From NCBI GenBank assembly GCA_017643395.1, contig JAEPNP010000002.1, forward strand, positions 226,290 through 290,289: DNA of 64,000 nucleotides. The letters are read 5' to 3'. The position numbers and the translations under genes are program-made. Positions 1 to 64,000 of this stretch are shown in pieces. Position 1 is the first letter of the stretch, and each line of letters opens with the position of its first letter. This DNA is from Rhodothermales bacterium (GTDB lineage: Bacteria; Bacteroidota; Rhodothermia; Rhodothermales; UBA10348). The notes beneath the pieces are model-generated. The model was not told the DNA's origin and ran no database searches. It worked only from the letters and a program-made list of their open reading frames with translations.

Positions 1-2081
1 TGCAACCGGTCAATGAGTCTGCCGAAGCAGATCAGGTAGAGATCCAGGCGCGCATCCGCTCCATCAAGGAACTGGCCATTCAGATAGTCAATCTGTCGCC
101 GAATCTGCCCAGCGAGGCGGCCTACGCGATTCAGAACATCGAGTCGCCGACCTTCCTCATTCATTTCATCGCGTCCAACCTTCAGATCGAGGTTTCTGAA
201 AAGCAGGACCTCCTGGAGACTCTGCCGCTCATCGAGCGCGCGGACCTCGTGATGAAATACCTCGAGAAGGAGCTCCAGGTGCTGGAGCTCTCCGAGGAGA
301 TCCGCTCCCGGGTCAAGAGCGACGTTGATCAGCAGCAGCGCGAGTATCTCCTGCGGCAACAACTCAAGGCCATCCAGGAGGAGTTGGGAGAGGCCGAAGG
401 CATGGGGGCCGAGATTGGTGAGCTTCGCGAGCGCGCGGAGAAGAAGGCCCTGCCGGAAACCGTGCGCAAGCAGCTGAATCGCGAGCTGGACAAGCTCGCC
501 CGCTCCAATCCGGCCTCGCCGGATTATGCGGTTACCCGCAACTACGTGGACTGGATTCTCGACATTCCCTGGGAGGAATACTCCGAGGATCAGCTGGACA
601 TCAAGCGCGCCGGCGTGGTGCTGGATGAGGACCACTACGGTCTCCAGCAGGTCAAGCAGCGCATTCTCGAGTACCTCGCCGTACTGAAGCTGAAGGGCGA
701 CATGAAGGCGCCCATCCTCTGCTTCTACGGTCCTCCCGGCGTTGGCAAGACGTCACTCGGCAAGAGCATTGCCCGCGCGCTTGGGCGTGAATTCGTGCGC
801 ATGAGCCTCGGCGGGGTGCGCGATGAGGCCGAGATCCGGGGGCATCGCCGCACCTATGTGGGCGCGCTTCCGGGACGCATCATTCAGGGCCTGAAAAAGG
901 CCGGCACCGCGAATCCGGTGTTCATGCTGGACGAGGTAGACAAACTCGGCTCCGATTTCCGCGGAGACCCGTCGAGTGCGTTGCTCGAGGTCCTGGATCC
1001 CGAGCAGAACAATGCATTCAACGATCACTATCTGGAGGTCGACTACGACCTGTCGAAGGTGTTGTTTATCGCCACGGCCAACTACCTGGAGATGATTCCG
1101 CCGCCGCTGCGGGACCGCATGGAGCTGATCCAGATCACCGGCTACACCCAGGAGGAGAAGCTGGCGATTGCCAAACAATACCTGGTGCCTAGGCAGCGGG
1201 AGCGCAACGGCCTGGAGGACGAGCAGTTCGAACTCACGGACGATGCGGTCCGTCTCATCATCGACGGTTATACCCGAGAGTCCGGCGTGCGAAGCCTGGA
1301 GCGCACCATCGGCTCGGTGGCGCGTGGCGTGGCCAAGAAGGTCGCCATGGACGATTCCAGTGGCGAGACCGTGGATGCTCCGGACATCGAATCCTATCTC
1401 AAGGCCCGCCGCTATGAGTCCGAGGTCGCCGAGCGCGTCGTCGTGCCCGGAGTGGCCACCGGCCTGGCCTGGACGCCGGTTGGTGGGGACATCCTGTTTA
1501 TCGAAGCGTCGGTTTCACGCGGCTCCGGCCGGATGATTCTGACCGGCCAGTTGGGTGACGTCATGAAGGAGTCCGCCCAAGCGGCTCTCTCCTACGTCAA
1601 GGCCAACGCTGACGAACTCGGCATTCCGGCAGACGCCTTCCGCCACTGGGACCTCCATGTGCACGTGCCGGCTGGTGCCGTGCCCAAGGACGGGCCGTCG
1701 GCCGGCGTGGCGATGCTGTCGGCATTGGTATCCATCTACACGCAGCGCCGGGTGCGACACACGGTCGCGATGACCGGGGAGATCACCCTTCGTGGCCTCG
1801 TGCTTCCGGTGGGCGGCATCAAGGAGAAGGTTCTGGCCGCCAAGCGCGCAGGAATCAAAAAGGTGTACCTGCCGGAGAAAAACCGAAAGGACGTGGCCGA
1901 GATCGAGAAGGACGCCCTCAAGGGGATCTCCATCGAGTATCTCACCCGGATGGAGGAAATCCTGGAGCATGTGCTGGTCAAGCGCCCGCTCAAGTCTCCC
2001 CGGGAGTTCTTCAAGGTGCCCGACAGCGAGAAGCGCAAGGTCATGGGCGGCACGCCGGAGATGGTGGTGAGCGCCAACTAG
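1..2081 (+). CDS. lon: ATP-dependent protease Lon, 5' end cut by window edge
   Basis: Lon is the cytoplasmic AAA+ serine protease that degrades misfolded and regulatory proteins. The reading frame is open from base 3, so the N-terminal substrate-binding domain begins before the window. Visible in order are the end of the LON N domain and its coiled coil, the AAA+ module with Walker A GPPGVGKT (729-752) and the Walker B stretch VFMLDEVDKL, and the protease domain. The protease shows the catalytic serine in PKDGPSAGVAM (codon 1698-1700) and the dyad lysine in GGIKEK (around 1821-1829). About 690 codons are present of a usual 800 or so. A hairpin terminator follows directly. Identification is secure; only the start is missing. 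Confidence 0.97.
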   Translation, partial: QPVNESAEADQVEIQARIRSIKELAIQIVNLSPNLPSEAAYAIQNIESPTFLIHFIASNLQIEVSEKQDLLETLPLIERADLVMKYLEKELQVLELSEEIRSRVKSDVDQQQREYLLRQQLKAIQEELGEAEGMGAEIGELRERAEKKALPETVRKQLNRELDKLARSNPASPDYAVTRNYVDWILDIPWEEYSEDQLDIKRAGVVLDEDHYGLQQVKQRILEYLAVLKLKGDMKAPILCFYGPPGVGKTSLGKSIARALGREFVRMSLGGVRDEAEIRGHRRTYVGALPGRIIQGLKKAGTANPVFMLDEVDKLGSDFRGDPSSALLEVLDPEQNNAFNDHYLEVDYDLSKVLFIATANYLEMIPPPLRDRMELIQITGYTQEEKLAIAKQYLVPRQRERNGLEDEQFELTDDAVRLIIDGYTRESGVRSLERTIGSVARGVAKKVAMDDSSGETVDAPDIESYLKARRYESEVAERVVVPGVATGLAWTPVGGDILFIEASVSRGSGRMILTGQLGDVMKESAQAALSYVKANADELGIPADAFRHWDLHVHVPAGAVPKDGPSAGVAMLSALVSIYTQRRVRHTVAMTGEITLRGLVLPVGGIKEKVLAAKRAGIKKVYLPEKNRKDVAEIEKDALKGISIEYLTRMEEILEHVLVKRPLKSPREFFKVPDSEKRKVMGGTPEMVVSAN

Positions 2082-2112
2082 CACTCACCCGCCGCAGGCA
2101 ACAAGAAATGAA

Positions 2113-2151
2113 AGGCCCGGGCCGCAACGCGGCTCGGGCCTATTTCTTTTT
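2113..2151 (+). terminator. Rho-independent terminator after lon
   Basis: A 13-bp stem (2113-2125 pairing with 2129-2141, one G-U pair, 3-nt loop) is followed by a T-rich tract to 2151. The bases left of the stem are A-rich, so it could also stop the convergent transcript from the minus strand. It overlaps the stop codon of the small minus-strand gene. Confidence 0.8.
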
Positions 2152-2379
2152 GCGCCGCGGCTCCTCGTATTCCTCGAGGATCTTGGCGTCTTCGACGCCA
2201 GGATCCAGCCCCTCCTTAAACGCCTTTTCCGCGTCTGCGAAGAGCTCGGCGGCCTGATCTACCGCCATCTCAAGAACGCTGCCCGCTGCACGGGCCACAT
2301 GGCCGGTCAGGTACACCGCCCTGCCCAGCCAGTTCAGCTCGCTGAACCGGATCTCCCGGCCGGTGCGCTCATCCGACAC
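2140..2379 (-). CDS. Small hypothetical helical protein (79 aa)
   Basis: I do not recognise a family. The protein is predominantly alpha-helical, with an apolar N-terminal half (NWLGRAVYLTGHVARAAG) and an acidic second half ending in PRRKKK. Its GTG start lies immediately after the TAG of the preceding H1-like gene, so the two are very likely co-transcribed and translationally coupled. The helical, amphipathic character would fit a phasin-like or nucleoid-associated partner, but that is only inference. Confidence 0.6.
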   Translation of the reverse strand: MSDERTGREIRFSELNWLGRAVYLTGHVARAAGSVLEMAVDQAAELFADAEKAFKEGLDPGVEDAKILEEYEEPRRKKK

Positions 2380-2739
2380 CTAGGCGTCGGGCTTCTTGCG
2401 AGGCGTACGGGGCTTGGTGGTGCGCTTGGCGCGCGGCTTCTTCGCCGCCGGCTTGGGCTCTGCAGCCTCCTTGGCAGTCTCGGCCGCTTTCTCGGCGGCT
2501 TCTGCAGCTTCTTCGGCGGCATCGGCAGCCTTCTCGCGGGCCGCTGCGGCTTCCTTTCGAATGCTGTCGGCGATGTCGTCAACCACAGTTTGCACCACTT
2601 TGCCGGCCTCTTTGGCGCCGTTCGTGACAAGCGAAAGTGCTGCCTCTACCAGAAAGCGGGCCTGCTCATCCACTTCCAAGTGGTCGAAACCGCTACGAAG
2701 ATCGTGGAAGGCGTCTGAGGTCGTTTTATCTGCGCTCAT
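2380..2739 (-). CDS. Helical protein with histone H1-like Lys/Ala/Pro tail (119 aa)
   Basis: The chosen ATG gives MSADKTTSDAFHDLRSGF; the frame stays open upstream but that part is low-complexity and unlikely to be translated. Residues 1-55 form a helical domain. Residues 55-90 are an Ala/Glu/Lys coiled-coil-like stretch. The last 30 residues are rich in Lys, Arg, Pro and Thr (KPRAKRTTKPRTPRKK), like the tails of bacterial H1-like (HctB/AlgP type) or PhaF-type proteins. A DNA-binding or granule-associated role is inferred from composition only. It sits directly upstream of the 79-residue gene. Confidence 0.65.
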   Translation of the reverse strand: MSADKTTSDAFHDLRSGFDHLEVDEQARFLVEAALSLVTNGAKEAGKVVQTVVDDIADSIRKEAAAAREKAADAAEEAAEAAEKAAETAKEAAEPKPAAKKPRAKRTTKPRTPRKKPDA

Positions 2740-2869
2740 AATGTTCGGTTGATGGCCTGAAGGCGTGCTTGGTAGACGGAAACCTTTGGGGCAGGTTTCA
2801 CCCCGCCCGCCCACGCCTGGAGCCTTCCTGCTGTGCCCGGCTGACCGGCCGCAAGCGCCAGGACCGTAC

Positions 2870-2908
2870 AAACGCAAAACGGGGCGGCTGCCGTTCGGCA
2901 GCCGCCCC
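2870..2908 (-). terminator. Rho-independent terminator after ppdK
   Basis: A 13-bp perfect GC-rich inverted repeat (2881-2893 with 2896-2908) is followed, on the minus strand, by GTTTTGCGTTTG. It lies 24 bp beyond the ppdK stop codon. Confidence 0.85.
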
Positions 2909-2931
2909 GCTGAAGCAAACGCTCAGGCCGA

Positions 2932-5613
2932 TCAGCCGCGGGCCTCCTGGCTTGCCAGGTAGGCCTGCGCAGCCGCCAGACGTGCAATCGGCACGCGGAA
3001 GGGCGAGCAGGACACGTAGTCCAGGCCGACCTCGTGGCAGAAGTGAACCGAAGCCGGGTCACCACCGTGCTCGCCGCAGATGCCCACCTTCAGGAGCGGA
3101 CGCTGCGAACGACCACGCTCAGTGCCGACACGCACCAGCTGGCCGACACCCTCGATGTCGATCGACTGGAACGGGTCGTCCACCAGAATCTTGTCCTCAA
3201 CGTAGTACGGCAGGAACTTGCCAGCATCGTCACGCGAGTACCCGAAGGTCATCTGCGTGAGATCGTTCGTGCCGTAGCTGAAGAACTCAGCCTCCTCAGC
3301 AATTTTGTCGGCCGTCAGACATGCCCGCGGGATCTCGATCATGGTACCGACCATGTAGTCCACGCTGGCACCCTTCTCCTTGAACACGGCGGCTGCCGTG
3401 GTCTGGATGACCGCCTTCTGGTTCTTGAACTCCTCCACGGTACCGATCAGCGGCACCATGATCTCGGGCAGCACATCGACGCCCTCCTGGCTCAGCTCAA
3501 CAGCCGCCTCGATGATGGCGCGGGCCTGCATTTCGGTGATCTCCGGATAGGTGATCCCGAGGCGACAGCCGCGGTGACCCAGCATGGGGTTGAACTCATG
3601 CAGCGAGTCAATCTTGGCGCGAATCGCGTCCTCGGAGATGCCCATCTTGTTGGCCATGTCCGTGACTTCCTTCGCGGAGTGCGGGAGGAACTCATGGAGC
3701 GGCGGATCCAGCAGACGGACCGTCACCGGCAATCCTTCCATCGCCCGGAAAATGCCCAGGAAGTCTTCCTTCTGGACCGGGAGCAGCTTGGCGAGGGCGG
3801 CGCGGCGCGCCTTCTCGTCCTCGGCCAGGATCATCTCCCGGACGTGGTCGATGCGGTCTCCCTCGAAGAACATGTGCTCCGTGCGGCAGAGACCGATGCC
3901 CTGTGCACCGAAGTCGCGAGCGGCCTTGGCGTCTGCCGGCGTGTCCGCGTTGGTGCGCACTTTCATGTAGCGGAAGCCGTCGACCCAGCTCATGAACTCG
4001 GCGAACTCGCCGGTCATTTCGGGCTTTACGAGCGGCTGCTCGTCCAGAATGACCTCGCCGCTTGAGCCGTTGATCGAGAGCCAATCGCCCTCATGCACGG
4101 TCACGTCGCCGTTGGTGAAGGACTTGGTCTTGTAGTTGATGACGATGTCACCACAGCCGGCTACACATGGCTTGCCCCATCCACGCGCCACAACAGCCGC
4201 GTGACTGGTCATGCCGCCTCGAGAGGTGAGAATGCCTTCTGCGGCGTGCATGCCGCCGACGTCCTCGGGGCTCGTCTCAATGCGAACCAGAATCACGCGA
4301 TCACCGGCAGCCTTGCGGTTCTCGGCCTCCTCAGCAGAGAACACCACCTGGCCCACAGCCGCGCCAGGAGAAGCAGGCAGCCCCTTGGCGATTACCTTGT
4401 CGGCATAGGCCGTCACGTCCTCGAAGCGGGGATGCAGCAGCATGTCGATGTGGATCGGCTCCACGAGACCTGCAACGGCGTCCTTCTTCTCGACTAGGCC
4501 TTCCTTCACGAGGTCGACGGCAATCTTGACGGCGGCCGGACCCGTGCGCTTGCCATTGCGCGTCTGCAGCAGGAAGAGCTGGCCCTCCTGGACCGTGAAC
4601 TCAATGTCCTGCATGTTCTTGTAGTGGCGCTCCAGCGTCTGGGTAGCCTCAACAAGCTGGCGATACGCGGCCGGGAACTCCTCGGCCATGCGGGAGATGT
4701 CCTCGGGCGTGCGGATGCCCGCCACCACATCTTCGCCCTGCGCGTCGACCAGAAACTCCCCATACAGCTTGTTCTCGCCGGTGGAGGGGTTGCGCGTGAA
4801 GAGCACGCCCGTGCCAGAGCCCGGACCCATGTTGCCGAACACCATCGCCTGCACGTTCACCGCCGTGCCGATCAGACCGGTGATCTTGTTGATGTTGCGG
4901 TACTTCAGCGCGCGGTCGCTGTCCCATGAGTTGAACACGGCGTTGACGGCCAGCGTCAGTTGCTCGTAGGGATCGTCGGGGAACATGTACCCCGTGTGCT
5001 TGCGATAGATGGCCTTGTAGCGGTCCACCAGCTCGCTGAGATCGTCCGCAGTGAGATCCACGTCATTCTCGACGCCGCGCTCCTGCTTGAGCGCCTCCAT
5101 GGCGTGCTCGAACTGCTCGTGGTGCACGCCCATAACCACGTCACCGAACATGTCGATGAACCGGCGATAGGCGTCGTAGGCAAATCGATGGTTGCCGGTC
5201 TTCTCGGCCAGTCCTTCGACCACGTCGTCGTTCATGCCGAGGTTCAGGACCGTGTCCATCATGCCCGGCATCGAAACCGCGGCACCGGAGCGCACTGATA
5301 CGAGCAGCGGATTTTCGCGGTCGCCAAATCCTGCGCCCATCGCCTGTGCGATGTGATCCACGCCCTCACGCACGTCTGCGTCAAGGCCTTCAGGCCATTG
5401 GCCTTTGGTTTCGCTGTAGTGGCGGCAGCACTCGGTGCTGATGGTGAATCCTGGAGGCACCGGCAGACCAATGGCGCTCATTTCAGACAGGTTGGCGCCC
5501 TTTCCACCCAGCAGGGCTTTCATCGACTTGTCGCCTTCGCTCTTGCCTCCGCCGAAGACGAAGACCCGCTGGGTCATCACTGCCGTGTCCGGCTCTTTCT
5601 CCACCGTTTCCAT
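2932..5613 (-). CDS. ppdK: Pyruvate, phosphate dikinase
   Basis: PPDK interconverts pyruvate + ATP + Pi with PEP + AMP + PPi in central carbon metabolism. The 893-residue length is normal. The N-terminal ATP-grasp domain starts with [20 protein letters not shown]. The phosphohistidine domain carries the catalytic His in [21 protein letters not shown]-like sequence. The C-terminal PEP/pyruvate TIM barrel contains [18 protein letters not shown] and the catalytic Cys in [10 protein letters not shown]. An internal methionine before [10 protein letters not shown] could be the real start, because the first 12 residues are not typical. It is monocistronic, with its own terminator, and diverges from topA across 303 bp containing two palindromes. 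Confidence 0.97.
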
Positions 5614-5916
5614 ATTCCGTTCGTTTCGTTCGAGATAGTGGAGCGACGCCTCCTTTTGTCGGAAATCGTTCGCTCAAAGCGTAAGAAGATAAGGAGATGA
5701 CCCGGCAGACCCTGCTTCCTGACGGACAAGAAACCATTAATGGTTAGGAAGCGCTTCCGCGGTGATCAGCGCGAGCGCGGCGGCCCTACACCGGCGGTTG
5801 CTCGTTCGCATCGAGCCTCCTGTGCCGCCCGCCTCCCCGACGGTTGTTCACGGAACGTCACCGGCGGGATCGCGTGATAGGGCGGCCTGAATAATTGAGT
5901 AGTCCGCTTCCCGTTT
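5614..5916. other. Divergent ppdK/topA promoter region
   Basis: This 303-bp gap carries no plausible gene. On the ppdK side the minus strand reads TACGCTTTG (5675-5683), close to the Bacteroidota -7 box TAnnTTTG but with one extra spacer base. Two perfect palindromes stand side by side in the middle (listed separately). No recognisable box was seen directly before topA. Confidence 0.5.
5732..5758. promoter_or_regulatory. Adjacent perfect palindromes (candidate operators)
   Basis: AACCATTAATGGTT (5732-5745) and GGAAGCGCTTCC (5747-5758) are both perfect palindromes separated by one base. The second has the central CG and general form of LacI-family operators. They lie 119 bp upstream of the ppdK start and 158 bp upstream of topA, so the likely target is ppdK. 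No regulator gene is adjacent. Confidence 0.45.
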
Positions 5917-8493
5917 ATGCCGCACCTGGTCGTCGTTGAGTCCCCCACCAAGGCCCGCACCATCCGACGCTTCCTGCCCAAGGAGTACCGCGTCGAAGCC
6001 AGCATGGGCCACGTCCGGGATCTCCCCGCATCGGCCAGCCAGATTCCGAAGCGTCTCAAGGGAGAATCCTGGTCCCGGCTCGGTGTCAATGTGCAGGATG
6101 GCTTCGAGCCGCTCTACGTGGTACCCCCGGAAAAAGCCAAGGTGGTTCGCGAGCTGAAGGAAGCGCTCAAGGATGCGGACGAACTCTATATCGCGACTGA
6201 CGAAGACCGGGAAGGAGAGTCCATCGGCTGGCATCTGCTTGAGGTGCTCAAGCCCAAGGTGCCGGTCAAGCGCATGGTGTTCCACGAGATCACGGAGCAG
6301 GCGATTCGAGAGGCTCTCGATCACACCCGGTCGATGGACGAGTCGCTGATCGAGGCGCAGGAGACCCGACGGGTGCTGGACAGGCTGGTCGGGTATACGC
6401 TGTCGCCGCTGCTCTGGAAGAAGGTTGCCCCCAAGCTCTCGGCCGGCCGCGTGCAGAGCGTCGCCGTGCGCATCATCGTGAATCGCGAGAAGGAGCGCAT
6501 CGCCTTCGTACCGGCCACCTACTGGAACATCGACGCCAAACTGCAGGCCGCGAACGGCGCGTTTGACGCTGCACTCACTCATGTTGCCGACGTGCGGATA
6601 GCTGCCGGACGCGACTTCGACGACGATACCGGGCGCCTGAAGGCGGACCTGACCAATGGAGTCGACGTGCTGCAGCTCACCGAGGAGCGCGCCAAAGAGC
6701 TGACCGCGGAGTTGGAGAAGGCGGTCTGGACCGTGAACTCCGTCGAGTCCAAGACGTCCACTCGGTCTCCTGCGGCGCCGTTCATTACCTCCACCCTGCA
6801 GCAGGAGGCGAGCCGCAAGCTTCGGCTGTCGGCCCGGGAGACGATGCGGGTGGCGCAGCGGCTGTACGAGCAGGGTTTCATTACGTACATGCGAACCGAC
6901 TCGACCAACCTGTCTGCCGAAGCCATGACGGCGGCGCGCAAGGCCATCGAGTCACGATACGGTTCGGACTACCTGTTCAACGGCGGTCGTACGTACGCCA
7001 ACAAGGTGCGCAACGCCCAGGAGGCTCACGAGGCCATCCGGCCGTCCGGTACGGCCATGAAGACGGCCGATGAACTCAAGCTGAGCGGTGTCGAAGGCAA
7101 GCTGTACGATTTGATCTGGAAGCGCACCGTCGCCTCCCAGATGGCCGATGCGCGCCTGCGCACGGTGACCGTTCGCATTGGAGCCGGCGAGGGCGACAAC
7201 GCCTGCACCTTCCGCGCCTCAGGACGCACGATTGAATTCCCGGGCTTCATGCGCGCCTATGTGGAGGGCTCGGATGACCCGGAGGCCCAGCTGGAGGATC
7301 GCGAGTCCCCGCTTCCGGCCATGTCCGAGGGCGACAATCCGAAATGCACCGAACTGGAGGCCCGCGGCTCGGAGACGAAGCCGCCGGCTCGGCTCACGGA
7401 CGCATCGCTCATCCGCATTCTCGAGAGTGAAGGAATCGGCCGCCCGAGTACCTACGCCTCCATCATCGACACCATCGTCAACCGCGGGTACGTGAAGCGG
7501 CAGGGCAGTCAGCTTGTGCCCACATTCACGGCGTTTGCGACCACGAATCTTCTCGAGAGCAACTTCGGTCAGCTGGTGGATGTCGGTTTCACGGCCGAGA
7601 TGGAGCAGATTCTGGACGACATCGCCAGTGGCGAGAAAGAGCCGGATCAGTTCCTTCGCCAGTTTTATGTCGGCAGCGATGGACTGCAGACCAAGGTCGA
7701 GGAAGGGCTCGACAAGATCGACGCGCGTGCCGTGTCAGAAATCAAGCTCGAGCCCTGGCAGCCGTACAGCGTGCGAGTCGGCCGATACGGTCCGTACGTG
7801 GAGGTTCAGAAGAACGGCAACGAGGACTCGACAAAAGCCTCGCTGCCGGATGACTGGACCCCGGGAGACGTCACGGTCGAGAAGATCGAAGAGCTGATCC
7901 AGGCCGCCGACGAGGGCGATCGGGTCGTCGGAATCCACCCGGAGCACAACGTGCCGGTGCTCGTGTGCCGAGGCCCGTATGGCTACTACGTGCAGCTCGG
8001 GGAAGGGGACGGCGACGAGAAGCCCAAGCGAATCTCGGTTCCGAAGGGCAAGGATCCCGAGACCCTCGAGCTGGACACGGCCGTGGCGCTACTGGGTCTG
8101 CCCCGCCTGGTGGGCAACCACCCGGAGTCGGGGAAAGAGATTCACTCCAACATTGGTCGCTATGGTCCGTACGTCAAGCACGGATCCACCTTCGCGTCAC
8201 TGACGCCGGAGGACGATGTGCTTACCGTGGACCTGGACCGGGCACTCGCCCTGATCGCCAAGAAGGAGTCGCGGAACAAGGCGCTGAAGACGGTGGGCAA
8301 TCACCCGGAGGACGACGAGCCCATCGAGCTTTTCGAAGGGCGGTATGGCCCGTACGTGAAGCACGGCAAGGTAAACGCGTCAATCCCGAAGGGTACCGAT
8401 CCGGATAGCGTGAGCGTGGAGCAGGCCGTCGAGCTGCTCGCAGCCCGCGCGGCGCGCAAGAAGACCAAAGGCCGCGGCCGGCGGAAGAAGTAG
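5917..8493 (+). CDS. topA: DNA topoisomerase I (type IA)
   Basis: TopA relaxes negative supercoils by single-strand passage. The 858-residue protein starts with the TOPRIM domain (VVVESPTKARTI; metal-binding DREGESIGWHL). The active-site tyrosine is residue 324 in FITYMRTDSTNLS. Instead of Cys4 zinc fingers, the C-terminus holds about four topoisomerase C-terminal repeats recognisable by GRYGPYV or PYGYYV, and a basic tail ending GRGRRKK. This repeat-type C-terminus is usual in Bacteroidota and Actinobacteria. A degenerate repeat array follows directly. Confidence 0.97.
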   Translation: MPHLVVVESPTKARTIRRFLPKEYRVEASMGHVRDLPASASQIPKRLKGESWSRLGVNVQDGFEPLYVVPPEKAKVVRELKEALKDADELYIATDEDREGESIGWHLLEVLKPKVPVKRMVFHEITEQAIREALDHTRSMDESLIEAQETRRVLDRLVGYTLSPLLWKKVAPKLSAGRVQSVAVRIIVNREKERIAFVPATYWNIDAKLQAANGAFDAALTHVADVRIAAGRDFDDDTGRLKADLTNGVDVLQLTEERAKELTAELEKAVWTVNSVESKTSTRSPAAPFITSTLQQEASRKLRLSARETMRVAQRLYEQGFITYMRTDSTNLSAEAMTAARKAIESRYGSDYLFNGGRTYANKVRNAQEAHEAIRPSGTAMKTADELKLSGVEGKLYDLIWKRTVASQMADARLRTVTVRIGAGEGDNACTFRASGRTIEFPGFMRAYVEGSDDPEAQLEDRESPLPAMSEGDNPKCTELEARGSETKPPARLTDASLIRILESEGIGRPSTYASIIDTIVNRGYVKRQGSQLVPTFTAFATTNLLESNFGQLVDVGFTAEMEQILDDIASGEKEPDQFLRQFYVGSDGLQTKVEEGLDKIDARAVSEIKLEPWQPYSVRVGRYGPYVEVQKNGNEDSTKASLPDDWTPGDVTVEKIEELIQAADEGDRVVGIHPEHNVPVLVCRGPYGYYVQLGEGDGDEKPKRISVPKGKDPETLELDTAVALLGLPRLVGNHPESGKEIHSNIGRYGPYVKHGSTFASLTPEDDVLTVDLDRALALIAKKESRNKALKTVGNHPEDDEPIELFEGRYGPYVKHGKVNASIPKGTDPDSVSVEQAVELLAARAARKKTKGRGRRKK

Positions 8494-8790
8494 CGGCTCG
8501 CGAGCCGGTGGTCCGCTTGGGACCTCGGCGAGAGCCCACGGTTGTGGAATCCGGCGGCGGTAGTCCACTCGGCGCCGCGGCACCAGCCTTCCCTCCGCGC
8601 TCCGGCCGCTCGGGGCCGCGGCGCGAGCCCCGGTTGTGGAATCCGACGCCGTTGGTCCACTTAGGACCGCCGCGCGACACCCCCGATGTGGAATCCGCCT
8701 CCAGTTCTCCACTCGGCGCTCCGAGCCGGCGCCGCAGTTGTGGAATCCGCCCCCGGTAGTCCACTCCGCGCCGCGGCGCGAGCCCCCTTT
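8491..8790. repeat. Degenerate ~52-bp tandem repeat with internal inverted repeat
   Basis: Four units begin with (A/G)TTGTGGAATCCG or ATGTGGAATCCG at about 8541, 8633, 8686 and 8737, and a half unit lies at 8491-8540. Each unit has the form GTGGAATCCG, GC-rich core, GGTAGTCCACT or GTTGGTCCACTT, then GCGCCGCGGCGCGAGCCCC. GTGGA and TCCAC form an inverted repeat. Unit spacing is 51-53 bp except for the first, which carries about 40 extra bases. The array lies between the convergent genes topA and rsgA. The rest of the gap (8791-8877) is C-rich with nothing recognisable. Related units occur at 30744-30899. Confidence 0.8.
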
Positions 8791-8877
8791 CTGCGGCCCC
8801 GCGGCCCGAATCCCCTTTTTGCCCCCCGCCTGCGGCCCCGTCCGCGACGCAACCCCGCGCCCGGGGGCGGCAGGGAC

Positions 8878-9771
8878 TCACCTACCCACGTCTGCGTCTC
8901 CCAGGTGTAGCGAATAAAGCATGCCCAGATAGGAGTCGTAGCGCTCGATATTCAGGCGCCCCTCATCGACCGCTTCCTTGACCGCGCAGCCGGGCTCATG
9001 GTCGTGGGTGCAATTGGGGAATCGGCAGTGGGGAATCAGCGGCACCATCTCCGGGAAGTAGTGCGACAGGTGGGGCGGGTCCAGCCCGATTAGTCCATAT
9101 TCGCGAAGCCCCGGGGTGTCGACTACAAAGCCCCCCTGCTCGAGCGGGTGCAGGGACGCGACGGTAGTCGTGTGCGTACCCTTCCCGGTCGCGGCACTGA
9201 TCTCTCCCGTGCGCAGATCCAGTCCAGGGCTGATCGTGTTCAACAAGGTGGTCTTTCCGACTCCGGAGGGGCCTGCCACGACTGAAATTTTGTCTCGAAG
9301 CGCCTTCCTCAGCTTGCGCAGGCCTTTCCCGGTCTGTGCACTTACGGCGAGCACCGGGTAACCCAACTCCTCATAGACCCGAGTCCAGGCTTTGAGCGCC
9401 TGTTTGTCGATGCGCCCATCGACCAGATCGACCTTGTTGATCACAATGCCGGCTGGCAAGGAATTGGTAGCGGCCATGACCAGGAATCGATCGACAAACC
9501 CCGGATTGAACTTTGGAAGGTCCCACGCCTGCACTACCCAGGCGAAATCGATGTTCGTGGCAATCACGTGAGCCTTGCCGATCCGCCTGCCGGCCGCGCG
9601 GCGCACCAGGCTGCGGCTCCGCTCACCGATTCCGACGATCAAGCCGGTGTCATCTGCATTTCGCCGCAAGACAACCCGGTCGCCCACAACGACGGGGCTG
9701 GTCTCTCCTCCTGCGGAAAGCCTGAACTTGCCGCGCACTTTGCACGGCACGGTTTCGTCATCCACGCGCAC
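8878..9771 (-). CDS. rsgA: Ribosome small-subunit-dependent GTPase A
   Basis: RsgA is a circularly permuted GTPase that acts late in 30S maturation. Visible are an OB-fold N-terminus, NKVD (G4), SAQTGKGL (G5), then Walker A GPSGVGKTTLLN, DTPGLREYG, and the zinc knuckle CRFPNCTHDHEPGC. The coordinates use the last standard start (GTG). However, the frame continues upstream as GVVVRSTGSWYDV, which matches the conserved N-terminus of Bacteroidota RsgA. The true start is therefore probably further up, perhaps the CTG at 9831, with no ATG, GTG or TTG available. The next upstream gene ends at 9837. Confidence 0.95.
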   Translation of the reverse strand: MRVDDETVPCKVRGKFRLSAGGETSPVVVGDRVVLRRNADDTGLIVGIGERSRSLVRRAAGRRIGKAHVIATNIDFAWVVQAWDLPKFNPGFVDRFLVMAATNSLPAGIVINKVDLVDGRIDKQALKAWTRVYEELGYPVLAVSAQTGKGLRKLRKALRDKISVVAGPSGVGKTTLLNTISPGLDLRTGEISAATGKGTHTTTVASLHPLEQGGFVVDTPGLREYGLIGLDPPHLSHYFPEMVPLIPHCRFPNCTHDHEPGCAVKEAVDEGRLNIERYDSYLGMLYSLHLGDADVGR

Positions 9772-9836
9772 ATCGTACCAGCTCCCGGTGGAGCGAACGA
9801 CGACGCCCTGCTGTTCGGCCTCCGCTGCCAGGACGT

Positions 9837-10169
9837 TTAGCGGGTGCGGGAGCGGCCGACAGCCATCGCCGGCTCAGCCTCCTCCTCCCCGCTCTCCAGG
9901 GCGATGCGCTCTCCAGCCGCCGGCAACTGAGGAGTGTTCATTTGCGCCTCAATCAGCTCAAGCCGATCAGAGAGCGGCTCCGTGGCCCGCGTTACGGCAC
10001 GCTCGAGCATGGTCTCCAGCTGGGACGTGGTCATGCTGGACGCTCCTCCACCTGTCGAGGTCTTGACCGACTTCGACTTTGCGTGATGGTCTAGCAGCAT
10101 CTTCAGAATGGACAACGCCGTGCCGCACGTGATGGCGACAACAGCGATAATCATGATTTCGTCCGGCAT
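9837..10169 (-). CDS. Small membrane protein, single TM helix plus coiled coil (110 aa)
   Basis: I do not recognise a named family. The N-terminus MPDEIMIIAVVAITCGTALS is a single transmembrane segment. It is followed by a basic stretch and a predicted amphipathic helix (LETMLERAVTRATEPLSDRL), then a disordered acidic tail. The layout, one N-terminal anchor and a short cytoplasmic coiled coil, resembles PspB-like or similar small anchor proteins. That is an analogy, not an assignment. It lies just upstream of rsgA on the same strand. Confidence 0.65.
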   Translation of the reverse strand: MPDEIMIIAVVAITCGTALSILKMLLDHHAKSKSVKTSTGGGASSMTTSQLETMLERAVTRATEPLSDRLELIEAQMNTPQLPAAGERIALESGEEEAEPAMAVGRSRTR

Positions 10170-10224
10170 GGCACGCGGCGGGAGGTGAACGACTCTCTAC
10201 GATCTCGCCAGATGGCAGTTTCGG

Positions 10225-13200
10225 CTAACGAGAGACGACGAGCGTTTCGGCATAGTCGTCTCCCAGGAGCAGATATACGCCCGGAGCGAGCGAGGGCAGT
10301 GTCAATCGCGCCGGCCCCGGTGCGAACCGCCACTCGGCAAGCTCGCGACCCAGTAGATCGTACAGAGTTACGGAACGCGGGGTCGCGGCCTCTCCGAGAG
10401 AAACCTGCTCGCCGCCGCCAACGGGATTCGGAAAGGGCGCTTGCAGGTGCCGAACCTGGGGGTGCGGCTCTCGATTGACCCTGAACGACACGCCCGGACG
10501 CCAGCTGGAAGCCGCCATCCCGGCATCCACAGCCTGGATGGCCCACGAAAACTCACCGTCTTCCAGTCCCTCCAGCCGCAGTTCCGTTCCACGAAGCCCG
10601 CCATGGCGTACGCGGGTGCGGGCCGGGCCCGGGTAGCCCGATTCCAACTCGCCCCGCCATCCCCGACCGTCACGGATCACCACATCGTAGGTCATGGCCT
10701 CAGGTGGTGTCGAATCGTCGGAAGACGCGGTCCACCGAAGCACCACCGCATCACCGTCCTTCACCCAACTCGTCTGTCGCGGAGCGATCGGCGGCAGGTT
10801 GGACGGTCCAAGCTGAAATCGAACAAGGGCCGGACGGATTGCCCCATTTTCGCGCACGCCGGCCGCTCCTGCTCCGTTCTGGCCGTTGGCGGCCCAGTCG
10901 GCCAAGGCGCCCCAGCCTTCACGCACGTTGAGGTCGCTTCCGACCAGGTTGGCGAACCTGCCTCCCACTTCAGTCAAATTCCGTTCCACGAGCATGCGGT
11001 CCTGGTTCCAGACCAAGAGGTCAACGACGCCATCCCCCGTGACGTCGCCAGGTGCCGACCTCAATCCGGGGAGCGAGCGGAACGTGCGGCTCTCCTCTTG
11101 CGACCCGTCGGGCCGACTCATGTACGTGGTCGTCTCCACGGATGACCTGCACGAAGTCCTCGAGGGACAGTGACGGCCGACGATCTGAATATCCAGCGTG
11201 CCATCGGAATTAAGGTCCAGCACGCTCAGCCCGGCGCTCTCGACCCGCACCAACGAATCAGGCGTGGGCGCAAAACCCCAGGGCTCCTGATACCAGATTC
11301 TGGCCCTGGACCGCCCCCTGGGCACGGCGATGAGGTCGCGCATCCCGTTGCCGTCCACATCCTCCCAGACAGAGGTGCCGGCCGTGGGGTCGACAACTTG
11401 AATCCGGCCGTTTTGCAGATCAACGGCCCAGCCCTCTCCGAGAATGTCCGGACGCCCATCCTGGGTAGCGTCCCCGATCTGGAGCAAATCCCCCCCGGGG
11501 AATGGGGCGATTTCCCGCCACCCGGCACCTTCCGTCCAGTGCTGAAGGGTGCCGCTCCGCACGGCCAGTACGCCGGGACCGCGACCTGAAATGGCAGCAA
11601 AGATCGCGGGCGTATCGGGATCGACCACGCCGATTGACTGCAATTTTTGCCCGCTGGCGCGATTCCAGACAATCGCCGCCGTGTGCTCGCCAGTTCCGAC
11701 GGCCTGCTCCCAACCGGTCTGGAGCAGGTCGATGCGGCCGTCGCCGTTCGGGTCGCCGAAGTCTGCACGGCCGGCCCGCTTGGCGAGAGCGGTGGTGCGC
11801 ACCGATGTGCGAATCGGAATGCCGATCCGGGGGACTTCCGGGTGGGTGGTGCTGACTTCCAGCGACGCCGCGTAGTCGCCGGGCGAGAGGTTCGAAGCCG
11901 AGAAAACCACATCGACCGTCTGACGGGCGCCAGGTTGCAGCGCACCATTCCGGGGCGAGGCGTGATCCCAGAACGGACCCGCCGAGACGTCCTGCCAGGA
12001 AACGGCGGTCGTGCCGTCGTTGACCAGGGTCACCCGGATGGTGTCGGTGGCCACTTGGGGACGCGGGAACGTTTCGGAGACATAGGTGACCAACTCATCC
12101 GGCGCATCCGCCTTCAGCGGCACCTCGGCCCTCCCTTCGCCCTCCAGGGCCACGGTGCGTTCAACCCCGTCCCAGGTGACACTGAGGTTCGCTGATTGCG
12201 CGCCGGACCCGGTCGGTGCGTATTCGACGAGCAGTCCCCTGGAAAGGCGCGGATGTAACGTGGCCGAAGCGCTCGATATAACGAACGACTCGTTCGCGGA
12301 CCCGAAGGACAGCTGCGCTTCGAGGTCCCGAATGCTGTGAATGGAGATGGTGCGACCGGAGCTTGTGCCCGTCTGCACCGCGCCAAAGTCCAGGGCGCGC
12401 GGCACGACCAGCACGCCCGAGGCCGCCATATCCACCGCATGATCCGCCCGCAGGGTCAGCGACGAGGCAAGACGGTCCCGAATCGACCGCGCGACCCGGC
12501 CGGACCCACGAATGGCCAGTTCCACGTCCGCGGGCGTGAAGTCGGGAGCAGCGGCGCACACCAGCGCAGCCACACCGCTGACCAGGGCTGCGGAGACGGA
12601 AACCCCTCCGCTCTCGGCAAAGCCTCCACCCAACGCCGTGCTTAGCACTTCTTCTCCAGGCGCCGCGGCATCGACTGTATTGAGTCCGTAGTTGACTCCC
12701 TCCATGAACTCTCCCGACCGAGCGACGGCCGTGACGACAATCATTCCCGGCAGGTCCAGCGCGGCCGGCCAGATATTCTTGGTCCGGTCCAGATTGAAGC
12801 TGCCGTTTCCAGCTGCGGCGACGACTACGGCACCGCGGGCAAGCAGGCGCGCGAATGCCGCATTGACCTCGCGATATTGCACCATGCTGACCCAGGAAAT
12901 GTTGGCGATCTGGACACCATGCCGACCGGCGTAGTCCAGAGCCTCCGCCGCAGCAGCCAGATCCACCGATCGTGTGTGGGCTGCGATGCGGAGCGGCAGA
13001 ATACGGGCTTCAGGCGCCACTCCGTACACACCGCTCCCATCGACGGCCCGAGCGGCAATCACGCCTGCCAGGTGCGTGCCGTGCCCGTGCCCGTCCATCG
13101 GATCATTGTCGTCGTCAATGAAATCCCATCCGATGAGATCATCCACAAACGTGCTCGGGTCCCCATCGAAGTCGTCGTCATCGACTCCGTTCAGATCCCC

Positions 13201-13551
13201 GGGGTCCAGTACCCAGCGCGAGCCGTCCCACTCCATCGTGCGACCGTCTCCATCCGCATCCTCTGCCAGATTCTGCCAGATAGCCGGGCCCAACTCCTGC
13301 CGACCCCAGTCCACGCCGGTGTCGATCATGGCCACGAGCGCACCCCCGCCCCGCGTGACCGCCCAGGCATCCTCCACGGCCAGCATCTCCGGGCCCAGTG
13401 CCCACTGGCCGGTCAGCTCAGGGTCCTGAGCGCCCACGGGAGCGACAAGACCCACAAGGAGCGTCGCTGCCGCGACGGCCCTGAAGGTGGCCTCAATCGG
13501 CAGTCGCCAGCTGCTTCTCGCGAGCCGGTTCGACCTCGGGCATGTCATTCC
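10225..13551 (-). CDS. Secreted S8 (subtilisin-like) peptidase with T9SS sorting domain
   Basis: A large exported serine protease. The signal peptide ends APVGAQ. The S8 catalytic Asp lies in MIDTGVDWG, the His in [11 protein letters not shown], and the Ser most likely in [16 protein letters not shown], an unusual form of the usual GTSMAxPHVAG. A choice-of-anchor-D-like domain ([14 protein letters not shown]) follows, then FG-GAP/VCBS-like segments ([33 protein letters not shown]), a fibronectin-like region, and a C-terminal type A sorting domain ([26 protein letters not shown]). Cell-surface or extracellular location via type IX secretion follows from that domain. The ATG at 13551 was chosen to give a usable signal peptide; it overlaps the acyl-CoA dehydrogenase gene by 59 bp. 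The start remains uncertain. Confidence 0.88.
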
Positions 13552-14749
13552 CGCGAGGCGTGAATGACTGTATTCCGGTGAGCTGACGGCCCAGGATGAG
13601 GCCATGGATGTCGTAGGTACCCTCGTAGGTGTTTACGCTCTCAAGGTTGACCATATGGTGCACAACGCGGTACTCGCCGGTAATTCCGTTGCCGCCGAGC
13701 ATATCGCGGGCCGTACGGGCGATATCGAGCGCCGTGCCGCAGTTATTGCGCTTCGCAAGCGAAATCATGGACGGGTGCGCCTGCCCGGCATCCTTGAGCT
13801 GACCCAGCCGATGGGCGAGGAGCTGCATTTTGGTGATCTCGGTCACCATGTTCGCCAGTTTGGTTTGCACGAGCTGCATGGCACCCAGCGGGTACCCGAA
13901 CTGCTTGCGCTCCATGACATACTGCAATGCCCGGTGGTAGCAGTTCTCGGCTGCTCCCAGGGAGCCCCAGACAATGCCGTAGCGCGCGTTGTTGAGACAC
14001 GAGAACGGGCCCTTCAAACCACGAACCTCCGGGAATGCCATCGAGTCCGGTACGAACACGTCTTCCATGACAATCTCGCCCGTGTGCGAGGCACGCAGGG
14101 ACATCTTGTTGTGCGTGACCGGCGTTGAGAATCCGTCCATGCCTCGCTCCAAAAGGAAGCCGCGAATCACGCCCGGATCAGCGGCATCCTCCTTGGCCTT
14201 GGCCCAGACCACCGCGAGGTCCGCAACCGGCGAGTTGGTGATCCACATCTTTGCGCCGTTCAGCCGCCAACCACCGTCCACGCGCAGGGCGGTGGTCTTC
14301 ATGCCGCCCGGATCCGATCCGTGGTCAGGCTCCGTGAGGCCGAAGCATCCGATCAGTTCGGCCGTGGCAAGTCTCGGCAGGTATTTCTGACGCTGCTCCT
14401 CGGTGCCGAACGCCTGGATCGGGTACATCACCAGCGAGGATTGCACGGACGCAAAAGACCGGTATCCGGAGTCCACCCGCTCAAGTTCACGGGCGATGAG
14501 CCCATAGGCGGTGTAGGACGCACCAACTCCCCCGTATTCCTCAGGAATTGTCGCTCCGAGAAGGCCGAGCTCGCCCATTTCGCGGGGAATCTCGTCGTGG
14601 AAGACGCCGTCCTGGTTGCCTTCAAGCGCCCTCGGTTCCAGATGACCCTGGGCATACTCGCGCGCCGTCTCCATGATGAGCCGGTCCTCCTCGCCGAGCA
14701 GTGACTCGAAGTTGAAGGCATCCTGCGCGTTGAACGTTGGTCTGGCCAT
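13493..14749 (-). CDS. gcdH: Acyl-CoA dehydrogenase, glutaryl-CoA dehydrogenase type
   Basis: This FAD enzyme most resembles glutaryl-CoA dehydrogenase, which oxidises and decarboxylates glutaryl-CoA to crotonyl-CoA in lysine and tryptophan degradation. Signatures are [15 protein letters not shown], which contains the arginine used for the glutaryl carboxylate, [19 protein letters not shown], and the catalytic glutamate in [16 protein letters not shown]. Length (418) is normal. It is divergent from tyrA across 165 bp, and its 3' end overlaps the peptidase gene. No ETF or lysine-degradation genes are nearby. Confidence 0.88.
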
Positions 14750-14914
14750 GGGGAATCCGATTGGTTAGGGCGACACCAGAGCCGCCGGAGTCAGGTAGTC
14801 AAGATACACCCACAGGCAATCGGCCCGTTCCCCGGGCGCCCTTTCCAACCCATCTTCACCGCGACGAGCGGCGCCGGGCACCGGCCGGCAGGTAGCTCGC
14901 GCTATCTTGCACGA

Positions 14915-16012
14915 ATGTCCGCATCACCCATGGAATTCCAGCGAGTCGCCCTGCTCGGTGTCGGCCTGATCGGCGGATCGCTCGCGCTGGCGCTGAAGCG
15001 GGCTCGCCCGGGCCTGCACATCACGGGCTTCGACGAGCCCGATGTGCTGGACATTGCTCTGGAGCGCGGCGCAATAGACACACGTTCAGCGAGTGTGCCG
15101 GCAGCGGTCGAGCAGGCTGATCTCGTCATTTTGGCGACGCCGATCGGTGCTTCGATGACCCTGCTGGAAACCGCCGCCCCACATCTTCGGGATGGTGCGG
15201 TAGTCACTGACGTCGGATCGGTGAAAGGGCCCGTCCGTGCTCAGGCGCGGCGCGTTCTGCCTCAGGAGGTGACCTTTGTCGGCGGCCATCCGATGACCGG
15301 CTCCGAGCGCCGCGGGGTGGCCAACGCCGATGCCATGCTCTTTGAGAACGCGGTCTACGTGCTGTGCCCGGAGGCAGAAGAAGACGCGGCCTTCCAGGCG
15401 CTCTCAGCGCTACTGGAGGAGACGGGCTCGCGGGTGCTCGTCATGGACGCCGCGAAGCACGACGAAGTCGCCGCCAGGGTGTCGCATCTGCCACAGCTGC
15501 TGGCTGTTGCTCTCGTGAACGGGATCGCGGGCGATGAGGCCGCAGCCCGACTCGCCGCGGGCGGATTCCGCGACATGACACGCATTGCCTCGTCCCCGTT
15601 TTCCATGTGGCGGGATATTCTGGTCGGCAACGAGGGCGCCATTCTGGATGAGCTGGGCCGAATGACAGCCGACCTGCAGCGACTACGCAACCGACTGGCA
15701 GAGGGCGATGTCGATGCGCTTGCCGACTCGTTTCACCAGGCCTCGAAGATCCGGAATGCCATTCCGGCCAACTCGAAGGGATTCCTGAATCCGCTCTCTG
15801 ACGTCTTTGTGTACACTCCGGACAGGCCGGGCGCCTTGCTGGAGATCATCGGCTCCCTGTCCGACTCGGACGTCGACATCAAGGACATTGAACTGCTCAA
15901 GATCCGCGAAGGCACCGGCGGCACGTTCCGCCTGGGCTTCAAGGACAACGCCTCGGCAGACCGCGCCGTGGCCCAACTAACCTCGAACGGACTCCATGCC
16001 TACCGACTCTGA
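14915..16012 (+). CDS. tyrA: Prephenate dehydrogenase with ACT domain
   Basis: TyrA converts prephenate to 4-hydroxyphenylpyruvate in tyrosine synthesis. The Rossmann motif GVGLIGGSLALAL opens the protein; GGHPMTGSERRG is a conserved active-site segment. The last 75 residues form an ACT domain (VYTPDRPGALLEIIGSLSDSDVDIKDIELLKI), suggesting feedback control by tyrosine. It is the first gene of a tight plus-strand run and overlaps gcvT by 17 bp. A possible -10-like TATCTTG lies a few bases before the ATG. Confidence 0.95.
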   Translation: MSASPMEFQRVALLGVGLIGGSLALALKRARPGLHITGFDEPDVLDIALERGAIDTRSASVPAAVEQADLVILATPIGASMTLLETAAPHLRDGAVVTDVGSVKGPVRAQARRVLPQEVTFVGGHPMTGSERRGVANADAMLFENAVYVLCPEAEEDAAFQALSALLEETGSRVLVMDAAKHDEVAARVSHLPQLLAVALVNGIAGDEAAARLAAGGFRDMTRIASSPFSMWRDILVGNEGAILDELGRMTADLQRLRNRLAEGDVDALADSFHQASKIRNAIPANSKGFLNPLSDVFVYTPDRPGALLEIIGSLSDSDVDIKDIELLKIREGTGGTFRLGFKDNASADRAVAQLTSNGLHAYRL

Positions 16013-17114
16013 TACCATCGGCAAAACACCCCTTCACGGGGTCCATCTGGAGCTTGGTGCCCGCATGATGCCGTTTGCAGGTTTCGACATGCCGGTGCAC
16101 TACGGCAGCATCATAGACGAGCACCATGCGGTGCGTCAGCAGGCCGGCATGTTTGACGTCAGTCACATGGGTGAAGTCTTTGTATCCGGTCCCAACGCGG
16201 AGGCTTTCATCCAGAATCTCGTGACGAATGACGTCACTAAACTCGATGACGGGAAGGCCATGTACACGGTGATGTGCCGTCCTGATGGCGGCATCGTGGA
16301 TGATCTGCTGGTCTACCGATTCAAGGAGGGCGTGTACCTTCTGGTCATCAATGCCTCGAACATTGAGGGCGATGTCGCCTGGATGCGCGAAAACAACGAG
16401 GCAGGCGCCCAGATTGACGACCACTCGTCCGACATCGCCCTCCTGGCTGTGCAGGGACCGAAGGCATTCGAGATCGTATCGGAAATAGCCGGCCAGGACC
16501 TGTCCGAGCTGCCGTTCTACAGGTTCATCCGACCCGCTCCCGGCACCTTCCTGGGCTGCGACAAGGTGATTCTGTCGCACACGGGTTACACCGGGGAGAA
16601 AGGACTAGAGATTTACGTCGAGGCGGAGTCTTCGCGAAAGGTCTGGGATGCGGTCATGACCGCCGGCGAGAAGCATGGTCTCAAGCCGGCCGGACTGGGC
16701 TGTCGAGACACGTTGCGCCTGGAATCAGGCTTCTGTCTCTATGGTAACGACATCACCCTGGACACCAATCCCCTCGAAGCCGGCCTTTCGTGGCTGGTCA
16801 AGTTCGATGCGGGCGATTTCGTGGGCAGAGATGTCCTGCTCGCGGTCAAGGAGGCCGGTATGCAGCGACGGCTTGTGGCCTTCGTGATGCAGGAACGCGG
16901 CATTCCCCGGTCCGGCTGCGACATCGTGGATGCTGACGGTGTGGTGATCGGCCGGGTGACATCGGGCACGCAGTCGCCGACTCTCGGTCAGGGAATCGGC
17001 ATGGGCTACGTACCCAACACACCGGAATACCGGTCGCCGGGTAGCGCGATAGGCATTCAGGTTCGCAACCGTGTATTGCAGGCTCAGGTAAAGAAGGCTC
17101 CCCTGCACAAGTAG
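15996..17114 (+). CDS. gcvT: Aminomethyltransferase (glycine cleavage T protein)
   Basis: GcvT transfers the methylene group from the aminomethyl-lipoyl H protein to tetrahydrofolate, releasing ammonia. The N-terminus (TPLHGVHLELGARMMPFAGFDMPVHY), the VSHMGE segment, LVNAS-type substrate region and the C-terminal SGTQSPTLGQGIGMGYV are all typical. Length (372) is normal. It overlaps tyrA and is not beside gcvH or gcvP, so those must lie elsewhere. No glycine riboswitch space exists upstream because the start is inside tyrA. Confidence 0.96.
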   Translation: MPTDSDTIGKTPLHGVHLELGARMMPFAGFDMPVHYGSIIDEHHAVRQQAGMFDVSHMGEVFVSGPNAEAFIQNLVTNDVTKLDDGKAMYTVMCRPDGGIVDDLLVYRFKEGVYLLVINASNIEGDVAWMRENNEAGAQIDDHSSDIALLAVQGPKAFEIVSEIAGQDLSELPFYRFIRPAPGTFLGCDKVILSHTGYTGEKGLEIYVEAESSRKVWDAVMTAGEKHGLKPAGLGCRDTLRLESGFCLYGNDITLDTNPLEAGLSWLVKFDAGDFVGRDVLLAVKEAGMQRRLVAFVMQERGIPRSGCDIVDADGVVIGRVTSGTQSPTLGQGIGMGYVPNTPEYRSPGSAIGIQVRNRVLQAQVKKAPLHK

Positions 17115-17139
17115 GAGCACCACAAGCAGCCCCCCAACC

Positions 17140-17910
17140 GTGTTTGCCCACAACATCGAGGTTTTCCTGACCGCCTCCAACATCGCAGATGACGATGTGA
17201 GAGGTCGCACCGTTGTGGCCATGGACGTCCTGCGCGCCAGCACGACCATCATCCATGCGCTGGCAGCGGGGGCGCGAGAGGTTATCCCGGTGCCGGATAT
17301 GGGTGAGGCGGGCCGTATTGCGGCGGCCCTCGATCCGGCGAGCTACGTACTGGGAGGCGAGAAGGACGGCAAGCCCATTGAGGGGTATGGACTCGGCAAT
17401 TCGCCCCTGGACTACTCGGGCGATGCCGTTTCCGGCAAGACGGTCATCCTCAGCACGACAAACGGCACACCGGCCATCCTCGCGGCCGCGGAGGCCGATG
17501 ACGTGCTCGTCGGCGGATTTGTGAACATCAACGCAGTGGCGGACGCCGTCCGTGCGCTACAAGCCCCGCTCACCATTGTGTGCGCGGGGTGGAAGAACCG
17601 GGTCGCCCTTGAGGACACCATGTGCGCCGGCATGCTCATCGACCTCCTGCTCGAAGGTCACAGTCCGGCAAACCTGGCAGACACCGCCTACATGGCGCTC
17701 TGGCAGTACCGCCACGATCAGGATGCGATTGACGTGCCCATCGGCCGCTGCAACCATGCCCGCCGGCTGGAGCAATTGGGCCACGGCGCCGACGTGGCGG
17801 AGAGTATCCGCATCGACGCCGTACCCGTGGTGCCACACCTCAGCGAGCGTCGCCTGGTGCCCTGGAGCGCTGCCGATCCCACGCTTTCATCAGGCGAGTC
17901 GTCGCCGTAG
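17140..17910 (+). CDS. comB: 2-phosphosulfolactate phosphatase family protein (ComB-like)
   Basis: ComB-type enzymes dephosphorylate 2-phospho-3-sulfolactate, a step first known in archaeal coenzyme M synthesis but widespread in bacteria. Family marks are VVAMDVLRASTTIIHAL, GGEKDGKPIEGYGLGNSPLDY, STTNGTPAILAA and CAGWKNRVALEDTMCAG. The GTG start lies 25 bp after gcvT and the stop is 9 bp before ftsK. No other sulfolactate or CoM genes are visible, so the physiological substrate here is uncertain. Confidence 0.88.
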   Translation: MFAHNIEVFLTASNIADDDVRGRTVVAMDVLRASTTIIHALAAGAREVIPVPDMGEAGRIAAALDPASYVLGGEKDGKPIEGYGLGNSPLDYSGDAVSGKTVILSTTNGTPAILAAAEADDVLVGGFVNINAVADAVRALQAPLTIVCAGWKNRVALEDTMCAGMLIDLLLEGHSPANLADTAYMALWQYRHDQDAIDVPIGRCNHARRLEQLGHGADVAESIRIDAVPVVPHLSERRLVPWSAADPTLSSGESSP

Positions 17911-17919
17911 GTTTCCCGC

Positions 17920-20361
17920 ATGGCATCCACAGTCAAGAAGCGCAGCGCTTCGAAGAAGGCGTCTTCCGGAGACCAGCCATTCGTCACCGGGCAACGCAAG
18001 CGTGAGATCCTGGGGCTGATCCTGCTTGTGGTGTCGGCTCTCCTGCTGCTCGCCATTGTGTCCTACGAGCCGCTCGATGACCGACTTGCCCGCCGATTCT
18101 CGCTGGATGCCCTGCTGGACCCGGGCGACGATCGGGCCTTGAACGCCTTGGGGCTCACGGGCGCCTGGCTGGCCCGGTTGATGGTACCCCAGTTCCTGGG
18201 TTACTGCTCAATTCTGCTTCCGCTGCTGCTGGGCAGTTGGGGCTGGATCTGGTTTCGAAATCGCGTAGCGCTGTACCTGCCGCTGGTAACCTGGCTCGTC
18301 CTGGGCGGCGCCGTCTTTCTTTCCACGCTGTTCGGATGGGTCGGGTTGGTCAGCGAGGCGGACATGACGCCTTGGGCAGGGGCCGTCGGCCTCGGTCTGG
18401 CGGGCTGGATGGATCAGGTATTCGGCCGGCCCGGATCCTTCGGGTTGATCGTGCTGCTGCTTTCGGTGACCGTGCTCCTGATCATCGACAGAGATATCCA
18501 GCGATCGCTGGATCGCGTCGAGAACTTCTTCATAGGCGTCGGCAAGCGCTTCAGGAAGGGTTGGGAGAACTACACCATCGACCGGTTGGAGCGAAAGGAA
18601 GTACGCAAGGAGGCGCTTGCCGAACGCCGCAAACAGCGAGACAACGCCCGGGAGACGGCAGCGTCACAGGCGAAAACCGGCGTCGCTGCTCCGGCCACAC
18701 CAGAGCCGAGGTTCAACTCTCCGCGCGAGGCTGAAGTGATGCCTCCGCCCGCAAAGGCCGTCCCTCCCCAGCCTCCCAGAACGCCCGTCCCTTTGCCACC
18801 GGCGGCCGACGCCGATGTGGCCATTCAGGTAGCCCAGCGGGTACAGGAAGAGCGCGCGGACGACCTTCCCTCCAAGGGTATGAGGTCACCCTTCCGGATG
18901 CCTCCGCTGGATCTGCTCGACAGCAGCGATGCGAGTGATGCCGAAATCGACCACGAGGAGCTCGAGGAAAACAAGCGCATCCTGCTCGACAAGCTGAGCA
19001 CCTACAGCATCGAGATCGTCGAGATCAAGGCCATCATTGGGCCGACCGTCACGCTCTACGAACTCACGCCGGCGCCCGGAGTCAAGATCTCCCGCATTAC
19101 CGCCCTGGAGAATGATCTGGCGATGGCCATGGCGGCGCCGGGTATCCGAATGATTGCGCCGATTCCCGGCAAGACGGCCATCGGCGTAGAGATACCGAAC
19201 CGGCACCGCGAGCTCGTAAGAATCCGGGATGTGATCGGCACGGCTCGGTTCCGTGACAACGAGATGGAACTGCCACTGATTTTGGGCAAGTCCATTGAGG
19301 GTGAAGTGGTGCTGCAGGACCTCACCAAGCTGCCGCACGGGCTCATAGCCGGGGCAACGGGCTCCGGCAAGTCGGTGGGGCTGAATACGTTTATCGCCGG
19401 ACTGCTGTACGCGTGCTCGCCGGACGATCTCAAGTTTGTGATGATCGATCCCAAGAAGATTGAGTTGTCTGCCTACAGCCGGATTGCTTCCCACTACGTC
19501 GCCATGCCGCCCGAGGCGGACACGCCCATCATCACGGACGTGGCCCAGGCTTTGGGAACGCTCAAGAGCTGCGAACGCGAAATGGAGGAGCGATACGACC
19601 TGCTCTCCGCGGCACGAGTGCGCTCCATTCGTGAGTACAACGAGCGTTTTGACGGCGGCACGCTGGACCCCTCCGACGGTCACAAACATCTGCCCTACAT
19701 CGTCGTCGTCGTCGACGAACTGGCCGACCTCATGATGACCGCCGGCAAGGACATCGAAGCGCCCATCGCCCGTCTGGCCCAGATGGCCCGCGCGGTCGGC
19801 ATCCACCTGATTCTTGCCACGCAGCGCCCGTCCGTCGACGTGATCACCGGACTCATCAAGGCCAACTTCCCGGCGCGAATGGCCTACCAGGTGGCCTCCA
19901 AGATCGATTCCCGCACCATTCTCGATCAGAACGGCGCTGAGGGACTGGTCGGCAACGGAGACCTGCTGTACATGCTCGGCAGCAAAATCATCCGCCTGCA
20001 AGGCCCCTACGTTTCGCTTGAGGAAATCGACCGCGTCACCCAACACATCGGCGAGCAGCGTGGTCCGGGACCTTATGTACTGCCGTCCATTGAGCAGGAC
20101 GGCGGCATGGGCGGGCCTGGTGGCGGGTCCGGCGGCACGGACCGGGACGACCTGTTTGAGGAGGCTGCACGCATCATCGTTCGCAGTCAGCAGGGATCCG
20201 TTTCCCTCCTTCAGCGCAAGCTCTCGGTCGGATACTCGCGAGCCGCGCGTATTGTGGACCAGTTGGAGGATGCCGGCATTGTAGGGCCGTTTGAGGGATC
20301 CAAGGCGCGCCAGGTCCGGGTTGCCGACGAGATGGAACTGGACGCACTTCTCCGTTCATGA
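17920..20361 (+). CDS. ftsK: DNA translocase FtsK/SpoIIIE
   Basis: A septal DNA pump for chromosome segregation. The 813 residues comprise an N-terminal membrane region with about four helices (residues 30-190), a short Pro/Ala-rich linker, and the RecA-like motor with Walker A GATGSGKSVGLN (around residue 478) and Walker B YIVVVVDELADLMM. The C-terminal gamma winged helix is visible (QGSVSLLQRKLSVGYSRAARI). The linker is short compared with E. coli. Its last bases overlap the purK start (ATGA). Confidence 0.96.
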   Translation: MASTVKKRSASKKASSGDQPFVTGQRKREILGLILLVVSALLLLAIVSYEPLDDRLARRFSLDALLDPGDDRALNALGLTGAWLARLMVPQFLGYCSILLPLLLGSWGWIWFRNRVALYLPLVTWLVLGGAVFLSTLFGWVGLVSEADMTPWAGAVGLGLAGWMDQVFGRPGSFGLIVLLLSVTVLLIIDRDIQRSLDRVENFFIGVGKRFRKGWENYTIDRLERKEVRKEALAERRKQRDNARETAASQAKTGVAAPATPEPRFNSPREAEVMPPPAKAVPPQPPRTPVPLPPAADADVAIQVAQRVQEERADDLPSKGMRSPFRMPPLDLLDSSDASDAEIDHEELEENKRILLDKLSTYSIEIVEIKAIIGPTVTLYELTPAPGVKISRITALENDLAMAMAAPGIRMIAPIPGKTAIGVEIPNRHRELVRIRDVIGTARFRDNEMELPLILGKSIEGEVVLQDLTKLPHGLIAGATGSGKSVGLNTFIAGLLYACSPDDLKFVMIDPKKIELSAYSRIASHYVAMPPEADTPIITDVAQALGTLKSCEREMEERYDLLSAARVRSIREYNERFDGGTLDPSDGHKHLPYIVVVVDELADLMMTAGKDIEAPIARLAQMARAVGIHLILATQRPSVDVITGLIKANFPARMAYQVASKIDSRTILDQNGAEGLVGNGDLLYMLGSKIIRLQGPYVSLEEIDRVTQHIGEQRGPGPYVLPSIEQDGGMGGPGGGSGGTDRDDLFEEAARIIVRSQQGSVSLLQRKLSVGYSRAARIVDQLEDAGIVGPFEGSKARQVRVADEMELDALLRS

Positions 20362-21482
20362 GCCTGCTCGGCATTCTGGGGGGCGGCCAGCTGGGTCGTA
20401 TGTCCGCGCAGGCGGCAATTCGTTTGGGATTGTCTGTGCGCACGTTGTCTCCGAAGCCGGCTGGGCCGGTGGAGGCTCTCGGCGAGGCCATGGTCGGAGA
20501 TTGGACGGACCCGGACGTGCTGCAGCGCTTTGCGGAGGGTTGCACTGCCGTTACCGTGGAGAGCGAGTGGGCTCCCGCGGAGCACCTGCGGCCGGTCTTG
20601 CCGTCGGGAGTGCGTCTCTATCCGACCCCGGAGACGCTGCGCATCATCCGGCACAAGGGCCGCCAGCGCTCTGCCATGCACAAGGCCGGCATCCCCGGCG
20701 CCGATTTCCGGCGGTGTGCCTCAAAGGAGGACGCCGGGAACGCCGCCGAATCGTTTGGCTATCCCGTGGTTCTCAAGCGTTATGAGGGTTCGTACGACGG
20801 GTATGGGAACGGCATTGCGCACTCCAGAGACGACATAGAAGACATCTGGGATCGCCTTTCCGGCCCGGATGGATTGCTTGTCGAGGCGTTTGTGCCTTTC
20901 AAGCAGGAACTGTCGGTTCTGGTCGTGCGGCGAGAGACCGGAGACATGGTCAGCTATCCGCCGGCGTACACCGAGCAGAAGAACGCACGCTGCCACGCCG
21001 TCGTCGTGCCGGCAAACATCTCCCCGGAGACCGCAGCGCGAGCGGACGAAGTCGCGCGCGCGGCAGCGGAAACCGTGCAGAGCGTCGGTGTGCTGGGCGT
21101 CGAGCTTTTCGAGACCGAGGACGGCCATATCCTGCTCAACGAACTGGCACCTCGGCCCCACAATACCGGGCACTACAGCATCGAGGGCAGCCACACCTCA
21201 CAGTTCGAAAACCACGTCCGCGCGGTGATGGGCCTTCCCCTCGGGGACCCTGGACTACGCGTTCCCTGTGCCGTCATGATCAACGTGCTCGGTACCCGCA
21301 GCGGAGCCGTGTCGCTTGAAACGCTTCCGGACGCCCTGGACGTCCCGGGAGCCGCCGTGCACATCTACGGCAAGAAGGAGGCGCGGCCAGATCGTAAGAT
21401 GGGCCATGTCACGGCGACAGGATCCGATCCCGCGGAAACCAGGGCCAGAGCCGAAAAGGCCGCATCGCGCATTATCCTTTAG
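20358..21482 (+). CDS. purK: 5-(carboxyamino)imidazole ribonucleotide synthase
   Basis: PurK carboxylates AIR to N5-CAIR with ATP and bicarbonate in purine synthesis. The N-terminus [18 protein letters not shown], the ATP-grasp segment [18 protein letters not shown], and [17 protein letters not shown] are diagnostic. The start overlaps the ftsK stop by 4 bp, and purE follows after 22 bp. The two enzymes act in succession. Confidence 0.97.
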
Positions 21483-21504
21483 CAGCCAAGCACCTCGACA
21501 AGAC

Positions 21505-22011
21505 ATGGCACAAGACGCACCACGTGTTGGACTGGCGATGGGCAGCGAGTCCGACTGGCCGGTTATGGAGGCCGCCTCGGATATTCTGCATGAGTTTGGC
21601 GTGGCGTTCGAAGCCCGCGTGCTCTCCGCTCATCGCACGCCGTCCGCCATGCAGTCGTACGCCGAAGAGGCCGCCGGACGCGGCCTGAAGGTGATCATAG
21701 CCGGGGCGGGCGGCGCGGCCCATTTGCCGGGCATGATCGCAGCATCGACCACGCTTCCCGTCATTGGCGTGCCCGTGCCGACCCGCAACCTCAAAGGAAT
21801 GGACTCCCTTCTGTCGGTGGTGCAGATGCCGGGGGGTGTCCCGGTGGCGACCGTGGCCATCGGCGGTGCCAAGAACGCCGGACTGCTGGCCGTGCAGATC
21901 CTCGCCACCTCGGATGAAGGGCTCGCGGCAGCGCTGGCCGCCTACAAGGAGTCGCTCAAGGAGCTGGTGGCGGGCATGGACGCGCGCGTGTCGGAGGCGG
22001 CCGGGAAGTAG
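21505..22011 (+). CDS. purE: N5-CAIR mutase
   Basis: PurE rearranges N5-CAIR to CAIR. The ATG at 21505 gives [21 protein letters not shown], with the class I motif GSx[19 protein letters not shown] and [15 protein letters not shown] follow. At 168 residues it is standard length. Earlier in-frame starts lie inside purK and are not supported. It ends the plus-strand run; tandem-repeat arrays follow at once. Confidence 0.97.
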
Positions 22012-22031
22012 CGAGCGCTCGGCAGCGCGCA

Positions 22032-22247
22032 GCCGGCGCAGTCGGGGCGCGTGCGGCCTTTTTGGGCCTCGCGCGGCCGGCGCAGTCGGGGTGCGTTCGA
22101 TCTTTTTGGCCTCGCGCGGCCGCCGGAGTCGGGCCGCGTTCATCCTTTTTGGCCTCGCGCGGCCGCCGCAGTCGGGCCGCGTTCACCCTTTTTGGCCTCG
22201 CGCGGCCGCCGCAGTCGGGCCGCGTCCACCCTTTTTGGCCTCGCGCG
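22032..22247. repeat. Tandem repeat A, five 43-44-bp terminator-like units
   Basis: Units begin at 22032, 22076, 22119, 22162 and 22205. The regular unit reads GCCGCCGCAGTCGGGCCGCG, then TTCACCCTTTTTGGCCTCGC. Units 3-5 contain the perfect inverted repeat CGCGGCC/GGCCGCG with a 10-nt loop, followed by a T5 run. On the plus strand each therefore looks like a rho-independent terminator, directly downstream of purE. The period of 43 moves all reading frames, so the open frames here are not genes. Confidence 0.85.
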
Positions 22248-22604
22248 GCCGCCGCAGGTTCCATTTCGGGCCGCATTCAACCTTTCAGGCCAGAAACAGC
22301 CGCCGCAGGTTCCATTTCGGGCCGCATTCAACCTTTCGGGCCGGAAACGGCCGGCGCAGGTTCCATTTCGGGCCGTGTTCAACCTTTCAGGCCAGAAACA
22401 GCCGCCGCAGGTTCCATTTCGGGCCGCATTCAACCTTTCGGGCCGGAAACGGCCGCCGCAGGTTCCATTTCGGGCCGTATTCAACCTTTCGGCTCGGAAA
22501 CAGCCGCCGCAGGTTCCATTTCGGGCCGTATTCAACCTTTCGGCTCGGAAACAGCCGCCGCAGGTTCCATTTCGGGCCGTATTCAGCCTTTCAGGCCGGA
22601 AACA
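22248..22604. repeat. Tandem repeat B, seven 51-bp units
   Basis: Units begin exactly every 51 bp at 22248, 22299, 22350, 22401, 22452, 22503 and 22554. Each starts GCCGCCGCAGGTTCCATTTC (GCCGG in one), continues GGGCCGCATTCAACCTTTC and ends GGGCCGGAAACG or a close variant. It shares GCCGCCGCAG and TCGGGCCGCrTTCAmCC with repeat A, so the two arrays are related; B has an extra GTTCCAT-like block and lacks the T5 run. Because 51 is a multiple of three, long frames stay open but encode only repeats. Confidence 0.88.
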
Positions 22605-22808
22605 GTCGCCGCCAGCACGCCCGGCCGGCCCTCGGGTCACGCACGGCCGCAGGCACGCACAGCCGGCCCTCGGGCCCACGCACACCCGCCGCACGCCTCG
22701 CACGGCCCAGCCCTCGGACCCGCAAGCCGCCACACCGCGCACCGCACCGGCAGGCACCGGCGCCCCCCCGCACCGGCAGGCACTAGCAGGGCAACGCCAC
22801 AAGCCCCC
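22605..22808. repeat. GC-rich tract with short imperfect direct repeats
   Basis: This stretch joins repeat B to the stop of the minus-strand GWxTD gene. It contains two copies of GCCGGCCCTCGGGycACGCAC (about 22624 and 22662) and two of CACCGGCAGGCAC (about 22744 and 22771). I see no gene and no convincing terminator. Confidence 0.55.
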
Positions 22809-25250
22809 CTACTCCAGGAACAGCTCCCGCTGTCGGGTGACTTCCTGGCCGGTCTTGCGGTCGGTGACCGTCAGCGTGAGCGTGTAAAGGCCCGTCTCCT
22901 GGTTCGAGGCATCCAGTATGAGGTACTGGCCGTCGGTCGTGGATGCGATCGAGGTCGGCAGGCTGACGGAAACGCCGCGATCCCCGCCTCCGAACACGCC
23001 ACGTACCAAACGACCCACGCCAGAGCCACGGTCCTTGGGCTCGAGCTTGGCGGTTACTTCGTAGTTGGCCCGCCCATCGCCCGAGACATCCAGGTTGTAG
23101 ACCTCGAAGTACAGGTAGATGGGGTTGGTGCGGCCGAATACACTCCAGGGCGCAGGCGTGATTGAGAAGCCGTTGCGCACCACGTCGGAGCCTACAAGGG
23201 GCCGACCGTCCTCTGTCTCTTCGGCGCGGTAAGCCAGCATGATGTCACTCACCGAGAGCCGATCGGTGTCGAAGTTGGGGATGTCAACCTCCCGCCTCTG
23301 AACCGCAACGGTGCCGCCCGAGGTGGTCTCGAATTCGACGCTCACGTCGACTTTGCCGGGAGGCACGGTCACGGTTTCCGAATCTATCCAGAGGTTCGCC
23401 TCCTCAAACTGCACAATCTGGTCGGTACGCAGTCCATAGATGGTGCGTCTGCGCTCCGCCAGAATGTCGCGATCCTCTGAGATCACGAACGTGCCGGCGT
23501 TGGCGGTGACATTGATCATGTCCCCCTGGTTGCCGAATTCCAGGATCGGGATGCCGTAGTTCACCACCAGATCGGCACTGCCCGCCGAGCCACGGAAGGC
23601 GGAGACCAGATATGGCAGCTCAATCTGTCTGCCAGGGGCCTCGTAATCGTACCGGTCCGGCGTGCGACGGATGGTTTCCGCCGCCTTGATGGTGTAGTCA
23701 TTCACCCACGGCACGGCGCCCTGCGAGAGGTCAGCCGCGGACGGACTGAACATGCGGTATTCGCCGTTCCGGAAGGGGTCCTCGAAGACAAACTTGAAGT
23801 CCCCGTAGTCCCAGATATTGAATGTGTTGGCCTCATCTCCCAGATCAAAGTCGGTCCCCCGCTGAGCGACCTGGAGTACCAACCGGGTCCCCGGCTGCGT
23901 CGGGTCATTCTGGTCGACACCGTTCTGGCCAGGGGCGCCTCGCTGCACGCCGGAAGTGGATTTGGGAATGATCACTACGTCACCCTGCGGCACCCCATAC
24001 CGCACCAGGATGGAACCGCGTTCGGTGTCCCACCCGCGCAGATCCATTTCCTCGGAACCGTAGAGCAGGTCGGCGTAGGTCAGGCGGGAGTAGTGCTCGA
24101 GCTTGCGCTCGTTGTACGGAGTCAGGTAGCGCGGGTCCTTCGACGTCCAGTAGCGGGCGGCGTATCCGGTCGGATCCTCCCGATAGCGCCGTTTCTCGTC
24201 CTCCGGCATCAGGAATTCGATGTTGTCAAAGGCTCTCCGGGTGCCATCGTCCATGCTCTCGAACGACGACTCGAAGGCCTTCGCCGCGGCGTCCAGATTT
24301 CCGAAGCGGTGGTGCGCCAGGCCCAGGTAGGTCCACAGTTCGGGATCCTCGGGGAAATAGACGTACATCTGCTGGAGCATGTCCAGCGCATCCTGCCACT
24401 CTCCCTTCAACGCATAGATCTCCATGAGACGGTCGTAAACGCGCCTGTTGCGCGGATCGGCGTCGAGGGCCTTGAAGAGGTGAAACACTGCGCGGTCGTA
24501 GGCCTGCTGGGCACGACCCGAGAAATCGACAACAGGAATGCCCTGGTTTGCCAGCGTCTCGACATCGAATTCGTCGGCCATGAACACCGACTCGGGGTTC
24601 AGCGAAGGCAGGGCACTGAGCTGTTCCATCCCGGCCACCGGAGGCAACTCGTCCAGGTTCTGTAGCTCGGCCTCGATCCGCTGCATTTGACGGATCTCAT
24701 CTACCAGCGCACCGGCGATCGGGTCGAGTTCACGCCGCGCACGATACGCGTACTCGTTGAACTGCACCGTGGGGTACATCAACGCGTTCCGATACCGCCA
24801 GAAGTCCCGGATGTAGCTGCTGCCCAGCTCCTCGTGAGCAAACGCATTCGTGGAGTCAAGCTTCAGGATGTCCCGGGCCAGATCCCGCCGCTGCGCCTCG
24901 CGCACCTTGTCGGTGAGAAAGAAGCTGGAATCCTCACCCAACTGCTGCATGCGCGCCGTCAGGTACTTGACGTTTTCGGGCTCGATTTCGAGGGCCTTGT
25001 CCAGCTCTCGACCGGCCCGCTTGACGTCCTTCAGATCTGTCTCGAAGTAGATCCGGGCCAGCAGGAAATGAGCCTCGGCATTGGTGTCGTCCTGTTCGAC
25101 TGCGCGCTGAAACGCCTGCACGGCCTCCGAGTGACGGCCTTCCCGGAAAGCCAGAATGCCCTCCACCATGGGATCCGAGCTCGACTGGGCCCATGCCGGG
25201 GGAATCGCCGCACCGGCGAGCAAAAGGACAACAAGAAGAAAGCGGACCAT
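22809..25250 (-). CDS. GWxTD-domain protein with TPR region (exported)
   Basis: GWxTD-domain proteins are found mainly in Rhodothermia and related phyla and have no established function. The ATG at 25250 gives signal peptide MVRFLLVVLLLAGAAIPPAWA. Residues 25-330 contain TPR-like repeats (GILAFREGRHSEAVQAFQRA). The GWxTD region follows: RYWTSKDPRYLTPYNERKLEH, then RGWDTERGSILVRYGVP. The C-terminal third is beta-rich and ends LYTLTLTVTDRKTGQEV. It is a clear paralogue of the protein at 28505-30592, sharing the same order and C-terminal motifs (YFEVY, YEVTA). It lies 150 bp downstream of the lipoprotein gene with its own candidate promoter. Confidence 0.88.
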   Translation of the reverse strand: MVRFLLVVLLLAGAAIPPAWAQSSSDPMVEGILAFREGRHSEAVQAFQRAVEQDDTNAEAHFLLARIYFETDLKDVKRAGRELDKALEIEPENVKYLTARMQQLGEDSSFFLTDKVREAQRRDLARDILKLDSTNAFAHEELGSSYIRDFWRYRNALMYPTVQFNEYAYRARRELDPIAGALVDEIRQMQRIEAELQNLDELPPVAGMEQLSALPSLNPESVFMADEFDVETLANQGIPVVDFSGRAQQAYDRAVFHLFKALDADPRNRRVYDRLMEIYALKGEWQDALDMLQQMYVYFPEDPELWTYLGLAHHRFGNLDAAAKAFESSFESMDDGTRRAFDNIEFLMPEDEKRRYREDPTGYAARYWTSKDPRYLTPYNERKLEHYSRLTYADLLYGSEEMDLRGWDTERGSILVRYGVPQGDVVIIPKSTSGVQRGAPGQNGVDQNDPTQPGTRLVLQVAQRGTDFDLGDEANTFNIWDYGDFKFVFEDPFRNGEYRMFSPSAADLSQGAVPWVNDYTIKAAETIRRTPDRYDYEAPGRQIELPYLVSAFRGSAGSADLVVNYGIPILEFGNQGDMINVTANAGTFVISEDRDILAERRRTIYGLRTDQIVQFEEANLWIDSETVTVPPGKVDVSVEFETTSGGTVAVQRREVDIPNFDTDRLSVSDIMLAYRAEETEDGRPLVGSDVVRNGFSITPAPWSVFGRTNPIYLYFEVYNLDVSGDGRANYEVTAKLEPKDRGSGVGRLVRGVFGGGDRGVSVSLPTSIASTTDGQYLILDASNQETGLYTLTLTVTDRKTGQEVTRQRELFLE

Positions 25251-25320
25251 GTCTAGTCTGCGCGGTTTGCGCCGTATAACCTCAACCGAATGCAACGCGA
25301 TCGTGGGGAGCTTGATTCTG

Positions 25321-25328
25321 CAAACGTA
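25321..25328 (-). promoter_or_regulatory. Candidate Bacteroidota -7 box
   Basis: The minus strand reads TACGTTTG, a full match to the Bacteroidota -7 consensus TAnnTTTG, about 70 bp upstream of the GWxTD start. No convincing TTG at -33 was seen. Confidence 0.4.
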
Positions 25329-25399
25329 TCCGCATGTAGCGGCGTGTGGGCGAATGGTGTGAATCGCGGGCTAAACCGATCCTCCTGGGTCACTCCGCG

Positions 25400-26251
25400 C
25401 TACTCATTGGCAAATCCGGCCAAGCGAAGCACCGCTGCCTCCGGCAGGGTACTGGTACGTTCGTGATACCCGGCGCCGACGAAGCCAAACCCGTTGTCCA
25501 CGTTGGAGAAAACCCCTGGTTGCACAAGGACTTCCGTGACGAACCGGCCACCCGGAGGCGACCACTCCTCTGTAGCAATGAAGGCTTCCACGACAAGATC
25601 CAGCAGGACGATGGGATCTGTGCCGGGCTGAAGCCCCGTCACCGAATAAAGCACCCCAATATCCCTGGACAGATCGACCGCCATGGACCACGTGGTGCCC
25701 TCTCTCGTCAGACTGCCGTCGTAGATGACGGGGATCGTCCACTGAAACGGCGGGCGCGTGGACTCGAACCGGTAGAACACCCGCGGCGACAACACCTGTT
25801 CGGCGCCGGTGAACGCCACCGGCATGCGCACGTTGCCGAGCACCCCGTCCGCCTGACCAAGCGTCAAATCAGCCTTGGCTGGGGTCGTCACCTGAACGGA
25901 GGTGAGCCGCCCCCTAGCGTCCTCCGCTTCGATGACGTACGTGGTCTGAAAAGCGGGACGGATCCGGGCCTGAAAAACGTGTCCGATCGAGCCGTCCCAG
26001 TACCGAACCACCGAATCCGCAAAAGCGGTCGTGCCCCCCGGCCCAATCAGACTGATGCGCGCTTCGAGCGGCGTCGTATCGGTGACCTCCAGAATGTCCT
26101 CGATCGGGAAAACGCGCAGGGACTGCCTGTCCGATCCGGGATCGACATACCCGTAGAGCGTGAAGGCCCGCTCGGACTCCAGCACCGGATCGACGGCCTC
26201 ATCACAGCCCATCAGGAAGACGAGGCATGCTATGACAACCCAGCTCCTCAT
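25400..26251 (-). CDS. DUF4249-like lipoprotein
   Basis: A 283-residue exported lipoprotein: the signal sequence ends in the lipobox LVFLMGC. The body (FTLYGYVDPGSDRQSLRVFP, LTSVQVTTPAKA) resembles DUF4249 proteins, beta-sandwich lipoproteins that are usually encoded next to a TonB-dependent receptor and may act as its surface partner. Here the start overlaps the end of the TonB receptor gene by 4 bp (ATGA), fitting that pairing. The substrate is unknown. Confidence 0.75.
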   Translation of the reverse strand: MRSWVVIACLVFLMGCDEAVDPVLESERAFTLYGYVDPGSDRQSLRVFPIEDILEVTDTTPLEARISLIGPGGTTAFADSVVRYWDGSIGHVFQARIRPAFQTTYVIEAEDARGRLTSVQVTTPAKADLTLGQADGVLGNVRMPVAFTGAEQVLSPRVFYRFESTRPPFQWTIPVIYDGSLTREGTTWSMAVDLSRDIGVLYSVTGLQPGTDPIVLLDLVVEAFIATEEWSPPGGRFVTEVLVQPGVFSNVDNGFGFVGAGYHERTSTLPEAAVLRLAGFANE

Positions 26252-28536
26252 TGCCCGAACGCGTACTTGGCTCCGAAGGTCGGGATCAGCGGCAACTGAT
26301 TGCGGCGGGTCAAGGTGAATGTGTCCAGGTAGAACAGATTCTGCCGGTCGTACACATTGATCAGCCCCGCCTGCAGACTGAGTGTGCCCCCGGGCGTGAC
26401 AAAGCGTCGCTCCGCGCTCACGTCCAGCCGGTGGTAGGTCGGCAGCGTGCCGTTGTACGGGCGTTCGTAGATCACACGCCGATTCCCTGGCTCCGAGTAG
26501 AGATCCACCGGCCGGTCCATAAGCACAAACCCGTCAAAGCCGAGTGCGCGACTGTACGGCAGGCCGGAGCCAAACTGCCAGCGGGCGGACAGCTCGAAGC
26601 CCGAGGTCCGGTACGCGCCGAGCACGTTGATCTGATGACGCCGGTCGTGCGGCGGTCTGTATTCGATCTGGTCCTGTCCGAACCACAGCGAGAGCGTCGG
26701 CTGCCCGGCCTTGTACGTCACGGCCGACAGCCCGTAGCTGAGCGAGGCCAGGAAGCGAGTGCCCCGTGCCTCCAGGCGGACATCGCCGCCCCAAACGGTG
26801 CCCTCCGCCGTCTGCAGGGTCGTCGTAAATCGCGGCAGGGACGTCCACTCCGGTACAAAAAGGCCCTTCAGACGCTTGTGATAGGTCTCGACACCAACGT
26901 CCAGCCGGTCCCCGATCTGACGCCCATACCCCAGAATAAAGTGGGTGGCGGAGGGCACGCGCGGCCAGGGTACAGCCGCCCAGGCGGTGAATACGCCGGC
27001 CGCATCCCGCTGGTCGGTCAATCCGATCACCTCCTGGTGATAGACGCCGAACGCGCCGCTGAAACGATCCCTCTCCCGATTCCAGGCAACCCGCACCCGG
27101 GGCTCCACGAACACGTTCGACTTGCTGGGAAAGTTGTGCACGCGCAGCCCGGCAGAACCCTCGACGCCGTTGCGAAAACGCATGGACGGCTCCACGTAGA
27201 AGCCGACCTCGGTCAGGAATTCCTGCTGGATGAACACGTTCTGGAACAGCCCGCCGAGCTCACTGGACAGCTCCATGGATCGCGCAAAAATACCCCAGCC
27301 GATCTCAAGATCACCGGCGAAGTGGGTGACGTTGGCCGTGGTGTTCACGGTGCCGAGACGACCCTGTCGAACAGGATCATTCGGGTCGCCCACCGCGGTC
27401 TGAAGCCGCGAGTAGGACACCAGAAATTCAGCCAGCACCGGAAAGACCCTCGGTAGGACCAGATAGCGCAGCCCGTAGGCCTGATTCCGCCAGCTTGCCA
27501 CGTCCTGAACGGTCGAACCGGGGGCCTGAAAGGCGCTGCCCACCTCGCCTTCGTCGAACGTGCGCAGCATCGTGAGCGATAGCTGACTGTTGCTGCTGAC
27601 TATGCCGTGCACCTTGGCAAACAGATCCCCGAAATCGAACGGCAAGGGCTCATCGACCAGATTCTCGGCCCCGTATTGCATCACGCTCCGACGACTCGAA
27701 ACCAGAAACGAGAGCCGGTCATCAGCGATCGGCCCCTCAAGCATGGCGCTCGTCACAAACGGAGCCGCCGATAGCGCACCGGCATAGCGGCGCTTGCTGC
27801 CCGTGCGACTCTGCACATCGATTACGGACGAGATCCTGCCTCCGTAGGCACTGCCGTATCCGCCCGCATACACATCGACCTGATTCAGAATGTCGGAGGG
27901 AAACGCGGAAAAGAAACCGAGCACATGGAAGGGCTGGTAGACCCACATGCCATCCAGAAGCACAAGGTTCTGATAGGGCTCCCCGCCCCTCACAAACAGC
28001 TGGCCGCCCCGGTCACCAACCGTAACGAGGCCCGGAATAGCGGTCAGGTAGTTGATGAGATCCCCGGACACATCTGGAGACGGCACTAGAGCCACATCTG
28101 CCGGTCGCACGGAGACCCGCCCGGCGTCAACCCGCGCCAGTCCTGATTCCCGGTCCCCCTGCACCATCAACTCATCCAGCAGCTCTCTGGTAGCCTGGAG
28201 CCTGTAGTTGCGCAGCAGAATCTGATCCTGCCCAACCTCCAGCGTATCCACCACAGGCAGGTAGCCGATGAACGAGACGGTCAGCGTGTAGGTGCCCGAA
28301 GGGAATCTGGACAGGGCAAAAAATCCGTCGCGGTCGGTGGCCGATCCGGCGACAAGCAGCGTGTCCTGCCTAAGCACGACGGTCGCACCCTCCAGGGGCT
28401 CCCCATCTGTCGCGTCCGTGATGAACCCGCGCACCACCTGCGCCTGCGCACCTGGCGCAGTCGCTAGCAGTGTCAGAAAGAGCGCGGCGACGCCTGCGGC
28501 CCTTCTAGTTGAATCGTACGCGCGTCGTAGCCTCAA
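26248..28536 (-). CDS. TonB-dependent receptor with carboxypeptidase-like regulatory domain
   Basis: An outer-membrane active transporter of the Bacteroidota type. After a signal peptide ending APGAQAQ comes a carboxypeptidase-D regulatory-like domain (VVRGFITDATDGEPLEGATV), then the plug (IPGLVTVGDRGGQLFVRGG, LDGMWVYQP) and a long beta-barrel ending in a C-terminal beta-strand pattern (PLIPTFGAKYAFGQ). The TTG at 28536 was chosen because it gives a normal signal peptide; an upstream ATG (28647) would add a long basic, non-signal extension inside the preceding gene. It overlaps both neighbours, so the three genes form an operon. Substrate unknown. Confidence 0.88.
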   Translation of the reverse strand: MRLRRAYDSTRRAAGVAALFLTLLATAPGAQAQVVRGFITDATDGEPLEGATVVLRQDTLLVAGSATDRDGFFALSRFPSGTYTLTVSFIGYLPVVDTLEVGQDQILLRNYRLQATRELLDELMVQGDRESGLARVDAGRVSVRPADVALVPSPDVSGDLINYLTAIPGLVTVGDRGGQLFVRGGEPYQNLVLLDGMWVYQPFHVLGFFSAFPSDILNQVDVYAGGYGSAYGGRISSVIDVQSRTGSKRRYAGALSAAPFVTSAMLEGPIADDRLSFLVSSRRSVMQYGAENLVDEPLPFDFGDLFAKVHGIVSSNSQLSLTMLRTFDEGEVGSAFQAPGSTVQDVASWRNQAYGLRYLVLPRVFPVLAEFLVSYSRLQTAVGDPNDPVRQGRLGTVNTTANVTHFAGDLEIGWGIFARSMELSSELGGLFQNVFIQQEFLTEVGFYVEPSMRFRNGVEGSAGLRVHNFPSKSNVFVEPRVRVAWNRERDRFSGAFGVYHQEVIGLTDQRDAAGVFTAWAAVPWPRVPSATHFILGYGRQIGDRLDVGVETYHKRLKGLFVPEWTSLPRFTTTLQTAEGTVWGGDVRLEARGTRFLASLSYGLSAVTYKAGQPTLSLWFGQDQIEYRPPHDRRHQINVLGAYRTSGFELSARWQFGSGLPYSRALGFDGFVLMDRPVDLYSEPGNRRVIYERPYNGTLPTYHRLDVSAERRFVTPGGTLSLQAGLINVYDRQNLFYLDTFTLTRRNQLPLIPTFGAKYAFGQ

Positions 28537-30592
28537 CCGCCGTCTGCGCCACCCGGTCTGTGATTGTGAGCGTGAGAAGATAGTCGCCGCCCTCCCGGCT
28601 CTCGCGTTCCAGAAGCAGGTATTCCCCGATACTGGCCTCAGAGCCACTCGAACGGAAGCCAGCGCCCACCGAGTCGTTTCCGCGCCTCAGCATGCGGGCC
28701 AGCAGGGGTCTGCCCTCGTCGGCCTCGGATCTCAGGGTAGCCGTCACCTCGTAGTCCGTGCGTCCATCCGGACCGGGCGACAGGCCGTACACCTCGAAGT
28801 AGGCGTACACGGGGGCGTCGTCCTCGAACGTGTTGTCGGGCGATGGAAAGATTGCCAGTCCGTCGCGATTCCAGAGGCCTTCTGCGACCTCGCCCTCCTC
28901 GATCAGGTCCGCCAGCAGCACGCTCGAAACAGCGAAGGATTCGACCGGTGCCCGCGCGGGCTCGTCCGTGAATACCACGGTCCTCGCCGGACCCTGCAAC
29001 GTCGCAGGAGACACCGCCTCAAGCCGGGCAAGCAGCGGGCCAGGAGCCGCCATCGGAACGCTCGCCGCCTTGACGAAGGGGCTGCCCTCCTGCCAGGGGC
29101 GCACGCCGGGGTCACCCAGTGATACCATGCGACTGCCCGAATCGAGCACAAAAGCGGCCCGATCCGCATCGCCGAGGCCATCCGGCACGATGCCCGCCAT
29201 AACGACGTCATAGCCGCGACTTGCACGGAATACCGACACCTGCATCGGCAGGATTTCCCAACTTGGCTCAATCAGCAGCGGGATGTCGCGAAAACGCTGC
29301 CTGGCGAGCAGGACGTAGTCGGCGCTTCGCAGCTCCGTGTCGCCGCGCCAACCCTCAAATGCCCGGCTCCGAGGCGCGTAGTAGGACCATTCGCCCGTGC
29401 GCGCCAGATCCATGAATCGAAAGTCGAAGCCGTCATACAGGAAAACGGCGTAGCGGTCCCAGCCGCCAGCCGCGCCGGCAGGCGTATCCCCGCCGGTGTA
29501 CTGCATTTCGCCAACCGGCATCCCATACCGCACGATGACACTGCCGGGGTTGGTGTTCGCACCCGGCTCGCCCTCATACGGATTCCCGAATCGAACGTCT
29601 GCGTACACCCAGCGCACCACGTGCTCCGTCAGACGCTCATTGTCCGGAGTCAGGGCGATGGGGTCCTGGTCTCTCCACCAGGACTCGGCGTCCTCCGGAA
29701 GCCGTTCCTCTGTTGAAAGTACTCGGGCCGGATTCAGCAGGTCGTGCCGCTCTCCGGGTGCCAGCAGATCCAGACCCACTTGCGCCAGGGTCGCCGCCGC
29801 CTCGGCGCGGCCCTCCCGATCTGCCGCCAACGCACCGGTCAAATAGCCCAGGGCGTGGTCAGGCCGCACTCGCCGGAACGCCGATGCGTCCTCTGACAGC
29901 GCGGGCCAGTCATCCGTGCCGATGTGTATTTGTGCCAACTGCCGGAGTGCGAAAGCTCCGACCTCTTCGGAGCCCAATGCACGCCGCAACCTGGCGAGGG
30001 TGGTGCGCATGAGGCGTCCGTCGGGCCGCGCGGACGCGACCGAAATGTCGACGGTTTCACCTCGGTAGCGCTCGCTGAATCGGACCCCCGGCCCGGTGGC
30101 TCGACTCCCCGCCGCGGCCCGGCCCGTGAGCCAATCCGCGTTGGTCCCGGCCGGTACTTTCGCACGATGGGCGCGACGCGCCAGCTCACGCGCATCCTGC
30201 GTACCGAGCAGCAGATTGGCGCCTACGTCCAGTGAGTCACGACGCAGCAGGGCACGTGCTCGGGAGCGGTTTCGAGCCGATCTGGCGGGCCCGAGCAGAG
30301 CACCCGTGCCGTACTGGGTGGCCCAGAGTGCCAGTCCCCGGTATCCCTGGTGGTGATCCTCGACGGCGTGGCTGAGTGCCTCTGCGGCTCCGGGCACATT
30401 GTCCGATCGGAGGGCCTGGAGTCCGTGCTCGAGCCAGGCGTCCGCCAGTCCGGGGGCGTTCGCCGGAACCTGCCGCAGGCACACTGCCGGCTGATCCTCG
30501 GTGAGGCACTGCGCCGCCGTGCGTTGGGCCTGCACGGGGAGCGACGATCCGACCAGGATCAGGGCAATCAGTATGGCGGAGGGGCGCAGCAC
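28505..30592 (-). CDS. GWxTD-domain protein, second paralogue (exported)
   Basis: The GTG at 30592 gives signal peptide VLRPSAILIALILVGSSLPVQAQ; an earlier in-frame start would add 75 low-complexity residues encoded partly by the upstream repeat. Helical, TPR-like repeats occupy the first half. The GWxTD region is seen as SWWRDQDPIALTPDNERLTEH and NPGSVIVRYGMPVGE. The C-terminal domain carries YFEVYGL, DYEVTATL and LLTLTITDR, matching the paralogue downstream. It is the first gene of the overlapping operon GWxTD, TonB receptor, DUF4249 lipoprotein. Function unknown; an envelope role is inferred from the signal peptide and partners. Confidence 0.87.
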   Translation of the reverse strand: MLRPSAILIALILVGSSLPVQAQRTAAQCLTEDQPAVCLRQVPANAPGLADAWLEHGLQALRSDNVPGAAEALSHAVEDHHQGYRGLALWATQYGTGALLGPARSARNRSRARALLRRDSLDVGANLLLGTQDARELARRAHRAKVPAGTNADWLTGRAAAGSRATGPGVRFSERYRGETVDISVASARPDGRLMRTTLARLRRALGSEEVGAFALRQLAQIHIGTDDWPALSEDASAFRRVRPDHALGYLTGALAADREGRAEAAATLAQVGLDLLAPGERHDLLNPARVLSTEERLPEDAESWWRDQDPIALTPDNERLTEHVVRWVYADVRFGNPYEGEPGANTNPGSVIVRYGMPVGEMQYTGGDTPAGAAGGWDRYAVFLYDGFDFRFMDLARTGEWSYYAPRSRAFEGWRGDTELRSADYVLLARQRFRDIPLLIEPSWEILPMQVSVFRASRGYDVVMAGIVPDGLGDADRAAFVLDSGSRMVSLGDPGVRPWQEGSPFVKAASVPMAAPGPLLARLEAVSPATLQGPARTVVFTDEPARAPVESFAVSSVLLADLIEEGEVAEGLWNRDGLAIFPSPDNTFEDDAPVYAYFEVYGLSPGPDGRTDYEVTATLRSEADEGRPLLARMLRRGNDSVGAGFRSSGSEASIGEYLLLERESREGGDYLLTLTITDRVAQTAVEATTRVRFN

Positions 30593-30743
30593 TACGGTGC
30601 AGACCCCTGAATTCGGGCTTCGGTTTCCCACCTCGGCGGCAACGGCCGTCAGGTCCCGCTGAGTGGGCTCTGGGGCTCGGTGAGCCGTGGGGCGGACCAG
30701 ATGCCCCCGAACGGGACGGACCCGCGATGGGCGATGGGCTCCG

Positions 30744-30899
30744 ATATGGGATCCGGGGGCGCTATTCCACCTCAGGGGCCGCCGAGACCGCCCCGACATG
30801 GAATCCGGGGGCTCCATTCAACTCGCGGGGCCGACGAAACCGCCCCTACATGGAATCCGGGGGCGTTATTCCACCTCCGCGGCCGCCGAGACCGCCGAG
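30744..30899. repeat. Three 52-bp tandem units of the TGGAATCCG family
   Basis: Units begin at 30744, 30796 and 30848, exactly 52 bp apart. Each has the form ACATGGAATCCGGGGGCG, then TTATTCCACCTC, then GCGGCCGCCGAGACCGCC. TGGAAT and ATTCCA make an inverted repeat in unit 3. On the opposite strand the core GCGGAGGTGGAATAACG resembles GCGGAGTGGACTACCG of the array after topA, so both loci belong to one family. The stretch 30593-30743, between the GWxTD start and the first unit, holds at most a degenerate further unit. Confidence 0.8.
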
Positions 30900-30974
30900 A
30901 CCGCCGAGACCGCCGAGACCGCCGAGTCCGCCGAGACCACCGAGACCGCCAAGGCCGCCGAGACTGCCGAGACC
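30885..30974. repeat. Ten copies of a 9-bp repeat GCCGAGACC
   Basis: A regular 9-bp repeat, ten copies with six exact and four one- to three-base variants, continues from the last 52-bp unit and stops 7 bp before the smpB stop codon. It probably arose by slippage from the GCCGAGACC segment at the end of the 52-bp unit. Confidence 0.85.
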
Positions 30975-30980
30975 GCCCGG

Positions 30981-31445
30981 CTACTCCGCGTGCCCGCCCT
31001 TCTGGATCCGGTCCAGTCGCCGTTTGGACTCGCGCTCCGCAATGTCAGCGCGCTTGTCGTAGAGCTTTTTACCCTTGCCGAGACCAATCTCCAGCTTGGC
31101 TCTTCCGTTGGAGAAGTACAGCCGCATCGGCACGATGGTGTACCCCTTCTGCTGGGCGGCCTTGTCGAATCGATCGATCTCCTTCCTGTGCAGCAGCAAC
31201 TTGCGCGGACGGAGGGGATCGTGATTCATGCGATTCCCGAAATCATACGGCGCGATGTGACACTGCATCAGGTACATCTCGCCCTGCTTCACCTGGCAGA
31301 ACGCCTCCTGCAGGTTGGCCTTTCCGGCCCGCAGGGATTTGACTTCGGTGCCCAGCAACTCCATGCCGGCCTCCAGGCGCTCGTCGATGTGATACTCGAA
31401 GCGCGCCTTGCGATTGGAAACGACGGTCTTGGTACCGTCGCCCAT
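30981..31445 (-). CDS. smpB: SsrA-binding protein
   Basis: SmpB binds tmRNA and brings it to stalled ribosomes for trans-translation. The ATG at 31445 gives 154 residues with the expected NRKARFEYHIDERLEAGMEL, LLGTEVKSLRAGKANLQEAF, HIAPYDFGNRMNHDP and C-terminal GKKLYDKRADIAERE. Its ATG overlaps the TGA of the MqnA-like gene. The tmRNA gene itself was not seen in the window. Confidence 0.97.
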   Translation of the reverse strand: MGDGTKTVVSNRKARFEYHIDERLEAGMELLGTEVKSLRAGKANLQEAFCQVKQGEMYLMQCHIAPYDFGNRMNHDPLRPRKLLLHRKEIDRFDKAAQQKGYTIVPMRLYFSNGRAKLEIGLGKGKKLYDKRADIAERESKRRLDRIQKGGHAE

Positions 31446-32221
31446 CAGAGCTGGGGGTCGCGCTGGTCCGAGCCGATGTCGGCGCCTTCCGGAATCCGGG
31501 CCGTGCGCACCTCCTCGATGTCCGAGGTCAGCCCGTAGTAGTACAGGTGCGTGCTGAGCTCGGTAAGGCTTGCCGTAGCTATGTCGTCGAAGCGGAATCT
31601 CGGCAAACCCATGCCGTCCGAGCCGGGGTTTGTGCCGTCCAGATCGTCCGAGGATTCCACCGAGGCCGCGGCCGCCCTGAGGACACGAATGGTCCCCGCG
31701 TCCAGTTCGCCGGCCCTCATCATGAAGAGGCCCCAGACCATGGGGTAATTGGTGAGCTCGTACCACTCCTCTCCGAGGTCCAGTCGGAGCGCGTCGCCGC
31801 TACCCCCACCACCTCGCTGGAGCCGGGCCTGGTCCGGGTGGGCATCGAGCACCGGCTGCACCGACATGCCGTAGTGCTCATGAAGAACGATCCGTGCAAC
31901 CAGCGATTCCAGCCCGTCGGGGTTCCAGGTAACCAGATGCTCCGGTTGTCCCTCAAAGCCCTCCGGCAGCAGAATGGCGAGGTGCGGCGTGGACCACGAT
32001 CCGTAGGCCACCGCGGGGATCAGTTCAAAGTCGTCTCGGTCGGCCGCCAGGGCGCGATGGGTCGGCACGAGCGCCAAGTCGGTGAGTCCGGCCTGAAGAC
32101 GCTGCTCGGCCATGTCACGTTCAACGAACGCCACGTCCGTCTCGGGTCCCTGCAGCGCTTTTCCGAAGGCGCGCAGCTGCGGTTCGTCCCAGACCGATAT
32201 GCGGAGAATGGATGCTTCCAT
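31445..32221 (-). CDS. Divergent MqnA/MqnD-family protein
   Basis: The fold and several motifs match the MqnA/MqnD family of periplasmic-binding-like enzymes of the futalosine menaquinone pathway: GLTDLALVPTHRALA, and LRLDLGEEWYELTNYPMVWGLF, comparable to the family's DLGEEW..TG.PFV.A.W. The N-terminus (LRISVWDEPQLRAFG) lacks the usual SYLNT-type motif of chorismate dehydratase MqnA, so enzymatic activity is uncertain. It sits between rplS and smpB; the 3' end overlaps smpB by 1 bp. Confidence 0.65.
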   Translation of the reverse strand: MEASILRISVWDEPQLRAFGKALQGPETDVAFVERDMAEQRLQAGLTDLALVPTHRALAADRDDFELIPAVAYGSWSTPHLAILLPEGFEGQPEHLVTWNPDGLESLVARIVLHEHYGMSVQPVLDAHPDQARLQRGGGGSGDALRLDLGEEWYELTNYPMVWGLFMMRAGELDAGTIRVLRAAAASVESSDDLDGTNPGSDGMGLPRFRFDDIATASLTELSTHLYYYGLTSDIEEVRTARIPEGADIGSDQRDPQL

Positions 32222-32232
32222 ACAAACACGGA

Positions 32233-32264
32233 ACAGACCGCCGACGAACCCGCCGGCGGTCTGT
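32233..32264 (-). terminator. Hairpin between rplS and the MqnA-like gene
   Basis: An 11-bp perfect inverted repeat (ACAGACCGCCG / CGGCGGTCTGT, 10-nt loop) is followed on the minus strand by TTCCGTGTTTGT. It may end or attenuate the ffh-rplS transcript. The T-tract is weak and it ends 12 bp before the next ATG. Confidence 0.5.
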
Positions 32265-32286
32265 CCCTCTGACGCTTGGTTCCCGG

Positions 32287-32640
32287 TTAGCGGGTACGCT
32301 TCTCGCGGATGCGGGCGGCCTTGCCGCGACGCTCACGCATGTAGTACAGCTTGGCGCGGCGAACGCGACCATGCCGGATCACTTCAATCTTGGCGATCTT
32401 CGGCGAGTGGATCGGGAAAATGCGCTCGACACCGACGCCGTTGGACACCTTGCGGACCATGAACGTGCGACGTGCGCCAGAGCCCTTGAGTGCGATGACC
32501 ACACCCTGGTACTGCTGGATGCGCTCTTTCTCGCCCTCGATCACGCGCACGTGCACGTTGACCGTATCTCCGGGGGCGAACTCCGGGATGTCGTCCCGCA
32601 GCTGGGTACCCTCCACGAGGGCCATCATATCTGTGGCCAT
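32287..32640 (-). CDS. rplS: 50S ribosomal protein L19
   Basis: bL19 lies at the 30S-50S interface. The ATG at 32640 gives 117 residues; [42 protein letters not shown] and [20 protein letters not shown] are standard L19 sequence. It follows trmD by 26 bp in the conserved rpsP-rimM-trmD-rplS order. Confidence 0.98.
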
Positions 32641-32666
32641 TTCGGACCTCCAGTAATCTTTGGTTT

Positions 32667-33377
32667 TCAGTTCGTCTTGGCAGAGGCTGGCTCTGCCAGG
32701 CTTTCGAGTAGATCCGGCCGTCTGTGCCGGGTCTTCTCCAGTTTCTGTGCTTCCCGCCACCGGGCTACTGCGCTGTGATCACCGCTGAGCAGCACGTCGG
32801 GAACGCGCATGCCGCGGTAGTCGGCGGGGCGGGTATAGACCGGGGCGTCGAGCAGACCGTCCTGGAAGCTGTCGGAAAGAGCAGATTCCGCGTCGCCCAG
32901 GACGCCGGGGATCAGACGAACGAGCGCGTCTACAAGCACCAGTGCGGGCAGTTCCCCCCCACTGAGCACGTAGTCACCGATCGAAATCTCCCGCGAAACC
33001 AGCTCATCACGCACGCGCTGATCGATGCCCTTGTAGTGCCCGGCGATGAGCACCAGGCGACTGCACAGCGACAGCTCATTGGCCATGGGCTGATCCAGCA
33101 CCTCTCCGTCCGGAGTCAGAAAGATCACCTGATCGATGGGGTCTCCCTCACCTTTCAGCGCCTCCAGACAGTCGAACAGCGGTTCCGGTTTCAGCACCAT
33201 GCCGGCACCGCCGCCAAACGGGTAGTCGTCCAGCTGCCGGTGCTTGCCGACCGACCAGTCCCGAAGGTCATGCACACGAATGTCCACGAGCTCCTTGGTC
33301 TGGGCACGCTGCACAATGCTCTGCCGGAGCGGAGACGTGCAGATATCGGGCAGGGCGGTGATGATGTCGATGCGCAT
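32667..33377 (-). CDS. trmD: tRNA (guanine-N1)-methyltransferase
   Basis: TrmD methylates G37 next to the anticodon and so prevents frameshifting. The ATG at 33377 gives 236 residues with [39 protein letters not shown], the knot motif [13 protein letters not shown], and [20 protein letters not shown]. The start is one base after the rimM stop. Confidence 0.98.
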
Positions 33378-33378
33378 G

Positions 33379-33936
33379 TCAGTCCCTCTCCGAAGCGGGC
33401 TCGCCATCCAGCAATCCTTCCAGAGCGACCACCGTGAGGTAGCCGGCGTCCGAATCGACTTCAGGCACAAGCTCTTCCACAAAAGGAACCATGGACAGCG
33501 ATCCGCCGGATCGGCGAACGCTCAGCGTGGGATGGGCCGGGTACTCGACGACGTCGACGACTTCTCCCAGCACCTCTCCGGATTCGGAGCGTACCTGGAG
33601 GCCGACGAGGTCACTCAGGAACACCTGACCATCTTCCAGCGGCGGCAGATCCTCCTCGGCCGCCCAGACCTCAAGGCCATGCAGGGCCTCGGCAGCTTCG
33701 CGCGTCTGCACGCCGTCCAATTCAAGAAGGACTGCCAGGCCGTTTTTCAACGGCTGAAAGCCAACTTCCCGGATGGTATGGGCACGGAGCGCATCGCCCA
33801 GATAGACGGTCTCAAGTGCTTCGAACCGATACGGATCATCGGTTTCGGGACGGACCTTGAATCCGCCTCGAACGCCGTGCGTGCGCGTCACCACGCCCAC
33901 CATGCGGAATCCGCTATGATCAACCGGTCGATTCAC
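33379..33936 (-). CDS. rimM: 16S rRNA processing protein RimM
   Basis: RimM assists maturation of the 30S head near S19. The N-terminal beta-barrel shows [16 protein letters not shown] and the PRC-barrel domain [18 protein letters not shown], ending [13 protein letters not shown]. There are two possible starts: M1, or M12 just before VGVV; the first lies 5 bp after rpsP. Length 185 is normal. Confidence 0.95.
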
Positions 33937-33941
33937 CCGAT

Positions 33942-34685
33942 TCAGCCTTCGGTCTTCTCGGCTTCGGCTTCCTCGGCAGCTTCGGCCTCGGCGGGAGCCT
34001 CTTCAGCAGCGGCCTCGGCCTCTGCGACGGCTTCCTTGGCTTCAGCGGCTGCTTCGGCAGCTTCCGGAGCGGGCTCGTCGATGGCCGGTGCCTGTTCTAC
34101 CGCGTCGGTAGCAGGTGCCGGAGCGTCGGCGGCGGCAGTCGCCACATTGGCGGCCTCCTGCTCCTTCTTGGCCTCTTCGGCAGCCTTGGCGCGCTGCTCG
34201 GCGGCTTCGCGCTGAGCGGCTTCGGCGGCCTCGCGAGCCTTGGCTTCAGCCTCGGCGCGAATCTTGGCCAGCTCGGCAGCCTGCTTCTTGGCCACGTCCG
34301 CTTCAGCGGCCAGCATGGCCTCTTTGCGGTCCTTGGCGGTCGTCTTGGTCGCGGCACTGGCTTTGGCCATGGCGCGCTCCTTGTGCTCGGCGACGGCCGT
34401 GTCGATGGCTTCCTGCTCGGCACCCTTGCGGTGCATATGCAGGGCCAGCATGAGGCCTTCCCGGCTGAGAATCGAGCGCACTGTGTCGCTGGGCTGTGCG
34501 CCCTGCTGCAGCCAGTACATCACCCGGTCATCCTTGAGCTCCACCTGGGCGGGCTCGCGAAGGGGGTCATACCGGCCCAGATCCTCGATGTACCGGCCGT
34601 CGCGCGGGCTGCGCGAATCGGCCGCCACAACGGCGTAAAGAGGCCGCTTGCGGCGACCCATTCGGCGTAAACGAAGCTTAACCAC
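33942..34685 (-). CDS. rpsP: 30S ribosomal protein S16 with ~160-residue Ala/Glu/Lys tail
   Basis: The first 85 residues are ordinary bS16 ([35 protein letters not shown]). The protein then continues for about 160 residues that are almost only Ala, Glu, Lys and Arg, with a basic first part ([18 protein letters not shown]) and a very acidic end ([15 protein letters not shown]), predicted long helix or disorder. Usual bS16 is 80-100 residues; extended forms are known in Bacteroidota, but this is a long one. The start is GTG. It lies between ffh and rimM in the usual operon. Confidence 0.95.
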
Positions 34686-34711
34686 GTTCTTCCTTGCTTG
34701 AGTTTAAAGCG

Positions 34712-36064
34712 TCAGTTGCGGCGTCCCATCAGGGCGCCAATGTCTACGTTGCGACCCTTGCCCATGAGCTTGGTCATGGTCTTCATCATCTTCCGCATGT
34801 CGCGGAACTGCTTGAGCAGCTGATTCACGTCCCGGACTTCGGTGCCTGAGCCGAGCGCTATCCGCTTGCGTCTCGAGCCGTTGATCATGTCCGGATTGCG
34901 GCGCTCGTCCGGGGTCATGGACCGGATGATCGCCTCGATATGCATGAACGCGTCGTCATCCACGTCCAGCTGGTCCACCTGCTTGCCGATGCCGGGGATC
35001 ATGCCGACGAGGTCGCGCAGTGACCCCATCTTCTTGATCTTGTCCAGCTGATCCAGGAAGTCCTCCAGGTCGAACTTCTCCGAGCGCATCTTCGCGCGGA
35101 GTTTCTCGGCCTGCTTCTCGTCGAACTGCTCCTGGGCCTTCTCGACGAAGGAGACCACATCGCCCATGCCCAGAATGCGCTGGGCCATGCGATCGGGGTA
35201 GAACGGCGTCAGCGCGTCCAGCTTCTCCCCGGTGGAGGCAAACTTGATGGGTTTCTGAACGACAGTCCGGATGGACAGCGCGGCACCACCGCGGGTGTCG
35301 CCGTCCAGCTTGGTCAGCACCACGCCGTCGAAGTTGAGGCGCTCATTGAAGGAGACCGCCGTATTGACGGCATCCTGACCCGTCATCGAGTCCACCACGA
35401 ACAGAATTTCGTGGGGCTGAATGGCCTCCTTGATGTTGCCGACCTCGGTCATCATGACCTCGTCCACGGCCAGCCGGCCGGCGGTGTCGACAATCAGCAC
35501 GTCCCGCGCCTCACGTCGCGCGGCGCCGACGGCTTCCCGCGCCACGCGCACCGCGTCCTTGACCGGCTCGTCCCCATCCATGATGGAGAACACCGGCACC
35601 CCGACCTGTTCGGCGAGCGTCGACAACTGGTCCACAGCGGCCGGGCGGTACACATCGGCCGCCGCAAGCATGGGCGCACGCCCCTTGCTCTTGAAGTGCT
35701 GAGCCAGCTTGCCACAGAACGTGGTCTTACCCGAACCCTGCAAGCCCGCCACCAGGATCACCGTCGGCGGAGTGGGCGCCAGCGAGACATCGACCTGCTC
35801 CTCACCGAGGAAATGGACCAACTCGTCATAGACGATCTTGACCATCTGCTGACCCGGAGAAACCGAGTTCAGAACTTCCTCACCGAGTGCCTTTTCCTTG
35901 ACCCGGTTGGTAAAGTCCCGGGCAACCTGGTAGTTGACGTCTGCGTCCAGGAGCGCGCGACGGATCTCGCGCATGCTCTCGGCAACGTTCAACTCATTGA
36001 TTCTTCCCTGGCCGCTGAGTGACTTCAGCGCGCCTTCCAGCTTGTCGCTTAGGCTGTCGAACAT
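34712..36064 (-). CDS. ffh: Signal recognition particle protein Ffh
   Basis: Ffh binds signal peptides and 4.5S RNA for co-translational membrane targeting. N domain, GTPase G domain ([38 protein letters not shown]) and the methionine-rich M domain ([40 protein letters not shown]) are all present. Length 450 is standard. It is the first gene of the ribosomal run. Confidence 0.98.
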
Positions 36065-36101
36065 GGTGCGTGTGTCTTGGGAAGAATCCCGGTGGCTGGG
36101 T

Positions 36102-36117
36102 GGGTCAGCTTTGACCC
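36102..36117. promoter_or_regulatory. Inverted repeat upstream of ffh
   Basis: GGGTCA-N4-TGACCC is a perfect 6-bp inverted repeat in the 167-bp gap between divergent ffh and the cyclo-ligase gene, 38 bp before the ffh start. It could be an operator or a leader hairpin. Confidence 0.3.
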
Positions 36118-36231
36118 GTCAGGACCGGCGAGCGGTTTCTGGCGTCACAGAAAATGGAACAGGAAGGAGAAAGTAGGGCAGCCAAACGGCCTCTCCAACG
36201 ACGCTCCGCCTATCCTCTTTATCTTCATGGC

Positions 36232-36825
36232 ATGTCACGATCCAAAGAGGCGATTCGTCGGGACGTGCGTGGCCGGCTTTCGCAGCTTCCACCGTCAGCG
36301 CGACGTGCCATGGAGCACGATCTCATCGCCCGGCTTGGTACGCTGCCGGAACTGCAGGCCGTCCGGTTCCTGGCGGGCTTCTGGCCGATGGGCCATGAAC
36401 CGGACGTGACGACCTGGCTGGAGAAAAACCACCGAGCCGGCACCACGATCCTGCTCCCCCGGGTCAGGCACTTCAAGCGTTCACGAATCCCGGGCGCGGA
36501 GCGGGTCGAATTCGCGCGGTTTGAGGGCCGTGCGGAGCTGCTGCAGAATCGATGGGGTATCGGGGAGCCAACGGGCCCCGCCGTGCCATTGCCGGCGACG
36601 GGCATCCTGCTTGTCCCGGCACTGGCGGTCTCCCGTGCCGGCACGCGACTGGGGCACGGGTTTGGTTACTATGATGAGATCATGGACAATCACCCCGGCC
36701 TGCTGCCAATTTGTGCCGTTTTTGGGGCGCAATTGTCCGAAGATCTCCCCGTCGAGCAACATGACCGTCCCGTACGCGTCATCATTACCCCCGAAGAAGT
36801 GATCCGGACGGACCTTGACGCGTAA
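36232..36825 (+). CDS. 5-formyltetrahydrofolate cyclo-ligase
   Basis: The enzyme converts 5-formyl-THF to 5,10-methenyl-THF with ATP. The ATG at 36232 gives 197 residues beginning MSRSKEAIRRDVRGRLSQLP. Conserved parts are ILLPRV, RWGIGEPTGP, LVPALAVSRAGTRLGHGFGYYDE, which carries the ATP-binding G-R-LG-G-GYYD pattern. The earlier in-frame ATG would add a low-complexity leader. A PspC gene follows after 62 bp. Confidence 0.93.
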   Translation: MSRSKEAIRRDVRGRLSQLPPSARRAMEHDLIARLGTLPELQAVRFLAGFWPMGHEPDVTTWLEKNHRAGTTILLPRVRHFKRSRIPGAERVEFARFEGRAELLQNRWGIGEPTGPAVPLPATGILLVPALAVSRAGTRLGHGFGYYDEIMDNHPGLLPICAVFGAQLSEDLPVEQHDRPVRVIITPEEVIRTDLDA

Positions 36826-36887
36826 CATGCCGTCTACATGCCCGTAACGGTGATTCGCCAAGGGTCCCCCCCATTCGGCATAGACGC

Positions 36888-37574
36888 ATGGCTACCAGAA
36901 CTCGAAAAGGAAGATCAACAGAGCTCGCCGAAGAGGAAGGGCGCATAGACCCCATCCTGTTCGGCGGTGAACAGATGGATCTCGAGGACCTCTCGGAGGA
37001 CGAACTCGAGGACATTCTGTTTGCGGAAGAGGAACGGACCCCAAACGGGTTCTTCAACCTGCCCACCATTGCCGGCTTCTCGCTGATACTGGTGGGCATT
37101 GCCTACATCTTCCAGCAGCTGGGCTTCTGGCCCGGAGTGGATCTCAGCGTACTGGCCACCATGCTGCCGTGGCTGGCCGGCATTCTCATCATTCTGCTTG
37201 GATTCGGGGTGCTCTCATGGCGCCCGGGCCGCAAGCCCAAGCCGAAGAAGATGACGGCGCGTGAGCGTCGGGCCCAGAAAGCCGCAGAGAAAGCGGAAGT
37301 GAAGGCCGAGACACGAGCCGCAAAATCGCGTCGCCGGGAAGAGCGCACCAGCAACAAGCTGCGCAAGTCCCGCGACAAGAAACTGGCCGGCGTCGCCGGG
37401 GGCATTGCCGAGTATTTCAGCATCGACCCGACGCTGGTCCGTATTGCCTTTGTGATCGGGACCATTGCTTCCGGCGGCCCCTTCTTCCTTGCCTACCTGC
37501 TCCTGGCGTTTGTCATGCCGAACCCGGAGAAGCAGTCGTTTGAGGAGCGCATCACCATTATCCGGGACAGCTGA
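36888..37574 (+). CDS. Membrane protein with C-terminal PspC domain
   Basis: A 228-residue protein: an acidic N-terminal 50 residues (DLEDLSEDELEDILF), two transmembrane helices (residues 60-110), a highly charged linker rich in Lys, Arg and Glu, and a C-terminal PspC domain (NKLRKSRDKKLAGVAGGIAEYFSIDPTLVRIAF) with its hydrophobic segment. PspC domains sense or respond to envelope stress in phage-shock systems; pspA or a PspF-type regulator is not present here. The next gene, 2 bp on, is a minimal PspC. Confidence 0.85.
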   Translation: MATRTRKGRSTELAEEEGRIDPILFGGEQMDLEDLSEDELEDILFAEEERTPNGFFNLPTIAGFSLILVGIAYIFQQLGFWPGVDLSVLATMLPWLAGILIILLGFGVLSWRPGRKPKPKKMTARERRAQKAAEKAEVKAETRAAKSRRREERTSNKLRKSRDKKLAGVAGGIAEYFSIDPTLVRIAFVIGTIASGGPFFLAYLLLAFVMPNPEKQSFEERITIIRDS

Positions 37575-37576
37575 AC

Positions 37577-37762
37577 ATGAGCCAGGGACGATTGACCAAG
37601 TCCTCCACGAACCGGATGATCGCCGGCGTCTGTGGGGGCATGGCCGAGTACTTTGATGTGGACCCGACGCTGGTGCGGGTGGCCTACATCATCCTTTCGT
37701 TCCTGTCCGGCCTCGGCCTTCTGGCCTATATCATCCTGGCCTTCGTGATGCCGGCTGACTGA
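37577..37762 (+). CDS. Minimal PspC-domain protein (61 aa)
   Basis: The whole protein is one PspC domain: STNRMIAGVCGGMAEYFDVDP, LVRVAYIILSFLSGLGLLAY, IILAFVMPAD. It closely parallels the C-terminus of the preceding gene, including DPTLVR and LAFVMP, so the two are probably duplicates. The start is 2 bp after the preceding stop, implying co-translation. Confidence 0.88.
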   Translation: MSQGRLTKSSTNRMIAGVCGGMAEYFDVDPTLVRVAYIILSFLSGLGLLAYIILAFVMPAD

Positions 37763-37768
37763 GCCTGT

Positions 37769-39040
37769 TCAGGCTTCGGTCCGCTCCGGAATCGACCCCG
37801 CCACTGCGCGGAATAGTCGGTCCGTATCGAAGTAACGGGCGATGGACTCGTTGACGGCCTCCACCGTACAGCCGCGCACGCGCTCGGGATAGCGGTCCAC
37901 CCAGCTCGCGTCCCGACCGTCCTCCATCTGCTGCAGCAGCGCCCCGGCAATCCCTGCGGTCGTGGCGAGCCGAACCTGGAACGAGCCCGCAATGGTGTCC
38001 TGCTTTTCCAGAAGTTCGTCCGCGGTCACTCCGTCCGCGACAAAGTCCCGGAGAACGGCCTCAGTCACTTCGATGCCACGGTCCAGGTTGTCCTGAGACA
38101 GCGTGACGTGTACGCGCCACATGCCGTTGTATCGTTGGTCGAAGCCACGCAGTCCGCTGCCGACCCCATAGGTCAGACCCTCCTTGTCCCGCACGATGTT
38201 CATCAGGCGCGCGGAGAAATTCCCGCCGAGCACAAAGCTGGCCATGTAGGCAGCCAGGAAGTCGTCATCGGTACGCGTCAGGTCGACCGCGTGGCCCCAT
38301 CGCACGTCCAGATTGTCCCGGTCTGCGATGTGCACCTCTTCCGAGCCCGGCTTCGCGATACCGGTGCCAGGCAGATCGGGTGTAGCCGGGCTGGCGGATC
38401 CGGACCAGCCCGCGGCCGCGCTCTCCACGGCCCGGCGACAGGCGTCTACGTCCACGTCTCCCACTATGACCAGGCGCGGATGACCCGCAAGTAAACGCGA
38501 ATGCGCCGCGACCACCTGATTCCGGTCGACAGCCGTGACCACGGCTGCCTCCTCGTCAGGGCTCAGCATGTAGTTGGGGTGGCCTGCGGGATATGCCCGG
38601 CGTGCCAGCGCGAGGTCGGCTCGATATCCGGCATCCGCGATGCCGCGCTGAATCGAAGCCTGAAGCCGATCTCGGCTCTTGTCGAGCTCCGAATCATCGA
38701 AGGCCGGCTGCAGCAGTTGCTCAAAGAGCAATCCCATCACAGCATCCAGGTCCGCCCGCAGGCACCGCGCTGAGCACCGCACTCGGGCGGTCGAGCCTGA
38801 AAAGCTCATCTGGGCGCCGAGATTCTCGAGCACCGATGCAATCTCAAAGCGGTCCTGCTGCAGAGTGCCCTTGTCCAGGGTACCCGCCATCATCTCCTGA
38901 ACCAGTTCGCCGCCGGCCCGGAAATCCGGCCACGTATCTACCGAACCACGCACCGTGACCACGTCGCGAATTCCGGTCGGCAGAACAATCAGGTCAACGG
39001 GGCCCGCCTGCACCGCGACGGCCCGATCCGAAATTCGCAT
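37769..39040 (-). CDS. M16-family peptidase-like protein lacking the zinc motif
   Basis: The 423 residues show the two-domain M16B (pitrilysin) arrangement, with SFVLGGNFSARLMNIVRDKEGLTYGVGSGL typical of the C-terminal half. Where active members have HxxEH, this protein reads GELVQEMMAGTL, so it should be catalytically inactive. In Bacteroidota and others, M16 enzymes often work as a pair of one active and one inactive subunit; the active partner is not in the window. It lies 24 bp after adk on the same strand. Confidence 0.87.
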   Translation of the reverse strand: MRISDRAVAVQAGPVDLIVLPTGIRDVVTVRGSVDTWPDFRAGGELVQEMMAGTLDKGTLQQDRFEIASVLENLGAQMSFSGSTARVRCSARCLRADLDAVMGLLFEQLLQPAFDDSELDKSRDRLQASIQRGIADAGYRADLALARRAYPAGHPNYMLSPDEEAAVVTAVDRNQVVAAHSRLLAGHPRLVIVGDVDVDACRRAVESAAAGWSGSASPATPDLPGTGIAKPGSEEVHIADRDNLDVRWGHAVDLTRTDDDFLAAYMASFVLGGNFSARLMNIVRDKEGLTYGVGSGLRGFDQRYNGMWRVHVTLSQDNLDRGIEVTEAVLRDFVADGVTADELLEKQDTIAGSFQVRLATTAGIAGALLQQMEDGRDASWVDRYPERVRGCTVEAVNESIARYFDTDRLFRAVAGSIPERTEA

Positions 39041-39064
39041 GCAGGAATTGCTGGCGTCCGGCGT

Positions 39065-39721
39065 TCAGCCCGCCTTTCGGGCTCCGGCGCGGGACGGATT
39101 CAGGAGTCCCATGATACGCTCGTGCACGCTGTCCTTGGAGCAGTCTCCGTTGACTTCGCGCAAAAGCCCCTTGCGGCGGTAGAACTCCTCGAGCGGCTTG
39201 GTTTCCCGTCGGTAGGATTCCAGTCGCGCCTGGATGGCTTCCGGCTCGTCATCCGGCCGCTGAATGATGTCCTCGGGATCCACATCCGGCGGAGGCGGAA
39301 AGAACTCCAGGTGATAGCTCTCTCCCGTGTTTTTGTGGATGCGCCGCCCGGAAAGGCGTCGGATGATCACTTCATCCGGCACGCTCAGAAAGACCACCGC
39401 GTTCAGTTCGGCCTTGTAGGCCGTCAGGAAGGCATCCAGCCATTCCGCCTGCTCCAGGGTACGCGGATAACCATCGAGAATGAAGTTGTCGAACCCGGCC
39501 GTCGCGATGGCAGTGTCCGCCAGTTTCCTGACAAGCTCGCCCGGCACGAGCTTGCCGGCAGTGACGTAGCTCTTGGCCTCCTGACCCAACTTTGAGTCTT
39601 CGCGGATGGCCCAGCGGATCAGATTTCCGGTCGAAATGGTGACCAGCCCATGGGTCTCCGCCAGAATGGCGGCCTGCGTACCCTTTCCGGCACCCGGCGG
39701 CCCAAAGAGTGCTAAGCGCAT
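39065..39721 (-). CDS. adk: Adenylate kinase
   Basis: Adk interconverts ATP + AMP and 2 ADP. The P-loop GPPGAGKGTQAA, STGNLIRWAI, AMP-binding LDGYPRTLEQAEWLD and LID region SGRRIHKNTGESYHLEF are clear. Length 218 is normal. The LID has no Cys4 zinc site. Confidence 0.97.
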   Translation of the reverse strand: MRLALFGPPGAGKGTQAAILAETHGLVTISTGNLIRWAIREDSKLGQEAKSYVTAGKLVPGELVRKLADTAIATAGFDNFILDGYPRTLEQAEWLDAFLTAYKAELNAVVFLSVPDEVIIRRLSGRRIHKNTGESYHLEFFPPPPDVDPEDIIQRPDDEPEAIQARLESYRRETKPLEEFYRRKGLLREVNGDCSKDSVHERIMGLLNPSRAGARKAG

Positions 39722-39836
39722 GAAAACCAGACGTTTACGAATCAGATTCGGTCCTACAAGAATCAGTCCCGATCGGACCCGTCCGGTAATGATACGGTAA
39801 CAAAACGGCTGACCAAACCCTTGCCAGGCCCGAAAT

Positions 39837-39893
39837 AGCGAAATTTCGCTGGCCCTTCCGCAGTCTGGCTGCTAGTTTTTCGCTCACAGCGAA
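39837..39893. promoter_or_regulatory. Paired AGCGAA/TTCGCT inverted repeats before the ScfR-type regulator
   Basis: AGCGAAATTTCGCT (39837-39850) is a perfect 14-bp palindrome. TTCGCT-CAC-AGCGAA (39879-39893) repeats the same 6-bp arms in reverse order and ends 14 bp before the start codon. TAGTTTTT (39873-39880), close to the Bacteroidota -7 box, lies between them. The pattern suggests autoregulation by the gene that follows. Confidence 0.55.
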
Positions 39894-39907
39894 CAGGATG
39901 CAGACTC

Positions 39908-41392
39908 ATGGCCGTCAGCGAAGACAACCTTCGTTTCATTCTCGGACTCAAGGTCAAGAAGCTCAGGCAGGCGGCCGGACTGTCGCTCAAGCAGCTCGCC
40001 GCGGGATCCGGACTCTCCATCTCGTACCTGAGCGAGATTGAGAAGGGCAAGAAGTACCCCAAGCCTGAAAAACTGCTCGGCATAGCACAGGCGCTGGAGG
40101 TGCCGTACGACGAACTCGTCTCCGTTCGGGTGGACGCGCAGCTGGATCCACTCACCCAGACCCTGCGCTCCCCTTTCTTTGCCGAATTCCCGTTCGATGT
40201 ATTCGGTCTGGAAGCGCAGGACCTCTTCGCGCTTTTCTCTGAAGACCCGAGCAAGGCGGGGGCGCTTGTGCGCACGCTGCTGGAGATCGGGCAGATGTAC
40301 GACATGCGAGTGGAGCATTTCCTGTTCGCTGCGCTTCGCTCGTACCAGCTGATGCACGACAACTATTTCGCTGAAATCGAAGATGCGGCCGCCGGTTTTC
40401 GCAGCCAGGTGGGCGTGGACGAGCTTGATACTGACCCGTTGCAGGCCCTGACGCGCACACTGGAGCGGGTGCACAACTATCGGCTGGACTGGCAGGCCCT
40501 GGGGCGCACGCCAGAGCTTCGGGACATGCGTTCGGTCTTCTCCGACGGACCGAACCCGACGCTCTACGTCAACCCGAATCTGTTGCCGTCCCAAAAGGCG
40601 TTTCAGTTGGGCCGGGAACTGGCTTACCACGTCATGGGACTGGAGGCACGGGCCACGACGTCCTCCTGGCTCAAAGTGGAGAGCTTTGAGCAGGTCCTGA
40701 ACAACTTCAAGGCCAGCTACTTTGCCGGGGCCGTTCTGCTGGATCGGGACCAGGTCGTCGACGCCATGAGCTCCTTCTTCAGCTTGCCCACGTGGCAGCC
40801 GGAGGCGCTGCTGGATGTCATGGACCGATTCTCGGCCACAACCGAGATGTTCTTCTACCGACTGGGTCAGGTGCTGCCGGGCGTGATGGGGCTGCAGGAC
40901 ACCTTCTTCATGCGGCTTGCATACGACCAGCGCTCCGGCCGCACGCGCCTGAGCAAAGTGTTCAATCGCACGGGGGCCACGCTGCCCCAGGGCTTCTGGC
41001 AGGACGAACACTATTGTGCGCGATGGGCAGGACAGCGCCTTCTGGCGTCGGTGGAGCCAGGTGAGGCCGCGGTGCGCGTTCGGGCGCAGCGCTCTCGCTT
41101 CCTCGACAATGACCAGGACTTCTTTGTAATGGCCGCTTCCAGGCCGTTGCGTCTGTCCACGGCCAACTACTCGTGTGTGTCGCTGGGCCTCCAGATGGAT
41201 GAGCAGTTCCGACGTACAGTGGCATTTGCCGAGGACCCGAATCTTCCGGTCGAGATTGTCAACGTGACCTGCCAGCGGTGTCCGTTGGGCCCCAGCGACT
41301 GTCGCGACCGACGCGCTGAGGCCACGCTCTACTCGGAGAAATCGCGTCTGGCTCGTCGTGAGGCGGCCATCAACGAACTACTCAATCGATAG
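39908..41392 (+). CDS. XRE-family regulator with degenerate ImmA/IrrE domain (ScfR/RamB type)
   Basis: The N-terminal helix-turn-helix (residues 10-65) reads LKVKKLRQAAGLSLKQLA and SISYLSEIEKGKKYP. The central region corresponds to an ImmA/IrrE peptidase domain, but the zinc motif HExxH appears as GRELAYHVMG, so metal binding is probably lost. The C-terminal domain ends in a cysteine cluster CQRCPLGPSDC, typical of short-chain fatty-acyl regulators (ScfR, RamB, PrpC-type control). These control acetate, propionate or glyoxylate genes in other bacteria. The ligand here is unknown. Its 3' end overlaps the convergent lipoprotein gene by 11 bp. Confidence 0.85.
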   Translation: MAVSEDNLRFILGLKVKKLRQAAGLSLKQLAAGSGLSISYLSEIEKGKKYPKPEKLLGIAQALEVPYDELVSVRVDAQLDPLTQTLRSPFFAEFPFDVFGLEAQDLFALFSEDPSKAGALVRTLLEIGQMYDMRVEHFLFAALRSYQLMHDNYFAEIEDAAAGFRSQVGVDELDTDPLQALTRTLERVHNYRLDWQALGRTPELRDMRSVFSDGPNPTLYVNPNLLPSQKAFQLGRELAYHVMGLEARATTSSWLKVESFEQVLNNFKASYFAGAVLLDRDQVVDAMSSFFSLPTWQPEALLDVMDRFSATTEMFFYRLGQVLPGVMGLQDTFFMRLAYDQRSGRTRLSKVFNRTGATLPQGFWQDEHYCARWAGQRLLASVEPGEAAVRVRAQRSRFLDNDQDFFVMAASRPLRLSTANYSCVSLGLQMDEQFRRTVAFAEDPNLPVEIVNVTCQRCPLGPSDCRDRRAEATLYSEKSRLARREAAINELLNR

Positions 41393-42269
41393 ACTGGCGA
41401 ATCAGTGCCCGCGGGGTCAGAAGCAGGAGAGCGCCCCCTGTAACCTCCAGGTCAACCACCCCTTCCGGCGCGGCAATGCCGCCCTCCGACTCGGTCAGGC
41501 GCCACGCCCGCTGCTGCCCTGCGACCCACAGTTCGGCCCCCAGGGCAGTTGCCCCCTGAGCCGAGTGCACGTCCAGTTCGTTTGCAAACTCGTCGAACAC
41601 ATAGACGCTGGAGTTTGCATCGAGCACGGCAAAGCCGTCTCCTTGACGTGCCAGTGCCTTGGGCTCCATGCGTATTCCGCGGAATGTCGTGAGCACCCGG
41701 TCTGCGCGTCCGGCCCGATCCCAGATCAGCAGCGCAGGCCTCGATGCTTCCAGTGCAACGACAGACCCATCGGACAGCACTACCACGTCGACGGGACGAC
41801 CAGACTCCGTGGCCGTGCCGTCCGACCGGACCGATGCATTATCGCGGAACGCATTCGCGCCTGCAGGCACAGCAAACCTCAGTATGAGATTGCCGTCGTG
41901 GCCAAGACGGTCCACAATTCCGCCGTCGGGATGCGCCACGTAGCGCGAAAGCGCGAGGCCGGCATCGACGGCAGCAACACCGGGCGATGGGGTCTGGGCA
42001 GGAATCGGCCCAGCCGGACCGACAAGAAACAGGCGGCCGGCATCGGCCACCAGAATCTCGCCGTCCGTACTCGCACTCACTGAAGTAGCGGCCCGGAACT
42101 CGGCCAGAACCTGCGTGCCGGCCGGTCGATCGACCATACCAGGTTGGGCACAACCCGAGGCTGCCATCACGGCCAGCGCCAGAATCATGGCGCGGAGCCT
42201 GCAGGAAGGACCCAAGCCGGCCGGCCCAATCCGGAGCCGGCGCGCCCAGAACCGTGATTCGCTTCTCAC
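41382..42269 (-). CDS. Putative lipoprotein with propeller-like repeats
   Basis: No named family is recognised. The GTG start overlaps the purD stop by 4 bp (GTGA). The protein has a long arginine-rich n-region, then MILALAVMAASGC, which looks like a lipoprotein signal with lipobox. The remainder shows repeated beta-strand patterns (DGEILVADAGRLFLV, DGSVVALEASRPALLIWD, GDGFAVLDANSSVYVFD), consistent with a beta-propeller. An alternative start is the internal Met just before the hydrophobic segment (42188). Co-transcription with purD seems likely. Confidence 0.7.
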   Translation of the reverse strand: MRSESRFWARRLRIGPAGLGPSCRLRAMILALAVMAASGCAQPGMVDRPAGTQVLAEFRAATSVSASTDGEILVADAGRLFLVGPAGPIPAQTPSPGVAAVDAGLALSRYVAHPDGGIVDRLGHDGNLILRFAVPAGANAFRDNASVRSDGTATESGRPVDVVVLSDGSVVALEASRPALLIWDRAGRADRVLTTFRGIRMEPKALARQGDGFAVLDANSSVYVFDEFANELDVHSAQGATALGAELWVAGQQRAWRLTESEGGIAAPEGVVDLEVTGGALLLLTPRALIRQSID

Positions 42270-43549
42270 AGAGTCTGCAGTCGCACAAGGCCCTTCTGGC
42301 CGATGTCGCGCCTGAACTGCTGCCCATCAAAACGAATGTGTTCGATCCCGGCATAGCAGCGGGCCAGCGCCTCCGCCAGGTCGTCTCCACGGGCAGCAAC
42401 GGCCATCACGCGGCCTCCGCTGGTCTCCAATCCTCGTTTGCCCACGCGTGTACCCGCATGAAATACCTGCACCCCCGATACCGTCGAGGCCTCAGCAACA
42501 CCCGTAATTCCGCAGCCCTTGGCGTATGCGCCGGGGTATCCGTCCGAGGCGAGTACCACGCATGCCGCTGCCCCATCGTATAGCTCAACACTCGTCTCCG
42601 CCAGTCGCCCGGTTGCGCAGGCGTGGAAGAGCCCGGCGGCGTCGCTCGCAAGCAGCATCATCACCGCCTGGGTCTCGGGGTCCCCAAGTCGGCAGTTGTA
42701 CTCCACCACCTTCGGGCCTTCGGGGGTAATCATGAGGCCCACGTACAACACTCCCGTGTACGGATGTCCTTCCGCCGCCATGCCACGCAGCGTAGGCTCG
42801 ATGATCGTCTCACAAGTCTCCCTGATCAACCCCTCCGTCATGACGGGTGCCGGCGCGTAGGCTCCCATACCGCCTGTATTGGGTCCCGTGTCACCCTCCC
42901 CAATGCGCTTGTGATCCTGGGCCGGCGACAGCAGCACGTAGTTCTTTCCGTCACAGAGGGCGAACACACTCGCCTCCTCCCCGGTCATGAACTCCTCGAC
43001 GACCACCTCGTCCGCGGCATCGCCGAACTGCCGGTCCTGCATCATGGCGCTCAGTGCACTCTCGGCCTCCTCCAGTGTGGCGCAAACCACCGCCCCCTTG
43101 CCGGCGGCCAGTCCACTCGCCTTGACGACAATGGGCGCGCCCTGCTCCCTGATATGCGCCAGCGCCAGGTTGTAGTCCGTGAACGTGCGGTGACCCGCCG
43201 TGGGGATGCCGTAGCGATCCATGAACGCCTTGGCAAAGGCCTTGCTGCCCTCCAACCGCGCGGCTCCGGCCTTTGGGCCCATCGATGGAATTCCGAGCTC
43301 CGAGAGGCGGTCGACGAGGCCGGCCACCAACGGCACCTCCGGCCCGACGACACACAGTTCGATGGACTGCTCCTTCGCAAATGCTACCAGCCCATCCAGG
43401 TCATCGGCCGCAATGGGCACGTTGCGCGCAATCACGCCTGTCCCCGGATTGCCGGGAGCCACGAATACGTCGTGGGCGGATTCGTCCCGCGTGAGGGCCC
43501 ACGTGATGGCGTGTTCTCGCCCCCCGCTGCCAACGACCAGAATTCTCAT
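42266..43549 (-). CDS. purD: Phosphoribosylamine-glycine ligase
   Basis: PurD joins phosphoribosylamine to glycine in purine synthesis. The ATG at 43549 gives MRILVVGSGGREHAITWAL; the ATP-grasp parts IVVKASGLAAGKGAVVC, EEFMTGEEASVFALCDG, DHKRIGEGDTGPNTGGMGAY and NCRLGDPETQAVM are diagnostic. Length 427 is standard. A near -7 box TATTTTAG lies on the minus strand about 32 bp upstream (43581-43588). Confidence 0.97.
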   Translation of the reverse strand: MRILVVGSGGREHAITWALTRDESAHDVFVAPGNPGTGVIARNVPIAADDLDGLVAFAKEQSIELCVVGPEVPLVAGLVDRLSELGIPSMGPKAGAARLEGSKAFAKAFMDRYGIPTAGHRTFTDYNLALAHIREQGAPIVVKASGLAAGKGAVVCATLEEAESALSAMMQDRQFGDAADEVVVEEFMTGEEASVFALCDGKNYVLLSPAQDHKRIGEGDTGPNTGGMGAYAPAPVMTEGLIRETCETIIEPTLRGMAAEGHPYTGVLYVGLMITPEGPKVVEYNCRLGDPETQAVMMLLASDAAGLFHACATGRLAETSVELYDGAAACVVLASDGYPGAYAKGCGITGVAEASTVSGVQVFHAGTRVGKRGLETSGGRVMAVAARGDDLAEALARCYAGIEHIRFDGQQFRRDIGQKGLVRLQTL

Positions 43550-43618
43550 CGATTGCGCCTGTAGTGAACTGGAGTCTGGCCTAAAATATCGCGCCTGAGC
43601 CCGCCCTACCCACGCCCG

Positions 43619-44746
43619 TTGCGCCGACATTTCATTCTACTCGCAGGTTTCGCCATTCTTGCCTCAGGCGCCCGTGCGCAGGACTTCGAGTGGTATCCCG
43701 TTTTCAAACCCTCATACTTCTGGTCAGAAAGCGCAGGTCCGGGAGTTGGATTTGGACTGAACGGACGGCACCTGTTCTCGATGGGCGATGCGGTCCGGCT
43801 GCGCTCCCGCGCCCAGTGGTTTCGCCAATCGGTTGATCTAGGCTGGGCATCCGATTCGCCCGGTGAAGGATTTGACGGCTGGATGATCTCCGCCCGGACC
43901 TATCGCAACCTGCATGAGAGTTTCTATGGTCTGGGGCCCTCTTCCCGCAAGCGGTCGGAACGGTACGCAGACCACCGACTGATCCAGACCCAGATTCGGC
44001 GCTCGATTCAGCTTCCCGGCTCAGCCTGGGCCCAAATCTGGGTCGAGCAGCGCCTGGACATCGTGCGCGGACATGAGCCCGTCGGTGACAGTGCGCCACC
44101 GAGCCCCCATCTCGACCTGCTCACCGAGCAAGGCGAGTATGGGCTCTGGACCGTCGGTCTCGACGTAGGGCTGACCAGCCGATGGGCGGGTCTACAGTTC
44201 CATCTGCGCAGCACCTCGGGAGACGCTTCCCATGAATTGTTCGGCGTGGTCGTCGACCGCACGTGGCGGCTTGGCTCGGATCGCTTTCTCACGGCGCGTT
44301 TCATGCTGGACCGCACGCTGGAGTCCTCGCGCGATGTGCCCTATTTCCTGCTTCCGAGGCTGGATGACCGATTGGCACCAGGCTGGGATCGCAATCGGTT
44401 CTACGGCAACGACCGCGTCGTGATGGGACTGGTGTTCGTACAGCCGATTTTTCGAGTACTCAAGAGCCATCGGTACGAAGGGCTGGTCCATCTGGGCCTG
44501 TCCCAGGTGTATGACGATGTGGCCGAAGATTTCGACCTGCGGGTAGCCTTGGGACCCCATCGCGACGGGTTGGCAAGTGGCGCGGTGCCGCTTGAGCCAA
44601 CGCTCGGAATCGGCTCCCGATTTGTCGCGTTGCGCGGTGGAAATGTGATTGCATCGGCCATGTTGGGCTTCTCCGCGGAAGGACTTCAGGCAACCACCTT
44701 CCGGGTCACGCATCGTCTGTCGGCCTGGCGCCCGTCGGTGCGGTGA
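43619..44746 (+). CDS. Putative outer-membrane beta-barrel protein
   Basis: The TTG start yields signal peptide MRRHFILLAGFAILASGARAQ. The rest alternates polar and apolar residues with many aromatic strand ends, as in outer-membrane barrels (FYGLGPSSRKRSERYADHRL, IWVEQRLDIVRG, FLTARFMLDR). The GLG.SS... and DHRL region is reminiscent of surface-antigen (Omp85-like) barrels without POTRA domains. I cannot assign a specific function. It overlaps the glycosyltransferase start by 4 bp. Confidence 0.72.
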   Translation: MRRHFILLAGFAILASGARAQDFEWYPVFKPSYFWSESAGPGVGFGLNGRHLFSMGDAVRLRSRAQWFRQSVDLGWASDSPGEGFDGWMISARTYRNLHESFYGLGPSSRKRSERYADHRLIQTQIRRSIQLPGSAWAQIWVEQRLDIVRGHEPVGDSAPPSPHLDLLTEQGEYGLWTVGLDVGLTSRWAGLQFHLRSTSGDASHELFGVVVDRTWRLGSDRFLTARFMLDRTLESSRDVPYFLLPRLDDRLAPGWDRNRFYGNDRVVMGLVFVQPIFRVLKSHRYEGLVHLGLSQVYDDVAEDFDLRVALGPHRDGLASGAVPLEPTLGIGSRFVALRGGNVIASAMLGFSAEGLQATTFRVTHRLSAWRPSVR

Positions 44747-45864
44747 CGGGGCTTGTGGCGGTCCTCGTCCTTCCGGTCGCGGTGCACCTGGCGGTCGGCC
44801 TTCTGCTGGTGTGGCAGCTGCGGCAGCCTGCTCCGCGGGTCGGAGGTGAAGAGCACCATCGTAAAGCTGCCCCCGGACCTGTACCTATCGATAGCGGACC
44901 CCACAACCTCCCGGCCGCCTGCTGCCTGGTCGCCGCCCGCGACGAGTCGGCAAACATCGATGCGTGCCTGGCAGCACTAACGGCGCAGTCGGTCCCGCTG
45001 GACATTGTTGTGATCGACGACCACTCGAGCGACGACACGGCAACGAAAGTCGCGGCTTGGTCACGTCACTTTCCGGACCGGGTCAGATTGATTTCGGGCG
45101 GTCCGGGCAAGGTGGCTGCCCTCCAGGCAGGCTTTGAGCAGAGTGAGGCAGCGTGCGTGTTGACTACAGACGCGGACTGCCGACCTCCACAGGGCTGGGC
45201 CCAGGGGCTGCTTGATCACCTGCCTGCATTCGACACAGTCGGCGGCACGACCATGGTCCGGGCAGGCGCTCCGATCGAGCAGCTCGACTGGGCCATTCTG
45301 CTGGGCACAGCCGCCGCCAGCAGCGAGTTGGGGAAGCCGCTGACCGCAATGGGCAACAACATGGCCTTCCGTCGGCGGGCGCTCCAGGCAGCCGGCGGAT
45401 TCGATGCGGCCGGGGACTCCGTGACAGAGGATTATGCCCTGTTCCGGCTGCTTGCCCGGCGCGGCCCGGTCGGCCTGGTGATGACCCCCGAAACGCTGAA
45501 CTGGACCGAACCGGTAGGCTCACTAGCCGCCCTGTTTCGGCAGCGGCGGCGCTGGGCTCTGGGAGCCACCGAGTCGCTGTCGGGGCAAAACGCCGCCGTA
45601 CTGCTCGGCACGTTCATCGCGTATCTCGCGCCCTGGCTGCTGCTTGCCCTCGCGCCGGCAGTCGCACTCGCGTGCTTTGTGCTGCGCTGGATGGTTCAGG
45701 CCGCTCTGGCCGGCGCTGTCGCAGACCGCCTGAAGATCCGGCTGCCCCTGGCCTGGGTCCCGGCACACGACCTGCTGATTTCGCTGTACACGGTCGCCAT
45801 CCCGTTCACGCTTGCCAGCCGCAGGACCCGTTGGAAGGGTCGCACCAGGTACCAGGGGTCCTGA
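44743..45864 (+). CDS. Membrane glycosyltransferase, family 2
   Basis: A GT2 enzyme with an N-terminal transmembrane helix (VLVLPVAVHLAVGLLLVW), the nucleotide-sugar domain (CCLVAARDESANI, VVIDDHSSDDT), the metal-binding DxD as TTDADCRPP, the acceptor motif TEDY and the processivity-type QRRRWALG. Two or three C-terminal transmembrane segments follow. Substrate is not predictable; cell-envelope polysaccharide or glycolipid synthesis is likely from the architecture. The GTG start overlaps the barrel-protein stop. Confidence 0.88.
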   Translation: MTGLVAVLVLPVAVHLAVGLLLVWQLRQPAPRVGGEEHHRKAAPGPVPIDSGPHNLPAACCLVAARDESANIDACLAALTAQSVPLDIVVIDDHSSDDTATKVAAWSRHFPDRVRLISGGPGKVAALQAGFEQSEAACVLTTDADCRPPQGWAQGLLDHLPAFDTVGGTTMVRAGAPIEQLDWAILLGTAAASSELGKPLTAMGNNMAFRRRALQAAGGFDAAGDSVTEDYALFRLLARRGPVGLVMTPETLNWTEPVGSLAALFRQRRRWALGATESLSGQNAAVLLGTFIAYLAPWLLLALAPAVALACFVLRWMVQAALAGAVADRLKIRLPLAWVPAHDLLISLYTVAIPFTLASRRTRWKGRTRYQGS

Positions 45865-46425
45865 CTACCTCTCCGGAGCCGAACCCCGATCGTACCAGGG
45901 ATTCTCCGCAGGCGAGTCCACGCCCATGTAGATGCGAGAGTACGTGACGTAATTCGACGCGAACGCCGCAACCCGATCCACCTCCTCATCCGTCAACTCG
46001 CGAACCACGCGGGCGGGCGCGCCGAGCACAAGGGATCGCGGTGGAATCTCCACCCCGCCCGTCACCAGCGCGCGTGCCCCGACCAGCGAGTCGTGCCCAA
46101 TCACCGCGTCGTCCAGGATCACCGCGCCGATTCCGACCAGTACACGATCCTGAACGGTGCAACCATGAACCACCGCGCTGTGCCCCACCGTGACGTCATC
46201 GCCAAGCCGGGTGGGACTGGTCCGGTTGGTGACGTGCACGACCGCGTTGTCCTGGATGTTGGTTCGGTCGCCGATGCGCACCCAATGCACGTCTCCTCGG
46301 ATGGTCACGTTGAACCAGACGCTGCACTGCTCGCCGAAAACCACGTCTCCGGAGACATCCGCCGAATGCGCAATCCAGGTGCTTTCCGGCACCGTGGGGT
46401 GAACTCCCAGAAAAGGGTGGAGCAT
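45865..46425 (-). CDS. Gamma-carbonic-anhydrase-family protein
   Basis: A left-handed beta-helix of hexapeptide repeats: CSVWFNVTIRGDVHWVRIG, DRTNIQDNAVVHV, VTVGHSAVVHGC, and MVGIGA-like VLVGIGAVILDDAVIG. The three metal-ligand histidines expected in this family are present in HV.. and GHSAVVHGC. Many relatives (YrdA, PaaY) have weak or different activities, so carbonic anhydrase activity is not certain. The start overlaps the mutS stop by one base, indicating co-transcription. Confidence 0.9.
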   Translation of the reverse strand: MLHPFLGVHPTVPESTWIAHSADVSGDVVFGEQCSVWFNVTIRGDVHWVRIGDRTNIQDNAVVHVTNRTSPTRLGDDVTVGHSAVVHGCTVQDRVLVGIGAVILDDAVIGHDSLVGARALVTGGVEIPPRSLVLGAPARVVRELTDEEVDRVAAFASNYVTYSRIYMGVDSPAENPWYDRGSAPER

Positions 46426-49043
46426 CAGGCCTTGAGTTTGGACTTCATTTCGGACAGAAGCACCAGGGCGTCGATGGGGGTCATCCGGTCCGGCTCGATC
46501 TCACGCAGGCGGCGCATCACTTCCTCTCGCACGGGGTCTTCCTGGAAGAGACTCATTTGACCCGGGTCACGCACCAGGGTTGGCGGAGACACTTCGCCCC
46601 GCGATCCGCCGACGGCCAACTGCTGGCCTTCAAGATGGTGCAGAATCTCGCGAGCACGGCTGATGACTTCCTGTGGCAAACCGGCCATGCGCGCGACTTC
46701 AATGCCGTAGGAGTGGTCGGCACCCCCTGCCACCAGGCGCCGGAGGAAGACCACGCGGCCTTCGTGCTCCTGTACCTGAACCCGGAAATTCCGAATGCGC
46801 CCGTACTGAAGAGCGAGCTCGTTCAACTCATGGTAATGCGTCGCAAACAGCGTGCGAGCCGCCACCCGGGGCGTCTCGTGCAGGAATTCTACCAGTGACC
46901 ACGCAATCGAGAGCCCATCGAAGGTACTCGTTCCCCTTCCGACCTCGTCCAGGAGTATGAGTGAGTCCTGGCTGGCATTGTTGAGGATGTTGGCGGCTTC
47001 GTTCATCTCAACCAGGAACGTCGACTCTCCTGCCATGAGATTGTCGCTCGCACCAACCCGCGTAAAGATTCGGTCTACCAGGCCGATGCGTGCGCGCTCA
47101 GCCGGCACGAACCCGCCCACTTGTGCCAGGAGCACAATCAGTCCTACCTGCCTGAGCACCACACTCTTGCCGGCCATGTTGGGGCCGGTGATGATCAGAA
47201 TCTGCTCCGCCGTACGGTCCAGATGCACCGAATTCGGGATGAACGGCTCGCCAGGGGGCAGTAGCGCCTCGACCACTGGATGACGGCCGTCCGTGATTTC
47301 GATGACTCCGGAATCGTCGACTTCGGGACGGCAGTAGCGATTGCGGACCGCTGTCTCGGCCAGTGAGCAGAACACATCCGCACTGCCGATCAGGTGGGCA
47401 TTCAGTTGGAGACCGGCCGTCTCCTCGGCAACGTGGTCGCGAACGCCCGCAAACAGTTCGGCCTCCAACCTCCCCAGACGCTCCTCCGCAGACAGGATCT
47501 TCTCCTCGAACTCCTTCAGCTCCGGCGTGATGTAGCGCTCCGCGTTGACCAGCGTCTGCTTGCGGATATAGGTCTCGGGGACCTTGTCGCGGTGGGCGTT
47601 GGTGACCTCGAGGTAGTAGCCGAAGACCTTGTTGTAGCCAATCTTCAGGGATGGAATACCTGTTCGCTCGGACTCGCTCTGCTGCAGGCGAGCGAGGTAG
47701 GACTTCCCGGAACGAGCGAGCTCGCGCACCTCATCCAGATCCGGATCGTAGCCCTCCCGAATGACACCGCCGTCCTTCAGCGTGGCCGGCAGTTCATCGG
47801 CCAGCCCACGGTCAAGCAAGTCGCGCAGTGTGGTCAGCGGATCGAGCGTCCCGCCCACCCGGCCGAGTTCACCCTCCTGGTCAGCCAGGCGTTCCTTGAC
47901 GGAGGGAATCTGGCGCAGGGCCTCCCTGAGATGCTGCAGATCCCGCGGAGACGCACGTCCGGTGGCCGCCCTGGCCGTGATTCGGGCAATGTCTCCGACC
48001 GGCTTCAGGTCTTCTGAGAGGCCTGCGCGAAGCTCCGCGTTCTCGGCCAACATGGCCACCGCACCCTGCCGGGCGTGGATTGAATCCAGGTCCTTGAGCG
48101 GCCGAAGCAGCCAGTTCCGCAGCAGCCGACCTCCCATCGGCGTGCAGGTGTTGTCCAGGATCGCAATGAGGGATCCATCCTCTCCCCCCTGCATGGAGGA
48201 CACCAGCTCGAGATTGCGTTTGGTTTGAGGGTCGAGCGCCATGTGCGCGTCCGTCGAGACCGGTACCAGACGCGTGATGTGAGGCAGCTTCCCTTGCTGG
48301 GTCTCCGACAGGTAATGCAGCGTCACCCCCGCCGCGACCGCCGCAGCGGCCATGCGCTCCATCCCGAACCCCTTGAGGGAGTGCACCCCAAAGTGGCCGA
48401 GGAGCGTGTCTCGGGCGAACTCGGCATCGAATACCCACTCATCCCGCTTGGTCACTACCCATGGCCCCGATGGAGCACGGCTTCGCTCGACGGTGCTGAT
48501 GAGAATCTCCGCAGGCCCAATGGTCTGAAGGACCTCCGGCAACTGGTAGGCCTGCGCCTCGGCAGCGTGGAATTCAGCCGTCGAGACGTCGACCCAGGCC
48601 ACGCCCACCTGATCGTCCGCGCTGGAGCCGCTGAAGTGAACACATGCGAGGTAGTTGGACCGTTTCGGGTCGAGTAGCCGCTCCGAAAGAGAAACACCGG
48701 GCGTGACCACCTCCACGACGCCCCGCTTCACGACGCCCTTGGCCTGCTTGGGGTCCTCCAGTTGCTCGCAGACGGCGACGCGCAAGCCGGCTGCCACCAG
48801 TTTCGGCAAGTAGGAGTCGACGGCGTGGTGCGGAAAGCCGGCCAGCGGAACGTCGGCGGCCTTGCCGTTCGACCGCTTTGTGAGCGTGATGCCCAAAACC
48901 TTGTGCATGGTTTTGGCATCCTCGCCGAACGTCTCGTAGAAATCTCCCATCCGGAACAGCAGAACGGTGTCCGGATGACGTTCCTTGATGCGGTAGTACT
49001 GCCGCATCAGGGGGGTCTGGCCTTTGTTGGAAGCCTTGCTCAA
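46425..49043 (-). CDS. mutS: DNA mismatch repair protein MutS
   Basis: MutS recognises mismatches and recruits MutL. The N-terminal mismatch-binding motif is LLFRMGDFYETFGEDA; the ATPase has Walker A TGPNMAGKSVVLRQ and LILLDEVGRGTSTFDG. The TTG at 49043 gives MSKASNKGQTPLMRQYYRI, which matches the usual N-terminus; an upstream in-frame extension would run across the divergent sulfurtransferase start and is rejected. With this start it has 872 residues. Confidence 0.95.
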   Translation of the reverse strand: MSKASNKGQTPLMRQYYRIKERHPDTVLLFRMGDFYETFGEDAKTMHKVLGITLTKRSNGKAADVPLAGFPHHAVDSYLPKLVAAGLRVAVCEQLEDPKQAKGVVKRGVVEVVTPGVSLSERLLDPKRSNYLACVHFSGSSADDQVGVAWVDVSTAEFHAAEAQAYQLPEVLQTIGPAEILISTVERSRAPSGPWVVTKRDEWVFDAEFARDTLLGHFGVHSLKGFGMERMAAAAVAAGVTLHYLSETQQGKLPHITRLVPVSTDAHMALDPQTKRNLELVSSMQGGEDGSLIAILDNTCTPMGGRLLRNWLLRPLKDLDSIHARQGAVAMLAENAELRAGLSEDLKPVGDIARITARAATGRASPRDLQHLREALRQIPSVKERLADQEGELGRVGGTLDPLTTLRDLLDRGLADELPATLKDGGVIREGYDPDLDEVRELARSGKSYLARLQQSESERTGIPSLKIGYNKVFGYYLEVTNAHRDKVPETYIRKQTLVNAERYITPELKEFEEKILSAEERLGRLEAELFAGVRDHVAEETAGLQLNAHLIGSADVFCSLAETAVRNRYCRPEVDDSGVIEITDGRHPVVEALLPPGEPFIPNSVHLDRTAEQILIITGPNMAGKSVVLRQVGLIVLLAQVGGFVPAERARIGLVDRIFTRVGASDNLMAGESTFLVEMNEAANILNNASQDSLILLDEVGRGTSTFDGLSIAWSLVEFLHETPRVAARTLFATHYHELNELALQYGRIRNFRVQVQEHEGRVVFLRRLVAGGADHSYGIEVARMAGLPQEVISRAREILHHLEGQQLAVGGSRGEVSPPTLVRDPGQMSLFQEDPVREEVMRRLREIEPDRMTPIDALVLLSEMKSKLKA

Positions 49044-49160
49044 ATGGACGGGGGTGCTCTGTAGACCGGGCAGAATCCAAGCTATCCGAGAGTCCTCCGA
49101 AAGGCAAAGGCAAGGCTCCGAGGGCAGGCTATCTTCCTGAGGATTTTTGACCACCGGAGC

Positions 49161-49985
49161 ATGGCATTCCAAACCATCATCACGCCCGAGCAACTGCTCA
49201 GCGAGCGCGACCCGGACTGGGTAGTGATCGACTGCCGGTTCTCGCTTAATGACCCCGACGCGGGCCAGCGGGAATATGCCGAGGCCCACATTCCAGGCGC
49301 GTTCTACGCGCACCTGAACCGTGACCTCTCCGGCCGTATCGTGCCCGGGTCAACAGGCCGCCACCCGATACCTGAGGCGGCCGATTTCCGGGCGCTCATG
49401 GGCTCCTGGGGCGCGCGACCCGGGGTCCAGGTGGTGGTCTACGATCATGGGCCAGGAGCCATTGCCGCACGGTTGTGGTGGCTGTTTCGCCACCACGGGC
49501 ATGCCTCCGTTGCTGTCCTCGAAGGCGGGTACCAGGCCTGGATTGGTGCCGAGCTGCCGCTCTCTGCGGATGCCCCGGCTGTCCACGAGGGCACCTATCC
49601 CGAGCGGGCACCCATTGCCCGCGCAGCCACGCCCGCAGAATTTGGCGGGGCGCGTTTGGTAGATGCTCGCAGCTCCGAGCGGTATCGGGGCGATCACGAG
49701 CCCATCGACAGCCGGGCCGGCCACATACCTGGGGCGGCCTCACGTCCATTTGGAGATAATCTGGACGACGACTGGCACTTCCTCCCTCCTGATCAACTTC
49801 GGGAACGCTTCGAGGGACTGGGGCCTGCCGCAGATCAGATCCACTATTGCGGCTCCGGTGTGACTGCGGCTCACAATCTGCTGGCCCTGGAAATCGCCGG
49901 CCTGTACGGCGCGCGCCTCTACGTGGGCTCGTGGAGCGACTGGATCACCGACCCTGAGCACCCGGTCGCCACCGGCGACGAGTAG
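49161..49985 (+). CDS. Sulfurtransferase with tandem rhodanese domains
   Basis: A thiosulfate/3-mercaptopyruvate sulfurtransferase. The N-terminal inactive rhodanese domain starts VVIDCRFSLNDPDAG; the C-terminal one has the catalytic cysteine in HYCGSGVTAAHN. CGSGVT is more like the mercaptopyruvate type. Length 274 is normal. TATCTTCC lies 26 bp upstream and might be a -10 element. The 3' end faces the DUF5686 gene across 45 bp containing a hairpin. Confidence 0.93.
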   Translation: MAFQTIITPEQLLSERDPDWVVIDCRFSLNDPDAGQREYAEAHIPGAFYAHLNRDLSGRIVPGSTGRHPIPEAADFRALMGSWGARPGVQVVVYDHGPGAIAARLWWLFRHHGHASVAVLEGGYQAWIGAELPLSADAPAVHEGTYPERAPIARAATPAEFGGARLVDARSSERYRGDHEPIDSRAGHIPGAASRPFGDNLDDDWHFLPPDQLRERFEGLGPAADQIHYCGSGVTAAHNLLALEIAGLYGARLYVGSWSDWITDPEHPVATGDE

Positions 49986-49986
49986 G

Positions 49987-50028
49987 GGCGCGCTGGTGTG
50001 TAGATGGGGACTACACAGGACTGGCGCC
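49987..50028. terminator. Two-part hairpin between convergent genes
   Basis: An outer stem GGCGC/GCGCC (49987-49991 with 50024-50028) encloses an inner perfect stem GTGTAG/CTACAC (49998-50003 with 50011-50016). It sits between the convergent sulfurtransferase and DUF5686 genes. There is no clear T-tract, so termination efficiency is uncertain. Confidence 0.4.
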
Positions 50029-50030
50029 TT

Positions 50031-52394
50031 CTAGAAGATGCGCGCAGCCCCGATTCCCCACGACCATGCCGGGTCGTCCAGGCGCCGAACCAGGTCGACG
50101 CGCAGCATGCCGAACAGGCCCGAGATGGATAGTCCAAGCTCATGCACCCACGCATCCACCAGATTCGGTTGCCACCTGTCGGCCAGTCGTGGTTGCGTGT
50201 TGCGGGGCTGATTCTCCGGCCTGAGCCAGGTCCGACCGTGCCCTCCAAACGCGATAATGCCGAGGCCCTCATCCACCGCCCAGCGCCATCCCAGGCGTTC
50301 GAACGGTACCGTGCGAAAATGGTGCTCCCACGTAACCAGAGCGGACCGATCACCCTCAAGGGGCCGCCCCTGCAAGGACCGCAGACTACCCGGCCTCGAC
50401 CCGAACCCGGCTCCGTCCACCGACCAAAGTCGGTACTGAGGAAGCGCCTCACGTGACCAGCCTACATGCAGTCTGATGTCCAGGACCTGGGGCAGAAGCC
50501 GCCGTCGATGAAAGGTCGGCAGACGTCCGGTCGCCCGGGCACCGGCGCGGACGAAAGCCGTTTCGCCGCCCAGCAATCCGTCTCCCGCGGCCTCAAACTC
50601 AGCCTGAACGGAATTGGACCCCGTGACAAATCCGGCAGGGTCTGGCGGCACGCCCACGACGGCCTGCATGAAGACCGAGCCCACCCGCTCCGTCGGCACT
50701 CGCGGGTTGTCCGCGACCTCCTCGTCCTTGTCGAGAAGGCGGTACTCCGTAGTCTTCGGCACGGAGGACACATCTTCGCGTCGCAGTCCCAGCGTCAGGT
50801 CCGGAAGCAGGCGCCCGGGCTCGACCGTAAGCGAGGCCTGCACGCGGTCCGATCGGTAGTAGTCGAAGTAGTCGCGGGCTCCCAGCATGAAACCGAGCGA
50901 GTTCTCGATCGAGGAGCGCGTCCACGACCCGGACGTAGTGCGCACTCGCTCCTCCATGGACACACGTACTTCCCAGTCCCTACGCGCCAGTCTCGCGCCC
51001 CCGCTCCACAGCGTTTGGTCCAGGCCAAAGGAGTGCTCCACCCGACCCCATGCGCGCGCAGCGCCTCCGACTGAAATCCGCAGCGCGGGACTCGCTCCGA
51101 CAACCCGGTTGTACGCGATGTCGGGCAAGAACTGAAGGCTGCCAAAGCGTCGTTCCGCACGATTCTCGTCACCGGCGTTGATCTGAGCCGCCCGCCCCAA
51201 CATGCCACGGGGCTGAAAGGCTTCCTCGATCGACTGGGTCGAATCAATGGAAGCCAAAGCCACCGCCTCCCGGGCCGTAAGAGGGACTACCACCGCTGGA
51301 TCATTCAGGGCATCACCACTGCGCACCGCCGCTGAGTCAACCGTCACGACCTCGTCTGACGCGAAGACTGAGTCCGGAAGTGCCACGTTGACTTCGTAGT
51401 CCGAGAGTCTCGCGAATTGGCGAATCCTGAAAACCGGAAAATCGAGCAGATTCCGCACGCCGATCTTCAGGTCCATGGCCGCCCGAAAGTCTGCCGGCAG
51501 CCACTGGTCATCCTCGAAGGGCAAGTACTGCTGGCTGTACGTCACGTCGAAGAACTGGATCGGAGGCGGAAAAATGAAGGCGTCGTTCGGCTGCAAGTCC
51601 ACCGACAGCATCGCGAAGTCGCGGTCAGCAACGGTGATCGAGCCTTCGAATCCGCTCGCAACCCGACGCCAGGTGCGAACGGAGATCGTGAACACGTCCC
51701 GGCCTTCCTGCTGTGTCGTGCTCTCCAGACGGAAATCGTATCGATCCAGGGCGTCCGGATGGGTCACACCCATCAGGTTGTGGCCCGCTACGTCGATGTT
51801 GTCGTCGTACAGGTTCGCCACAAACATGGCCGCCGGAAAAAACTCTTCGAACTCCAGATTCGCGGTTCTTCGGGAAGCCTTGACAACCTCACGACTACCC
51901 AGTTCGCGATCCCAGAGGAACTCCGACAACCCCTCTGCCATCGATACAATGCCGGTGTCGTTCTCTACGGTGAACCGGTTGTAGGCCTCAGCCCGGAACC
52001 GGTCGAGCCGCGCACGCCGCTCCTGCTTGCGCCGGATGACCTCTCGCATGATGGCCACTGCCGGATCTTCTGAGCTCACAACGACCTCCTGCAACTGGAA
52101 GGGCGCAGGCTCCAGGGCTATTCGGAGCGGTTCGGACGGGGCTTCCTCCAGCCGCACCTCGCGGGTCGCGAACCCGACGAATCGCACGACCAGCGTCGCC
52201 GGAAAGGACTGCAACTCAACCGAGAACCGGCCTTCCGGATTGGCCACCGTGCCCGTGTAGGTTCCGCTGATCTGAACCGTGGCCGCGCCAAGCGGAGTAC
52301 CCGAGCGTGCATCAGACACCGTCCCGTCCACCAGAACCTGAGCGGAACTGGACAGAGGAATGGCGACCAGGAGCAGTAAAACCAGACGCATCAT
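50031..52394 (-). CDS. DUF5686/carboxypeptidase-like regulatory-domain outer-membrane protein
   Basis: A 787-residue exported protein. The signal peptide ([19 protein letters not shown]) is followed by a carboxypeptidase-D-like regulatory domain (VDGTVSDARSGTPLGAATVQ, PFQLQEVVVS), a helical segment (AIMREVIRRKQERRARL) and a long beta-rich region consistent with a barrel and ending WSWGIGAARIF. This matches the DUF5686 family, which is widespread in Bacteroidota with no fixed function. The start codon overlaps the PAP2 stop. Confidence 0.85.
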   Translation of the reverse strand: MMRLVLLLLVAIPLSSSAQVLVDGTVSDARSGTPLGAATVQISGTYTGTVANPEGRFSVELQSFPATLVVRFVGFATREVRLEEAPSEPLRIALEPAPFQLQEVVVSSEDPAVAIMREVIRRKQERRARLDRFRAEAYNRFTVENDTGIVSMAEGLSEFLWDRELGSREVVKASRRTANLEFEEFFPAAMFVANLYDDNIDVAGHNLMGVTHPDALDRYDFRLESTTQQEGRDVFTISVRTWRRVASGFEGSITVADRDFAMLSVDLQPNDAFIFPPPIQFFDVTYSQQYLPFEDDQWLPADFRAAMDLKIGVRNLLDFPVFRIRQFARLSDYEVNVALPDSVFASDEVVTVDSAAVRSGDALNDPAVVVPLTAREAVALASIDSTQSIEEAFQPRGMLGRAAQINAGDENRAERRFGSLQFLPDIAYNRVVGASPALRISVGGAARAWGRVEHSFGLDQTLWSGGARLARRDWEVRVSMEERVRTTSGSWTRSSIENSLGFMLGARDYFDYYRSDRVQASLTVEPGRLLPDLTLGLRREDVSSVPKTTEYRLLDKDEEVADNPRVPTERVGSVFMQAVVGVPPDPAGFVTGSNSVQAEFEAAGDGLLGGETAFVRAGARATGRLPTFHRRRLLPQVLDIRLHVGWSREALPQYRLWSVDGAGFGSRPGSLRSLQGRPLEGDRSALVTWEHHFRTVPFERLGWRWAVDEGLGIIAFGGHGRTWLRPENQPRNTQPRLADRWQPNLVDAWVHELGLSISGLFGMLRVDLVRRLDDPAWSWGIGAARIF

Positions 52395-53023
52395 CCGAGA
52401 GGAATCGTGAAACGGAAAACGGGCTGCTCCGACAACGAACCGGCTTCGTCATTCTTGCGCATCTGGTGCACCACCCAGGCCATGCCGGCGCCCAGCGCCC
52501 AGCCCGAGAGCACGTCGGACGGGTAGTGCACGCCCAGCCAGATCCGGGAGCCCCCGACGGCCCCCGCCCAAATCACGGCAGGCACCGTCACTGCTGCGCG
52601 CTGATGGCGGAACGCCAGCGTTCCGACCACGGCCGCTGCGAGCGTGGCATGCCCGGAGGGCCAAGACCACGTATCCAGATCCCGGCCGCCCGGGAACGCA
52701 GGCCGGCGAATCACCCAGTCATGCACGGCAACCGGACGGGGTCTTCGAACCAGTCTTTTCAGGGCAACAACGGCGCCGTAGCTGCCGAGCATGGTCGCCG
52801 TCATCCGGACTGCGGTTCGGTTGTCCGCGTCACCGAGCACAACCGGTGCCCACAATGCCGGCAGCGCCCCGTAGTAAACCGGGTAGGCGGTGTAGTCGGC
52901 GCCGCCAAAAACACTCCGGGCCAACCAGCCGTCCTGCTGGTTGACCCGGAAGACAATGGTCTCATCGAGTCCCGACTGGGCCTCGGCGCCACCGGCCGAA
53001 ACCAGCAGCAGAACCAGAATCAG
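52391..53023 (-). CDS. PAP2-family phosphatase (exported or membrane)
   Basis: A lipid-phosphatase-like PAP2 enzyme: [22 protein letters not shown] and [19 protein letters not shown] are the three catalytic motifs. A hydrophobic N-terminus ([16 protein letters not shown]) is a signal peptide. No ATG, GTG or TTG fits: the open frame starts far inside recA, so I place the start at the CTG overlapping the recA stop (CTGA), which gives 210 residues. This start is uncertain. Undecaprenyl-PP or phosphatidylglycerophosphate are possible substrates; pgsA lies a few genes upstream. Confidence 0.82.
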
Positions 53024-54084
53024 TTGACAGGCAACGCTACGCCGTTGGCCTCTGCCACGGCCGGCACCATGCCGAGAGCCTCCTGGGCCCGCGCCTTGAT
53101 CTCCGTGCGGAAGTTGTCGTTGTCCTTCAGCCACTGCTTCGCTGCGTCTCGACCCTGACCAATCTTGATGTCTCCATAAGCATACCAGGATCCCGACTTC
53201 TGGATGATGTCGTTGTCGACGCCAATATCCACGAGTTCGCCCAGGGACGAAATGCCTTCGCCGTAGACAATGTCGAACTCGGCCTGGCGGAACGGCGGCG
53301 CCACCTTGTTCTTAACGACCTTGACCCGCGTTCTGTTACCAACCACGTCCGTGCCGTCCTTGATGGCACCGATGCGGCGGATATCCATGCGCACCGAGCT
53401 GTAGAACTTGAGCGCGCGCCCACCGGTGGTGGTCTCCGGGCTGCCGAACATCACCCCGATCTTCTCGCGGATCTGGTTGATGAAAATGAGCACCGTATGC
53501 GTGCGGTTGATGGTACCCGTGAGCTTGCGCAGCGCCTGACTCATGAGTCGCGCCTGCAGACCCACGTGGCTGTCCCCCATTTCGCCTTCGATCTCCGCAC
53601 GCGGCACAAGTGCAGCCACCGAGTCAATCACGATCACGTCCAGGGCACCCGAGCGCACCAGCGTATCACAGATGTTCAGGGCGTCCTCACCGGTGTCGGG
53701 CTGGGAAACAAGCAGTGAATCGAGATCGACTCCGAGCTTCTCGGCGTAGCTGGCGTCAAACGCATGCTCTGCGTCAATGAACGCACAGGTCCCGCCCAAC
53801 TGCTGGGCTTCCGCGATGATGTGCGTGGCCAGCGTCGTCTTGCCGGACGACTCCGGCCCATAGATTTCCACGATGCGGCCACGCGGCACGCCGCCCGCTC
53901 CCAGCGCCGCGTCCAACGCCAGCGATCCGGTGGAAATCACATCGTGCCGAATCATCGGGGCCTCCCCGAGACGCATGATGGAGCCCTTGCCGAACGTCTT
54001 TTCGATCTGCTTCAGGGCAAGGTCCAGTGCCCGCTCCTTGGCGGGGTCCTTCGGGCGGGCGGTTTTCTTTTCGTCTGCGCTCAT
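53020..54084 (-). CDS. recA: Recombinase RecA
   Basis: RecA drives homologous recombination and activates LexA cleavage. Walker [53 protein letters not shown] are standard. The start [20 protein letters not shown] is typical. The C-terminal tail is less acidic than in E. coli. Length 354 is normal. A LexA-type box precedes it, which supports SOS control. Confidence 0.98.
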
Positions 54085-54143
54085 TCGAGTCTCTGTTGGG
54101 GGTCCGGTTCAGCCGATTCTCAGCACGAGAATACGAATATGTC

Positions 54144-54157
54144 CGAACATATGTTTG
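54144..54157. promoter_or_regulatory. LexA-type SOS box before recA
   Basis: CGAACATATGTTTG differs by one base from the Gram-positive-type SOS box CGAAC-N4-GTTCG. It is 60 bp upstream of the recA start. On the minus strand it overlaps TATGTTCG, one mismatch from the -7 box TAnnTTTG, so a bound repressor would block the promoter. Another inverted repeat, TATGTCA-N12-TGACATA (54172-54197), lies just upstream. Confidence 0.6.
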
Positions 54158-54213
54158 ATCTGCGACATCCCTATGTCACATACCCCCCGCTGACATAACG
54201 CCGAGGGCCAACT

Positions 54214-55431
54214 TTATTTCAGCATCGTGCGCCGGAGCAGGTCCAGCACCGTCGTCGCCGTGCGCGCCTTGTTATCCACGCGCTCATGGCGGAGGACCAC
54301 CTTCAGCGAGTGCGTGTGGATCGGCGTCTGAACCGCCATCCAGGCCGTTCCGACCGGTTTTTCCGGTGATCCACCGCCTGGACCCATGATGCCCGACGTA
54401 GCAATACCCACATCCGTTCCAATCACGCCGCGTACGCCCGCAGCCATCTGAATGACCACCTCACGACTCACCGCCCCTCGCGCGTCGAGCAGATCGGAAT
54501 CCACACCAAGGTGCCGGGTTTTCACCTCGTTGTCGTAGGCGACCACACATCCCCGCACATATCGGGAGGCACCTGGCACATCCGTGAGCCTGGACGCCAC
54601 CAGTCCGCCGGTACAGCTCTCCGCCGTGGCGACCGTCCAATCCCGTTCCACCAGCATCTGACCCACCACCTCTTCCAGAGTCTGCCCGCCTTCCCCATAA
54701 ATATGCCGGCCGGCATGGCCTCTGAGGAATGCTTCGAACTCTGAAAGCAGCGCCGGATCCGGCGCCGTCAGCCGCATGCGAACCCCGTGGATGTTCGGCA
54801 GGTAGGCCAGCGAACAGCCGCGCTGAGTCCAATCCTCCAGAGGACCGATGGAATCGTGCAACTGTGACTCCGCTATCCCGGTAGTCAGCAGCGTGCGCCG
54901 CACCAGTGGTGTCAGTCCACCCGCCGAGATCAGTCGAGGGAAGACGTATTCGTCCATCAGCCCCTTCATCTCCCGGGGCACGCCCGGCAGCACCACAAGC
55001 ATGGTCTCGCCATCGTGCAGCAGTCCTGGGGCCGAACCCCACTGATTCGGCAGCACCTCAAACCCGGCCGGCACCTCCGCCTGCGTACGATTGGACGCGG
55101 ACATGGTCATGCCGGCTCGGTCGTAGCGGGCCTTGAGCGCATCGAACAGGTCCTGGTGAAACTCTAGCGACACCCCATAGAGGGACGCAACCGCCTCCTT
55201 TGTCACATCGTCGTGCGTGGGGCCCAGTCCGCCCGTTACGATCACCACGTCCGCCCGCTCGCTGGCAGCGCCGATTTCGGCAGTGATCACATCGCGCGAA
55301 TCCCCCACCGACAGGACCCGCGAGACGTCCACGCCCAGTTCCGAAAAACGCTGACCCAGCCACGCGGCATTCGTGTTGACGACCTGCCCGATCAGCAGCT
55401 CGTCGCCAATGGAGATGACCTCGGCAATCAC
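54214..55431 (-). CDS. cinA: CinA family protein (competence/damage-inducible protein A)
   Basis: An N-terminal molybdopterin-binding-like COG1058 domain (AEVISIGDELLIGQVVNTNA, VTGGLGPTHDD) and a C-terminal amidohydrolase domain (TVATAESCTGGLVASRLT) with NMN deamidase or ADP-ribose pyrophosphatase activity in homologues. The GTG at 55431 overlaps the pyrE stop by 4 bp and fits the conserved N-terminus. It ends 129 bp before recA, a common neighbour. Confidence 0.94.
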   Translation of the reverse strand: MIAEVISIGDELLIGQVVNTNAAWLGQRFSELGVDVSRVLSVGDSRDVITAEIGAASERADVVIVTGGLGPTHDDVTKEAVASLYGVSLEFHQDLFDALKARYDRAGMTMSASNRTQAEVPAGFEVLPNQWGSAPGLLHDGETMLVVLPGVPREMKGLMDEYVFPRLISAGGLTPLVRRTLLTTGIAESQLHDSIGPLEDWTQRGCSLAYLPNIHGVRMRLTAPDPALLSEFEAFLRGHAGRHIYGEGGQTLEEVVGQMLVERDWTVATAESCTGGLVASRLTDVPGASRYVRGCVVAYDNEVKTRHLGVDSDLLDARGAVSREVVIQMAAGVRGVIGTDVGIATSGIMGPGGGSPEKPVGTAWMAVQTPIHTHSLKVVLRHERVDNKARTATTVLDLLRRTMLK

Positions 55432-56078
55432 CCGGCCTCCAGGGCCTCGGACCACGCTACCGGATCGGCGTGCCAGGCGCGCAGGCTCTGCACGTCCACA
55501 CGACTCATCCCGCCGGATGCCTCTGCACTGGCGATGAGGTCCGAAAACGTCGTGAGCGTGTGCAGGGGCACATTCGCCTCGGAAAAGGCCGCACGGGATT
55601 TTTCCAATCCGTAAGAGAAGATGGCCACCACAGCATGCACTCCTGCGCCCGCGGCCCGCAGCGCTTCCACCGCCGCAATGGAACTCATCCCCGTCGAGAC
55701 CAGGTCCTCCACCAGCACGACCCCATCGCCCGTATCCAGGGGCCCTTCAATCTGGTTGCCCTTCCCGTGGCCTTTGGCCTTGGAGCGCACATAGCACATG
55801 GGCAGGTTCATCACGTCCGCCAGCCACGCCGCGTGGGGAATGCCGGCGGTTGCTGTACCGGCGATGCGGTCCGGAGCATACCCTGACGCGATATCGGCAA
55901 AGGACGCGGCGATTGCTCCCCGGAGACCGGGATGCCCGAGCGTCATGCGGTTGTCGCAGTAGACCGGAGAGTGCAGGCCCGATGCCCACGTGAACGGCGC
56001 ATTCGGCTGCAGCACGACTGCTCCTATTTCAAGCAGCTTGCCCGCCAGTTCGCGGGCGTCGATCGTGGTGTCAGTCAT
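55428..56078 (-). CDS. pyrE: Orotate phosphoribosyltransferase
   Basis: PyrE makes OMP from orotate and PRPP in pyrimidine synthesis. FTWASGLHSPVYCDNR, CYVRSKAKGHGKGNQIEG, and the PRPP motif VVLVEDLVSTGMSSIAAVEAL are diagnostic. Length 216 is normal. It overlaps pgsA by 8 bp and cinA by 4 bp. Confidence 0.97.
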   Translation of the reverse strand: MTDTTIDARELAGKLLEIGAVVLQPNAPFTWASGLHSPVYCDNRMTLGHPGLRGAIAASFADIASGYAPDRIAGTATAGIPHAAWLADVMNLPMCYVRSKAKGHGKGNQIEGPLDTGDGVVLVEDLVSTGMSSIAAVEALRAAGAGVHAVVAIFSYGLEKSRAAFSEANVPLHTLTTFSDLIASAEASGGMSRVDVQSLRAWHADPVAWSEALEAG

Positions 56079-56652
56079 GCGAGGTATCGAATTCCGGATT
56101 CATGGCGTACGCGAACCCGGTGGCGACGGTTACGGCGACAGTCACGTACAGCAGCAGCGTGATGCCCACCGAATTGAGGATCTGTTTGGCGTAGCTGCCC
56201 ACCGCGCCGGGCAGCAGAATGGCCGCCCACAGCAGCAGAACGGCAATCAGGAAGGTGAGCTGAAAGGTGGTCTTCCACTTGGCCGATGACTTGGTCTTGA
56301 TGACCCGCCCCCCACGGTTGTGCCAGATGCGGAAGAGCGTGACAAAGAGGTCCCGGCCCGCAATCAGCAGTACGGCCCACCAGGGCACCAGGTCATCGCG
56401 CAGAACACAGAGGGCTGCAAACGTGCCCAGAACCAGCACCTTGTCGGCGACCGGATCCAGGAACTGACCCAGCCGGGAGCCGACGCCGTATTTGCGGGCC
56501 ATGTGCCCATCGGCCCAGTCCGAGATGGAGGCGAGAATGAACAGCGCGGCCGCCCATGCCCGGGGCGCGAACGAGTCCGAGAACAGCAGAAACAGCACCG
56601 CGGGCGTGACCAGCATGCGGAGCGTCGTAAGCGTGTTCGGTACGTGCTTCAT
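56071..56652 (-). CDS. pgsA: CDP-diacylglycerol-glycerol-3-phosphate 3-phosphatidyltransferase
   Basis: A CDP-alcohol phosphatidyltransferase that makes phosphatidylglycerophosphate. The signature D-x2-DG-x2-AR-x8-G-x3-D-x3-D is present as SDWADGHMARKYG, then RLGQFLDPVADK. Four to five transmembrane helices fit the 193 residues. N-terminus MKHVPNTLTTLRMLVTP is typical. Another phosphatidyltransferase of the same superfamily cannot be fully excluded. Confidence 0.9.
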   Translation of the reverse strand: MKHVPNTLTTLRMLVTPAVLFLLFSDSFAPRAWAAALFILASISDWADGHMARKYGVGSRLGQFLDPVADKVLVLGTFAALCVLRDDLVPWWAVLLIAGRDLFVTLFRIWHNRGGRVIKTKSSAKWKTTFQLTFLIAVLLLWAAILLPGAVGSYAKQILNSVGITLLLYVTVAVTVATGFAYAMNPEFDTSHD

Positions 56653-56672
56653 TCGCGCGGTTGAGGGGAGTC

Positions 56673-56680
56673 CAAATATA
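56673..56680 (-). promoter_or_regulatory. Candidate -7 box for pgsA operon
   Basis: The minus strand reads TATATTTG, a full match to the Bacteroidota -7 box TAnnTTTG, 20 bp before the pgsA ATG. No clear -33 TTG was seen. Confidence 0.45.
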
Positions 56681-56893
56681 CCCGACTACGCGCGCCGAGG
56701 GGTCCGGACCCCGGAGCCTTGCCATTTTTTCAGACGCTGCGCGGTTTGGCAGGCCACGGCGACGGGCTGCAGGACAGGATGTCTGACAGAATGACCGAAA
56801 ACCCGGAATGGCACGCCTCTTGGAGAACCGGTCTGCGACCGGCGGCCCGGCAAGGGCTCGCCCCCGAATTGACAACGCGAAAGACAGACTTTC

Positions 56894-58810
56894 ATGAGCA
56901 AGATTATTGGTATTGACCTGGGTACGACGAACTCGGTCGTGGCCGTGATGGAAGGTGGAGAGCCCGCCGTCATCACGAACTCCGAGGGCGCGCGCACTAC
57001 CCCGTCGATCGTGGCGTTCAAGAAGGACGGCGAGCGACTCGTTGGCGCGCCGGCCAAGCGCCAGGCCATCACCAACCCCACGAAGACCATCTTCTCGATC
57101 AAGCGGTTCATGGGCCGCGGCATCGACGAGGTGGACAACGAGATTGGTGAGGTCCCCTACGAAGTTGTAAAGGGTGACAACAACACGGCGCGCGTCAAAA
57201 TTGACGACCGTGTCTACACGCCCCAGGAGATTTCGGCGATGGTACTCGGCAAGCTGAAGCAGACTGCCGAGGATCATCTGGGTGAGAAGGTCACCGAGGC
57301 CGTCATCACCGTGCCGGCCTACTTCAATGATGCCCAGCGAACGGCGACCAAGGAAGCAGGCGAGATTGCAGGTCTGAAGGTGCGCCGCATCATCAACGAG
57401 CCCACGGCCGCCGCACTGGCGTACGGCCTGGACAACAAGGAGCAGGACGAAATCATCGCCGTGTTCGACCTCGGCGGTGGGACCTATGATATTTCGATCC
57501 TCGAATTGGGCGATGGGGTCTTCGAAGTGAAGGCCACCAACGGCGATACGCACCTCGGTGGTGACGATTTCGACCAGCGCCTCATCGACTGGATCGCAGA
57601 CGAGTTCAAGAAAGAAGAGGGCATCGACCTTCGGAAGGACGCCATGGCCCTGCAGCGCCTCAAGGAGGCTGCAGAGAAGGCCAAGGTGGAGCTCTCCTCT
57701 TCGACCGCCACGACCATCAACCTGCCGTTCATCACGGCCACGCAGGACGGTCCCAAGCACCTTACGCTGGACCTGTCCCGCTCCAAGTTTGAGCAGTTGG
57801 TCGATGACCTTGTGCAGCGCACGATTCCTCCGATGGAGAAGGCGCTGAAGGATGCCGGGCTTGCCAAGGCCCAGATTGACGAGGTGATCCTGGTCGGTGG
57901 TTCGACGCGCATTCCCAAGATTCAGGAAGTCGTCGAGCAGTTCTTCGGCAAGAAGCCCAACCGTTCGGTCAACCCGGATGAAGTGGTGGCCGTCGGCGCT
58001 GCCATCCAGGGCGGCGTGCTGTCCGGAGACGTGACCGATGTGCTCCTGCTGGACGTGACCCCACTGAACCTGGGCATCGAGACCCTGGGCGGTGTGACGA
58101 CCGTGCTGATTCCGAGCAACACCACCATCCCGACCCGCAAGTCGGAAGTGTTCTCAACGGCCAGCGACAACCAGCCGAGCGTGGAGATTCATGTGCTGCA
58201 GGGTGACCGCACCATGGCCACCGACAACCGCACCATCGGGCGCTTCCACCTGGACGGCATTCCGCCGGCCCCGCGTGGCATGCCGCAGGTAGAGGTCACA
58301 TTCGACATCGACGCCAACGGCATCCTCAACGTGTCCGCCAAGGACAAGGCGACGGGGAAGGAGCAGTCCATCCGCATCGAAGCCTCGAGCGGCCTCACCG
58401 ATGCCGAGATCGAGAAGATGCGCACCGATGCGAAGGCGCACGCCGACGAGGACAAGAAGAAGCGTGAGGAGGCCGACAAGGTCAACTCCGCCGACGCTCT
58501 CATCTTCTCCACCGAGAAGAACCTCACCGAGTACGGCGACAAGCTGCCGGCCGACAAGAAGGCGAAGATCGAGGCCAGCCTCGAGCGCCTGAAGGAAGCC
58601 CACAAGAACAAGGACCTGACCGAAATCGAGTCGGCCATGCAGCAGCTGAATGAGGCGTGGAACGAGGCCAGCCAGGACCTCTACAACGCGCAGCAGGAAG
58701 CGGCTACGGCCGAAGCCTCCGGGGACGGCGCTGCCGGCGAAGCCCCCGACGTCGAGGCCGAGGAGGTCAAGGACGTGGACTTCGAGGTCGTCGACGAGGA
58801 CGAGAAGTAA
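56894..58810 (+). CDS. dnaK: Chaperone protein DnaK (Hsp70)
   Basis: DnaK folds and refolds proteins with DnaJ and GrpE. The nucleotide-binding domain begins [55 protein letters not shown] and [11 protein letters not shown] follow. The substrate domain ([17 protein letters not shown]) and acidic C-terminus ([10 protein letters not shown]) are intact. Length 638 is normal. dnaJ and grpE are not adjacent. No CIRCE element was found upstream. Confidence 0.98.
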
Positions 58811-58995
58811 GCAGCCCGTCTGCGCTGCTCCCGGTAAGCGCGTGGCCCCGTAAGGCCATCCGCTCAGAAGCGCCGGGGGGACTCCGCAGGCGGTCTACAT
58901 AGATGGTCGGGCCTTGGGCCCGGCCGCGACCTTGCCGGTCCTGTAACGCCGGTAGTGAACCCCCGATCGGTTGAGGCCGGTCGGGGGTTCTTTTT
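58811..58995 (+). terminator. dnaK 3' region ending in a strong terminator
   Basis: The terminator is a 14-bp stem (58957-58970 with 58977-58990, one G-U pair) followed by TTTTT (58991-58995). Between the dnaK stop and the stem lie about 145 bp without a gene, including a GC-rich inverted repeat near 58906-58931. This could be a long 3' UTR. Confidence 0.8.
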
Positions 58996-59017
58996 CCGGC
59001 CCTGGCGGAAACCATCC

Positions 59018-59076
59018 CCACATCTGACCAATGTGGCCCTTGTCCTCCTCCGGACATTCCCTCGATTTTAGGGAAT
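59018..59076. promoter_or_regulatory. Two inverted repeats at the hybrid regulator start
   Basis: CCACAT-N7-ATGTGG (59018-59036) and ATTCCCT-N7-AGGGAAT (59056-59076) are perfect inverted repeats, both with 7-base spacers. The second ends in the ATG start codon (59075), so as RNA it could pair the start region; as DNA both could be operators. Confidence 0.45.
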
Positions 59077-62000
59077 GCGCGTCGTATGCCTGGTTCTACT
59101 TGCGATGGTGACCCCATGGGGCACGCTCGCCCAACCTTTGACCGTTTCGCTCCGTCCGCTGGAATCGCCCTTGCCTCGGGTGTCTTCCGCTGTGGAGGAT
59201 TCGTGGGGCGACGTGTGGATTGGCTCTGCACAAGGGTTGCACCGATGGGATTACAGACGACTTCAAGCGGTGGAGATCCCGCCCGGATTGCTACCAGCAC
59301 AGGACCCGTCCCTTTCAGACTGGGGAGTCGAGGAAGATGCCGTGTCGAGCCTGCTCGTGCTTGAAGACGATCTGTTGGTGGGGACCCCGCACGGACTGCT
59401 GGCGATGGACTGGGGGACCCGGACGTGGCGCAGGATTGACGTTTTGGGAGCGTGCTCAGGAGCCCCGGCCGGCGATCCGGTGCGGATTGGTGCCGTTCGC
59501 GATATGGCCAGCAGCACGGTCGGCACCCTTGTCACGAGCGGTGAAGGCCTGTTTCAGCTCACGGACGGAGCTCTGTGCCGTCTAGACGCAGGCTCCTATT
59601 TCGGACTCACCGCAACCCCGAATCTGACCTTCGCAATCAAGTCCGGCGACCAGGAATCCACGGTGATGGGTCTGGACCAGGACCGTGTATACCCCCGAAA
59701 GAAGGTGGCGGGGAGAATCGCCGGACTCGCGGCCTTCGGTGACACCCTGGTCGTGGCCACGTTTGAGCAAGCGACGGTGCTGCGGCCTGATGGGTCGTCG
59801 CCGGAACAGCTCCAACTTTCCATGCCGCCCCTCGGTTATTACGCGCTTGGGCCAGACCTCCGTCTAAAGTCGGACAATCCGCGTGAGGTATCCGGCATCC
59901 GGGACGTTTTCATCGCCAGCAACGGTTCTCTGTGGGTGACACATCGACTGGGAGTGTCTGTTTTTGCCCGCCTGCCGGGTAGATGGCGACGCAACGCGAG
60001 CGCGCTTCTGGAGAACGCCTCGTTCGCATCGGCTCTCCACGAGACCTCCGGAGAGCTGTGGTTTGCAACTACGGAGGCGCTGCATGCAGTGAGCGTGGAC
60101 TGGTCCGATGTCTCCGTTGCCTCCCCGTCTCCCCTAACGGCCACGGGCCAGGGACCGGCCGGAACCATGGCATGGGCCGCAGATGGGGCGATCCTCTTGC
60201 GGGACACCGGAGGGCGCCGTGTGGTTTCCGTGCCGAAATCGGTAGGGTCACGTGTGAACGATCTCCTCGTGACCAGCGATCAGCTGTTTGCGGCCACCGA
60301 CCTGGGTACCTGGGAGCTCAGGGGTCAGACATGGAGTCGGATCGGTCCTGCCGCCTATTCACTGTCGGGGCACGCTGACTGCCTGCTCTACGTTTCCGTA
60401 CCCCGGGAGGAAGGCTGGCGAGAGGTAGGGCGCCTGTATCGCGGTTCCGGTGGCTGGGAGGACCAGATGCTGGTGCCGACTCAGTCGCAGCTCCGGCTGT
60501 CCGGTCCCGTCGACGGACCCGGCCGCTGTGCCGCATTCGCCATGGGGGAGAACGAATTTCGAAGAGTCGGCGCCGGTGACAACGTCTTCGACACCCGGCT
60601 CTACGCGGGCCTGCAGGACGTGGCCGTTCGCCAGGGCCTGGCCGCGTATATAGCAACAACGGATTTCCTGATGCGCGGCAACGGTCAGCGCATTCTGGGG
60701 CCAGGGCATCTCGATGGCGGAGAGGTCATCGGGGTGGCCCTGGGCGACAGTGGCCACGTCTGGTTGGCGTTATCCAACGGCTTGGCATTGGCGAACCCGG
60801 TTGAGCGCAGCGTCAGGCGCCCCAAGGGGCCGTTCCTGGAGGAGATCGCGCCGACAGGAGCCCCACTGATTGGCACTGACAGCATCTTTGTGCCGACAGG
60901 CGCTGGACTAGTCGCGGTAGCCCGCTCCCTCTTTGCCGAGAGAGCGCAGCCGGGCCCCGATCTCGTCGGGCTGCGAGCCGACGAAGAGTCTATCGACCTC
61001 AGGTCGCAGGGTGAGCTACCCTCTTTGGGTGGCGGCTGGAACAACCTCACCCTGGCATTTCGCGTTCGCGATTCCATCCAGCCCCACCGGTACCAGATGT
61101 CCGTCGCCATACCCGAGTGGGGAGTTCAGGCCTACGCCTCACCCTGGCCGGACTTCGAAGCTACTTTTGCCATTCCGGAAGGGTGGAGCGGCCGATTTAC
61201 GGTGCTGGTGCAGGCTATCACGCCAGGGCGGCAGGTATCAGCAAGTTCTTTTTTACTGGATGCGAGAGCGCCGTTGCTGAGACGCCCCTGGATGCAGCTC
61301 TCCCTGGTTCTCGGGCTCTTCGGTTCTACGGGAGCATACGCGCTTGTGCAATCGCGCCGCCGCCGGCGCGAACGCGAACGTCTCTCAAATCACAATCGCC
61401 AACTTGAGGCGATCCAGCGTGCGAAGAACCGTTTTTTTGCCAACATCTCCCACGAATTCCGTACTCCGCTCACGCTGATTGAGGGTCCATTGATCGACGC
61501 AATCCCCGACTCTCCGTCCAGCACCGTCATCCTGGGCCGACACGTCGCAGATCGTATGGTACGCCACCTTCGAAGTCTGCTCGGGATGGTCGATGACCTG
61601 CTTACCTTCGCGAAAATTGAAGGCCAGGCGCTAGCCATTTCTGTCACCCGGACCACCTGGCCGGATTCCATCTCGGGCGTCGTGAGATCCTTTCAGCCGG
61701 CGGCCGAGCGCAAAGGCATCTCCCTGAATTTCCGGCCGTACCCGCTGGAATCCTCACTCGTCTTTGTGGACCATCGGGTGGTGGAGCAGGTGATCGGCAA
61801 CCTCATCTCCAACGCAATCAAATTCACGCCCTCAGGCGGCCGTGTGACGGTGACGCTTGAGCGAGGCCAACAGGGCTTTGTTCGCGTGACTGTTCGTGAT
61901 ACCGGAGTTGGCATTCCGCCCGCGCAGGTGCAAAGCGTGTTCGAGAGGTTCCACCGAGTTGACCGGGGAGCCCGAACGCCCGCCGGCTCGGGCATTGGTC

Positions 62001-62986
62001 TCGCGCTCGTAAAAGAGGTAACGGAAGCAGTGGGCGGACAGGTCTCCGTGGTCAGTGAACCCGGGAGGGGATCCTCCTTTGAGGTGACGCTCCCGGTTTG
62101 GCAACAGCCTCCGGCAAACGCCACAGTCGCGTCAAACGGTAGTGTTCTGGATCAACGCCGGTCGAAATCTGGCTACCAGAAAGGTTTGGCCGCCCCGGGC
62201 ACTGCGAGCCGCAGCGTAGTGCTTGTCGTAGACGACAATCCGGACGTAAGGGACTACGTCGCGGAAGTCCTGGCACCTGAATGTCGCGTCTTCAAGGCTC
62301 GCGAGGGTCGCGAGGCCCTGTCCCTAGCGCTCAAGGAGGCGCCAGACGTCATCGTATCCGACGTTGTCATGCCGGGCATGGACGGCCACGAATTGGTCAA
62401 GTCCGTACGGGACAGTCCTGAGCTTCAACTAACCCCCGTCTTGCTTCTGACCGCTCGCGCAGACGAGGAGGACCTGCTCGAAGGGATCGGAGTCGGTGCT
62501 GACGTTTACCTGCGTAAGCCGTTCTCTGCGCGCGTTTTGCGCGGCCACGTCCGACAGATGACTACGCGCCACCGTGAAGTCAGGGCACGATTATCTGCCG
62601 ACCGGGAAGCAGTGACCTCCTCGACAGAATCGGAGTTCGTATCACGAGCCCGCGCACTTATCGCCGAACATGTCTCCGACCCCAAATTCAATGTGGCAAG
62701 GCTGGCCTCCGAGCTGGCGATGTCGGACCGAACCCTGCACAGGCGCCTTACATCGGAGGTCGGCTGCGGACCACTGGAGTTCATGCGGGGCATGCGAATG
62801 CAGGCCGCCTGGACACAACTGGTCGTCAACAGGGTGACTGTCGCAGAAGCGGCTGAACGGGTCGGCTACAACGGCACCAAGGCGTTCCGTGCTCACTTCA
62901 GGCGCCAGTTCGGAATGTCACCCTCCGAGGCCAGGCACGGGGCTCCCCCAGGCTCCGACCACGCAGAAGTCCGGCCTCCCGGCTAG
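59075..62986 (+). CDS. Hybrid two-component regulator (propeller, kinase, receiver, AraC)
   Basis: A 1303-residue single-chain signalling protein of the Bacteroidota hybrid type. After a signal peptide (MRVVCLVLLAMVTPWGTLAQ), residues 25-640 form periplasmic propeller-like repeats (SWGDVWIGSAQGLHRW, GSLWVTHRLGVSV). A Y_Y_Y-like domain precedes one transmembrane helix (about 740-760). The histidine kinase has the phospho-His at about 793 in NISHEFRTPLTLIEGPL, N-box LISNAIKFTP and GSGIGLALVKE. The receiver shows VVDDNPDVRDYV, phospho-Asp about 1096 in VSDVVMPGMDG and LRKPFSA. The AraC HTH is C-terminal (NVARLASELAMSDRTLHRRL, VGYNGTKAFRAHFRRQFG). Such proteins commonly sense carbohydrates; no SusC/D or enzyme genes adjoin, so the ligand is unknown. 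Confidence 0.95.
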   Translation: MRVVCLVLLAMVTPWGTLAQPLTVSLRPLESPLPRVSSAVEDSWGDVWIGSAQGLHRWDYRRLQAVEIPPGLLPAQDPSLSDWGVEEDAVSSLLVLEDDLLVGTPHGLLAMDWGTRTWRRIDVLGACSGAPAGDPVRIGAVRDMASSTVGTLVTSGEGLFQLTDGALCRLDAGSYFGLTATPNLTFAIKSGDQESTVMGLDQDRVYPRKKVAGRIAGLAAFGDTLVVATFEQATVLRPDGSSPEQLQLSMPPLGYYALGPDLRLKSDNPREVSGIRDVFIASNGSLWVTHRLGVSVFARLPGRWRRNASALLENASFASALHETSGELWFATTEALHAVSVDWSDVSVASPSPLTATGQGPAGTMAWAADGAILLRDTGGRRVVSVPKSVGSRVNDLLVTSDQLFAATDLGTWELRGQTWSRIGPAAYSLSGHADCLLYVSVPREEGWREVGRLYRGSGGWEDQMLVPTQSQLRLSGPVDGPGRCAAFAMGENEFRRVGAGDNVFDTRLYAGLQDVAVRQGLAAYIATTDFLMRGNGQRILGPGHLDGGEVIGVALGDSGHVWLALSNGLALANPVERSVRRPKGPFLEEIAPTGAPLIGTDSIFVPTGAGLVAVARSLFAERAQPGPDLVGLRADEESIDLRSQGELPSLGGGWNNLTLAFRVRDSIQPHRYQMSVAIPEWGVQAYASPWPDFEATFAIPEGWSGRFTVLVQAITPGRQVSASSFLLDARAPLLRRPWMQLSLVLGLFGSTGAYALVQSRRRRRERERLSNHNRQLEAIQRAKNRFFANISHEFRTPLTLIEGPLIDAIPDSPSSTVILGRHVADRMVRHLRSLLGMVDDLLTFAKIEGQALAISVTRTTWPDSISGVVRSFQPAAERKGISLNFRPYPLESSLVFVDHRVVEQVIGNLISNAIKFTPSGGRVTVTLERGQQGFVRVTVRDTGVGIPPAQVQSVFERFHRVDRGARTPAGSGIGLALVKEVTEAVGGQVSVVSEPGRGSSFEVTLPVWQQPPANATVASNGSVLDQRRSKSGYQKGLAAPGTASRSVVLVVDDNPDVRDYVAEVLAPECRVFKAREGREALSLALKEAPDVIVSDVVMPGMDGHELVKSVRDSPELQLTPVLLLTARADEEDLLEGIGVGADVYLRKPFSARVLRGHVRQMTTRHREVRARLSADREAVTSSTESEFVSRARALIAEHVSDPKFNVARLASELAMSDRTLHRRLTSEVGCGPLEFMRGMRMQAAWTQLVVNRVTVAEAAERVGYNGTKAFRAHFRRQFGMSPSEARHGAPPGSDHAEVRPPG

Positions 62987-63004
62987 ACGCTGGCCGCGTC
63001 TAGC
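62982..63004. terminator. Perfect palindromic hairpin between convergent stop codons
   Basis: GCTAGACGC-TGGCC-GCGTCTAGC is a 9-bp perfect stem with a 5-nt loop. The TAG of the hybrid regulator (62984-62986) and the TAG of the facing gene (63000-63002) both lie within its arms. There is no T-tract, so it may be a bidirectional, T-less terminator. Confidence 0.5.
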
Positions 63005-63323
63005 TGTTGTCGATCTCGCTCAAAAACTCCCTGAGGTTGTCGCCCCACCCGTTCGAGCACGTGACGAAATCCACATAGTCGTCCGTGTCGGTCAGCCTCA
63101 GCAAGGACTGTTTTTGCTGCCAGTCCTTCAGCCTGCGCGTAAGGGTAGTCCGAGAGAACGGCGTGTGACGGGCCACCACTAGGAGAGAATCTTCGAAGCT
63201 CAGTCCGCGCCGTCGCGCCAGCTCGAAATAGACGGCCACGGTATGCGAAATCAACACTCCCTCCAGGTAGCCTGCAAAACGTCCCATGAGGGGATTCTCA
63301 TAATCGATCGACGACGATTTCAT
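63000..63323 (-). CDS. Hypothetical protein (107 aa)
   Basis: I do not recognise a family. The ATG at 63323 gives MKSSSIDYENPLMGRFAGYL; a TTG at 63374 would extend it by 17 residues. It is alpha-helical, with mixed apolar and charged segments (ISHTVAVYFELARRRGLSF, TTLTRRLKDWQQKQSLLRL) and a C-terminal WGDNLREFLSEIDNS. There is no signal peptide or membrane helix. It lies between two AraC-type signalling genes and shares a hairpin with the upstream one. Coding status is plausible but not certain. Confidence 0.5.
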   Translation of the reverse strand: MKSSSIDYENPLMGRFAGYLEGVLISHTVAVYFELARRRGLSFEDSLLVVARHTPFSRTTLTRRLKDWQQKQSLLRLTDTDDYVDFVTCSNGWGDNLREFLSEIDNS

Positions 63324-63438
63324 GCTACCGAGGTGTAGTATGGAATAACCGTGCCTAGCATAATTGAAGAGCAAGCCGAAGACATCGCGCGATTACGCCA
63401 TTCGCCTCGGGGCCGCGCCTGGGGGTACGCCCTTGCGG

Positions 63439-64000
63439 TTAGCGCGTGGCAGTCCACATGCGTGCCTCACCAGGCAGGTATCCGAACTGCCGTCGAAAGT
63501 GTGCACGAAAGTTCTTTGTAGAGCCGTAGCCCACCATCAGGGCCACTTCTTCGACCCCAAGCCGCTCCTCTCGCAGGAGCTCTTCTGCCCGGGATAGCCT
63601 CACGGTGCGAATAAACACCTGCGGACCCACGCCGGCCTCGTCGCGGAGACGTCTGTGCAACGTGCGAGAGCTCATGGCCATCTCCGAAGCCAACGCCTCT
63701 ACGCTGGTCCTGTCGATGGATTGCAGCACGAGCCGCCGCGCCTCCCGAACGGTGGCTCCCGTTCCGAGACCATCAGCAGGCAGGGGCGTCGGCCTCGCCA
63801 GTCGCTCCCGCTGTGCCCGATGCCGCTCAATCAGCCGCCTTACCTGAGCACGCAGCACCTGGGCTGAGAACGGCTTCCTGAGATAAACGTCTGCGCCGCC
63901 CTGCAGCCCCCGCGCGACATCCGAATCTTCCACCTTCGCCGTAAGGAGGATCACCGGTGTCAATTCCAGATCCTCAGATGCCCGGACAGCACTCACTAGG
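63439..64000 (-). CDS. Receiver plus AraC HTH protein, 5' end beyond window
   Basis: The frame is open to the window edge, so only the C-terminal part is seen: the end of a receiver domain (LVSAVRASEDLELTPVILL, GADVYLRKPFSAQVLRAQV) and an AraC-type HTH (VEALASEMAMSSRTLHRRL, VGYGSTKNFRAHFRRQFGYL). It closely parallels the C-terminus of the hybrid regulator at 59075-62986, so it is probably another hybrid two-component protein, or a free response regulator. A stretch of 115 bp separates it from the small orphan gene. Confidence 0.85.
   Translation of the reverse strand, partial: LVSAVRASEDLELTPVILLTAKVEDSDVARGLQGGADVYLRKPFSAQVLRAQVRRLIERHRAQRERLARPTPLPADGLGTGATVREARRLVLQSIDRTSVEALASEMAMSSRTLHRRLRDEAGVGPQVFIRTVRLSRAEELLREERLGVEEVALMVGYGSTKNFRAHFRRQFGYLPGEARMWTATR

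Follow-up and report, generated by a model that had tools for sequence, protein, structure and literature searches.

The two tandem arrays that follow purE in a 64,000-nucleotide stretch of a Rhodothermales genome (hereafter the window; contig C2, positions 226290-290289, of the 4.5-Mb genome G000) may well be an expanded and partly decayed copy of a dispersed, non-autonomous MITE/BIME-like element that carries a phased array of six half-sites for a putative DNA-binding protein, a reading to which we give roughly even confidence. The element layout occurs in the window genome, in two congeners (G001 and G002) and in one other genus (G010). The family is apparently undescribed: the openly licensed literature on repeats, both of the order and in general, shows no description of it, and a search of openly licensed papers for the two half-site words returned nothing related. 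The survey is computational and covers one genome per species, home-made gene calls and stretches mostly selected for arrays. The features of the window are summarized in Table 1.

Table 1. Repeat arrays, related elements and flanking genes in the window
Feature	Position	Strand	Basis
Isolated dyad of the wider family, GTGGAAT-11-AGTCCAC	8544..8568		Pattern match
Three-dyad element, inner segments 11-11-11, linkers 27/27	8636..8764		Pattern match and layout scan
purE (flanking gene; AIR carboxylase)	21505..22011	+	PF00731, E 1.6e-65
A array, 43-bp units, 5.4 copies	22026..22257	+	Tandem Repeats Finder; A-B unit alignment
B array, 51-bp units, 7.2 copies	22248..22612	+	Tandem Repeats Finder; run of 7 dyads
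TPR-containing gene, convergent to purE (flanking gene)	22809..25295	-	Gene calls and domain match
Three-dyad element, inner segments 11-11-11, linkers 27/27	30746..30874		Pattern match and layout scan

Two related tandem arrays downstream of purE

As the original prediction had proposed, two tandem arrays follow purE (which ends at 22011) and face a convergent gene (ending at 22809), here a TPR-containing gene that we take to be that of a GWxTD protein. Tandem Repeats Finder (TRF) recovered both, the A array with period 43, 91% matches and a score of 343, and the B array with period 51, 92% matches and a score of 565. The proposed kinship of the arrays, one having evolved from the other, was likewise borne out, with a single 8-bp gap separating two A units from three B units in an alignment. 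The B dyads have the form GTTCCAT-10-ATTCAAC; the first begins at 22258, and seven follow one another in phase with 27-bp linkers. The 8-bp deletion in the A unit takes out one half-site of the B unit. The A array most likely derived from a B unit through this deletion rather than the reverse, because the architecture of B is seen throughout the genome and A is short of a half-site. Confinement of the units to this locus, which the original prediction had named as speaking against it, was not found: the B core occurs in about 20 other G000 loci (profile matches clustered by eye), 17 of them being arrays for which TRF gives a period of 51-52. In the congener G001, the orthologous gap behind purE lacks the array and has its own 25-bp tandem repeat of 2.9 copies (L229, 2019-2089), unrelated to A or B.

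A dispersed element with half-sites in fixed register

The DNA of the B array matched further G000 arrays at 67-74% identity, with units carrying AGGTTnnAT...ATnnAACCT or a close variant. The strict form of this pattern was found at 34 sites in G000, against 0 for a control pattern, and among 100 genomes including G000 three others were positive (1, 3 and 1 sites). A sequence model built from 29 units gave 169 G000 matches at E<=10, in many cases with both strands of a single dyad counted; across 41 genomes at E<=0.01 it gave 127 matches in G000, 4 in G002 and 1 each in G010, G020 and G038. A second class, GTGGAAT...ATTCCAC, is found in the window, at 8.5 and 30.7 kb, and at other loci, and its model had 160 G000 matches at E<=1. 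A hybrid unit in L284, AGGTGTAAT...ATTCCAC, joins the GTT and GTG classes. Of the two three-dyad elements in the window, the upstream one lies between a DNA topoisomerase gene (ending at 8493) and an RsgA gene (ending at 8878), which converge, and the other between smpB (ending at 30981) and the codirectional gene next to it. The latter is adjoined by a 9-bp repeat, CCGCCGAGA, with 10.6 copies at 30883-30977. Other repeats seen beside elements include about three tandem copies of a ~120-bp repeat, unrelated to the dyads, at about 4390-4812 of L392, and in G010 the loci L378 and L382 appear by eye to share a near-identical element and a similar flank, perhaps through segmental duplication. Matches also occur near contig ends of G000 (C1:697-1075, C2:669, C5:421537 and C7:148900), so that the assembly may understate copy numbers.

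The half-site consensus is approximately RARGTKGAAT / ATTCMACYTY, an inverted pair around 10-11 bp, in a logo that is biased by the search pattern used. The half-sites are 7-10 bp long, and their spacing is near-exact while the sequence between them varies. In runs defined by 22-32 bp linkers around pre-selected phased clusters, 168 of 187 linkers measured exactly 27 bp, the modal length in 73 of 78 runs. Runs of exactly three dyads made up 38 of 61 in G000, 4 of 8 in G010 and 3 of 5 in G001. At the array loci of G000 and G010, neighboring dyads with a 10- or 11-bp inner segment were 51-53 bp apart in 79 of 107 distances below 400 bp; the unit step is ~52 bp, or five helical turns, and 103 of 187 steps were exactly 52 bp. 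The inner-segment order 11-10-11 accounted for 24 of the 51 locus-architecture pairs whose linkers were 27/27; in 10,000 shuffles it averaged 7.2 and never exceeded 17. Whole three-dyad elements are present two to three times at L206, L390, L391, L395, L396, L399, L402, L404 and L409.

Sequence identity between loci was 0.35 for linkers and 0.40-0.42 for the inner segments, which are G/C-rich with a GGGGCC-like center, and 0.325 for flanks; successive units within arrays were more alike, at 0.71 for inner segments (33 arrays) and 0.62 for the middle of the linker (53 arrays). Neither conserved sequence nor a terminal repeat was seen in the 60-bp flanks of the elements. Three other interpretations of the repeats were set aside. 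A CRISPR array does not fit the B linkers and inner segments, which are near-identical within the array, where a CRISPR would have unique spacers. Because 51 is a multiple of 3, several reading frames stay open through the B array, but a coding repeat was rejected because the 52-bp steps would shift the frame. For a large palindrome centered on the middle dyad, linker self-complementarity was 0.397 versus 0.350 between loci in 24 loci of the 11-10-11 type and 0.365 versus 0.371 in 15 loci of the 11-11-11 type.

Distribution among genomes

A scan for the three-dyad layout recovered 70 elements in 723 kb of G000, or 16% of the genome (38 of 52 stretches, which had mostly been selected for arrays), a count in which long arrays and tandem duplicates enter several times. 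In G010 the scan covered 148 kb in 15 stretches, 12 of them chosen, and found 10 elements; in G001 it covered 513 kb in 30 stretches, 2 of them chosen, and found 5; the 22 kb of chosen sequence scanned in G002 yielded 3. Reversed-sequence controls gave 0 elements in each of these four genomes, as did 400 kb from eight other members of the order. Among stretches that had not been chosen, an element was present in 2 of 11 in G000 (220 kb), 3 of 28 in G001 (495 kb) and 0 of 14 in G010 (235 kb). The pattern GTKGAAT-N9..13-ATTCMAC had 22 sites in G000, 26 in G010, 3 in G001 and 2 in G002, and 1-2 sites in 16 of 110 other genomes of the order; the control pattern occurred once each in 2 of 114. Three of 20 loci from this pattern search contained a three-dyad element (in G000, G001 and G010). 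The layout scan found none in 244 kb around purE and the TPR gene in relatives, nor in 605 kb from 80 purE loci of named genomes. Among named genomes, a Rhodothermales MAG gave the best match to purE. A DNA similarity search of 60 relatives matched two, one being G000 itself; it led no further because the sequence of the element is not conserved.

Intergenic placement and empty sites in a congener

All 70 G000 elements lie in gaps between called genes, as delimited by our own simple ORF caller (coding share 0.873). The gaps with an element comprise 17 convergent, 19 tandem and 5 divergent, compared with 41, 164 and 75 among the gaps of at least 20 bp without one, so that convergent gaps are enriched for elements (17/41 vs 41/280, odds ratio 4.1, p 1.4e-4). 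G001 has five phased clusters, and one of these, L227, overlaps with a called ORF.

Over 45 kb of synteny with G001, 27 of 31 gene-pair gaps differ in length by at most 66 bp, with G001 gene ends extrapolated from tblastn. The three gaps that hold arrays in the window are longer than in G001, by 348, 723 and 232 bp, and thus provide the occupied and empty sites in relatives by which MITEs are recognized; the one remaining long gap (+1793 bp) contains a window gene without a match. For a called gene at window positions 10225-13437, tblastn (E<=1e-8) returned nothing from the corresponding syntenic segment of G001. The G001 stretches that carry the flanking genes of L394, L395 and L404 also contain no element (at L395 one flanking gene was unmatched). 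Insertion linked to tRNA genes was considered and dropped; tRNA genes were present in 11 of 60 sources scanned, a count for which no expectation was computed.

The A units as proposed terminators

The A units had been read as CGCGGCC/GGCCGCG hairpins followed by T5, that is, as serial intrinsic-terminator-like elements at the 3' end of purE. The stem is indeed perfect in three of the five units, but the T5 starts 7 nt past it, whereas an intrinsic terminator has a GC-rich stem with the T run directly after. A consensus scan of positions 21800-23000 found no excess of terminator-like sites (1 vs 1.5 +/- 1.3 in shuffles), and A-array stretches of 43 and 54 nt folded no better than their own shuffles (z 1.07 and 0.31). 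The gap between purE and the TPR gene is also short in relatives, at -10 to 151 bp in 23 of the 24 that have both genes convergent on one locus (repeat rows per genome removed) and 781 bp in G039. On these grounds the serial terminators were rejected. Covariance models of Rfam 15 gave 0 matches at E<=1 in window positions 20000-25500, and on eight loci two tRNAs and nothing else scored above the gathering score.

A candidate PLD nuclease

A gene of the PLD family has an element directly on its 5' side both in G000 (L286, 4659-5180, + strand) and in G001 (L385, 3684-4325, - strand). The two genes are 65-68% identical, and of the eight L385 genes this one alone matches the 24 kb around L286, the neighborhoods being otherwise different. 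The elements at the gene belong to different classes, GTT and GTG. The protein matches the PLD-like domain PF13091 (E 9e-16 and 6e-14) and resembles the Nuc endonuclease 1byr (E 6e-8) and, below curated cut-offs, DrmC and DpdK; by our own inspection it has an HTH-like part and a single HKD motif, and its predicted structure has a pLDDT of 41.9. Of 46 proteins flanking the G001 and G010 elements, two match the examined G000 sequence over half their length. One is the PLD protein; the other (L379 vs L395) is encoded two genes from the element in both genomes, with the element on opposite sides of the gene. No further copy of the PLD gene was found in the examined sequence, and none of the protein in viral contigs and plasmids. 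tRNA genes (Pro and Thr) were observed near the PLD gene and element in both species.

As a partner of the element, the PLD gene is a weak candidate: with tens of element loci per genome, chance may yield nearly as much, and the counts are too small to establish a link. It is quite unlikely, in our estimate, that the family is a small mobile element defined by a ruler of six half-sites (18, 34, 17, 34 and 18 bp from center to center) and recognized by a dedicated protein, possibly this PLD nuclease with its HTH-like part and single HKD.

Comparison with known repeat families

VNTR and MIRU-type repeats also lie between genes, as tandem units some tens of bp long whose copy number varies. Their loci share sequence, whereas the loci described here share spacing and half-sites. 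REP/BIME sequences are characterized in PMC2817692 as intergenic, multicopy, inverted units evenly spaced in alternating orientation, and are placed by a section of PMC3733652 mostly between unidirectional and convergent genes. The elements share the intergenic location, the alternating orientation and, with their 27-bp linkers, the regular spacing. They differ in that neither a GTAG nor a CGTC tag stands at the palindrome foot in the consensus, and in having a near-fixed linker and a usual count of three dyads. The Y1 (IS200-like) transposase domain PF01797 had no match in G000, G002 or G010; it had 3 matches in G001 and some in 10 of 31 genomes overall, with the positive control matching in 5 of 14 known genomes. 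With the transposase not found in G000 and the tag missing, membership in the REP/RAYT system was rejected. Pneumococcal BOX elements, as portrayed in part of PMC3049150, are also short, dispersed and intergenic, with an internal module of variable copy number and enrichment between convergent genes; BOX elements have distinct boxA and boxC ends and conserved sequence, whereas here it is half-sites and distances that are conserved. The family resembles BIME and BOX in distribution and conserves distances more than sequence.

Origin of the arrays and competing explanations

We propose that a DNA-binding protein would occupy the half-sites as a phased multi-dimer complex, that the elements may arrive at new intergenic sites in the manner of MITE/BIME-like non-autonomous elements, and that they would persist where they disturb least, at 3' ends. 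Some arrays could then lengthen via slippage or unequal recombination. At purE, a GTT-class element would have expanded to seven B units, and a unit short of one half-site through the 8-bp deletion would have been amplified into the A array.

It is also conceivable, if somewhat unlikely, that the dyads act as RNA, as tandem hairpins in 3' UTRs that end transcription or block exonucleases. The bias of the elements to gene 3' ends would suit this, as would their stable folding (mean z -2.07 over 110 strand foldings, 55 loci on two strands; -4.05 in G010), although inverted arms are expected to fold in this way in any inverted repeat. In tandem gene contexts G-U mismatches outnumber A-C (65 vs 39, 10-position arms), but the bias is gone when the seven core positions are counted per array (G-U in excess in 8, A-C in 8, ties in 9). 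Core complementarity is no better within the dyad (0.796) than across the linker (0.794), and with 0.784 for non-neighboring arms and 0.764 for different arrays, its near-equality for all arm pairs is as expected for repeated half-sites rather than one paired stem. One arm position is strongly matched left to right (G/G 144, T/T 50, mixed G/T 5, other 24, n=223) and the next is not (G/G 103, G/T or T/G 66). Although units belonging to the same array are not independent observations, two half-site types account for this better than a stem does. Further points against RNA stems are the internal mismatches of class 1 arms, common to units of the same array, the lack of excess terminator-like sites at purE, and the exact 27-bp linker and 11-10-11 order, which stems do not require. 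In the 5 bp outside the core, complementarity was 0.413 in the dyad, 0.441 across the linker, 0.385 for non-neighbors and 0.373 for different arrays; these slightly higher values for neighbors, together with the stable folding, may leave room for an RNA role. We favor dyads as protein half-sites over RNA stems, and any effect on purE transcription would be secondary.

If a protein does bind the half-sites, the sites might be kept by the host, much as numerous small tandem parS/sopC arrays would be, for a chromosome-organizing or partition-like protein; we regard this as unlikely. The near-unrelated inner and linker sequences could reflect old host-maintained sites instead of recent mobility, and the helical phasing and the conservation of half-sites and spacing alone agree with it. 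In an excerpt of PMC6238139, the F-plasmid parS (sopC) consists of twelve 43-bp tandem repeats with inverted-repeat motifs that are bound by ParB, and tandem units each with an inverted repeat resemble it. The F-plasmid site is a single plasmid centromere with 16-bp inverted-repeat motifs, in contrast to tens of chromosomal loci with dyads split by 10-11 bp. G001 is without an element at all six comparable G000 loci (three in the window, L394, L395 and L404), and the patchy occurrence over the family also speaks against host maintenance. Neutral slippage in GC-rich intergenic DNA, under no constraint, would account for the many other GC-rich intergenic tandem repeats in G000 and for the 92% likeness of the B units. 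It would not explain why the spacing is fixed even among unalike units (e.g., L206 and the G001 elements), nor the common layout in four genomes with 0 elements in reversed controls; this reading is already disfavored, and we consider it very improbable. The dispersed, non-autonomous element with phased protein half-sites is the reading that we retain.

Implications

The purE case corrects the tempting reading of 3'-end repeats as terminators. If the PLD link is true, the element and the PLD nuclease would form a REP-RAYT-like pair built on a PLD-type nuclease. Spacing that is conserved without sequence points to a putative multi-site DNA-binding machine in a little-studied bacterial family, and sequence-similarity searches tend to miss such elements because their loci share just short half-sites and distances.
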